A stretch of DNA of 32,481 bases from positions 1 through 32,481 of the IMG/VR virus record IMGVR_UViG_3300029153_000001; one strand, written 5' to 3'. A program made the position numbers and the translations under genes. This DNA is from a virus. Shown here one piece after another: positions 1 through 32,481 of this stretch (positions are counted from its first letter, which is position 1; every line of letters starts with the position of its first letter). The notes beneath the pieces were generated by a model. The model saw only the letters and a list, made by a program, of their open reading frames with translations. It had not been told where the DNA came from and did not search any database.

Positions 1-58
1 CTGGCGGGTCACCCCCGCCGGTCGCGCCCTTCTTGAGTACACCAACGGAGAGAAATGA
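1..58 (+). CDS. 3' end of an upstream gene (partial)
   Basis: Frame 2 is open from the window edge and reads WRVTPAGRALLEYTNGEK before TGA at 56-58. That stop overlaps the ATG of the next gene in an ATGA arrangement, the same tight coupling used throughout this region. This makes it a credible C-terminus of a truncated gene. The TPAGRALLEY segment looks like the wing/helix end of some winged-helix proteins, but 18 residues cannot identify a family. A GC-rich hairpin (CTGGCGGG paired with CCCGCCGG, positions 1-21) overlaps it. Confidence 0.4.
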   Translation, partial: WRVTPAGRALLEYTNGEK

Positions 59-399
59 TGACCAAGTTCGCAGTCGCTGCGCTGGCAGCAGTCCTTACCT
101 TCGGTGGCCTGAGTGCCTCCACCCCGGTAGAAGCCCGGAGCTTCTCTGCCCCGGTCGTGCGTGTATCCCCGATGCCGCGCATCTCAACCCCGGCCCCACG
201 GATCAGCACTCCGAAGCCGGTAACCGTGCCACGCAATCGCACCCAGACCAACGTCACCCCACCGTCCACTTCCACCACTCCGAGTACCACCAGCAACCCC
301 GGCCTGTGGGCCATCCTCGGTGGTCTCCTGATGATGGAAGCCGTGGATGAGGGCACCGAGGCAGTGGTCGACAACCTGATGGAAGACGAGGAGAAGTGA
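55..399 (+). CDS. Exported Pro/Thr-rich hypothetical protein
   Basis: I do not recognise the family. The 114-residue product starts with a clear signal peptide: MTK, a hydrophobic stretch to about residue 22, then a probable cleavage after VEA (residues 25-27). A Ser/Pro/Thr/Arg-rich low-complexity linker follows (about 30-80), with a duplicated PRISTP. Then come a short hydrophobic segment (GLWAILGGLLMMEA) and a very acidic tail ending DEEK. The start could be ATG 55 or ATG 58, with GGAGAG just upstream. The protein should be secreted or periplasmic, perhaps tethered by its C-terminal hydrophobic segment. Cell-envelope modification or superinfection exclusion are guesses only. It begins a run of overlapping genes that leads into nucleotide metabolism. 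Confidence 0.75.
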   Translation: MMTKFAVAALAAVLTFGGLSASTPVEARSFSAPVVRVSPMPRISTPAPRISTPKPVTVPRNRTQTNVTPPSTSTTPSTTSNPGLWAILGGLLMMEAVDEGTEAVVDNLMEDEEK

Positions 400-400
400 C

Positions 401-628
401 ATGCAGATCGTCTACGCGAAACCGATCAGTGAACAGATCATCGACGCCCAAGCCGAGGCCGAGCGCAACGGTCGTCGCATCGAGAAGATCATCCTGACTC
501 AGGACGAGTTCGACCAACTGAAAGCCGAAGCCCGCCATGTCTGGGGCATTGGCCGCAAGACCATTCAGACCCCGAGCGTGACCATGTTCGCGGGTGTCCG
601 TCTGGAAATCGAGGAGGAGGAGTTCTGA
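401..628 (+). CDS. Small acidic hypothetical protein
   Basis: 75 residues, soluble, with a predicted amphipathic helix (residues 8-30) and an EIEEEEF tail. ATG 401 lies two bases after the previous stop, with GGAG at 391-394 as ribosome site. The stop overlaps the glutaredoxin ATG. The form (charged N-terminal half, then IPxGR-like and VTMFAGVRLEI strands) recalls small phage proteins of unknown function. No catalytic motif is visible. Coupling to the glutaredoxin gene suggests co-translation but does not define a role. Confidence 0.7.
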   Translation: MQIVYAKPISEQIIDAQAEAERNGRRIEKIILTQDEFDQLKAEARHVWGIGRKTIQTPSVTMFAGVRLEIEEEEF

Positions 629-858
629 TGTTCATCGTCTATTCCACCCCCGATTGTCCCTACTGCATCCGCGCCAAGCAGCTTCTGGAATCCCGGCACC
701 AGACCTATGAGGTCGTCAACGTGCTGGAGTCCGACGAGGCCATGGAGCTGTTCGCTGGCTGGCGTGTGAAGACCGTCCCCCAGATCGTCCACAACAACGT
801 CCACATCGGTGGCTACGAGGATCTGGTCAAGTACATGGAGGCTGAGAGTGAAGGCTGA
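628..858 (+). CDS. Glutaredoxin
   Basis: A 76-residue thioredoxin-fold protein with the glutaredoxin active site CPYC at residues 10-13, right after the first strand (MFIVYSTPD). The cis-proline TVPQ motif is near residues 50-53, and the GGYEDL glutathione-binding turn near 62-67. These are the standard glutaredoxin landmarks, and the length matches small phage glutaredoxins such as T4 NrdC. Known role: a dithiol carrier that re-reduces ribonucleotide reductase. The class I reductase encoded 2.3 kb downstream, with its C-terminal CxxC, is the obvious partner. The ATG overlaps the previous stop (TGATG), and the 3' end overlaps the thyX start. Confidence 0.93.
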   Translation: MFIVYSTPDCPYCIRAKQLLESRHQTYEVVNVLESDEAMELFAGWRVKTVPQIVHNNVHIGGYEDLVKYMEAESEG

Positions 859-1576
859 ATACGTTGACCACATGGGGTCTGATGACTCCGTAGCCAATGC
901 GGCCCGTGTGTCCTTCGACAAGCTGGCCTCCATGTTCACCCCGGAGGAGAACGCCGGTCTGATCCGGTTCCTCGCCCGAGGCTGTACCACCAAGAAGTGG
1001 CGGGAGTTGATCGACTCGATCCGCTGCTGTGATGACCCGGAGATCATCGAGGAGATTCTTCTCGAAGTGAAGCGGATGCCGGAACACTGGACTCCCTTCG
1101 CTCACACCGCCATCACCCTTCGCATGGGTGCCCCGGTGCCCATCCGTACCCAGTGCTTCAAGCACAAGCAGGGACTGGTGGAGAACGAGGAGTCACGCCG
1201 GTACATCAGCAGCAAGCCTGAGCTGTTCATCCCTGACCACTTCCGCCGCAAGGCTGCCAACGCCAAGCAGGGTTCTGGTGGTGTTCACCCGGACAGTGAC
1301 CTGTGGCTGAACGTCTACCGGATGCAGTGCGAAGGGGCCATCGCCGTGTACGAACGGATGATCGCCAACGAGGTATGCCCGGAACAGGCCCGGTTCATCC
1401 TGCCCCAAGGGGTGGAGGTCAACTGGATCTGGACAGGCAACCTGTTCGCCTTCGCCAATTTCTTCAACAAGCGCACCGACAGTCATGCCCAGCAGGAGAT
1501 CCAAGAGCTGGCTCATGAGGTTGGTCGCATCATCGAGCCGCTGTTCCCCGTGAGTTGGGCGGCTTTGACGCGCTAG
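848..1576 (+). CDS. thyX: Flavin-dependent thymidylate synthase ThyX
   Basis: The 242-residue product makes dTMP from dUMP using FAD, NADPH and methylene-tetrahydrofolate. The start is GTG 848, with GGAGG at 837-841 and an 11-base overlap with the glutaredoxin gene. Upstream in-frame codons would only translate glutaredoxin sequence in another frame. Family signs are the N-terminal AxxSFDK segment, HWTPFAH (ThyX HxPFxH-type), the signature region QCFKHKQGLVENEESRRY, and ARFILPQ near the C-terminus. The usual RHRx7S motif appears as KHKx7S, a lysine variant that I believe occurs in some phage ThyX proteins. The gene belongs to the dNTP block with glutaredoxin, RNR and MazG. Together they should let the phage make dTTP independently of host folate enzyme type. 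Confidence 0.93.
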   Translation: MKAEYVDHMGSDDSVANAARVSFDKLASMFTPEENAGLIRFLARGCTTKKWRELIDSIRCCDDPEIIEEILLEVKRMPEHWTPFAHTAITLRMGAPVPIRTQCFKHKQGLVENEESRRYISSKPELFIPDHFRRKAANAKQGSGGVHPDSDLWLNVYRMQCEGAIAVYERMIANEVCPEQARFILPQGVEVNWIWTGNLFAFANFFNKRTDSHAQQEIQELAHEVGRIIEPLFPVSWAALTR

Positions 1577-1589
1577 GAGGTATCCACCC

Positions 1590-1802
1590 GTGGATGAGAT
1601 CGAGTTCATCTATGACCCCCTGAAGATGCGGGTCGAGGATCTGGCCAAGCTCTCCAAGGCTTGCGACGAGAGCTTCTGTAGCCAGATGAAAGAGATCCTG
1701 TTGTCTGCCGCCAAGGTGATCCTGAGTGAGATCGAGGATTACCACAAGGCCAGCCAGAACCCGCCCGCCGAACTACACGCTTTCCCCGGAGGTAAACACT
1801 GA
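1590..1802 (+). CDS. Small hypothetical protein
   Basis: 70 residues beginning at GTG 1590. There is a strong AGGAGG eight bases upstream, and the out-of-frame ATG at 1594 is not usable. The protein is mostly helical and acidic, with a central segment CDESFCSQMKEILLSAAKVIL that could form an amphipathic helix. Its stop overlaps the ATG of the exonuclease (TGATG). Family not recognised. Position next to the exonuclease suggests a role in DNA metabolism by association only. Confidence 0.7.
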   Translation: MDEIEFIYDPLKMRVEDLAKLSKACDESFCSQMKEILLSAAKVILSEIEDYHKASQNPPAELHAFPGGKH

Positions 1803-2548
1803 TGCCCACCATCGCTCTGATGGACGGGGACATCTTCGCCTATGAAATCGCTGCCGGTGCAGAGGAACCCATCCATTGGGGTGATGGCCTCTGGACTCTC
1901 CATGCTTGGGAAGAACCTGCCAAGGCCAAGCTGGAGGGTCGCATCGAGGAATTAAGTGACAGTATTGGAGCTGACCGCATCATCGTGGCCATCTCCGATG
2001 ACGCCAACTGGCGCAAAGATGTCCTCCCCACCTACAAGGAAAACCGCAACGGGCAACGCAAGCCCATGCTGCTGAAGATCCTCAAGGATCACCTTGCCGA
2101 GAACTACGAGACCTTCATCCGTCCCTCCCTCGAAGCCGACGATGTGCTGGGCATCCTGTCCACATGGAAGAAGCTCAAGGGCGATAAGGTCATCGTCACC
2201 AAGGACAAGGATCTCCAGACCATCCCCGGTCTGCACTACCTGAGCCACAAAGAGGAGCGCGGCGTCTTCGAGGTAAGCGAGGACGATGCCGACCTGTGGC
2301 ACCTCATTCAGACCCTCTCAGGAGACGTTACCGATGGGTACAAAGGCTGCCCCGGTATCGGTGCCGTCCGTGCAGAGAAAGCCCTCAAAGACCTCGCCCC
2401 GGAAGAACGATGGCCCAAGGTCGTGGAGCTGTTCGAGAAGGCAGGTCTGGGGGAGGACGAGGCACTGACCCAAGCAAGAGTGGCCCGGATTTGTCGGGCA
2501 TCTGATTACGACTTCAAGAAGAAAGAGGTGAAGTTATGGACGCCGTGA
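1802..2548 (+). CDS. T7 gp6-like 5'-3' exonuclease
   Basis: 248 residues of the FEN/PIN-type 5' nuclease family. Metal-binding acids are seen in LMDGD (D8, D10), in the ISDDANWRKDVLPTYKENR segment around residues 63-81, in LEADDVLG near 112-119 and in TKDKDL. A helix-hairpin-helix (GYKGCPGIGAVRAEKAL, about 180-196) follows. All are hallmarks of T7 gene 6 exonuclease. In T7 the enzyme degrades host DNA to nucleotides for reuse and removes RNA primers. The start is ATG 1802 after GGAGG at 1789-1793. The gene hides an SP6-like phage promoter at 1950-1970, where the codons include an AT-rich TTA-AGT unlike its neighbours. The 3' end overlaps the next gene by 13 bases. Confidence 0.92.
   Translation: MPTIALMDGDIFAYEIAAGAEEPIHWGDGLWTLHAWEEPAKAKLEGRIEELSDSIGADRIIVAISDDANWRKDVLPTYKENRNGQRKPMLLKILKDHLAENYETFIRPSLEADDVLGILSTWKKLKGDKVIVTKDKDLQTIPGLHYLSHKEERGVFEVSEDDADLWHLIQTLSGDVTDGYKGCPGIGAVRAEKALKDLAPEERWPKVVELFEKAGLGEDEALTQARVARICRASDYDFKKKEVKLWTP
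1950..1970 (+). promoter_or_regulatory. SP6-like phage promoter inside exonuclease gene
   Basis: AATTAAGTGACAGT followed by ATTGGAG, with predicted +1 at G1967. The 14-base core is identical to the three non-coding copies at 5893, 10276 and 25771. It aligns with the SP6 polymerase promoter at 16 of 21 positions. It would drive the downstream half of the metabolism block (DUF3310, mazG, nrdA, nrdB) for the late polymerase. Position inside a coding region is common for class II promoters in T7-like phages. Confidence 0.8.
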
Positions 2549-2841
2549 ATCATCCGTCCCACTACCAGCGCAAGCTCGACCCGCTGCTGGCCCATGTCCG
2601 TGGCGCTCTGCTCGATGATGTGGACTACATCAACATGGAGTGCTTCGACGCCATGGTGAACATGCTGGAAAGCGTCGACGAAATCCGTGGCTACCTGCGC
2701 GGCAACAGCTTCAAGTACCGCTGGCGTTACCGTGGCAAGGCCGGAGTTCAGGATCTGAAGAAGGCCCGCTGGTACGAGAAGAAGCTGGAGAAGCTGGAAG
2801 AAGCCGTCTCCGAGTTCTTCCTGAAGGAGGCTGCTGCATGA
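2536..2841 (+). CDS. DUF3310-type protein (T7 gp1.7-related)
   Basis: 101 residues. The N-terminal DAVNHPSHY motif is diagnostic of the DUF3310 (SaV-like) family found in many phages. A helical region GYLRGNSFKYRWRYRGK, typical of the family core, follows, and then a Lys/Glu-rich helical tail. T7 gp1.7, a dTMP/dGMP kinase, carries this domain. A nucleotide-kinase role is therefore possible but not shown, because no P-loop is visible and the protein is about half the length of gp1.7 (196 aa). The start overlaps the end of the exonuclease by 13 bases, and the stop overlaps the start of the MazG-like gene (ATGA). Confidence 0.85.
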   Translation: MDAVNHPSHYQRKLDPLLAHVRGALLDDVDYINMECFDAMVNMLESVDEIRGYLRGNSFKYRWRYRGKAGVQDLKKARWYEKKLEKLEEAVSEFFLKEAAA

Positions 2842-3167
2842 ACTTCGACCAGTACCAGAAGAAAGCCAGCGAGTTCGCTGTGTATGACGAGCAGGACTAC
2901 CCGTTCTACGCCCTCGCTGAGGAGACCGGGGAGTTCCTTGGCCTCATGGCGAAGTTCAAGCGGGGTGACGATCTGGCCGCCCGCTTCGGCAGCGTAGAGG
3001 GTTTCTACGAGGCGCTGAAGAAAGAGGCTGGTGACATCCTCTGGCAGCTCTCTCAAGCCCTGTGCGAGCTGGGAATCCCCATGCAGGAGGTGGCCGAGAC
3101 CAACATCAAGAAACTGGAAGATCGAATGAACCGAGGTGTAATCAAAGGACATGGCGACGACCGTTAA
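2838..3167 (+). CDS. MazG-like nucleotide pyrophosphohydrolase
   Basis: 109 residues from ATG 2838, preceded by GGAGG at 2826-2830 and overlapping the previous stop. The pattern ALAEETGEFLGLMAKFKRG (about residues 22-40) followed by LKKEAGDILWQLSQALCELG (about 56-75) is the EExxE...ExxD helix pair of the all-alpha NTP pyrophosphohydrolase superfamily. It binds magnesium and hydrolyses NTPs or dNTPs to monophosphates. In phages such enzymes may balance dNTP pools or lower (p)ppGpp, and sequence cannot say which. Its 3' end overlaps nrdA by 17 bases, so it belongs to the RNR operon. Confidence 0.86.
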   Translation: MNFDQYQKKASEFAVYDEQDYPFYALAEETGEFLGLMAKFKRGDDLAARFGSVEGFYEALKKEAGDILWQLSQALCELGIPMQEVAETNIKKLEDRMNRGVIKGHGDDR

Positions 3168-4917
3168 CTACCACGGTCTCACCCTTCACCCCGAGCGTGA
3201 TGCTCGCCTCTCAGACCTCGCAGGTGACCTCCTGCGGGGTTTTTATTTGAGGGAAGGGGAGACCATTCAAGAGGCTTTCGCACGGCCAGCACTGGCCTTC
3301 TGCGAGGGCGACAAGGCTTTTGCACAAGCCATCTACGATGACGTATCCCGAGGCTGGGCTATGTACTCCAGCCCGATTCTTTCCAATGCCCCGGCTCCCG
3401 GTGATGCCGCCAAGGCCATGCCCATCAGTTGCTTCCTGAGTTTCGTACCGGACAGTCGTGAGGGTCTGGTCGATCACCAGTCCGAACTCGCTTGGCTCTC
3501 CATGCTGGGCGGTGGTGTCGGTGGTCACTGGTCAGCCATCCGTGCGGTCTCCGACAAGTCAGTCGGCCCGATCCCGCACATGAAGATTGCCGATAGTGCA
3601 GTCGAAGGGTTCCGCCAAGGGCGTACACGAAAAGGCAGTTATGCTGCATATCTCGACATTTCACATCCAGATGTCGTCGAGTTCATGCACATTCGTCTAC
3701 CCACTGGCGGTGATGTCAACCGCAAATGCTTCAACATCCATCATGCCATCAACATCACTGACGATTTTATGCGCCGCGTTTTTGCCGGTGATAGTTGGGA
3801 TCTTACTTGCCCTCATAGTGGAAAGGTGGTGGAAACGGTCGACGCGAGAGAACTCTGGCAGTCGATCCTCGACACCCGCTTCCGCACCGGAGAGCCGTAC
3901 CTCAACTTCATCGACACCGCGAACCGGGCGCTCCCTGAAGTCCAGCGCAACGCCGGTCTCCGCATCCACGGGTCGAACCTCTGCAACGAGATCCACCTCC
4001 CAACAGACGAACGACGAACTGCTGTTTGCTGCCTCAGTTCTGTCAACCTCGAACTGTATGACGAGTGGAAGCACGACCCTGAGTTCATCAAGCGGTGGGT
4101 GCGATTCCTCGACAACGTACTGACCTTCTTCATCGAGAACGCCCCGGAGGCCATGGCCAAGGCTGTCTACTCGGCAGCACAGGAACGCGCCATCGGTCTG
4201 GGTGCCATGGGGTTCCACTCCCTGTTGCAAGCCAAGGGTCTGCCTTGGGAGTCCGCCATCGCTGCGGGCCTGAACATGCGGATCTTCCGCTACATCAAGG
4301 AGAAGGCCGTCGAGGCTTCCCAGATCCTGAGCTGTGAGAAAGGCTCTGCGCCTGACATGGTGACCACTGGTCGTCGTAACTCACACCTGCTGGCTATCGC
4401 CCCGAACGCCAACTCAGGGTTGATCTGCGGGACTTCCCCGTCCATCGAGCCACTGCGTTCCAACGCCTTCACCCAGCGCACCCGTGCCGGTTCCCATCTG
4501 GTCAAGAACCCGCATCTCAAAGCTGTCCTCGCTACTTACGGCAAGGATGACGATGAGACATGGCAGTCGATCATCCTGAACAACGGCTCAGTCCAGCACC
4601 TCGATTTCCTGACCGAGTGGGAGAAGGATGTCTTCAAGACCGCCTTCGAGATCGACCAGAGTTGGGTGGTGGAACACGCCGCTGACCGGCAGGAGTTCAT
4701 CTGCCAAGGCCAGTCGGTGAACCTGTATTTCCCGTTCGGTGCCCAGAAGTCATACGTCAACAAAGTCCACCTGAGTGCGTGGCAGAAGGGACTCAAAGGT
4801 CTCTACTACCTCCGCACCACTGCTGGCTTCACAGGAGATAAGGTCTCCCAGAAAGTCGAGCGGATCGCACTCAAAGACGCAGCCAATGAGGAGGAATGTC
4901 TGGCATGTCAAGGCTGA
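3151..4917 (+). CDS. nrdA: Class I ribonucleotide reductase, large subunit
   Basis: 588 residues. The enzyme reduces ribonucleoside diphosphates to deoxy forms with NrdB. Catalytic residues are complete: Cys94 (PISC) and Cys293/294 (AVCCLSS) as the redox site, NLCNE at 276-280 with the thiyl Cys278 and Glu280, and the radical-transfer tyrosines YYLRT (552-553). The C-terminal shuttle pair CLAC (583, 586) should be reduced by the phage glutaredoxin. The N-terminal ATP-cone regulatory domain is absent, as in many phage enzymes, so dATP feedback inhibition is probably lost. nrdB overlaps the 3' end. Roughly 3580-3830 is noticeably AT-richer in codon choice than the rest. Confidence 0.96.
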   Translation: MATTVNYHGLTLHPERDARLSDLAGDLLRGFYLREGETIQEAFARPALAFCEGDKAFAQAIYDDVSRGWAMYSSPILSNAPAPGDAAKAMPISCFLSFVPDSREGLVDHQSELAWLSMLGGGVGGHWSAIRAVSDKSVGPIPHMKIADSAVEGFRQGRTRKGSYAAYLDISHPDVVEFMHIRLPTGGDVNRKCFNIHHAINITDDFMRRVFAGDSWDLTCPHSGKVVETVDARELWQSILDTRFRTGEPYLNFIDTANRALPEVQRNAGLRIHGSNLCNEIHLPTDERRTAVCCLSSVNLELYDEWKHDPEFIKRWVRFLDNVLTFFIENAPEAMAKAVYSAAQERAIGLGAMGFHSLLQAKGLPWESAIAAGLNMRIFRYIKEKAVEASQILSCEKGSAPDMVTTGRRNSHLLAIAPNANSGLICGTSPSIEPLRSNAFTQRTRAGSHLVKNPHLKAVLATYGKDDDETWQSIILNNGSVQHLDFLTEWEKDVFKTAFEIDQSWVVEHAADRQEFICQGQSVNLYFPFGAQKSYVNKVHLSAWQKGLKGLYYLRTTAGFTGDKVSQKVERIALKDAANEEECLACQG

Positions 4918-5882
4918 CGGAAGTCTCTACGACTTACAAACCGTTCGCCTTTCCTGAGTTCGTCAACCATGCAATCGACCATGAGAGCATGTTCTGGGGG
5001 GAGTGGGAAGCCTCCCTCCAGCGTGACGTAAACCAGTGGAAGGACGGAACGATTACCCCGGAGGAACGCAACCACATCACCCAGATCCTCCGTCTGTTCA
5101 CCCAGTCCGACCAGATCGTCGGTGGCTCCTACGTCGATGTCTTCCTGCCGTACTTCAAGAACAACGAGGTACGCATGGCGCTGCTCTCCATCGCCAACCG
5201 GGAGTCCACCCACATGCGGGCCTATGCGTTGCTGAACGACACGCTGGGTCTGGCTGAGAGCGAGTACCGGGCCTTCCTTGAATACGAGGAGATGGCCGAC
5301 AAAGCGGAGTTCATGCAGGACTTCCACAAGACTGGCGGTACTGACAACGCAGTGGTGATGGGCCTGAACCTCGCCCGTACCGTGATGAACGAGGGTATGT
5401 CCCTGTTCTCTGCGTTCGTCCAGTTGCTCAACTACCAGCGCCCGGAGGCTGGCTCCAAGATGCTGGGCATGTGCGAGATCGTGGAGTGGAGCGTTCGAGA
5501 CGAGACCAAGCATGTCGAGATCATGGCCGCTCTGTTCCGTCGCCACGTTGAGGAAAACCCACGGATCGTCACCGACCATTTCAAGAAGACTATCTACGAA
5601 ATGTATCGAACTGGTGTCGATCTTGAGGATAAGTTCATCGAACTGTCCTTCGCCATGGGTGGCCCCAAAGGCATCACCAAGGAGGAAGTCAAGCAATACA
5701 TCCGCTTCGTGGCTGACCGTCGACTGACCCAGCTCGGACTCAAGCCCAACTGGGGCATCGAGAAGAACCCCCTGCCGTGGGTCGATCACATCATCGGCGG
5801 CGACAACCAAAAGAACTTCTTTGAGGGTCGTGTGACCGATTACAACCACAAGGGCATGGAGGGTGACTGGGGGTGGGAATAA
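4905..5882 (+). CDS. nrdB: Class Ia ribonucleotide reductase, small subunit
   Basis: 325 residues from ATG 4905. I chose this start because GAGGAGGA (4888-4895) sits at normal distance from it, whereas the upstream in-frame ATG 4896 directly abuts the ribosome site. Di-iron ligands can be matched to E. coli NrdB: Asp69 (QSDQ), Glu100 and His103 (RESTH), Glu163 (NEGMS), and Glu200 and His203 (RDETKH). The radical tyrosine is Tyr107 (MRAY). The protein generates the stable tyrosyl radical used by NrdA. The C-terminal tail ends in aromatic and acidic residues (GDWGWE), as expected for the peptide that docks on NrdA. It is the last gene of the metabolism block and is followed by a phage promoter. 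Confidence 0.95.
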   Translation: MSRLTEVSTTYKPFAFPEFVNHAIDHESMFWGEWEASLQRDVNQWKDGTITPEERNHITQILRLFTQSDQIVGGSYVDVFLPYFKNNEVRMALLSIANRESTHMRAYALLNDTLGLAESEYRAFLEYEEMADKAEFMQDFHKTGGTDNAVVMGLNLARTVMNEGMSLFSAFVQLLNYQRPEAGSKMLGMCEIVEWSVRDETKHVEIMAALFRRHVEENPRIVTDHFKKTIYEMYRTGVDLEDKFIELSFAMGGPKGITKEEVKQYIRFVADRRLTQLGLKPNWGIEKNPLPWVDHIIGGDNQKNFFEGRVTDYNHKGMEGDWGWE

Positions 5883-5892
5883 GCCCCCAGCA

Positions 5893-5915
5893 ATTAAGTG
5901 ACAGTCTAGGAGGAC
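5893..5915 (+). promoter_or_regulatory. SP6-like phage promoter (phi6.5 position)
   Basis: AATTAAGTGACAGT followed by CTAGGAGGA, with predicted +1 at G5910. It lies in the gap between nrdB and the virion block and is the same position as T7 phi6.5. It should start late transcripts of the structural genes by the phage polymerase. Confidence 0.88.
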
Positions 5916-5923
5916 TGGGGAAA

Positions 5924-5970
5924 GGGTGAATCCTATAGGTTCTCTAAGAGTTACTTATAGATTCACCTTA
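5924..5970 (+). other. Long hairpin after promoter, candidate RNase III site
   Basis: About 15 nt downstream of the predicted transcript start, GGTGAAT pairs with ATTCACC. Inside it, CTATAGG pairs with CTTATAG (one G-U), and a small CTC/GAG stem is at the tip. No T-run follows, so it is not an intrinsic terminator. T7 has the RNase III site R6.5 in exactly this place, just after phi6.5. The inferred role is mRNA processing or 5' end protection. Confidence 0.65.
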
Positions 5971-6013
5971 TCCATTAACTATCCATAGATATAAATAACT
6001 CATAGGAGTTCTT

Positions 6014-6235
6014 ATGGAGAAACTACCAGTCGTTCCACAAGACCTTCTCGAAGCTCTGGACAAGCAATTCCCCGAACGCTGCCCAGACCCGAGTTGGTCT
6101 GACCGGGAAATCTGGATGCGTGTCGGGGAGCGTCGGGTTGTCCGATTCCTCAAGCGCATCTTCGAGCAACAGAATGAGAACGTGTTGAGGACTACCCATG
6201 TGCATGGCTCCGAAAATGCCCAAGATGGAGGTTAA
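6014..6235 (+). CDS. Conserved T7-like small protein (gene 6.5 position)
   Basis: 73 residues, first gene of the late block, with TAGGAG at 6002-6007 as ribosome site. The N-terminal half (LPVVPQDLLEALDKQFPERCPD) and the segment WSDREIWMRVGERRVVRFL look like a small helical protein that I associate with podoviruses just upstream of the portal gene cluster. Function is unknown. Its place matches T7 gene 6.5, but I cannot claim homology to gp6.5. The last 38 bases overlap the next gene in another frame. Confidence 0.75.
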   Translation: MEKLPVVPQDLLEALDKQFPERCPDPSWSDREIWMRVGERRVVRFLKRIFEQQNENVLRTTHVHGSENAQDGG

Positions 6236-6407
6236 AGATCCCGCGCCACCACCTCCACCTCCTGAAGAATCTGCTGCCTTCAAACAAGGTGCCCCAGAGT
6301 ACCGCTTCTCAGAACGGCCCCGAGGTTCACGCAACAGCCGGAACAAACTCCGTATCGACCGTGACACCTCCAGTCGCCGTACAGTGAGCGTCCCCCACTA
6401 CAACTGA
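6198..6407 (+). CDS. T7 gp6.7-like small virion protein
   Basis: 69 residues from ATG 6198, with GAGGA six bases upstream. The N-terminus MCMAPKMPKM resembles the start of T7 gp6.7 (MCFSPK..TPKM). A polyproline run (PAPPPPPPEE) follows, then a basic C-terminal segment SRNKLRIDRDTSS comparable to the gp6.7 GRKGLKVERD region. T7 gp6.7 is a minor virion protein ejected at the start of infection. Gene order (before the gp7- and gp7.3-like genes and the portal) agrees. The C-terminal RNxLRID motif recurs in the gp7.3-like protein at 6858. Confidence 0.7.
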   Translation: MCMAPKMPKMEVKDPAPPPPPPEESAAFKQGAPEYRFSERPRGSRNSRNKLRIDRDTSSRRTVSVPHYN

Positions 6408-6414
6408 GGTTCCC

Positions 6415-6858
6415 ATGTTCGTCCCGCGTTACTTGCGTCTGGACAACATGGAGCCAACCACCCTGAGCGCAGATGACATACGCCCCTTCGTTCACAACGC
6501 CGTTGTCCAGTACACGGAGCAGATGAAGGGTGAGTATGGCGACTACCTCCTCGGTATCGACGAAGCCGTCGAGACCTCCCTTCGAGACCACCACATCGTC
6601 CTCATCAACGGGGAATACCTGCTGGCCTACTACCTCGGCAGCGAGTGGTTCTCCACCGGGACGGTGTTGACCGAGGAATACCTGATGCGGGTGGCACCGG
6701 GAGAGACACCCCTGTCCATGGTGTTCGACACCATCCGGGTGCTGGTCAAGCTCCACGGCGCGAAGGAAGCCCAGCTCGGCCCCGGAAGCAAAGCCTTGAG
6801 GCGGCTCTATGCCAGACATGGAGCCGAGGAATCTCTGACAATCATGAGGGTTACCTAG
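6415..6858 (+). CDS. T7 gp7-position protein, possibly acetyltransferase-like
   Basis: 147 residues, starting FVPRYLRLDNMEPTTLSADDIRPF, a phage-type N-terminus. The second half (MVFDTIRVLVKLHGAKEAQLGPGSKALRRLYARHGAEES) looks like the C-terminal half of an N-acetyltransferase fold, but I see no secure acetyl-CoA motif. Lying between the gp6.7-like and gp7.3-like genes, it occupies the place of T7 gene 7, a minor virion/host-range protein. The gp13-like gene at 14811 has a similar GNAT flavour. Ribosome site GAGG is at 6407-6410. The stop overlaps the next start (TAGTG). Confidence 0.65.
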   Translation: MFVPRYLRLDNMEPTTLSADDIRPFVHNAVVQYTEQMKGEYGDYLLGIDEAVETSLRDHHIVLINGEYLLAYYLGSEWFSTGTVLTEEYLMRVAPGETPLSMVFDTIRVLVKLHGAKEAQLGPGSKALRRLYARHGAEESLTIMRVT

Positions 6859-7193
6859 TGAGTAAAGGTATCAAGAAAGTTGGAAAGGCAATCTCCAAGC
6901 CTTTCAAGAAGATCGGCAGCGCCGTGAAGAAGGTGGCCAGTAAAGCCTTCAGCGTGGTCAAGGGCGCTGTGAAGGGTATCGGTAAAGCTGTCGGCCTTGT
7001 CCCCAAGATCCCCGATATGCCCGATCCGAAAGACCCGGCACCTCCGGCACCTGAACCGGAACAGTACGCAGAGGACATGACCCGTCCTGAGATGATCGGT
7101 CGCCGTAAGCGCAATCGCCGCAACGGTCTGCGTATCGACCTGAACACTGGTGGTGCCCCTGCCGGTAACGGCGTGAACCTGCCTGTCGGTTAA
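6858..7193 (+). CDS. T7 gp7.3-like virion/tail assembly protein
   Basis: 111 residues from GTG 6858, with GAGGG seven bases upstream. The first 45 residues are a repetitive Lys/Gly/Val helical region (IKKVGKAISKPFKKIGSAVKK and so on), likely membrane- or DNA-interacting. A Pro/Asp linker (PDMPDPKDPAPPAPEPE) and the basic tail RRNGLRIDLNTGGAPAGNGVNL follow. This layout (Lys-rich start, acidic middle, Arg/Gly end with GGxxxGxGxN) matches T7 gp7.3, a small ejected virion protein needed for tail assembly. It lies directly before the portal gene, as in T7. Confidence 0.75.
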   Translation: MSKGIKKVGKAISKPFKKIGSAVKKVASKAFSVVKGAVKGIGKAVGLVPKIPDMPDPKDPAPPAPEPEQYAEDMTRPEMIGRRKRNRRNGLRIDLNTGGAPAGNGVNLPVG

Positions 7194-7209
7194 TCGTTGA
7201 GGAGAATCT

Positions 7210-8757
7210 ATGGAAGCAGCCCAGACGGCTGGTGGGCGCTATCGTGCGCTCATCGGTAAACGCGATCCGTTCCTGAAACGAGGTCGTGATGCAGCCAAGC
7301 TGACCATCCCGTCCCTGCTTCCTCCTGATGTCCACAGTGGCCACGACAAGCTCCCGACTCCATTCCAAGGGTTGGGAGCGCGTGGGGTGAATAACCTCGC
7401 GTCCAAGCTGTTGCTGGCCCTGATGCCACCGAACAGTCCCTTCTTCCGCTTCACCATTGACGACTACACGCTTGAGCAGATGACCCAGCAAGAGGGTATG
7501 CGAGCTGAGGTCGATGAGGCGCTGGGCAAGATCGAACGTGCAGTGATGCAGGAGATCGAAGCTCAGGCTGCCCGTGTGTCCGTGGGAGAAGCTCTGAAGC
7601 AACTGCTGGTTGCTGGTAACGTCCTGCTGTACTTGGCCCCCGAGGGTGGTCTCAAGGTGTTCCGCCTTGACCGCTTCGTGGTTCGCCGTGATCCCATGGG
7701 CAACGTCCTTGAGATCATCGTGCAGGAGACCGTATCGCCTGAAGCCCTGCCGGAGGAAATCCGAGCCGAGCTGAAGGACACCGACAAGACCGGCAAGGAC
7801 AAGACCGTCGAGCTGTTCACCCGTGTGTACCTCGATGGTAACAAGTGGCGCGTCTATCAGGAGGTTAAGGGCAAAGTTATCCCCGGAACCGAGGGTGAAT
7901 ATCCACTGGAGAAGTCTCCTTGGATTCCCTTGCGTTTCACCAAGATCGACGGTGAGGACTACGGTCGAGGCTATGTCGAGGAGTATTACGGCGATCTCCG
8001 TTCCCTCGAAGCCCTGACCAAAGCCATCGTCGAAGGCTCTGCCGCTGCCGCCAAGGTGCTGTTCCTTGTGAACCCCAATGGCGTCACCGAGCAGCGAACC
8101 CTAACCGAAGCACCCAACGGTGCTGTCCGTACTGGTACTGCCGAGGACATCTCGGTACTTCAAGTCGACAAGTTCGCCGACTTCCGTATCGCCTTCGAGA
8201 CCATCGAAGCCATCTCCCAGCGTCTCTCCTACGCCTTCCTGATGAACACTGCCGTTCAGCGGGATGGTGAGCGTGTGACTGCCGAGGAGATCCGCTACAT
8301 GGCCTCCGAGCTGGAGGATGCCCTTGGTGGCGTCTACTCGATCCTGAGTCAGGAGTTCCAGCTTCCGCTGGTCAAGCGACTGGTTCACCAGCTCGAACGC
8401 AAGCGCAAGATCCCAACCCTGCCCAAGGGTGTCGTCCAGCCCACCATCACCACCGGCCTCGAAGCTCTGGGTCGTGGTCATGACCTGAACAAGCTCGATG
8501 TGTTCATCGGTGGGGTACTCCAGACCTTCGGCCCTGAAGTGGTCTCCCAGTATCTCAACGTGGGTGACTACCTGACCCGTCGAGGTACGGCTCTGGGTAT
8601 CGACATGAAGGGACTGGTGCGTACCGAGGAGGAGATCCAGCAGATGCAGATGGCCCAGATGCAAGCGCAACAGCAGCAGATGGCCCAGCAGATGATGGCC
8701 CAAGGCGGTATGGACATGGCGAAGGAAGTAGTCAAAGCAGGTGTGAATGATGGCTGA
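7210..8757 (+). CDS. Head-tail connector (portal) protein
   Basis: 515 residues, close to T7 gp8 (536). Typical podovirus portal signatures are visible: RDPFLKRGRDAAKLTIPSLLP, FQGLGARGVNNLASKLLLALMPP (residues about 55-78), LVAGNVLLYL and RYMASELEDALGGVYSILSQEFQLPLV near 375-400. The C-terminus is rich in Met and Gln (QMAQMQAQQQQMAQQMMAQGG). Twelve copies form the ring at one capsid vertex through which DNA is packaged, and it joins the tail. GAGGAG lies at 7199-7204. The 3' end overlaps a 57-codon ORF by eight bases. Confidence 0.96.
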   Translation: MEAAQTAGGRYRALIGKRDPFLKRGRDAAKLTIPSLLPPDVHSGHDKLPTPFQGLGARGVNNLASKLLLALMPPNSPFFRFTIDDYTLEQMTQQEGMRAEVDEALGKIERAVMQEIEAQAARVSVGEALKQLLVAGNVLLYLAPEGGLKVFRLDRFVVRRDPMGNVLEIIVQETVSPEALPEEIRAELKDTDKTGKDKTVELFTRVYLDGNKWRVYQEVKGKVIPGTEGEYPLEKSPWIPLRFTKIDGEDYGRGYVEEYYGDLRSLEALTKAIVEGSAAAAKVLFLVNPNGVTEQRTLTEAPNGAVRTGTAEDISVLQVDKFADFRIAFETIEAISQRLSYAFLMNTAVQRDGERVTAEEIRYMASELEDALGGVYSILSQEFQLPLVKRLVHQLERKRKIPTLPKGVVQPTITTGLEALGRGHDLNKLDVFIGGVLQTFGPEVVSQYLNVGDYLTRRGTALGIDMKGLVRTEEEIQQMQMAQMQAQQQQMAQQMMAQGGMDMAKEVVKAGVNDG

Positions 8758-8923
8758 AGCTGAAGTCAAGAAGCAGACACGCCGCACCCGCAAGCAGAAA
8801 CAAGAGGTCGCTCCCGAGGCGGCCTCTACTGCTTCTGGTGGGGCAAAACCCAAAGCAACCCCTAAAGAGGCCGGAGCAGAAATCACCAAGCTCGACAACG
8901 GTCTCGTAATTGTTTCCCGATAA
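8750..8923 (+). CDS. Small basic hypothetical protein between portal and scaffold
   Basis: A 57-residue ORF from ATG 8750 to TAA 8923. It begins MAEAEVKKQTRRTRKQKQE, continues through an Ala/Lys/Pro-rich linker and ends ITKLDNGLVIVSR. The start overlaps the portal stop. The following scaffold gene starts 12 bases after the stop with its own AGGAGAG site, so the ORF fills the gap exactly. No T7 counterpart is known to me. The basic N-terminus suggests nucleic-acid or portal contact, which is speculation. Confidence 0.65.
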   Translation: MAEAEVKKQTRRTRKQKQEVAPEAASTASGGAKPKATPKEAGAEITKLDNGLVIVSR

Positions 8924-8935
8924 CAGGAGAGAGAA

Positions 8936-9727
8936 ATGGCAGAAGTTCTGAACACTGGCGGTGAAGTCACTGGTGCAGCCCCGGAAGGTCACGATCAGGC
9001 GATGCTGGATGCGGTTGACCGCAAGGAAGCCGAGCTGGCGAAAGTCGGCACTGAGGCTCCTCAAGGTGGCAACGAGAAGATCCTCGGCAAGTTCGACTCA
9101 CAGGAGGATCTGGCCAAGGCGTATCAGGAGCTGGAGCGCAAGCTGGGTCAGCAGAACCAGCAACAGCAGCAGCAGCAGCAGACCAAGCAGGACACCGCCG
9201 AGTTGAATGAGGATCAGGCTAACGACCTGATCGAGAAGGCTGGCGTGAATGTCGATGCCATGGCCGAACACTTCTATGAGAACGGTGGTCTGGCCGAGGA
9301 GCATTACGCCGAGCTGGAAAAGGCCGGTATCCCCCGTGAGTACGTCGATCAGTACATCGCCGGGGTTCAGGCTGAGGCCGAGCAGATTCGTGAGGAAATC
9401 TTCAGCGAAGTGGGTGGTGAGGAGAACTTCGCCGCCATGGCTGAGTGGGCCGCTGCGAACCTGACTGCGGCTGAACTGGATGCCTACAACGAGGCCGTGG
9501 ACAGCGGTGACATGAGCGTGGTGCGTAGTGCCGTGATGTCTCTGGCGTTCCGCTACCAGCGTGACGTTGGCCGTGATCCGAAGCTCGTTGGCGGTAACTC
9601 TGGTGGTGTCACTGGGTTCGAGTCTCTGGCCCAGCTCACTGCCGCAATGAAAGACCCGCGCTACAACACCGACCCTGCGTATCGCCGTGAGGTCGAGCAG
9701 AAGTTGGCGCGTTCCAACATCATGTGA
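8936..9727 (+). CDS. Capsid assembly scaffolding protein
   Basis: 263 residues. Acidic and helical, with ILGKFDSQEDLAKAYQELERKLG near residues 48-70, the signature I know from T7-like gp9 scaffolds. A polyglutamine run (eight Gln, encoded by CAG/CAA near 9158-9181) is followed by a long Glu-rich helical body and a C-terminal segment (DPRYNTDPAYRREVEQKLARSNIM) expected to bind the capsid shell. The gene lies between portal and capsid, as in T7 (gene 9). Known role: temporary internal core of the prohead that leaves before DNA packaging. Confidence 0.92.
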   Translation: MAEVLNTGGEVTGAAPEGHDQAMLDAVDRKEAELAKVGTEAPQGGNEKILGKFDSQEDLAKAYQELERKLGQQNQQQQQQQQTKQDTAELNEDQANDLIEKAGVNVDAMAEHFYENGGLAEEHYAELEKAGIPREYVDQYIAGVQAEAEQIREEIFSEVGGEENFAAMAEWAAANLTAAELDAYNEAVDSGDMSVVRSAVMSLAFRYQRDVGRDPKLVGGNSGGVTGFESLAQLTAAMKDPRYNTDPAYRREVEQKLARSNIM

Positions 9728-9735
9728 GGTAACCC

Positions 9736-9933
9736 ATGAACTGGATCGTTGAGAACTGGGATGGCGTAGTAGCCACCCTTGTGGCGCTCCATGCGCTGGC
9801 CGTTGCTGTGGTGAACCTGACCCCGACTCCGAAGGACGATGAGATCCTCGGCAAGGTCTACCGTGTGGTGGAAGTCGTGGCCGGTCTGTTCACCAAGAAG
9901 GCCAAGGAGCTGCCGGGTGAGGGGGCACGGTGA
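9736..9933 (+). CDS. Small membrane protein, holin candidate
   Basis: 65 residues. The segment from about residue 10 to 29 (VVATLVALHALAVAVVNLTP) is one strong transmembrane helix. It is followed by an amphipathic stretch YRVVEVVAGLFTKKAKE and a charged tail. GAGG at 9726-9729 is the ribosome site. The gene overlaps the next one (GTGA) and is immediately followed by a nested spanin-like pair. A holin or lysis-regulating role is therefore plausible from context. A second, gp17.5-like holin is at 23461, so this one could instead be an antiholin or an accessory membrane protein. Confidence 0.7.
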   Translation: MNWIVENWDGVVATLVALHALAVAVVNLTPTPKDDEILGKVYRVVEVVAGLFTKKAKELPGEGAR

Positions 9934-10166
9934 GTGCCTTCCTCAAGGCTCTCCAATCCTTCCTTCAAGCGATGACCCTGTTGCTCACCCTTGCCCGTGA
10001 CGAGAAGTTGCGCCGTGAGGGTGAGCGCAGAGTTCTCCATAAGCAGGTGGAGAGCGCGTATGAGCAGCAGGGAGAAGCCCATGAGATTGATCTTCAGGTG
10101 GTTCGCGGTGGTCTGTCTGATGCTGACATTGAGCGGATGCGCCGTTACCAAAGAACCACTCCGTGA
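9930..10166 (+). CDS. Possible inner-membrane spanin (Rz-like)
   Basis: 78 residues from GTG 9930. The N-terminal 22 residues (SAFLKALQSFLQAMTLLLTLA) can act as a weak membrane anchor. The rest is a charged helical domain (DEKLRREGERRVLHKQVESAYEQQ) that could form a coiled coil, then RGGLSDADIERMRRYQ. An outer-membrane lipoprotein gene starts inside it in the +1 frame. This is the characteristic Rz/Rz1 arrangement, in which both proteins join to fuse inner and outer membranes at lysis. The hydrophobic segment is less convincing than in classic Rz, so the assignment rests mainly on the nested lipoprotein. Confidence 0.6.
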   Translation: MSAFLKALQSFLQAMTLLLTLARDEKLRREGERRVLHKQVESAYEQQGEAHEIDLQVVRGGLSDADIERMRRYQRTTP

Positions 10167-10281
10167 TCCTTGTGTCTGGGCCAAACCCATAACCTGGCAT
10201 GAGGATGACACCCCTACGACCCGTCAAGAAATCTTCGCTCACAACCTGAAATGGGAGCGATTCTGCGGGGTTTCCAATTAA
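10081..10281 (+). CDS. Outer-membrane spanin lipoprotein (Rz1-like)
   Basis: 66 residues from ATG 10081, with GGGAG at 10069-10073. It starts MRLIFRWFAVVCLMLTLSGC, a signal peptide with lipobox LSGC, so lipidation is predicted at Cys20. The mature part is about 46 residues with two further cysteines. The gene begins inside the preceding ORF in a different frame and continues beyond it, as Rz1 genes do. T7 has this pair (18.5/18.7) next to terminase, whereas here it lies before the capsid gene. The stop codon TAA (10279-10281) is part of the phage promoter at 10276. Confidence 0.78.
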   Translation: MRLIFRWFAVVCLMLTLSGCAVTKEPLRDPCVWAKPITWHEDDTPTTRQEIFAHNLKWERFCGVSN

Positions 10282-10299
10282 GTGACAGTTTAGGAGAAG
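10276..10299 (+). promoter_or_regulatory. SP6-like phage promoter before capsid gene
   Basis: AATTAAGTGACAGT followed by TTAGGAGAAG, with predicted +1 at G10293. The transcript would begin with a perfect 7-bp hairpin (GGAGAAG paired with CTTCTCC, 10293-10310). This is comparable to the 5' hairpin of T7 phi10 mRNA that protects the message. The promoter overlaps the stop codon of the spanin gene. Confidence 0.88.
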
Positions 10300-10336
10300 A
10301 ACACTTCTCCAAGTCTCTCCTGTTGGTTGGTATTAC

Positions 10337-10376
10337 GACCTCCCCCTCTTGCCTAGCTACGGGGAGGTTCTTTTTG
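10337..10376 (+). terminator. Intrinsic terminator 45 nt after the promoter
   Basis: ACCTCCCC (10338-10345) pairs with GGGGAGGT (10361-10368), and TTCTTTTT follows. Its place between the phage promoter and the capsid gene is odd. It may stop host polymerase arriving from upstream, attenuate phage transcription, or end an approximately 84-nt small RNA. Confidence 0.75.
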
Positions 10377-10804
10377 TCTCTCTGAACAAACCCGCAAGCC
10401 TCTGTTTGCGATTGGGAGTAACCCGGTCATCAAGCTCAAATAGCGACCTGAATCAACAGGTATCGCCCGGTTGGCCACCGGGAGTGGGTCTTTTATTTCC
10501 CGTACAGGATTCAACCGGCAGCCGCCGAATAAGGAGGTGATCCTGTATCTCCGAGCTGGGGAACGGTGACCCAGTAAGCCCTAACTCGTCGTGAGACGAC
10601 ACAGGGCACCTACCTCGAACGAAGCGAAGCCCAAGTCGCACTGGCAGCAAAGCCGGTGACTTTTGCTACCAAAGGATTTCACGCACAAGCCTCGGCCCCA
10701 AGTATCCACCTGCGGGTGTGATGCGAGGGACAACCTTGTGTGAAGCGCGTGGATGACTGCTGGGAGCAGCAACTTCCATCAATCGTTCACGAGGTAATTC
10801 ATTC
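10377..10804 (+). ncRNA. Structured non-coding leader upstream of capsid gene
   Basis: About 430 bases without a credible gene but full of compact stems. CGCAA/TTGCG spans 10393-10410, ACCTG/CAGGT spans 10446-10461, and CCCGGT/ACCGGG spans 10466-10482. CTGGG/CCCAG spans 10556-10574. At 10578-10607 a 5-bp GCCCT/AGGGC stem encloses a symmetric 3x3 internal loop and a TCGTC/GACGA stem with a GTGA tetraloop. AGCAAA/TTTGCT spans 10646-10667, CACC/GGTG spans 10707-10718, and CTGCT/AGCAG spans 10757-10769. The density and the GNRA loop indicate a folded RNA in the capsid mRNA leader or a separate RNA. I see no group I or II intron core, RNase P, tmRNA or hammerhead motif. Confidence 0.5.
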
Positions 10805-11764
10805 ATGGCAGACGCTATTGTCTCTCGTCTGGGCCAAGTCAACGGCGCTGGCGCAGTCGATTCTCTGTTTCTCAAGCTGTTCGCTGGTGAGGTTCTGACC
10901 TCCTTTGAACAGACTCAGGTGATGATGGACAAGCACATGGTGCGAACCATCACCAACGGTAAGTCCGCTCAGTTCCCGGTAATGGGTCGTGCAGACGCTT
11001 ACTACCACACTCCGGGTCAGGAGATTCTGGGCGGTAAGATCAAGCACGCAGAGCGAGTCATCACCATCGACGAGCTTCTGGTGGCTCCGACCTTCATCGC
11101 TAACATCGACGAGGCGAAGAACCACTACGACGTTCGCTCTGTTTACACCCGCGAGATGGGCGCGAAGCTGGCCAACACCATGGACAAGCATGTCCTCCAG
11201 ACTGGTGTTCTGGCTGCCCGTACCGCCAAGACCATCGACGATGCTGACCAGTTCGGCGGCACCACTGTCTACGGTGTGGACAACACCAACGGTGACGCTC
11301 TGGCTGAGGCCATGTTCGAGGCTGCCCGTATCCTCGACGAGAAGCATGTGCCGGAAGACCAGCGGTTCCTGTTCGTCCGTCCGGCTGAGTTCTACGCGAT
11401 GGCGAAGTCCACCAAGATCCTGAACCGTGATTGGGGCGGTGAAGGTTCTTACGCTGGCGGTAACGTGATCCGCGTGGCCGGTATCACCATCGTCAAGACC
11501 AACAACCTGCCGAAGGCTCTGGTTGCTGCTGGTTCTGTCGATGCCGGTACTGGTGACAAGTACGCGGGTGACTTCACCAACACCGTGGGTCTCATCATGC
11601 ACCCGTCCGCAGTTGGCACCGTCAAGCTGCTGGATCTGGGCATGGAGTCTGAGTACCAGATCAGCCGTCAGGGCACCCTGATGGTTGCCAAGTACGCTGT
11701 GGGCCATGGTGTCCTGCGTCCTGAAGCTGCCATCGAGCTGTCTTCTGCTGCTGCTCCGGTGTAA
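10805..11764 (+). CDS. Major capsid protein
   Basis: 319 residues. It matches the T7-like capsid (gp10A) pattern: a short N-terminal arm, SLFLKLFAGEVLTSFEQTQVM, FPVMGRADAYYHTPG (the typical T7-family phrase), IDELLVAPTFIANIDEAKNHYDVRS, and a C-terminal IMHPSAVGTVKLLDLGMESEYQ segment. It has the HK97 fold by family knowledge. 415 copies build the T=7 shell. GAGGT at 10790-10794 precedes ATG 10805. I see no frameshift signal for a longer gp10B form. The gene is followed 20 bases later by a strong terminator and preceded by its own phage promoter and long leader, so it is the most strongly regulated gene here. Confidence 0.96.
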   Translation: MADAIVSRLGQVNGAGAVDSLFLKLFAGEVLTSFEQTQVMMDKHMVRTITNGKSAQFPVMGRADAYYHTPGQEILGGKIKHAERVITIDELLVAPTFIANIDEAKNHYDVRSVYTREMGAKLANTMDKHVLQTGVLAARTAKTIDDADQFGGTTVYGVDNTNGDALAEAMFEAARILDEKHVPEDQRFLFVRPAEFYAMAKSTKILNRDWGGEGSYAGGNVIRVAGITIVKTNNLPKALVAAGSVDAGTGDKYAGDFTNTVGLIMHPSAVGTVKLLDLGMESEYQISRQGTLMVAKYAVGHGVLRPEAAIELSSAAAPV

Positions 11765-11784
11765 GCCAGCACTAAGTTAAACCG

Positions 11785-11819
11785 ATAGGGGGTCAAGAAA
11801 TTGACCTCCTATTTTTTTC
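11785..11819 (+). terminator. Strong terminator after capsid gene (T-phi position)
   Basis: A 12-bp stem (ATAGGGGGTCAA with TTGACCTCCTAT, one G-U) is closed by a GAAA loop and followed by seven T. It occupies the position of T7 T-phi, the late terminator after gene 10, which lets the capsid message be made in excess while a fraction of polymerase reads into tail genes. Confidence 0.92.
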
Positions 11820-11834
11820 TTATAGAGGGTTCAC

Positions 11835-12413
11835 ATGCTAAGTCCGACTACTGAATTGGACGCCATCAATACGATGCTGTCCTCCATCGGTGAAGCACCT
11901 GTGAACACCGTCGAGGATAACGGGGTGGTGGATGCCGTAATGGCGCGGCAGATTCTGACCACAGTGAGCCGGGAAGTCCAAGCCCGAGGTTGGCACTTCA
12001 ACACCGAGAAGGACTACACGCTCACTCCGACTTTCCCCGAGGGTGAGGTGCGACTCCCGAAGACGCTCCTGCGGATCGACACTGTGAAGACCCACAGTGA
12101 CATCGACGTAGTTCAACGAGGCAATCGCCTCTACGACCGCCGCAACCACACCTACAAGTTCGACAAGGCATTGAAGGTGGACATGGTAATCATGCTGCCC
12201 TTCGACGAGATGCCTGAAGTTGCCCGTCAGTTCATCACCATCCGTTCCGCCCGGATCTTCCAAGAGCGAGTGGTCGGCTCCGGTGAACTCTCCCAGTTCT
12301 CACTGAAGGACGAGATGCGGGCACTGGTGGCGCTTCGAGAGTTCGAGGCTGACACCGCTGACTACAACATCCTGACCGATAGCTACTCGGTCGCCAGAGT
12401 ATTGGAACGCTGA
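11835..12413 (+). CDS. Tail tubular protein A
   Basis: 192 residues, the same size as T7 gp11 (196). It begins LSPTTELDAINTMLSSIGEAPVNTVEDNG and contains VSREVQARGWHFNTEKDYTL, the standard signatures of this family. A C-terminal region around RQFITIRSARIFQERVVGS is also conserved. It forms the dodecameric gatekeeper ring beneath the portal, to which gp12 and fibres attach. AGAGGG upstream (11824-11829) supports ATG 11835. The next gene starts one base after the stop. Confidence 0.94.
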   Translation: MLSPTTELDAINTMLSSIGEAPVNTVEDNGVVDAVMARQILTTVSREVQARGWHFNTEKDYTLTPTFPEGEVRLPKTLLRIDTVKTHSDIDVVQRGNRLYDRRNHTYKFDKALKVDMVIMLPFDEMPEVARQFITIRSARIFQERVVGSGELSQFSLKDEMRALVALREFEADTADYNILTDSYSVARVLER

Positions 12414-12414
12414 C

Positions 12415-14811
12415 ATGAGCCTGATCTCAACCACAATCCCGAACCTAGTGAACGGGGTGAGTCAGCAGCCCTACGCCTTGCGTCTGGCCTCGCAGTGTGA
12501 GGAGCAGATCAACGGTCATTCGTCCGTCGTGGAGGGGCTGCGTAAACGCCCCGGCACCAAGCATATCGCCAAGCTGGCTGGTGTGGCTGACGGTGCATTC
12601 ATCCACCTCATCAACCGTGACAAGACCGAGCAGTATGTCGTGGTGATCTCTAACGGAGCCATCAAGGTGTTCGACCTTGAGGGCAACGAGCAGGTGGTCA
12701 ACTACCCGGACGGTACTGGCTACCTCGCTTCGGCCACTCCAGAGGATGACTTCCGGTGTGTCACTGTGGCGGACTACACCTTCATCCTGAACACCCAAGT
12801 GACTGTCCGTAAGGGCACCACCAAGACTTCGAGCCGTCCATTCGAGGCACTGTTCTGGGTCAAGCAGGGTTCCTACGGGGCCAAGTACACCATCTGGGCC
12901 GGGGGCCAGTCGGCCACCTACACCGTGCCCAATGGTAGTGATGCCACCCACGCCACCTCCGTGACCACCGACAATATCGCCACTCAGCTCGCCAATGGTC
13001 TCAGCTCCAAGCTGGGCAGCGGCTGGACGGTCTCCCGGTACGGCTCGACGATCTACGTCAAGAAGTCCGATGGTGGCACCTTCACTGTCCGGGCGGATGA
13101 CTCCATCGGTGACAACGGGGTGGACGTAATCACCACCACCACCCAGCGGTTCTCCGATCTTCCGGCCCGAGCCATCAACGGGTTCACCGTGGAGATCACC
13201 GGAGACCAGACCTCCTCGTTCGACAACTACTACGTCAAGTACGACACCTCAAGCTCAGGCTCGGTGTCTGGCGTGTGGAAGGAGACGATCAAGGGTGGGG
13301 AGTACGACAGCCTCAATGCGACCACCATGCCACATGCACTGGTGAGGAATGCCGATGGCACCTTCACCTTCAAGGTACTGGATTGGGAGAAGCGCAAGGT
13401 AGGTGATCTGGATTCCAACCCGTTCCCCTCCTTCGTCGACCGCAAGATCAACGATGTGTTCTTCCACCGGAACCGGCTGGGTTTCATCAGTGACGAGAAC
13501 ATCGTCTTCTCCCGGTCTGGCAAATACTTCGACTTCTTCATCGGCACGGCCACAGCGGTACTGGACGATGACCCCATCGACATCGGCGTGAGCCACACCA
13601 AGGTCTCCATCCTGCGCCATGCCATCCCGTTCAACGAGACCCTGCTGCTGTTCTCGGATAAGACCCAGTTCCAGCTAGGCTCTGCGGAGATCCTGACGCC
13701 GGATACCGTGAGTGTGAACCAGACGACCGAGTACGAGTGTTCCCTGCGGGCCAAGCCTGTGGGTGCTGGCCGGTACGTCTACTTCGCGGTGAACCGGGGA
13801 ACCTTCACCGGCATCCGTGAATACTACACCGATGGTCGAACCGAGGCTGAGGATGCGGCTGAGATCACCGGCCATGTGCCCAAGTACATCCCCGGTGGTG
13901 CCTTCAAGATTGCCGCCAGTGGTAACGAGGACATGCTGGCCGTACTCACCGATGGCAGCCCCAACGAGGTGTTCATCTACAAGTTCTACTGGGGTGGCCC
14001 CGAGAAGCTGCAATCCTCATGGTCACGCTGGAGGTTCGCTCCGGGGGATCGCATCCTGAACTGCGACTTCATCGAGTCCCAGCTCTACCTGCTGATCGAG
14101 AGGCACGATGGGGTACACCTTGAGATGCTCAACCTCGAAGCCGGTGCGGTCGAACCCGGTTGGAATATCCATGTCCACCTCGACAGTCGGCTGGATCAGA
14201 CGGATGTCTCGCTGGCCTACTTCGAGAACGACCCGACGCTGGAGCTGGACAACGAGACCCACTTGACGCTGCCCTACAAGCTGGCGACAGATGAACAGGT
14301 GCAGATCGTGGTGGCCCCCGGTGGTTCCAAGACCGAGGGTGTGATCTTCAACAACTACACCGTGGACAACTCAGGGACATACACCGTGCTGAAGCTGAAG
14401 GGAGACTGGCGTAACCAACCCTTCTTCATCGGTAAGCCCTACGAGTTCCGCTACAAGTTCTCCACCATGGTAATCAAGGAGGAGGCTGTCGGTGGTGGTC
14501 AGATGACCATTGGTGAAGGTCGTATCCAACTCCGCAAGGTCACCCTGCTGTATAACCAGTCGGGGTACTTCCGGGTCGAGGTGACCCCCTTCCGGCGAGA
14601 CACCTACCGCTACATCTTCTCTGGGCGTGTGGTGGGTTCCGGTGCCAACCTGATTGGCCGTGTCTCCATCGAACAAGGACGCTTCAAGTTCCCGGTGGCG
14701 GCGAAGAACGATCAGGTGTCCATCGAGATCGTCAACGACTCTTTCCTCCCGTGCTACTTCCTGAGTGCCGAGTGGGAAGCCTTCTATTCAATCCGTTCTC
14801 AGAGGCTGTGA
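12415..14811 (+). CDS. Tail tubular protein B (nozzle)
   Basis: 798 residues, close to T7 gp12 (794). The start ISTTIPNLVNGVSQQPYALRLASQCEEQINGHSS and EGLRKRPGTKHIAKL are unmistakable for this family. So is the VFFHRNRLGFISDENIVFSRSGKYFDFF region near residues 345-375. Mostly beta-structure, it assembles as a hexamer to form the tail nozzle. It shares its last base with the first base of the next start codon (TGATG), so translation is coupled. Confidence 0.96.
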   Translation: MSLISTTIPNLVNGVSQQPYALRLASQCEEQINGHSSVVEGLRKRPGTKHIAKLAGVADGAFIHLINRDKTEQYVVVISNGAIKVFDLEGNEQVVNYPDGTGYLASATPEDDFRCVTVADYTFILNTQVTVRKGTTKTSSRPFEALFWVKQGSYGAKYTIWAGGQSATYTVPNGSDATHATSVTTDNIATQLANGLSSKLGSGWTVSRYGSTIYVKKSDGGTFTVRADDSIGDNGVDVITTTTQRFSDLPARAINGFTVEITGDQTSSFDNYYVKYDTSSSGSVSGVWKETIKGGEYDSLNATTMPHALVRNADGTFTFKVLDWEKRKVGDLDSNPFPSFVDRKINDVFFHRNRLGFISDENIVFSRSGKYFDFFIGTATAVLDDDPIDIGVSHTKVSILRHAIPFNETLLLFSDKTQFQLGSAEILTPDTVSVNQTTEYECSLRAKPVGAGRYVYFAVNRGTFTGIREYYTDGRTEAEDAAEITGHVPKYIPGGAFKIAASGNEDMLAVLTDGSPNEVFIYKFYWGGPEKLQSSWSRWRFAPGDRILNCDFIESQLYLLIERHDGVHLEMLNLEAGAVEPGWNIHVHLDSRLDQTDVSLAYFENDPTLELDNETHLTLPYKLATDEQVQIVVAPGGSKTEGVIFNNYTVDNSGTYTVLKLKGDWRNQPFFIGKPYEFRYKFSTMVIKEEAVGGGQMTIGEGRIQLRKVTLLYNQSGYFRVEVTPFRRDTYRYIFSGRVVGSGANLIGRVSIEQGRFKFPVAAKNDQVSIEIVNDSFLPCYFLSAEWEAFYSIRSQRL

Positions 14812-15275
14812 TGTTAACCGTAAGACGAGCAACCCGTGAGGATGCCGTCGATATGGCTTCGCGTCTCCGAGAAGCTGACCTCAAAGAGATCCTAGCAGTG
14901 GGGCGCTCCTCTCCCGAGGAGTCCCTGCTGGTGGGCATCGAATCCCCTGATCCCTGTTATGTAGCGGTGGATGAGAACGACAAGGCACAGATCATCTTCG
15001 GAACTGTCCCGTCTCATGAACACTTCCTTGGCTACGTCTGGATGATGGCGACCGATGCCATCAAGGACAACTGGGTTCAGGTTCTCCGTGAGACCAAGCC
15101 ATGGGTCGACCGTATCCGTGGTCATTACCATGTACTTGCTAATGCGGTACATGCCGACAACCAAGTCCATATCAGGTGGCTGCGTTGGGCTGGATTCGCC
15201 TTCCTGCGCGAGTTCGAGTTCAACGGCAGTCGTTTCTATGAGTTCGCCAAGTTGATTCCACCGGAGGCACGGTAA
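14811..15275 (+). CDS. gp13-position internal virion/assembly protein, GNAT-like
   Basis: 154 residues starting LTVRRATREDAVDMASRLREADLKE, the usual N-terminus of a GNAT acetyltransferase fold. NAVHADNQVHIRWLRWAGFAFLREFEF is the GNAT motif-B-like C-terminal part. T7 gp13, also GNAT-like, is encoded between genes 12 and 14 and is needed for virion assembly without being a stable core component. Position and fold agree. The P-loop-like acetyl-CoA turn (Q/RxxGxG/A) is missing, so catalysis is doubtful. Both ends overlap neighbours by one base. Confidence 0.8.
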   Translation: MLTVRRATREDAVDMASRLREADLKEILAVGRSSPEESLLVGIESPDPCYVAVDENDKAQIIFGTVPSHEHFLGYVWMMATDAIKDNWVQVLRETKPWVDRIRGHYHVLANAVHADNQVHIRWLRWAGFAFLREFEFNGSRFYEFAKLIPPEAR

Positions 15276-15808
15276 TGTGTGAACCGATGACTATTGCCGC
15301 TGTAACCATGGCTGTGGCTTCGGCGGGTTCTGCGGTGGCTGGCTATCAAGGAGCCAAGGCTCAGGCTGAGATGCAGAACAAGATGTTCGAGCAGAACAAG
15401 CTGAACTCCTATGAAGCCATGCGTCAGGGCTACCTGACTTACCAGCAGAGACAACAGCAAGAGTCCGCAGCGGCTGCTCAGGATATTCAGGCGCGGCGTC
15501 TCGAAGCCGTCCAGCAAACCGCAACCAGTAACGTGGCTGCCGGTGAGGCTGGGGTGTCTGGCTTCTCGGTAGAACGAGTCCTGCGGGACATCGGAGCTAC
15601 TGCCAGCCGTGACATCTCCACCATCGAGCAGAACCGCGACTGGAACTTCTCCCAGATCAACAACGAGATGCTTGGCCTGAAGACCCAGACCAAGAGTCGA
15701 ATCCTGTCCGTGCCCAAGGGCATGAAGCCTAACGTCCTGCCGTACATCCTTCAGGGTGCCGGTGGTGCGGCTCAAGCCTATGGCACCTACAAGACAGGGC
15801 AAACGTGA
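15275..15808 (+). CDS. Internal virion protein B
   Basis: 177 residues (T7 gp14 is 196). It has a short hydrophobic start (MTIAAVTMAVASAGSAVAGYQGAKAQAEMQNKMFEQNKLN) followed by a Gln/Ala-rich helix. A segment TATSNVAAGEAGVSGFSVERVLRDIGATASRDISTIEQN, typical for the family, is near residues 85-125. In T7 this protein is ejected with gp15 and gp16 and forms the outer-membrane pore for DNA entry. The hydrophobic, small-residue-rich first helix fits that role. The start codon overlaps the previous stop. Confidence 0.9.
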   Translation: MCEPMTIAAVTMAVASAGSAVAGYQGAKAQAEMQNKMFEQNKLNSYEAMRQGYLTYQQRQQQESAAAAQDIQARRLEAVQQTATSNVAAGEAGVSGFSVERVLRDIGATASRDISTIEQNRDWNFSQINNEMLGLKTQTKSRILSVPKGMKPNVLPYILQGAGGAAQAYGTYKTGQT

Positions 15809-15820
15809 GGTAAGTAATCC

Positions 15821-17563
15821 ATGGCAAATGTAGGCGGGCTGCGGCCCACCCAGAACGATCAACCGGAGGTGCGCCAGAAGAAGGGCCGGTTGGCTGTGCA
15901 AAGGAACTCCTCTAACCGGGTATCCCTTCGCCCGTCTGCTGCCCCGGTGGACACCTACGTCCGCCCCGGCGCTACCCCTGATGTTTCCAGCAATGCCGAG
16001 CGACTGTCCGCCGCACTGGCCCAACTCAACCCGGCCATTGGCCAGATCGTCCGTCAGTACCAGAAAGGCAAGGAAGAAGACCAGCTCAATCGGCTGCGTT
16101 TCTACACCGAGCAGTTCATGCAGGACAAGGAGACCGGGGCCGTATCAGCGGCTCAGGTCAAGGAGATGTTCCCTGAACTGGTGCCCACGGTCGCTGCCCG
16201 TATCGCTCAGGCAACGGGTGAGATCGAGGCCCGCCGTTGGGTACAAGGACAAATCCAGACCATCCTTGAGAACGACGACATCCGTCTCAACACGGCGAAC
16301 CGTCAGGCTGCCCTTGAGGCTATCCGTGAGGAAGCCCGTGGTCTGATCGGTGACAACGAGTTCTATGGGACTGGCTTCCTGACCCAGCTCGACGGTTCCC
16401 TCCGCGAGTTCGAGACTTCGTGGATGCGGGAGACCGCCCAGCATCAGGAGCAGATTCAGGCCGAATCCTTCACCAACCATGTGACCAATGCACTGGTGAA
16501 CGGTGGTGACCTGATGGAGTTGGATGCTCAGTGGCGTGATTCCTCCTCCCTGAACAACCTTGAGCGCAACCGGATCGTGGTCGACACGGCCATCTCTCAG
16601 GCGCTGGCTACCGGCAACGAAGGGCTGCTGTCCCGAGTACCGGACAGGTTCCTGAACGCTGAGTCCAAGGCCCGCTTCGAGCAGACCCGTGACCAGATCC
16701 AGCAGTCCCGCTACACCCAGATGTATCGCCAACGGCAGATGCAGCAGTGGCAGCGTGAAGACCAGATCCGCAGTGGCAAGGTGGGGATTCTCCAGCGCAT
16801 GGCTGGTGGTGAGGAGATCAACCCGGCTGAGTTCGCCAACACACCTGAGCTGTTCGAGTACGCCCTACGGCTTAACTCCCAGCCCACCCTGAATGGCACC
16901 GTCAGTGTGCGTAACGCCGAGAACATCCGAGCCAACATCCTCCGGGCTTCCACCACTGGCAGCTACATGGATGCCTTCTCGGGTGACCCGGAGTTCGCCC
17001 TGATGTTCGGGGACGAGGAGAACGTATCTGAGGAAGGACTGCGCGATTACATCCTCCAGCGTGACGACCTGAACCCTGCCGAGAAGCAGCAGCTCATCGA
17101 GCAGGTGCCCACGCTGATGGAAGGTGTGAACTTCGTGCGTAACCCGGACTTCGACACTCACTTCGACAACACCCTTGGGAATGACCTCCGGGTGTTCGGC
17201 CAGAGTGTCCAAGGGCAGGTGCTTCAGCAGATGGGTGTGAACGTCCAAGGTGATGTGCAGAACGCCTATCGAGAGCGGCTGCGTCAGGAAGTCGTGGCCT
17301 TCATCGAGGACAACGGGGAGATCCCCCGAGGCAACGCCAAGCTGGAGATCATGCAGCGGGCTGAGGATACCGCTACCCGGAGACTTCAGTTCCTCCAGCA
17401 GAACTACCGTGACCTGCTGCAAGAGCAAGCCCAGCGCATGGCTGGAGACAATCAACCGTCAAGACGAGCGCCCACCCCGCAACGAGCGGCCCCTGAGCCG
17501 GAGAGTGATGATCCTAACGTCATCACCCTGCCGAACGGTGTCCGGGTGCAACGAGTGGAGTAA
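15821..17563 (+). CDS. Internal virion protein C
   Basis: 580 residues, shorter than T7 gp15 (747). A disordered, basic N-terminus (about 1-60) is followed by a long helical domain with ALAQLNPAIGQIVRQYQKGKEEDQLNRLRFY near 65-95. The low-complexity tail is rich in Arg, Ala and Pro, ending NVITLPNGVRVQRVE. gp15 forms the tube part of the ejectosome crossing the periplasm. Assignment rests on position between the gp14- and gp16-like genes, on the helical composition and on the phage-typical N-terminal domain. GAGG lies at 15808-15811. Confidence 0.88.
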   Translation: MANVGGLRPTQNDQPEVRQKKGRLAVQRNSSNRVSLRPSAAPVDTYVRPGATPDVSSNAERLSAALAQLNPAIGQIVRQYQKGKEEDQLNRLRFYTEQFMQDKETGAVSAAQVKEMFPELVPTVAARIAQATGEIEARRWVQGQIQTILENDDIRLNTANRQAALEAIREEARGLIGDNEFYGTGFLTQLDGSLREFETSWMRETAQHQEQIQAESFTNHVTNALVNGGDLMELDAQWRDSSSLNNLERNRIVVDTAISQALATGNEGLLSRVPDRFLNAESKARFEQTRDQIQQSRYTQMYRQRQMQQWQREDQIRSGKVGILQRMAGGEEINPAEFANTPELFEYALRLNSQPTLNGTVSVRNAENIRANILRASTTGSYMDAFSGDPEFALMFGDEENVSEEGLRDYILQRDDLNPAEKQQLIEQVPTLMEGVNFVRNPDFDTHFDNTLGNDLRVFGQSVQGQVLQQMGVNVQGDVQNAYRERLRQEVVAFIEDNGEIPRGNAKLEIMQRAEDTATRRLQFLQQNYRDLLQEQAQRMAGDNQPSRRAPTPQRAAPEPESDDPNVITLPNGVRVQRVE

Positions 17564-17570
17564 GTGAAGA

Positions 17571-20500
17571 ATGGCTGTTTACGAGATCAATGGTACACGT
17601 TACGAGCTGCCTGATGACCTGTCAGGAGACCAGCTCGAAGAAACCCTGATGTACCTCTCCAGTCAGGACATGCAAGAGGGTGTCCAGCAGCCGCAGTCCT
17701 ATCAGTACGGCCCGGTTCGGGAAGACATTGATCCTGACACTCTCGCTGAGGATAGGGACTGGCTGGAGGCTTCCCGCGTCATCTACCGGATGAACGAGGG
17801 TCGTGACTGGGAGGGACAAGACTCCGAGCTGGCTGAGTATGGCTTGGATGTGATGGGCTGGTTCAACTACAACCTGCCCGCCATGTCGGTCAACACCGCG
17901 AAGATTACCGGAGCCGAGCAGAACGAGAAGGAAGCCTTCCTTTACCTGATGGATTCCTACGATAATCTTGAGATGTCGTGGGGTGGAGTAGGGCGCTTCT
18001 TCAAGGGGGTGCTGGCAGACCCGACGACCTACATCGGTCTGGGTACGCTGGGCATCGGCACGGCTGCTGCTCAAGGTGGTAAGGCTGCCACCAAGCAGGG
18101 TATCCGTGAGCTGCTACGTCAAGGTCTGCGTACCGGGATCGTAGCTGGTGTAGAGGGTGCGATGTACGCTGGGGTGGATAACTCCATGCGCCAGACCATC
18201 CGCATCGAAGCAGGACAACAGGAGGAGTACGATGTTGGACAAGCTCTTGGAGCTGTGGGAACGGGCGCTGCCGTGGGTGTGGTTGGCGGTACTGTTCTCG
18301 ATGCCGCTGTTAACCGAGCCAAGCAGCTATTCCGCAACAACCGGGTGGTAGACGAGGCCGTCCCTGAGCCTCGACCGGAAGTGGCCCCTACGCCGCAACC
18401 GTCTGAACAACTCCCTGAACGAGTCGACACCCCGGAGGTGAACACCGAAACGGTGAACCCTTCGTCACGCCCTGATGTATCCACTGGTGCATCTGATGAG
18501 GTGGCGGTACTGGAAGCCCCGGTAGAAGCCGGTCTCCCTGCCAGCACTGTCCGTACCCCTGATGGCTTGTTCGAGTACACCAAGCTCGACGACCTCCCCC
18601 TGTCCAAGTCCCAGACGGACATTCCGTACCAGCGGCAGACCATGGTCGAGAACGTCAACAAGGCCATGCGTCTGGCTCAGGAGCTGAAGAACCTGCATCA
18701 CACTCAGGTGGACGATGTGGCCGAGCAGCTCCGTACCCGTGAGATGACCCTCAAGGAGTTCGAGGAGTTCATGCTCTCGACCAAGCTGGCACGGGACTGG
18801 GCAGCCAAGGAGAAGGCCATGGTCACCGCAAGGCTGCACCAAGTGACCGATCCCGAGGAGGTGGCCCGGTTGAATGCCAAGGAGGCCGAGCTGGGTGAGC
18901 TGTTCTCCCGGCTGGAGTCCATGGACGAGGCGCTGGGTTCCCACTCCGGTTACATGCTCCGGCAGCGACAGGAAGGTCTGCAACTGAAGGGACTCCCCAA
19001 GGATGACCCGGAGGAGTTCGCCCGTCAGGTGTTCAAGGCTGAGGAAGATGCCCGGATCAAGACGCTCAAGCAGGACTACAACCGGCGTATCGAGAAGGCG
19101 CTGGCCGAGGGTGACATCGCTGAGGCAGGACGACTGGCCACCATGAGGAACATCGAGGTGGACGGTAATCTGGAGAAGGAGCTGGGACAGAACCCCGGAT
19201 TCATCCGCAAGATGAACGAGCTGGTGATCTCCAACGTCTTCAGCCCCACCACCCTGATGGTGAACCTCGTACCCTCTGCGGCCAAGGTTCTCTACCGTCC
19301 GGCGCTGAACGCCATCCTGTCCAACCCGTTGGAAGCTGTCACTCGCAAGCAGATGGCGGCGACCTATGGAGCCATGGGGGCCAGCGTGAAGTCTGCATGG
19401 AGAGCGGCACTGGCAGCCTTCCGGTACGAACAGGCGATCCTGACCCGTGAGTCTGGGCGACTGCTTGAGGGTGAGCTGGCGATCAAGGGACGCAAGGGTG
19501 CGGCCATCCGTATCTTCCCGCGTCTGCTCAACGCCTCTGACGAGTTCATGTCCCAGATGACCTACCAAGGGTTCATCGCCGGGAAGACTGCGGGTGAAGC
19601 CTATGAGGCTGGCCTGAAGCAGGGACTCAAGGGTAAGGCATTGGATCGCTATGTGAAGGAGCAGGTGAAGACGGCAGTCAAGAACGCTTACTCCGATGTG
19701 ACTCATGAGGAGTCCATCCGCACGGTGGCCAACAAAGGGGTCAACCTCGGGTACACAGGGGAGAAGCTGGCTGAGTACGTCAAGCGTGAACTGATGCGTA
19801 ACCCGGACGCCTTGAGACACGGGCATGACGGGGAAGCCATCGACTACGTTCGAGACGTTCTCTACAAGCGTCAGTTCTCCGGTGAGGGCACAGCCTCCAA
19901 GCTGGCCCAGCGGTATGAGCAGATGGTCAACGATGCGCCGATCCTTCGGTTGCTCGGTCAGTTGTTCTTCCGTACCCCGGTGCGTGTCTTCGAGGAAGGT
20001 ATGAGGATGACTCCCGGTGTCCAGATTCTGGCTCCCGGCTTCCTCAAGGATCTGTCTGGTCGTAACGGCCAACGGGCACTGATGCGGGCACAGGGCGAGG
20101 CGATGATGTCTCTGGCCATGACCGGCACAGTCCTGACCCTGTACGCCCAAGGGGCCATCACAGGAGACGGAGCCTACTCCCACTGGAAGCAGCAACGGGC
20201 GCGAGGCGATAGCGACCTTCCCGAGCCGTACACCATTCGGTTCCCCGATGGTTCGACTTGGAGCTACCGGAACTTCGACCCGCTGGCGACTCCGCTCAAG
20301 ATCATCGTCAACGGTCTGGAGCGATACGAGAATCTGGCGATGCGCCACCGTCAGGGTGAGTTCATCGACAAGCCGATGTGGGATCAGGCCATGGCTGCCA
20401 TCACCGTGGGCACCAGTGCCATCGCTCAGGCCATCCGTGACGCCAACCTGATGTCCGGTCTGGACGGTGCCATCGAGCTGGCCGAGAACATGGCTGACCC

Positions 20501-21194
20501 TGAGTCCCGCGATGGGGCTGGCCTGAAGTACATCGGTGAACGTCTGCGCTGGTTGGTGCCGAACACCATGCACAAGATCGCCAAGTCCAACGACCCGGAG
20601 GTAGACGACCCGGCCACCTTCTGGCAGATGGTCGAATCGCGGCTGCTGCATGGTGCCTCTCTGGGCCAGTACGAACGCAACACCCCGCTGTCCTATGACG
20701 TTCTGGGGAATGTGCGTACACCTAACGACACCGGGGCCATGTGGAACATCTTTAACACGGCCACTGTGGAGGAGCGCGGTAAGGGGAAATCCGAGACCGA
20801 GCTGGAGGTTCTGCGAAAGCTGGACTTCATCTCCAAGCAGACCGGCGTCACCTTCGACACCCCCAACACCCACCGGATGACCGGCAAGCTCGACCTGCGT
20901 ACCCAGATGACCAGTGACGGAGAGGAGACCCTCTACGACCGCTGGCAGCGTTACTACAAGGATATGCAGCCGGAGAGCATCCTGTCCCCCATCCTCGATG
21001 CGGGGGCACCTGTCGGCACCATGACGGTGGACGGGGCCACGGTCACTCTCGTCCGTTCAACCATTAACCAACTTCGTGATGCGGCCTTCTACCGCCTGAT
21101 GGCAGAGGAGGCACAGGTCACCGACCGAGTAATCCAGAGCCTAATCCGCCAGTCGGAGGTCAAGTCAGGCTTCTGGGATCAACCTATGCGATGA
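17571..21194 (+). CDS. Large internal virion protein D
   Basis: 1207 residues, versus 1318 in T7 gp16. It is the longest gene here and ends the core-protein series. The N-terminus (AVYEINGTRYELPDDLSGDQLEETLMYLSSQ) is a small domain found in other phage internal proteins. It then has a hydrophobic glycine/alanine segment (about 150-245), a proline-rich linker (265-320) and long helical regions. The N-terminal lytic transglycosylase domain of T7 gp16, with its catalytic ExxW.. region, is not seen. The murein-cutting function must therefore be absent or elsewhere. By family knowledge it is ejected and helps pull DNA through the inner membrane. Confidence 0.88.
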   Translation: MAVYEINGTRYELPDDLSGDQLEETLMYLSSQDMQEGVQQPQSYQYGPVREDIDPDTLAEDRDWLEASRVIYRMNEGRDWEGQDSELAEYGLDVMGWFNYNLPAMSVNTAKITGAEQNEKEAFLYLMDSYDNLEMSWGGVGRFFKGVLADPTTYIGLGTLGIGTAAAQGGKAATKQGIRELLRQGLRTGIVAGVEGAMYAGVDNSMRQTIRIEAGQQEEYDVGQALGAVGTGAAVGVVGGTVLDAAVNRAKQLFRNNRVVDEAVPEPRPEVAPTPQPSEQLPERVDTPEVNTETVNPSSRPDVSTGASDEVAVLEAPVEAGLPASTVRTPDGLFEYTKLDDLPLSKSQTDIPYQRQTMVENVNKAMRLAQELKNLHHTQVDDVAEQLRTREMTLKEFEEFMLSTKLARDWAAKEKAMVTARLHQVTDPEEVARLNAKEAELGELFSRLESMDEALGSHSGYMLRQRQEGLQLKGLPKDDPEEFARQVFKAEEDARIKTLKQDYNRRIEKALAEGDIAEAGRLATMRNIEVDGNLEKELGQNPGFIRKMNELVISNVFSPTTLMVNLVPSAAKVLYRPALNAILSNPLEAVTRKQMAATYGAMGASVKSAWRAALAAFRYEQAILTRESGRLLEGELAIKGRKGAAIRIFPRLLNASDEFMSQMTYQGFIAGKTAGEAYEAGLKQGLKGKALDRYVKEQVKTAVKNAYSDVTHEESIRTVANKGVNLGYTGEKLAEYVKRELMRNPDALRHGHDGEAIDYVRDVLYKRQFSGEGTASKLAQRYEQMVNDAPILRLLGQLFFRTPVRVFEEGMRMTPGVQILAPGFLKDLSGRNGQRALMRAQGEAMMSLAMTGTVLTLYAQGAITGDGAYSHWKQQRARGDSDLPEPYTIRFPDGSTWSYRNFDPLATPLKIIVNGLERYENLAMRHRQGEFIDKPMWDQAMAAITVGTSAIAQAIRDANLMSGLDGAIELAENMADPESRDGAGLKYIGERLRWLVPNTMHKIAKSNDPEVDDPATFWQMVESRLLHGASLGQYERNTPLSYDVLGNVRTPNDTGAMWNIFNTATVEERGKGKSETELEVLRKLDFISKQTGVTFDTPNTHRMTGKLDLRTQMTSDGEETLYDRWQRYYKDMQPESILSPILDAGAPVGTMTVDGATVTLVRSTINQLRDAAFYRLMAEEAQVTDRVIQSLIRQSEVKSGFWDQPMR

Positions 21195-21200
21195 ACTGAG

Positions 21201-21231
21201 GGGCGGCCAAAGGGTCGCCCTTCTCATTTCT
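21201..21231 (+). terminator. Weak intrinsic terminator before tail fibre gene
   Basis: GGGCGGCC (21201-21208) pairs with GGTCGCCC (21213-21220) around an AAAG loop, followed by TTCTCATTTC. The T-run is interrupted, so it may be partial or only an mRNA stabiliser at the end of the core-protein message. Confidence 0.6.
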
Positions 21232-21244
21232 GGAGGTAACACAC

Positions 21245-23104
21245 ATGGCTCTTGCACGAGTCCAATACACCCAGCAGGTGGCCGGGAACAAGAACTTCAC
21301 GGTTCCCTTCCCGTACATCTCCCGAGACCACATCTTCGTCTCGGTGAACGGTGGTGAGGATGTTGACTTCTCATGGCTCAACGACACCACCGTTCAGCTC
21401 ACCACTGCTCCGGCTGAAGGGGATGTTATCGACATCCGCCGGGAGACCGAGAAGGTCAACCTTCTGGTGGACTTCCAAGACGCTTCCACCATCACCGAGG
21501 AACAGCTCGACCTGTCCGCCAAGCAAGCCTTCTTCATCGCTCAGGAAGCCTTCGATGCGACTGGCGGTACGATGGCTGTGGCCAACGACGGCTCCTACTC
21601 CGCGAACAACCGCCGTATCTCGAACCTTGGAGACCCTGACTCCGATGATGATGCTGCGAACGTCCGTTGGGTGAAGGCTCAGTACCAGTCCGGTAAGGAT
21701 GCCCATCAGGAGCGTCTGGCGGCTGAAGCTGCGCGTGATGCTGCGGATGCCAGTCAGGTGGCTGCTGCCAACAGTGAAGCCAATGCCCTGAGTTACCGGA
21801 ACACCGCAAACAGTCACCGGATCGCTGCCGAGAACAGTGCCAATGCGGCGGCTGCCAGTGAGGCGGCTTCTGCGGCTTCTGCTGCTGCGGCCAAGGCATC
21901 CGAGGATGACGTAGCGGCCAATGCTGCGGCTGCTGCTGCCAGTCAGTCCGCTGCGGCTAGCAGTGAAGCCAACGCCCTGAGCCACAAGAACTCAGCGGCT
22001 TCATCTGCAAGTGCAGCCGGAAGCTACGCCACCAGCGCCAACGATAGCCGTGCTAAGGCCAGCTTGTGGGCTGAAGCGGCTGAAGACTCTGCGGTCGAGC
22101 CGGGTAAGTTCAGTGCCAAGCACCATGCAGCCAAAGCTGCGGCCAGCTCTGCCAGTGCATCCATGAGCGCCACCAACGCGGCGAACTACCGGGACACTGC
22201 CAACAGCCACCGACTGGCTGCGGCCAATAGTGCAGCAGAAGCTGCCAACAGTGAGACGGCTGCGTTGAACCACCGGAACACTGCGGACAGTCACCGCCAA
22301 GCTGCGGCTGACTCTGCGGCTGAGGCTGCTGGTTACGCTGCTGGTGTGAACTTGCCGAATGCTTCTGGTAACGGCGGTAAGATGATCCGTCAGAAAGCGG
22401 ATGAGACTGGGTTCGAGTACCACGACCACGCGAATAGCGGGGATCATGATAACCGATACCTGAAGAAGACTGGGGATTCTACTACTGGGCCTTTGGAGTT
22501 TAAGAATCCTGTACTGTTCCGGTATAACGGCAGGTCTCCTGATGCCTTCTTCGAGTTAGACCCAAACACTGCACCTTTCCAAGGGATCTCTACTGGTGAG
22601 TTCCGTCCTATCGACCTCTATGACAAGAGAGCGAATGGGCCTTCAGGAACGTATGCTGCTGGCTTCGAGTACCTCCCACTGTCTAGTCATTGGCACACTC
22701 AGGTACTGTTTGACTCCTCGAACAATATGTACTTCCGGGTGTCTGGGTACAACGCTACATCATGGCCTACTTGGAAGAAGGTTCATCACGATGGTAACTC
22801 ACGCCAACGTATAGTGACTCTTTGGACAGGCTCTGCCTACACAGGGAGCTTCTCAATCGCTGCTGGACAAGCGTTCAGTAAGTTCAGTGGGATCATCATT
22901 CTCGCCAAAACCAACGATGGCACATACCAGTGCGGATACGTTCCTTATGACGTTCTCGCTTCTGGTAAGAGGCTGACATCAGCTCTTGTGTACTCAAGCG
23001 GTTGGTACTACTCGGCAATCACAAGAACGAGCGACACCAGTTTTAGTGTCTCTTACAGTTCTAACACTGGTTACCGAATTGAAGGTATCTACGGAGTCTA
23101 CTGA
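21245..23104 (+). CDS. Tail fibre protein
   Basis: 619 residues. The first ~150 are the T7 gp17 N-terminal tail-attachment domain (ARVQYTQQVAGNKNFTVPFPYISRDHIFVSVNGG, then LDLSAKQAFFIAQEAFDA and ISNLGDPDSDDDAANVRWV). Residues about 155-375 are an Ala/Ser/Asn-rich shaft with repeats of the type ANSHR.AAxNSAxxAAxSE and NTADSHRQAA, probably a trimeric coiled coil. The last ~240 residues form the receptor-binding tip, with repeated aromatic-Tyr/Ser strands (WPTWKKVHHDGN and so on). From about 22440 on, codon use is visibly AT-richer than in the shaft, as expected if the tip was acquired by exchange. It ends overlapping the chaperone gene. Confidence 0.93.
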   Translation: MALARVQYTQQVAGNKNFTVPFPYISRDHIFVSVNGGEDVDFSWLNDTTVQLTTAPAEGDVIDIRRETEKVNLLVDFQDASTITEEQLDLSAKQAFFIAQEAFDATGGTMAVANDGSYSANNRRISNLGDPDSDDDAANVRWVKAQYQSGKDAHQERLAAEAARDAADASQVAAANSEANALSYRNTANSHRIAAENSANAAAASEAASAASAAAAKASEDDVAANAAAAAASQSAAASSEANALSHKNSAASSASAAGSYATSANDSRAKASLWAEAAEDSAVEPGKFSAKHHAAKAAASSASASMSATNAANYRDTANSHRLAAANSAAEAANSETAALNHRNTADSHRQAAADSAAEAAGYAAGVNLPNASGNGGKMIRQKADETGFEYHDHANSGDHDNRYLKKTGDSTTGPLEFKNPVLFRYNGRSPDAFFELDPNTAPFQGISTGEFRPIDLYDKRANGPSGTYAAGFEYLPLSSHWHTQVLFDSSNNMYFRVSGYNATSWPTWKKVHHDGNSRQRIVTLWTGSAYTGSFSIAAGQAFSKFSGIIILAKTNDGTYQCGYVPYDVLASGKRLTSALVYSSGWYYSAITRTSDTSFSVSYSSNTGYRIEGIYGVY

Positions 23105-23454
23105 TGAAAATCTTTATCAACAAAAACTCACTGATGGTTCAGACCTTCCCTGAACCTGAAGACACCACCGGATGGTACACAGCCGAGATCGGTTCTTTAG
23201 ATGACATCGAGGGCAAAGTCTTCGATCCGTCAACCGGAAGGTTCGTACCTGATCTCGAACGGTTGGAAGCTGAGAGTCGTCAACGACGAGACGAACTCCT
23301 AACCGCAACCGACTGGGTGGTCATCAAGTCCCAAGAGACTGGCCAACCAGTTCCCCCTGAGTGGGCAGCTTATCGACAAGCCCTCCGTGACATCACAGAT
23401 CAACCCGGCTTCCCGCTGGATGTTGTCTGGCCGACTGAGCCGGGAGGTAACTGA
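23104..23454 (+). CDS. Tail fibre assembly chaperone-like protein
   Basis: 116 residues. The C-terminal half RRDELLTATDWVVIKSQETGQPVPPEWAAYRQALRDI, then FPLDVVWP, is the well-known phage tail assembly chaperone (Phage_tail_APC-type) signature. It is usually encoded right after a fibre gene. The N-terminal part (MKIFINKNSLMVQTFPEPEDTTGWYTAEIG) probably recognises the fibre tip. The start shares its first base with the last base of the fibre stop codon. It is likely to help the newly exchanged fibre tip trimerise, and may even have been acquired with it. Classical T7 lacks this gene. Confidence 0.85.
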   Translation: MKIFINKNSLMVQTFPEPEDTTGWYTAEIGSLDDIEGKVFDPSTGRFVPDLERLEAESRQRRDELLTATDWVVIKSQETGQPVPPEWAAYRQALRDITDQPGFPLDVVWPTEPGGN

Positions 23455-23460
23455 TAGCCG

Positions 23461-23676
23461 ATGTCCCTTCGTCAAACCGCCGAAAGTGTGGCGCAGGTAA
23501 CCACTCCTGTGCCCATCAGTGTATCCGGGTTGACGTTCATGGGGGTGACCTTCCAAGACTGGGTGTTCATTGCCACTGCGATTCTTCTGGTATTCCAGTT
23601 GATCGTCATCATCCCCAAGGCCGTCAACGTCCTAAAGTCCATCTTCAAATGGAGACCGAAACGTGACCGCGAGTAA
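23461..23676 (+). CDS. gp17.5-like class II holin
   Basis: 71 residues with one clear transmembrane helix (DWVFIATAILLVFQLIVIIPKAV, about 37-59), preceded by a polar N-terminus and followed by a strongly basic tail (FKWRPKRDRE). Size, single helix, charge and place between fibre genes and terminase match T7 gp17.5, the holin that times lysis. GGGAGG at 23444-23449 is a rather distant ribosome site. The end overlaps the small terminase gene. Confidence 0.85.
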   Translation: MSLRQTAESVAQVTTPVPISVSGLTFMGVTFQDWVFIATAILLVFQLIVIIPKAVNVLKSIFKWRPKRDRE

Positions 23677-23896
23677 AGAACTGCTCGAACGGCTCCATGC
23701 TGCGGTCGGGGAGCAACTGCTTGAGCGAATCCTGTCAGGTGAAGCCAAGGCCAGTGACTTTGCCCAAGCCATCAAGTTCCTCTCCGATAACGGCATTGAA
23801 GCCATCCCTACCGATAACAACGCGCTGGGTGCCCTCGAAGGCGCTCTACGGGATCGACTCCCGTTTACCGATCAGTCTGATCCGGTAGCGCATTAA
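23663..23896 (+). CDS. Small terminase subunit
   Basis: 77 residues from GTG 23663 with GGAG at 23651-23654. T7 gp18 has 89 residues. The sequence TASKELLERLHAAVGEQLLERILSGEAKASDFAQAIKFLSDNGIEA is a helical domain characteristic of this small family, often annotated as DNA maturase A. The acidic end contributes to oligomerisation. It recognises concatemer DNA and passes it to the large subunit. It is co-translated with the holin gene and separated from terL by a terminator. Confidence 0.88.
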   Translation: MTASKELLERLHAAVGEQLLERILSGEAKASDFAQAIKFLSDNGIEAIPTDNNALGALEGALRDRLPFTDQSDPVAH

Positions 23897-23936
23897 CCCT
23901 TCGTGAAACGCCCGTAGAGGGCCGTGGTGCGTCTCT

Positions 23937-23978
23937 AGGTATCCACTGGTGCATAGGTACTGGTGGATACCTTTTTTT
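23937..23978 (+). terminator. Strong terminator between terS and terL
   Basis: AGGTATCCAC (23937-23946) pairs with GTGGATACCT (23963-23972), a perfect 10-bp stem with a 16-base loop, followed by a TTTTTTT run. Its 5' arm carries the TATCCAC word that recurs at early promoters, probably by chance. It will limit read-through into terL and the packaging junction. Confidence 0.9.
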
Positions 23979-24011
23979 CGTTCCTGCGGCCACACAGGAG
24001 CCATACAGCCT

Positions 24012-25685
24012 ATGAAACTACCTGAGTCTCACCCTTTGAGGGACTTCAGGAACTTCCTCTATCTGGTGTGGGAGTTCCTCTGGAAGGCTGGGGCCATCAC
24101 GGCAGCAAAGCCTGACCCCACTCCAGTTCAATATGACATTGCCCATTTCCTCCAGCACGGGCCTCGCCGTAAGGTCATCGAGGCATTCCGTGGGGTAGGG
24201 AAGTCGTGGATCACCTCGGCCTATGTGTGCTGGCGGTTGCTCCTGAACCCAAACCTCAACTTCCTTGTGGTGTCCGCCTCCAAGGATCGTGCTGACCAGT
24301 TCTCGACGTTCACCAAACGTCTGATCTTCGAGCTGCCTGTCCTCGCTCACCTGAAGCCGAGGGATGGTCAACGCAACTCCAACATCATGTTCGACGTTGG
24401 CCCAGCGGGTATCTCGCACTCTCCCTCGGTGAAGTCCGTGGGTATCACCGGCCAGCTCACTGGTAGCCGTGCCGACGAGATCATTGCCGATGACGTTGAA
24501 TCCCTGAACAACTCTCTCACTCAGGTCATGCGTGACCAACTCAGTGAGCGCATCAAGGAGTTCGACGCGATTATCAAACCTGGGGGTCAGATTACCTTCC
24601 TCGGTACTCCCCAGACTGAGATGTCCATCTACAACCAGCTCACCGACCGTGGCTACCAGATCCGCATCTGGCCCGCCCGTGTGCCAAGCGACATGGATCG
24701 CTATCAGGGCAAGCTGGCCCCGTTCGTTGCCGATATGATGGCCCGTGGCGCTCAGGCCCGTGAGGTGACTGATCCCCAGCGGTTCAGCCATGAGGATCTC
24801 CTTGAGCGTGAAGCCTCCTATGGCCGCTCTGGTTTCGCCCTCCAGTTCATGCTGGATACGTCTCTGAGTGACGCCGAGAAGTTCCCCCTGAAGCTCCAAG
24901 ACCTGATCGTCATGCCTCTGGATACACGCATGGCCCCGGTCAAGGTGGTCTGGTCGTCTGGCCCTGAATACATCATCAACGATGTCCCGTGTGTGGGCAT
25001 GTCCGGTGACAAGTTCTACCGGCCCATGTGGGTGGCCAGTGACATGGCCGAGTACACCGGCTCTGTCATGTTCATCGACCCTGCTGGTCGCGGTACGGAT
25101 GAAACCGCCTATGCAGTCGTGAAGATGCTCAATGGGTGGCTCTATGTGGTGGACGTAGGTGGCCTCGATGGAGGCTACAACGATACGACCATGAAGGCTC
25201 TGGCTACCCTCGCTGCCAAGCACCAGATCAACAAGGCGCTGGTGGAGAGCAACTTCGGTGACGGTATGTTCACTGAGCTGCTGAAGCCATGGCTGCGGAA
25301 GATCCATCCCTGCTCAGTCGAGGAGGTACGGGTCAACATCCAGAAGGAACGCCGGATCATCGACACCCTTGAGCCTGTCATGAACCAGCACCGTCTGGTC
25401 ATCGACAAGTCCATCATCAAGCGTGACTTCGAGTCAGCCGGAGATCCCAAGTACAGTCTGTTCTACCAGATGACGAGGATCACCAAGGACAAGGGTGCAT
25501 TGACCCACGACGACCGTCTGGATGCCCTTGCAGGAGCCGTTGCGTACTGGGTAGACCAGATGGCTAGGGACACCGAGAAAGCCGCTGAGAGCCACCGTGA
25601 GAGGCTTCTGGAGGCAGAGCTGAGGAAGTTCTCCCAGTCTGTCTTGGGGTACGATCCTCAAGTGGATACTTGGATGAGTGTGTGA
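24012..25685 (+). CDS. Large terminase subunit (DNA maturase B)
   Basis: 557 residues from ATG 24012, preceded by AGGAG at 23996-24000. The longer in-frame GTG at 23949 lies inside the terminator hairpin and is rejected. Walker A AFRGVGKSW is at residues 58-66 and a Walker B-like EIIADDVE at 156-163. The RNase H-type nuclease acids lie in MFIDPAGRGTDETAYAVV, VESNFGDG and THDDRLDALAGAV. Length matches T7 gp19 (586). It powers packaging through the portal and cuts the concatemer at the terminal repeats. Confidence 0.96.
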   Translation: MKLPESHPLRDFRNFLYLVWEFLWKAGAITAAKPDPTPVQYDIAHFLQHGPRRKVIEAFRGVGKSWITSAYVCWRLLLNPNLNFLVVSASKDRADQFSTFTKRLIFELPVLAHLKPRDGQRNSNIMFDVGPAGISHSPSVKSVGITGQLTGSRADEIIADDVESLNNSLTQVMRDQLSERIKEFDAIIKPGGQITFLGTPQTEMSIYNQLTDRGYQIRIWPARVPSDMDRYQGKLAPFVADMMARGAQAREVTDPQRFSHEDLLEREASYGRSGFALQFMLDTSLSDAEKFPLKLQDLIVMPLDTRMAPVKVVWSSGPEYIINDVPCVGMSGDKFYRPMWVASDMAEYTGSVMFIDPAGRGTDETAYAVVKMLNGWLYVVDVGGLDGGYNDTTMKALATLAAKHQINKALVESNFGDGMFTELLKPWLRKIHPCSVEEVRVNIQKERRIIDTLEPVMNQHRLVIDKSIIKRDFESAGDPKYSLFYQMTRITKDKGALTHDDRLDALAGAVAYWVDQMARDTEKAAESHRERLLEAELRKFSQSVLGYDPQVDTWMSV

Positions 25686-25696
25686 CCAATGATGAC

Positions 25697-25725
25697 GGAG
25701 GAGGTACGGACGCCTCCTTCGTTTC
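25697..25725 (+). terminator. Probable terminator after terL
   Basis: AGGAGG (25699-25704) pairs with CCTCCT (25713-25718), followed by TCGTTTC. The stem is short and the T-run poor, so efficiency is uncertain, but it sits 12 bases after the terL stop. Confidence 0.5.
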
Positions 25726-25739
25726 ACTCAGGCAGGTTC

Positions 25740-25761
25740 CTGCAAGATCCCTGCAAGATCC
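25740..25761 (+). repeat. Two tandem 11-base repeats
   Basis: CTGCAAGATCC occurs twice head to tail, directly upstream of the phage promoter at 25771. The meaning is unknown, perhaps part of the replication/packaging junction. Confidence 0.7.
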
Positions 25762-25770
25762 CTGACGTTC

Positions 25771-25800
25771 AATTAAGTGACAGTTATGGGGGGAGAGAGA
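25771..25800 (+). promoter_or_regulatory. SP6-like phage promoter (phiOR position)
   Basis: AATTAAGTGACAGT followed by TATGGGGGGAGAG, with predicted +1 at G25788. No gene follows for 1.3 kb. In T7 the promoter phiOR lies in just this place, after gene 19.5 near the right end, and primes replication and packaging of concatemers. Downstream, CTTATAG and CTATAAG (25820-25838) form a perfect 7-bp hairpin. Confidence 0.88.
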
Positions 25801-25852
25801 AGAAAGAAAAGGATGAAACTTATAGTGTATCTATAAGAGTCCTCTCTTGGTT

Positions 25853-25984
25853 CTCTGTCAGTTGTACCTCCCTGTGTCCTCTGTCAGTTGTCCTGACACC
25901 ATCATCACCATCATCATTCCCTTCACCAGACACAAGACACCAGACCCTCTGTCAGTTGTAGCCCTTGGCTCTCTGTCAGTCGTA
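25853..25984 (+). repeat. Four copies of a CTCTGTCAGTTGTA repeat
   Basis: Copies start at 25853, 25879, 25947 and 25971, with at most one change each (last base C in copy 2, C for T in copy 4). The spacing is 26, 68 and 24 bases. They lie between the phiOR-like promoter and the CCTCAAG repeats. On the reverse strand the core reads ACTGACAG, resembling the GTGACAG core of the phage promoter. Candidate binding sites for packaging or polymerase pausing. Confidence 0.85.
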
Positions 25985-25987
25985 CAG

Positions 25988-26019
25988 CCTCAAGTCTCAC
26001 CTCAAGTCTCAACCTCAAG
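25988..26019 (+). repeat. CCTCAAG repeats, left array (SRR-like)
   Basis: Three exact CCTCAAG at 25988, 26000 and 26013, two of them followed by TCTCA. The word differs by one base from CCTAAAG, the repeat that flanks the T7 terminal repeat. Confidence 0.75.
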
Positions 26020-26273
26020 CTGCACCTCCATGGCAGGTCTCCATGTGCCCCGCACCGGGGATTGACATAGGCCGATTATTTCTGCCAAAAATATGAGGGG
26101 GTATATAACGCGCTACGTCACCCTTTATCCCCCCTCGGCCCCCCTGCCAGTTCTGCCGATTTGACCGGGTGCCGGGTGCCCACACCACAAGCCACGCCAC
26201 AAGATGCCGCTAAGTGCTTGATCTGTAAGGGTTCGCGGTGGATAGTGTATCCCATGGCTGGCCTATTGGCTGA

Positions 26274-26319
26274 TTCTGCCGGGGTTCTGGTGGTGGTTCT
26301 GCCGGGGTTCTGGTGGTGG
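26274..26319 (+). repeat. Perfect tandem duplication of 23 bases
   Basis: A 23-base unit beginning TTCTGCCGGGG and ending GGTGGTGG occurs twice in direct tandem (26274-26296, 26297-26319). A strongly G/T-biased stretch with TTTTG words runs to about 26375. It lies in the part that would be the terminal repeat. Confidence 0.9.
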
Positions 26320-26398
26320 TTGGCTTTTGTTTTGGCTTTTGTGTCTTTTGTGGTGCATTCTTATTTTTTTCTCATAGACACAATATCTAGTAGTTCCA

Positions 26399-26578
26399 CC
26401 TCAAGCCAAACCACAAGATATAGTATCCCATCCCTCAAGACACAACATCTAGTATCGCCCTCAAGACACGACCACAAGATATAGTGGTGTGCTTTCCCTA
26501 TAGATGCAGCCGCAAGCCATGCCCTCAAGATTCGCCATCAAGCCCAGCTAAGTGATTGATCCTCAAGGGAATCTCAAG
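26399..26578 (+). repeat. CCTCAAG-type repeats, right array (SRL-like)
   Basis: CCTCAAG at 26399, 26433, 26459, 26523 and 26561, CCACAAG at 26411 and 26472, CCGCAAG at 26510, and looser ATCAAG/CTCAAG copies at 26537 and 26572. Several are followed by AGATATAGT or AGACACAACATCTAGT, which form a second, longer repeat layer. Two more CCACAAG lie at 26185 and 26197. In T7, about a dozen imperfect CCTAAAG repeats stand on the inner side of each terminal repeat. Confidence 0.78.
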
Positions 26579-26606
26579 AAAGTTCTGATTTTTTCGTCGA
26601 AAGGGG

Positions 26607-26636
26607 TTGACGTTGGTATCCATCCTCGCATATGAT
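26607..26636 (+). promoter_or_regulatory. Sigma70 early promoter P-E1
   Basis: TTGACG, an 18-base spacer and TATGAT. The spacer contains TATCCATCCTCG. It is the first of three tandem promoters and directs rightward early transcription by host polymerase. Confidence 0.78.
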
Positions 26637-26685
26637 TCATCCCGTCGACAGGGCAAACGCCCACACCGAAAGGGGTCGACAGGGG

Positions 26686-26714
26686 TTGACAGACTATCCA
26701 CCCTCGGATAAGAT
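26686..26714 (+). promoter_or_regulatory. Sigma70 early promoter P-E2
   Basis: TTGACA, 17 bases and TAAGAT, near-consensus. The spacer contains TATCCACCCTCGGA. The region from the spacer through the start (to ACAACCAGAT) is repeated almost exactly at P-E3. Confidence 0.88.
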
Positions 26715-26730
26715 GCACAACCAGATGACA

Positions 26731-26843
26731 CGCCGAAAGGTAGTCCCGTAGGAACACTGGAGTAGAAGGGTTCCGGGCGCAAGGTTCTACCACACTACCT
26801 TCGGCGGTCTCTCCGGGTAACTGGAAACGGTCAAAGGAGAGAC
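26731..26843 (+). ncRNA. Structured RNA in the P-E2 leader
   Basis: Starting about 10 nt after the P-E2 transcript start, CGCCGAAAGGTAGT (26731-26744) pairs with ACTACCTTCGGCG (26794-26806), 13 bp with one bulged A. It encloses a GTAGAA/TTCTAC stem. Directly after it, GTCTCTCC (26807-26814) pairs with GGAGAGAC (26836-26843), enclosing ACTG-GAAA-CGGT with a GNRA loop. There is no T-run and no ORF. Two abutting compact stems at the start of an early phage transcript recall the HK022 put antitermination RNAs, but this is inference. Confidence 0.6.
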
Positions 26844-26857
26844 GGTCGAAAAACTGG

Positions 26858-26886
26858 TTGACAAACTATCCACCCTCGGATAAGAT
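26858..26886 (+). promoter_or_regulatory. Sigma70 early promoter P-E3
   Basis: TTGACA, 17 bases and TAAGAT, with TATCCACCCTCGGA in the spacer. It is a near copy of P-E2 and the last promoter before the first early gene. Confidence 0.88.
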
Positions 26887-26899
26887 GCACAACCAGATA

Positions 26900-26945
26900 G
26901 GTCGCCAAGGTGACCAGCCCAGTAGGGCAACGCTCTTTAACAATT
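26900..26945 (+). promoter_or_regulatory. Hairpins plus boxA antitermination element
   Basis: In the P-E3 leader, GGTCGC/GTGACC (26900-26915) and GCCC/GGGC (26917-26928) form two hairpins. They are followed at 26931-26945 by CGCTCTTTAACAATT, which matches the boxA of E. coli rRNA leaders (GCTCTTTAACA) and resembles lambda nut boxA (CGCTCTTA). Hairpin-then-boxA is also the order in rrn leaders. NusB/S10 binding is the expected function. Confidence 0.75.
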
Positions 26946-26987
26946 CGGAATAACGGCTCGCATCCAAGGTCTGAGTAGATACTACAG

Positions 26988-27020
26988 GACGCATTGGGCA
27001 GATCACACTCTCAGTGCGTC
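26988..27020 (+). other. Early mRNA hairpin 1, possible RNase III site
   Basis: GACGCATTG pairs with CAGTGCGTC (one G-U) around a 15-base loop, followed by TATCCACTCTCACAAC (27027-27042) and the ribosome site of the 27064 ORF. A near copy stands before the next gene. Confidence 0.6.
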
Positions 27021-27063
27021 CGCTAGTATCCACTCTCACAACCAACCCGAAGGAGGGTAACCA

Positions 27064-27144
27064 ATGATCGCTGGAATCGTAGCTCTATGCACTGTAGGTG
27101 GCTGGGTACTGTCCCGCCCAATAGTGAAGGCACTCGGATACTGA
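27064..27144 (+). CDS. 26-residue membrane microprotein
   Basis: ATG 27064 is preceded by a near-ideal AAGGAGGG, and the ORF ends at TGA 27142-27144. The product, MIAGIVALCTVGGWVLSRPI followed by VKALGY, is one hydrophobic helix with a positive end. It is the first ORF after the three early promoters, so it should be among the first proteins made. Function is unknown. Alternatively the ribosome site could drive a leader peptide. Confidence 0.6.
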   Translation: MIAGIVALCTVGGWVLSRPIVKALGY

Positions 27145-27156
27145 GTGGCTACATCA

Positions 27157-27183
27157 AGGCGCATTGACGGTATCAGTGCGTCT
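27157..27183 (+). other. Early mRNA hairpin 2, possible RNase III site
   Basis: AGGCGCATTG pairs with CAGTGCGTCT (two wobble pairs) around ACGGTAT, followed by TATCCACCCTCACAAC at 27189-27204. Same module as the hairpin at 26988. Confidence 0.6.
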
Positions 27184-27229
27184 GAATGTATCCACCCTCA
27201 CAACTAAATCAACCAACAGGAGAATCATC

Positions 27230-27970
27230 ATGGCAAAGCCTAAAGGTATCGTGCTGTATGAAGGCCCGTCTGTACTGGACAACGCGCCTATCGTGGTGAT
27301 TGCCACTCTCAACAGCCGCAACGAAAAGACCGGGGATATGGTGCAAACGTGGATCATGCGTTCTGACATCAACCCCATGGAAGCCAGCAAGACAAAACAG
27401 GACGGCTCCGTCTGTGGTGGCTGCCCTCATCGTCACTCTTTGGGTGGTGCCTGTTACGTCAACATCGGCCAAGCGCCTCTGGCTGTCTGGAAGGCGTACA
27501 AGCGGGGTTCCTACGCCCACGTTACCGATGATGGTGTGGGTGATTACCTGAACGGTCGGTTTATCCGTCTGGGTTCCTACGGTGACCCGGCTGCTGTACC
27601 TGCACTGGTCTGGGAGTACGTCACTGGTCTGGCTTCTGGCTGGACAGGCTACACCCACCAGATTGGTCACCCGAAGTTCGACTCAAAGATCCTGAGCTTC
27701 TGCATGGTGTCCGCTGATACTCCCAAGTCTGCCCAGATGCACAACAAGTTCGGTCGTCGAACCTTCCGTGTGAAGACTCCCGAAGCGCCTCTCATGGCTG
27801 GGGAAGTGGTCTGTCCCGCTGAGACTGGCGTGAAGTGTGCTGACTGCCGTGCTTGCTCTGGTGCCCTTGGTACTGGTGCCTCCATCGTCATCGACGTTCA
27901 CGGCTCCCGCGCCAAGCGATACACCGACAAGTTCAACCGCGCCAACCTGATTGCGGTTTCTGCTGCCTGA
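27230..27970 (+). CDS. Early Cys-rich conserved phage protein
   Basis: 246 residues from ATG 27230 with AACAGGAG upstream. The family is seen in other phages but I know no function. Visible features are a beta-rich N-terminus (GIVLYEGPSVLDNAPIVVIATLNSRNEKTGDMVQTWIM), a first cysteine group CGGCPHR (about residues 59-66) followed by GGACYVNIGQAPLAVWKAYKRG, and a second, CPAETGVKCADCRACSG, near 203-220. The two CxxC-type clusters could bind zinc or an iron-sulfur centre. The C-terminal SRAKRYTDKFNR is basic. It is the first sizeable early gene, in the position where T7 encodes host-takeover proteins. Confidence 0.8.
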   Translation: MAKPKGIVLYEGPSVLDNAPIVVIATLNSRNEKTGDMVQTWIMRSDINPMEASKTKQDGSVCGGCPHRHSLGGACYVNIGQAPLAVWKAYKRGSYAHVTDDGVGDYLNGRFIRLGSYGDPAAVPALVWEYVTGLASGWTGYTHQIGHPKFDSKILSFCMVSADTPKSAQMHNKFGRRTFRVKTPEAPLMAGEVVCPAETGVKCADCRACSGALGTGASIVIDVHGSRAKRYTDKFNRANLIAVSAA

Positions 27971-28008
27971 TCCTATCCACCCTCGCAACCAATGCAGGAG
28001 GTTTATCA

Positions 28009-28033
28009 GGGGTCATTCCACCCGAGTGGCCCC
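28009..28033 (+). other. Early mRNA hairpin 3
   Basis: GGGGTCAT pairs with GTGGCCCC (two wobble pairs) around TCCACCCGA, between the 27230 gene and the 28071 gene. TATCCACCCTCGCAAC stands just before it at 27974-27989. Confidence 0.5.
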
Positions 28034-28070
28034 GAGTAAACCCACTGGTCAAACAACAGGAGAACGACAA

Positions 28071-28352
28071 ATGGCCTTGACCCGAGAAGACATCGCACAG
28101 ATGCGCCTCGCTGCTGAGATGTGCGACGACTACAGCCAATGGAAGCGTGAGATGGCCGAGGTGCGCCGTCTGGAAGCCGAACTCGACCGACTGGAAGGGA
28201 AAACTGGTGCGCCAACGCCCCAAGCCAAGCCCTACCAGCCCATCCCGAAGCGTCCGGCTCCCGGTATCCACTGCAAGTCCATCGAGGAGGCGCTGGCCGT
28301 GATGGATCGGGTCTTTGGCCTGAAGAAGGACAACAGGGAGGCCGCAGCATGA
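28071..28352 (+). CDS. Early helical hypothetical protein
   Basis: 93 residues from ATG 28071 (AACAGGAG upstream, like the neighbouring early genes). The first 45 residues form a heptad-like helix (SQWKREMAEVRRLEAELDRLEGK), likely a coiled coil for dimerisation. A Pro-rich linker (TPQAKPYQPIPKRPAP) and a short helix IEEALAVMDRVFGLKKD follow. Not recognised. The stop overlaps the next ATG, so the two are probably co-translated. Confidence 0.75.
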   Translation: MALTREDIAQMRLAAEMCDDYSQWKREMAEVRRLEAELDRLEGKTGAPTPQAKPYQPIPKRPAPGIHCKSIEEALAVMDRVFGLKKDNREAAA

Positions 28353-28792
28353 GGGTCTTCGTGTACTTCAACCTGCACCGCAAGTGCTGGTCTATCAAGG
28401 CGCTGGAAGGTGAGAACAAGGGTCGAGTGATCGGCCACGCCAAAGGCGTCTACCTGTCAGACGTTCGCCCGAAGGTCTCCGAGGCTGGTCGTCAACGTGT
28501 ACTGCGGGAGAAGCGCAAGAACGTACACGCTGGCCTGACCGGCAACCTGATGTGCGTCACTGACGACAGCAACCTGTGGAGGCGTTACCCGTACATCGGG
28601 AGCTACCACCACACCCTCGGGGCAACCCGGATTACCTACAACCCTTACCGTTGCGGTCACTTCACCCTGAAGAACGACCACACGACAGCCGTGAAGCATG
28701 TCGGTCTGGCGATCCTGCTGGACAGGGACGTTCACTGCTACCAAGTGCAAACCGAAACCATGACTGAACAGCAAGAACTGTTCGCTGCTTAA
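28349..28792 (+). CDS. Conserved phage hypothetical protein
   Basis: 147 residues. The N-terminus RVFVYFNLHRKCWSIKALEG followed by KGRVIGHAKGVYLSDVRPKVSEAGRQRVL is a pattern I recall from many phage genomes, always without a known function. Several conserved His, Cys and Tyr residues (YNPYRCGHF, DDSNLWRRYPYIG) suggest an enzyme or a metal site, unproven. The end is acidic (TMTEQQELFAA). It overlaps the 28071 gene by four bases (ATGA). Confidence 0.8.
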   Translation: MRVFVYFNLHRKCWSIKALEGENKGRVIGHAKGVYLSDVRPKVSEAGRQRVLREKRKNVHAGLTGNLMCVTDDSNLWRRYPYIGSYHHTLGATRITYNPYRCGHFTLKNDHTTAVKHVGLAILLDRDVHCYQVQTETMTEQQELFAA

Positions 28793-28811
28793 CCGATAGG
28801 AGAACTGAACC

Positions 28812-29243
28812 ATGATGACCCGTGCAATCCGTGAACTGCTGATCGCCAAGTCCTGCGACATCATCACCAAGGCTGACGCCTCAGAGAAATTCCCTGTGGG
28901 CACTCGCTTCGACTTCGATGTGCTGGGTGGCCCTCGCGCCAAGACTGCCCAAGTGGTGATCGAGCGCATCTTGGACAAAGTGTGCGGCATCGACCTCGCT
29001 GGTCTGGTGCAGTACGGCCCCTTCGAGGTGGTCTATGTGGCCACTCGTGCCCCGGCTGATCTGGTCTGCAAGGACTCAGATGGTGACCACTTCTACCTCC
29101 CGTCTGGTGTGCTGGCTCTACTGGATGGCTGCAAACAGGGGAACTTCCCGCCCGCGCTGCCCGGTGAAGACGAGGCAGACGAGGAGGAAAGCCCCGAAGC
29201 CATCGTCAAGACCCTGCTGGACAAGCTGAAGAACGCCGCCTAG
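28812..29243 (+). CDS. Early acidic hypothetical protein
   Basis: 143 residues from ATG 28812 (or 28815), with ATAGGAG at 28796-28802. The N-terminal helix (TRAIRELLIAKSCDIITKAD) is followed by beta-type segments (RFDFDVLG, FEVVYVATRAPADLVCKD, DHFYLPSGVLALL). A very acidic stretch (GEDEADEEESPEA) precedes a final Lys-rich helix. The acidic tail could mimic DNA, as several early phage inhibitors do. That is only a suggestion from composition. Confidence 0.75.
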   Translation: MMTRAIRELLIAKSCDIITKADASEKFPVGTRFDFDVLGGPRAKTAQVVIERILDKVCGIDLAGLVQYGPFEVVYVATRAPADLVCKDSDGDHFYLPSGVLALLDGCKQGNFPPALPGEDEADEEESPEAIVKTLLDKLKNAA

Positions 29244-29254
29244 TGGCTCACATC

Positions 29255-29276
29255 GAGGGCATCTGCGGGTGCCCTC
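29255..29276 (+). other. Early mRNA hairpin 4
   Basis: GAGGGCA pairs perfectly with TGCCCTC around TCTGCGGG in the gap between the 28812 and 29321 genes. No T-run follows, so RNA processing is more likely than termination. Confidence 0.55.
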
Positions 29277-29320
29277 CGTGGGAATCACTCCCGGTATTCA
29301 TCAACAACAGGAGACCAACC

Positions 29321-29632
29321 ATGAACAAGCTGAATACTCTGATCGACTCCATCATCGAGCAGTCCCGTGGCCGCTTCCTGACGGTCACCTTCCGCAAGAA
29401 CAACGGCGAGATCCGCACCATCAACGGTCGGGTAGGGGTGAACTTCCGTGACTGGCCCGCTGACCACCGCTTCGACAGCGAGGGCACCCAGACCTACTAC
29501 TTCCTGATCTGGTCTGTCCGTGACCGTGGGTTCCGCAGGATCAACGCCGAGAACGTCATTCGGATTGCCTCACAGGGCACCGTGCTTTACACCGAGGAGC
29601 CGGTGAATACTGGCGGGAGGATGGCCGCGTGA
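29321..29632 (+). CDS. Small SH3-like (WYL_2-type?) early protein
   Basis: 103 residues from ATG 29321 with AACAGGAG upstream. The middle FLTVTFRKNNGEIRTINGRVGV followed later by TYYFLIWSVRDRGFRRINAENVIRIASQG looks like a small beta-barrel of the WYL_2/DUF2693 Sm/SH3-like type (typically VTFxKKDGxxRxMxG). Such proteins are frequent in phages and may bind ligands or nucleic acid. The family match is tentative. The stop overlaps the next GTG start. Confidence 0.65.
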   Translation: MNKLNTLIDSIIEQSRGRFLTVTFRKNNGEIRTINGRVGVNFRDWPADHRFDSEGTQTYYFLIWSVRDRGFRRINAENVIRIASQGTVLYTEEPVNTGGRMAA

Positions 29633-29703
29633 CCTCCCCAGAGGATCGCATGGACTTGGTACTGATCCTGATTCTGATAGCCGTGACTGTGTACTACCTG
29701 TGA
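29629..29703 (+). CDS. 24-residue single-helix membrane peptide
   Basis: GTG 29629 overlaps the previous stop (GTGA), with GGGAGG at 29615-29620. The product is VTSPEDRMDLVLILILIAVT followed by VYYL. Starting at ATG 29650 (AGAGGA upstream) would give a 17-residue version. The sequence is one acidic-flanked hydrophobic helix. Unknown function, comparable in form to tiny phage membrane peptides. Confidence 0.5.
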   Translation: MTSPEDRMDLVLILILIAVTVYYL

Positions 29704-29788
29704 GGAGTACGGGGGAGCAGTCCGCATTAGATTTTCGCTGGACGAAATCTGTCGCTTGAATTATCGTATCCAGCCACAACAATATCAC

Positions 29789-29817
29789 GACCCTGCATAG
29801 AAGCGGGGTCATTCTTT
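29789..29817 (+). terminator. Terminator ending the first early block
   Basis: GACCC (29789-29793) pairs with GGGTC (29806-29810), extended inside by GC/GC, followed by ATTCTTTC. A TATCCAGCCACAAC element (29767-29780) lies just upstream with a TTGAAT box before it, possibly the relic of another early promoter. Confidence 0.6.
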
Positions 29818-29846
29818 CAACCAGTGTCAGCTTTATGCTGTGAAGT

Positions 29847-30053
29847 ATGGAGTACGCAGGACAAATGGCACTTACGCTTTATGTTCCCCCTTTGATTTTT
29901 GGCCGAAGCATGTTCATCGAGGTACTCAACAACCCGGTATCGGGTAAGTTGCTTGACTGGGAACGTGAGATGGCTGATACTGAAATCTGGGTAGCCGGGA
30001 GGCTGCACATCGTCGTCAGTAACGAACGACACTACAACTCACTTCGAGAGTAA
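29847..30053 (+). CDS. Small hypothetical protein
   Basis: 68 residues from ATG 29847. An alternative start ATG 29865 has a better AGGA four bases upstream, giving 62 residues. The sequence MALTLYVPPLIFGRSMFIEVL suggests a hydrophobic beta-type N-terminus. The remainder (LLDWEREMADTEIWVAGRLHIVVSNERHYNSL) is soluble. Not recognised. It follows a terminator, so it probably has its own promoter or is reached by antiterminated polymerase. Confidence 0.6.
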   Translation: MEYAGQMALTLYVPPLIFGRSMFIEVLNNPVSGKLLDWEREMADTEIWVAGRLHIVVSNERHYNSLRE

Positions 30054-30067
30054 CGAGGTAACCAACC

Positions 30068-30397
30068 ATGAAACGGGCGTATGCCAAAGGTCTGAAGATG
30101 CTTGAGGAGTTCAGGAAGATCGAACCTGACATGCCGATGCAGATGGCCGCAACCTTCCTGACCGTAGCCAACGAGGAAGGCATCACCATGAAAACCCTTG
30201 GTGAGCGACTGGGAATCAGCCAGTCATCTTGCAGCCGCAACATCGCTGCCCTGTCCAAGTTCCACCGACTGAACAAGCCGGGTCACGATCTAGTGTACGC
30301 CACTGAAGATCCAGCAGAGCGGCGTAGGAAAATCGTGAAGCTCACCTCCAAGGGTCAGCGCGTAGCGGCAGCTCTGCTGGAGATACTTGAAGCATGA
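30068..30397 (+). CDS. MarR-like winged-helix regulator
   Basis: 109 residues. Residues about 17-65 (FRKIEPDMPMQMAATFLTVANEEGITMKTLGERLGISQSSCSRNIAAL) form a typical MarR-type helix-turn-helix, with the recognition helix in QSSCSRNIAAL. A wing LVYATEDPAERRRKIVKLTSKGQRVAAAL and a last helix follow. The short N- and C-terminal helices suit dimerisation. GAGGT lies at 30055-30059. It lies before the oxygenase and integrase genes, so it is the best candidate in the window for lysis-lysogeny control. Its operator is not established. Confidence 0.85.
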   Translation: MKRAYAKGLKMLEEFRKIEPDMPMQMAATFLTVANEEGITMKTLGERLGISQSSCSRNIAALSKFHRLNKPGHDLVYATEDPAERRRKIVKLTSKGQRVAAALLEILEA

Positions 30398-30407
30398 AGG
30401 AGAAGCG

Positions 30408-31130
30408 ATGGCAAGAGAACCTAACCCCGCGCTGGCTGTGCCTTTCCACGGCTGGCTCCACCCTGAACTCGCAGAGGTAGGGGATGGGCTTACCAGTCTG
30501 GCCGGGTACTTGGAGTCCACTCTCGGGGCTGTCCCCAACGAGGAAGACCTAAAGCCTCACGAACGGGCAGCCCTTGAGTGGTTCGAGAACCTACCGAGGT
30601 ACGCCAATGGGCTGGCACTGTCAGTCCCCCTCATTCACCCCGATCTCTGTGACCTGCTGATAGAGGAGATCAAGAACCCGGACAACGAGTGGCGTCCGAA
30701 CGAGAACGAAGGCAGAGCCTATCAGATCCCCGAGATCGTACTGCGTAGGGAGATCCCAACCCTCCACCGATCTCTCCATCAGTTCGCCAACCAGACCCTG
30801 TTCAAGATCATGTTCCTGCTGTGGGGCAAGGTGCCCAAGCATGTGGAGTCCATCCAGTTGGCTTGGTACAGCGCCGATGGCACCCGGTCTACGGAGTGGC
30901 ATCACGATACCGACAGCAACATGACCGCCGTCATCAACCTCGCACCGGAGCTGTTCACCGGGGGAGGCACCGATGTCAGGACAGGAATCAGAACCTACGA
31001 CTACATCCCACCAGTTCCGAAGGGACACGCCCTGCTGTTCAACGGGCATCAGTCTCTGCACCGGGGCGCTCCGGTGGAGTCCGGTGACAGGTACATCCTC
31101 GTTTACTGGACGAACGACTGGGAAGGGTGA
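30408..31130 (+). CDS. 2-oxoglutarate/Fe(II)-dependent oxygenase
   Basis: 240 residues from ATG 30408, which has AAGGAG at 30397-30402. The longer in-frame TTG start overlaps the regulator gene and is less likely. The C-terminal half carries the double-stranded beta-helix motif. The metal-binding HxD is in STEWHHDTDS (H165, D167), the distal histidine in SLHRGAP (H218), and the 2-oxoglutarate-binding arginine in GDRYILVYW (R228). GGGTDVRTG lies between. The N-terminal ~100 residues are not recognised. Substrate is unknown; protein, nucleobase or small-molecule hydroxylation are all possible. Its stop is directly followed by the 3' end of a tRNA on the other strand. Confidence 0.85.
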   Translation: MAREPNPALAVPFHGWLHPELAEVGDGLTSLAGYLESTLGAVPNEEDLKPHERAALEWFENLPRYANGLALSVPLIHPDLCDLLIEEIKNPDNEWRPNENEGRAYQIPEIVLRREIPTLHRSLHQFANQTLFKIMFLLWGKVPKHVESIQLAWYSADGTRSTEWHHDTDSNMTAVINLAPELFTGGGTDVRTGIRTYDYIPPVPKGHALLFNGHQSLHRGAPVESGDRYILVYWTNDWEG

Positions 31131-31215
31131 TGGTGCCCGAGGTCGGACTCGAACCGACACAGCGTTAGCTACCGCATTTTGAGTGCGGCGTGTCTACCAA
31201 TTCCACCACTCGGGC
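31131..31215 (-). tRNA. tRNA-Leu (anticodon CAA)
   Basis: Read on the minus strand, an 85-nt class II tRNA. Acceptor GCCCGAG pairs with CTCGGGC, followed by A and an encoded CCA. The D arm is GTG/CAC with GAATTGGTAGA, and the anticodon arm CCGCA-CTCAAAA-TGCGG has anticodon CAA. The long variable arm contains AGC-TAAC-GCT, and the T arm is GTCGG-TTCGAGT-CCGAC. All stems are perfect, so it should be functional and read UUG codons. It is packed between the oxygenase stop (0 nt) and the integrase leader. Confidence 0.95.
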
Positions 31216-31244
31216 AAGACTACTAACCAACAGGAGAAACAACT

Positions 31245-32312
31245 ATGCCAGTAGTAGCAAGAGGCAACGGCTATCAAGCCACCGTTCATCACAAAGGAGA
31301 GCGGCACCGCAAGTCCTTCCGTTCCAAGGCAGAGGCCGAGGCATGGGAGGCTCAGGTCAAGGCTGCACTGATGCGGGGCGAGAGTATAACGGAGGACAGC
31401 GGTAGCGTAAAGGCTGGGCCGCAGACTCTGACTGATCTTTTCGAGGTCACCTACCAGCGATTCTGGAAGGGAGCCAAGTCGGAGAAGTCCTCCCGTATCA
31501 ACGCGATGAAATGCGTGGATGCTCTCGGCCCTCGTCTGGCCCCCGGTGCGGTGACCGAACAGCGCATCGACGAGATGGTCTTCCTGTTCGAGCGGGAAGG
31601 TATCGCTGATGCCACCATCAATCGCCGCCTGTCTGCTCTCTCCAAGATGTTGACCTTTGCTGCCGAGCGGGGATACATCGTGCGGAAACCGAAGATCGAC
31701 CGGAAGAAAGAACCGGAACATCGCATCCGTTATATCACCGAGCAGGAGGAGCAAACCCTTATCGGTTACATGACCCTGATCGAGAAGCCAGACATGGTGG
31801 ACATCATCAAGATCGGAGTCGATACCGGGATGCGGATGGGAGAAATCCTCAAGGTTCAGGTTCGTGATTTATCTGAGGGTCTGGTAACATTGTGGGAAAC
31901 CAAGAGCGGCAAAGCCCGATCCATTCCGCTGACTGAACGCGCCCGAGAAGTCTTCGAGAGACGCGCCAAGGAAGCCGGTGAGGGACGCCTGTTCGAGGGT
32001 TGGACTCACTCCATGGTACGACACTATTGGGACGCAGCACGGAGCCACATGGGCCTCATGCGTGACCCTCAGTTCGTACCTCATGCCATGCGGCACACCT
32101 TCTGTTCTCGTCTGGTTCAGCGAGGGGTGGACATCACCACCATCTCCAAGCTGGCTGGTCATAGTTCAGTGGTAGTCACCATGCGATATGCCCACTTGTC
32201 TCCCGATAATCTGGTGAGCGCAATCAAGGCATTGGAGCAGGTGAAAACCACAGAAGATGTGAATCCGCAGAGTGCCACCACACCACACCACAGTGGCGTA
32301 GCGGTGGTTTAA
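31245..32312 (+). CDS. int: Tyrosine-type phage integrase
   Basis: 355 residues from ATG 31245 with AACAGGAG upstream. A short N-terminal arm-binding-like beta domain (VARGNGYQATVHHKGERHRKSFRSKAEAE) and a core-binding helical domain (about 60-150) are followed by the catalytic domain. Its full set of residues is R197 (TGMRMGE), K220 (ETKSGKARSIPL), H280 and R283 (PHAMRHTF), H306 (LAGHSS) and Y315 (MRYAHL). The tail is low-complexity. It integrates and, with a directionality factor, excises the phage. The tRNA-Leu fragment 80 bases after the stop is its likely attachment site. P-SSP7 cyanophage has the same int/tRNA-Leu arrangement. Confidence 0.96.
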   Translation: MPVVARGNGYQATVHHKGERHRKSFRSKAEAEAWEAQVKAALMRGESITEDSGSVKAGPQTLTDLFEVTYQRFWKGAKSEKSSRINAMKCVDALGPRLAPGAVTEQRIDEMVFLFEREGIADATINRRLSALSKMLTFAAERGYIVRKPKIDRKKEPEHRIRYITEQEEQTLIGYMTLIEKPDMVDIIKIGVDTGMRMGEILKVQVRDLSEGLVTLWETKSGKARSIPLTERAREVFERRAKEAGEGRLFEGWTHSMVRHYWDAARSHMGLMRDPQFVPHAMRHTFCSRLVQRGVDITTISKLAGHSSVVVTMRYAHLSPDNLVSAIKALEQVKTTEDVNPQSATTPHHSGVAVV

Positions 32313-32390
32313 GCCACGCAATGAATGCGGGGGTGGGTAGTTGAAACCTTATGAATCAAGCACTTACACATGGCGATGGGCATGACATTA
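32313..32390 (+). other. Integrase to attachment-core spacer (probable arm region)
   Basis: 78 bases with no gene. This is the phage arm next to the crossover core, where arm-type integrase sites would be expected. I cannot point to a certain repeated site. Confidence 0.4.
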
Positions 32391-32447
32391 GATTCAAAAT
32401 CCGTTGGGGTAAAACCCGTGGCGGTTCGAGTCCGCCCGCCGCTACCA
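32391..32447 (+). other. Attachment core: 3' part of a tRNA-Leu(CAA) gene
   Basis: The sequence begins GATTCAAAATCC inside the anticodon arm. It continues through a variable arm (GGGG-TAAAA-CCC), a perfect T arm (GGCGG-TTCGAGT-CCGCC) and acceptor strand CGCCGCT, ending A-CCA. No matching 5' half (such as GGCGGCG) precedes it, so it is not a full gene. A 3' tRNA fragment starting at the anticodon loop directly after an integrase is the classic attachment site. If this is attR, host DNA begins after 32447 and the restored tRNA lies at attL, left of the window. Confidence 0.85.
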
Positions 32448-32481
32448 TTTATCCGGCCGCGCCCTGCGGTGTTCTGAACAA

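Follow-up and report, generated by a model that had tools for sequence, protein, structure and literature searches.

An rrn-type boxA followed by RNase III-type hairpins in the probable early leader of a LUZ100-like temperate phage

The window analyzed here, by which we mean the whole stretch of DNA under study (a virus record of 32,481 bases), carries T7-type structural genes and a T7-family terminase, after which come a region rich in repeats, the host promoters, and the early genes; these are followed by genes for a MarR-like regulator, a 2OG-Fe(II) oxygenase, and a tyrosine integrase. The nearest isolate by terminase (84% identity) was Pseudomonas phage LUZ100. This T7-like phage has temperate features, and its transcripts, including those from its promoters P1, P2, and P3, have been mapped by ONT-cappable-seq (PMC10134795). 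Between the terminase and the early promoters lies a stretch (25840-26560) rich in repeats (CTCAAG, TCTGTCAGTTGT, and ATCTAGTG motifs), which is probably the terminal-repeat region. Tandem host sigma70 promoters (Table 1) separate this stretch from the early genes, as they do in a T7-type early leader, and the last two of them represent a promoter duplication, with P-E2 and P-E3 being identical at 43 of 48 positions. One early protein (encoded at 28349-28791) matched the Pfam family Phage_L5_gp82 (E = 2e-37), a family otherwise named after mycobacteriophage L5.

Table 1. Positions of promoters, RNA structures, and other signals in the early and lysogeny regions of the window.
Feature	Start	End	Strand	Description
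P-E1	26607	26636	+	Sigma70-like promoter, TTGACG-18-TATGAT
P-E2	26686	26714	+	Sigma70-like promoter, TTGACA-17-TAAGAT; counterpart of LUZ100 P1
P-E2 leader stem I	26731	26806	+	13 bp with one bulged A (26731-26744 pairs with 26794-26806), near the transcript 5′ end
P-E2 leader stem II	26807	26843	+	8 bp (26807-26814 / 26836-26843), internal loop, 4-bp top capped by GAAA
P-E3	26858	26886	+	Sigma70-like promoter, TTGACA-17-TAAGAT; near-copy of P-E2; counterpart of LUZ100 P2
5′-proximal hairpin	26900	26915	+	6 bp, in the P-E3 transcript
boxB-like hairpin	26917	26928	+	GCCC-AGTA-GGGC, 4 bp, three bases (AAC) before boxA
boxA	26932	26945	+	rrn-type, GCTCTTTAACAATT, exact
R0.3-like hairpin	26973	27035	+	Long, RNase III-type, with 2 × 2 internal loop, at the T3/T7 R0.3 position
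Second hairpin	27151	27189	+	RNase III-type, inner stem CATTG...CAGTG, upstream of a DUF7227-like gene; weaker (3% of windows as stable)
Third hairpin	28000	28042	+	RNase III-type, inner stem GGTCATTC...GAGTGGCC
Fourth hairpin	29231	29300	+	Strong, possibly RNase III-type, at the end of one gene and before gene 29321
Terminator-like hairpin	29789	29810	+	Separates the early operon from the lysogeny operon
P3-like promoter	29953	29981	+	TTGACT-17-GATACT, for the regulator (30068), oxygenase, and integrase

The transcript from P-E2 starts with a pronounced structure. Folding of its 113-nt leader (26731-26843) yielded −47.9 kcal/mol (z = −3.8), a stability that was reached by none of 200 shuffles and by 1.4% of the 113-nt windows of the genome, and it confirmed the 13-bp bulged stem directly adjoined by an 8-bp stem that a first-pass annotation of this DNA had described. 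The GAAA loop, which that annotation had placed on the 8-bp stem, was found to cap a separate 4-bp helix above a 5 × 4 internal loop. We found no sequence homologous to the double stem in the collections searched, and LUZ100 and four relatives lack the structure in P1-P2, their counterpart of the P-E2/P-E3 spacer: the spacers of LUZ100, L004, L008, and L011 adopt a different fold, and that of L138 has a related but different sequence. The only shared stretch is a 10-base identity (AAACGGTCAA) between 26825-26834 and positions 520-529 in the P1-P2 spacer of LUZ100 (L137), the leaders being otherwise unlike.

Two adjoining stem-loops near an early promoter also occur in the put RNA of phage HK022, and together with the stable fold they would speak for a put-type RNA; the first-pass annotation had called the double stem put-like. 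Such an RNA would act directly on host RNA polymerase and suppress terminators without any protein. We compared the leader with a covariance model of 12 putL and putR sequences from HK022 and its relatives (putL and putR being annotated in HK75 and O276), which scores its own members, by construction, at 62-94 bits. On the sense strand of 26560-27070, the best score was 0.1 bits, and the opposite strand gave 6.3 bits at 26749-26806, which was not significant. The known puts share CGAACGGC, GTCGG, and CAAT in the 3′ strand of stem II, and neither these invariant core motifs nor the 5′ pseudoknot/triplex segment of the put structure (PMC9378689) was found in the P-E2 leader. The covariance score, the missing motifs, and the absence of the double stem from the relatives led us to reject an HK022-type put identity, and we regard a put-type action of this RNA on the polymerase as scarcely credible. 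The double stem is a real, lineage-specific structured leader that starts a few bases past the inferred start site, for which protection of the RNA end or service as an RNase III substrate would be ordinary options.

The leader downstream of P-E3 resembles the leader of an rRNA operon. As the first-pass annotation had recognized, it combines two hairpins (fold z = −5.2) with an rRNA-like boxA, and this boxA proved to be an exact rrn-type sequence (for comparison, the boxA of the Escherichia coli rrnB leader reads TGCTCTTTAACAATTT). Across the whole window, the only other match at up to three mismatches had three of them, where shuffled sequences give ~1. The second hairpin occupies the place of boxB just upstream of boxA: in E. 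coli rrnB, the trinucleotide CAC separates a hairpin from boxA, and the same three-base spacing occurs here. In the rrn spacer of a genome that carries T7-like prophages (G036), located after the 16S gene and two tRNAs, we likewise found a hairpin followed by ACTT and GCTCTTTAACAATTTGG (boxA and then TTGG). Unlike the boxB-boxA-boxC leader of E. coli rrn operons, the leader in the window drives protein genes instead of rRNA and has no recognized boxC, as inspection of 26946-26972 revealed no clear boxC-like stretch. A lambda nut site was rejected on the order of its elements, since the hairpin adjoins boxA upstream, whereas nut needs boxB closely downstream.

This layout recurs beyond the window. 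A hairpin of at least 4 bp ending at most 6 nt before boxA was present in 19 of 54 distinct boxA contexts, versus 7.9 expected from base shuffles. Within the LUZ100 clade, the hairpin before boxA varies in sequence while its pairing is kept (GACC/GGTC, GAGTC/GGCTC, GGCC/GGCC, and GCCC/GGGC), and it is missing in some boxA-bearing T7-like contigs (L009/L115 and L099). The position, spacing, and conservation of the boxA are in keeping with a Nus-loading site.

The first-pass annotation had held that neither leader is expected in a T7-like early region, which is wrong for boxA, because T7, T3, K11, SP6, gh-1, Stamos, and LUZ100 all have one. T7 itself carries GCTCTTTAACAATCTGG at 813, downstream of promoter A3 (750) and upstream of gene 0.3 (925), and an exact boxA is likewise found in the early regions of T3, K11, SP6 (two copies), Stamos, and LUZ100, with one mismatch in gh-1 and Luke-2. 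Every boxA-bearing phage of the set (T3, K11, SP6, Stamos, LUZ100, gh-1, and Luke-2) has a sigma70-type promoter 50-250 bases upstream of it, and in the window, too, boxA lies between the last host promoter and the early genes. When relatives were sampled by terminase, blind to boxA, and counted only if enough downstream sequence was available, a perfect boxA occurred in 6 of the 9 covered relatives with a terminase identity of at least 72% and in none of 27 more distant ones; in this sample, the reversed pattern and the antisense strand gave no match. Since it was absent from these 27 and was not found in phiKMV, HTVC019P, Pasto, PHB01, and CRP-118, boxA is not universal; several hosts of the phages without it are not gammaproteobacteria or are of unknown identity. 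With regard to the conservation of boxA and stems together, boxA is kept in most of the close relatives and the P-E2 double stem is not.

A scan of viral contigs with a 19-base extended boxA yielded 65 loci, many of them with T7-like genes. Several T5-sized contigs (104-128 kb) have the extended boxA ~50 bases after a strong sigma70-type promoter; in L091, L104, L132, and other contigs of this size, it is accompanied by a hairpin (GTTCCCAAGGGAAC). Judged by sequence, boxA is a normal, little-discussed part of T7-group early leaders and no new antitermination device. In the literature searched, whose coverage leaves out many older papers, we found no paper that links T7-group early leaders with boxA or describes a boxA function there, and no experiment with Nus factors acting on a T7-group leader. 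Instead of an exotic put-like device confined to a single phage, the finding now concerns a feature that model phages (T7, T3, K11, SP6, and LUZ100) have in common, and whether Nus factors act on T7 early transcription becomes a question that can be tested in lab strains.

Just after boxA lies the strongest structure of the region, which had previously gone unnoticed: a long hairpin (−35.6 kcal/mol in a 70-nt window) that is matched in stability by 0.06% of genome windows and that sits where the T3 annotation places R0.3. In seven leaders of the LUZ100 clade, this hairpin displayed four base pairs with double-sided changes, a covariation score that was reached by 0 of 500 shuffles, while slid controls all had zero double changes. 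The pairs were counted on trimmed arms that were aligned by hand, because a whole-leader alignment with LUZ100 misaligned the short hairpins, and the count leans toward structure for that reason. As in a T7-type early leader, an RNase III-type hairpin precedes the first early gene, identified as such by structure and covariation only.

Three further hairpins, each a short way before a gene, follow downstream. Counted from the R0.3-like hairpin, the third (28000-28042) has an inner stem identical to that of a T7 hairpin (position 5863) located where the RNase III site R1.1 lies, between gene 1 and gene 1.1, and differs from it in the loop and outer stem. The features of an RNase III signal (a long imperfect stem, an internal loop, and an R1.1-like inner stem) are thus present, and the series of four suggests that the whole early transcript may be cut into units. 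Both T7 early RNA and rRNA are substrates of RNase III (Dunn and Studier 1973, as cited in PMC4858673). In LUZ100, the R0.3-like element falls under the 100-base box of terminator T1. The T-tracts of five LUZ100 intrinsic terminators fall around residues 53-63 of their boxes, an offset by which the 3′ end at T1 would map to about 732-733, within the 5′ arm of the stem, with no U-tract; such an end fits RNase III cleavage, without proving it, and could also be a pause or a trimmed end.

Taken together, the window most likely contains the early leader of a temperate, LUZ100-like T7-like phage. It shares with LUZ100 the promoters P1 and P2, the hairpin pair, boxA, the covarying hairpin, a MarR regulator and an integrase under P3, and a tRNA-Leu; LUZ100 differs in having no P-E2 double stem, no oxygenase, and a longer P1-P2 spacer. 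With the T7/T3 early leader (A1-A2-A3 and R0.3), it has in common the tandem host promoters, the hairpins, an exact boxA, and an RNase III-type hairpin that precedes the first early gene, and it is unlike that leader in its early genes and in the long double stem that it adds between P-E2 and P-E3. For LUZ100-like temperate phages, the early leader is thereby annotated, together with its probable RNase III sites.

What we observed directly is the anatomy, its conservation, and that the R0.3-like hairpin covaries; we infer that this leader probably loads host Nus factors via boxA and that RNase III processes it afterwards. Host RNA polymerase would start at the tandem sigma70 promoters, chiefly P-E2 and P-E3, and all leader transcripts would run through the short boxB-like hairpin and boxA. 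The boxA would most likely bind host NusB-S10, upon which a Nus/SuhB complex would join the polymerase during elongation, as happens on rRNA, so that the early transcript would be protected from Rho and/or helped in its folding. RNase III would subsequently cut the hairpin at the R0.3 position and the similar hairpins before later genes, releasing separate early mRNAs, and the lysogeny genes past the terminator would be driven by their own P3-like promoter.

The effect of the bound complex could also be confined to folding and processing, with Nus/SuhB tethering the leader during formation of the RNase III hairpins, a role that has been proposed for pre-rRNA. At rRNA, the role of Nus is held to be mainly in folding, perhaps more than in antitermination (PMC5725501), RNase III acts on both kinds of RNA, and RNase III-type hairpins follow boxA in LUZ100, in T7/T3, and in many T7-like contigs. 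These hairpins are local, however, and would form unaided, and boxA also follows promoters in the T5-sized contigs, for which no RNase III layout is demonstrated; we consider a folding-only role unlikely. Strong tandem promoters would moreover yield many early copies of a boxA near-identical to that of rrn, by which the leader might act as a decoy that titrates NusB-S10 away from the rRNA operons, so that less host rRNA would be made during takeover. The single boxA in each transcript and its upstream placement suit a role in cis equally well, and we find the decoy very doubtful.

Extending the Nus-loading and RNase III reading to further phages, we tentatively propose, with rather less than even confidence, that the early transcripts of T7-group and T5-like phages are mimics of the rRNA precursor, in which boxB-boxA would recruit the rRNA transcription complex and to which the T7 group would add RNase III stems. 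If so, the phage would take over the Rho resistance and processing of rRNA for its first mRNAs, an interaction that we did not find described in the literature searched.

The first-pass annotation had further proposed that antitermination carries host polymerase past the terminator-like hairpin downstream of the early operon, so that the regulator, oxygenase, and integrase are made. The presence of this hairpin with a boxA upstream would be in keeping with such read-through. Complexes formed on rrn-type boxA, however, are known chiefly to confer resistance to Rho and not to intrinsic terminators, and the P3-like promoter lies downstream of the hairpin, so that read-through is not needed for the regulator. 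This promoter aligns with LUZ100 P3 (TAGACT-17-GATGTT), and the relative L009 has TTGACT-17-GATACT. Its conservation is not evidence of a promoter by itself, because the stretch also encodes a LUZ100 gp09-like protein, within a small conserved reading frame at 29847-30053. For LUZ100 P3, a mapped start and a GFP reporter test are available, and this promoter drives MarR and integrase as one operon, separate from P1 and P2 (PMC10134795). Read-through as the route to the lysogeny genes is thus unsupported and, in our estimate, improbable; antitermination of the early operon itself may occur.

The cassette behind the P3-like promoter displayed some further variation. In L009 (12635-13330), the oxygenase precedes the regulator, whereas in the window it follows it, and the oxygenase may hence be a mobile cargo gene of the cassette. 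Directly after the integrase, at 32378-32450, lies the 3′ part of a tRNA gene, which is probably the attachment-site core. A search of Rfam returned tRNA as the sole match at gathering scores, next to one chance miRNA match below threshold. A complete tRNA-Leu(CAA) gene is encoded on the minus strand at 31131-31215, as is likewise the case in LUZ100.
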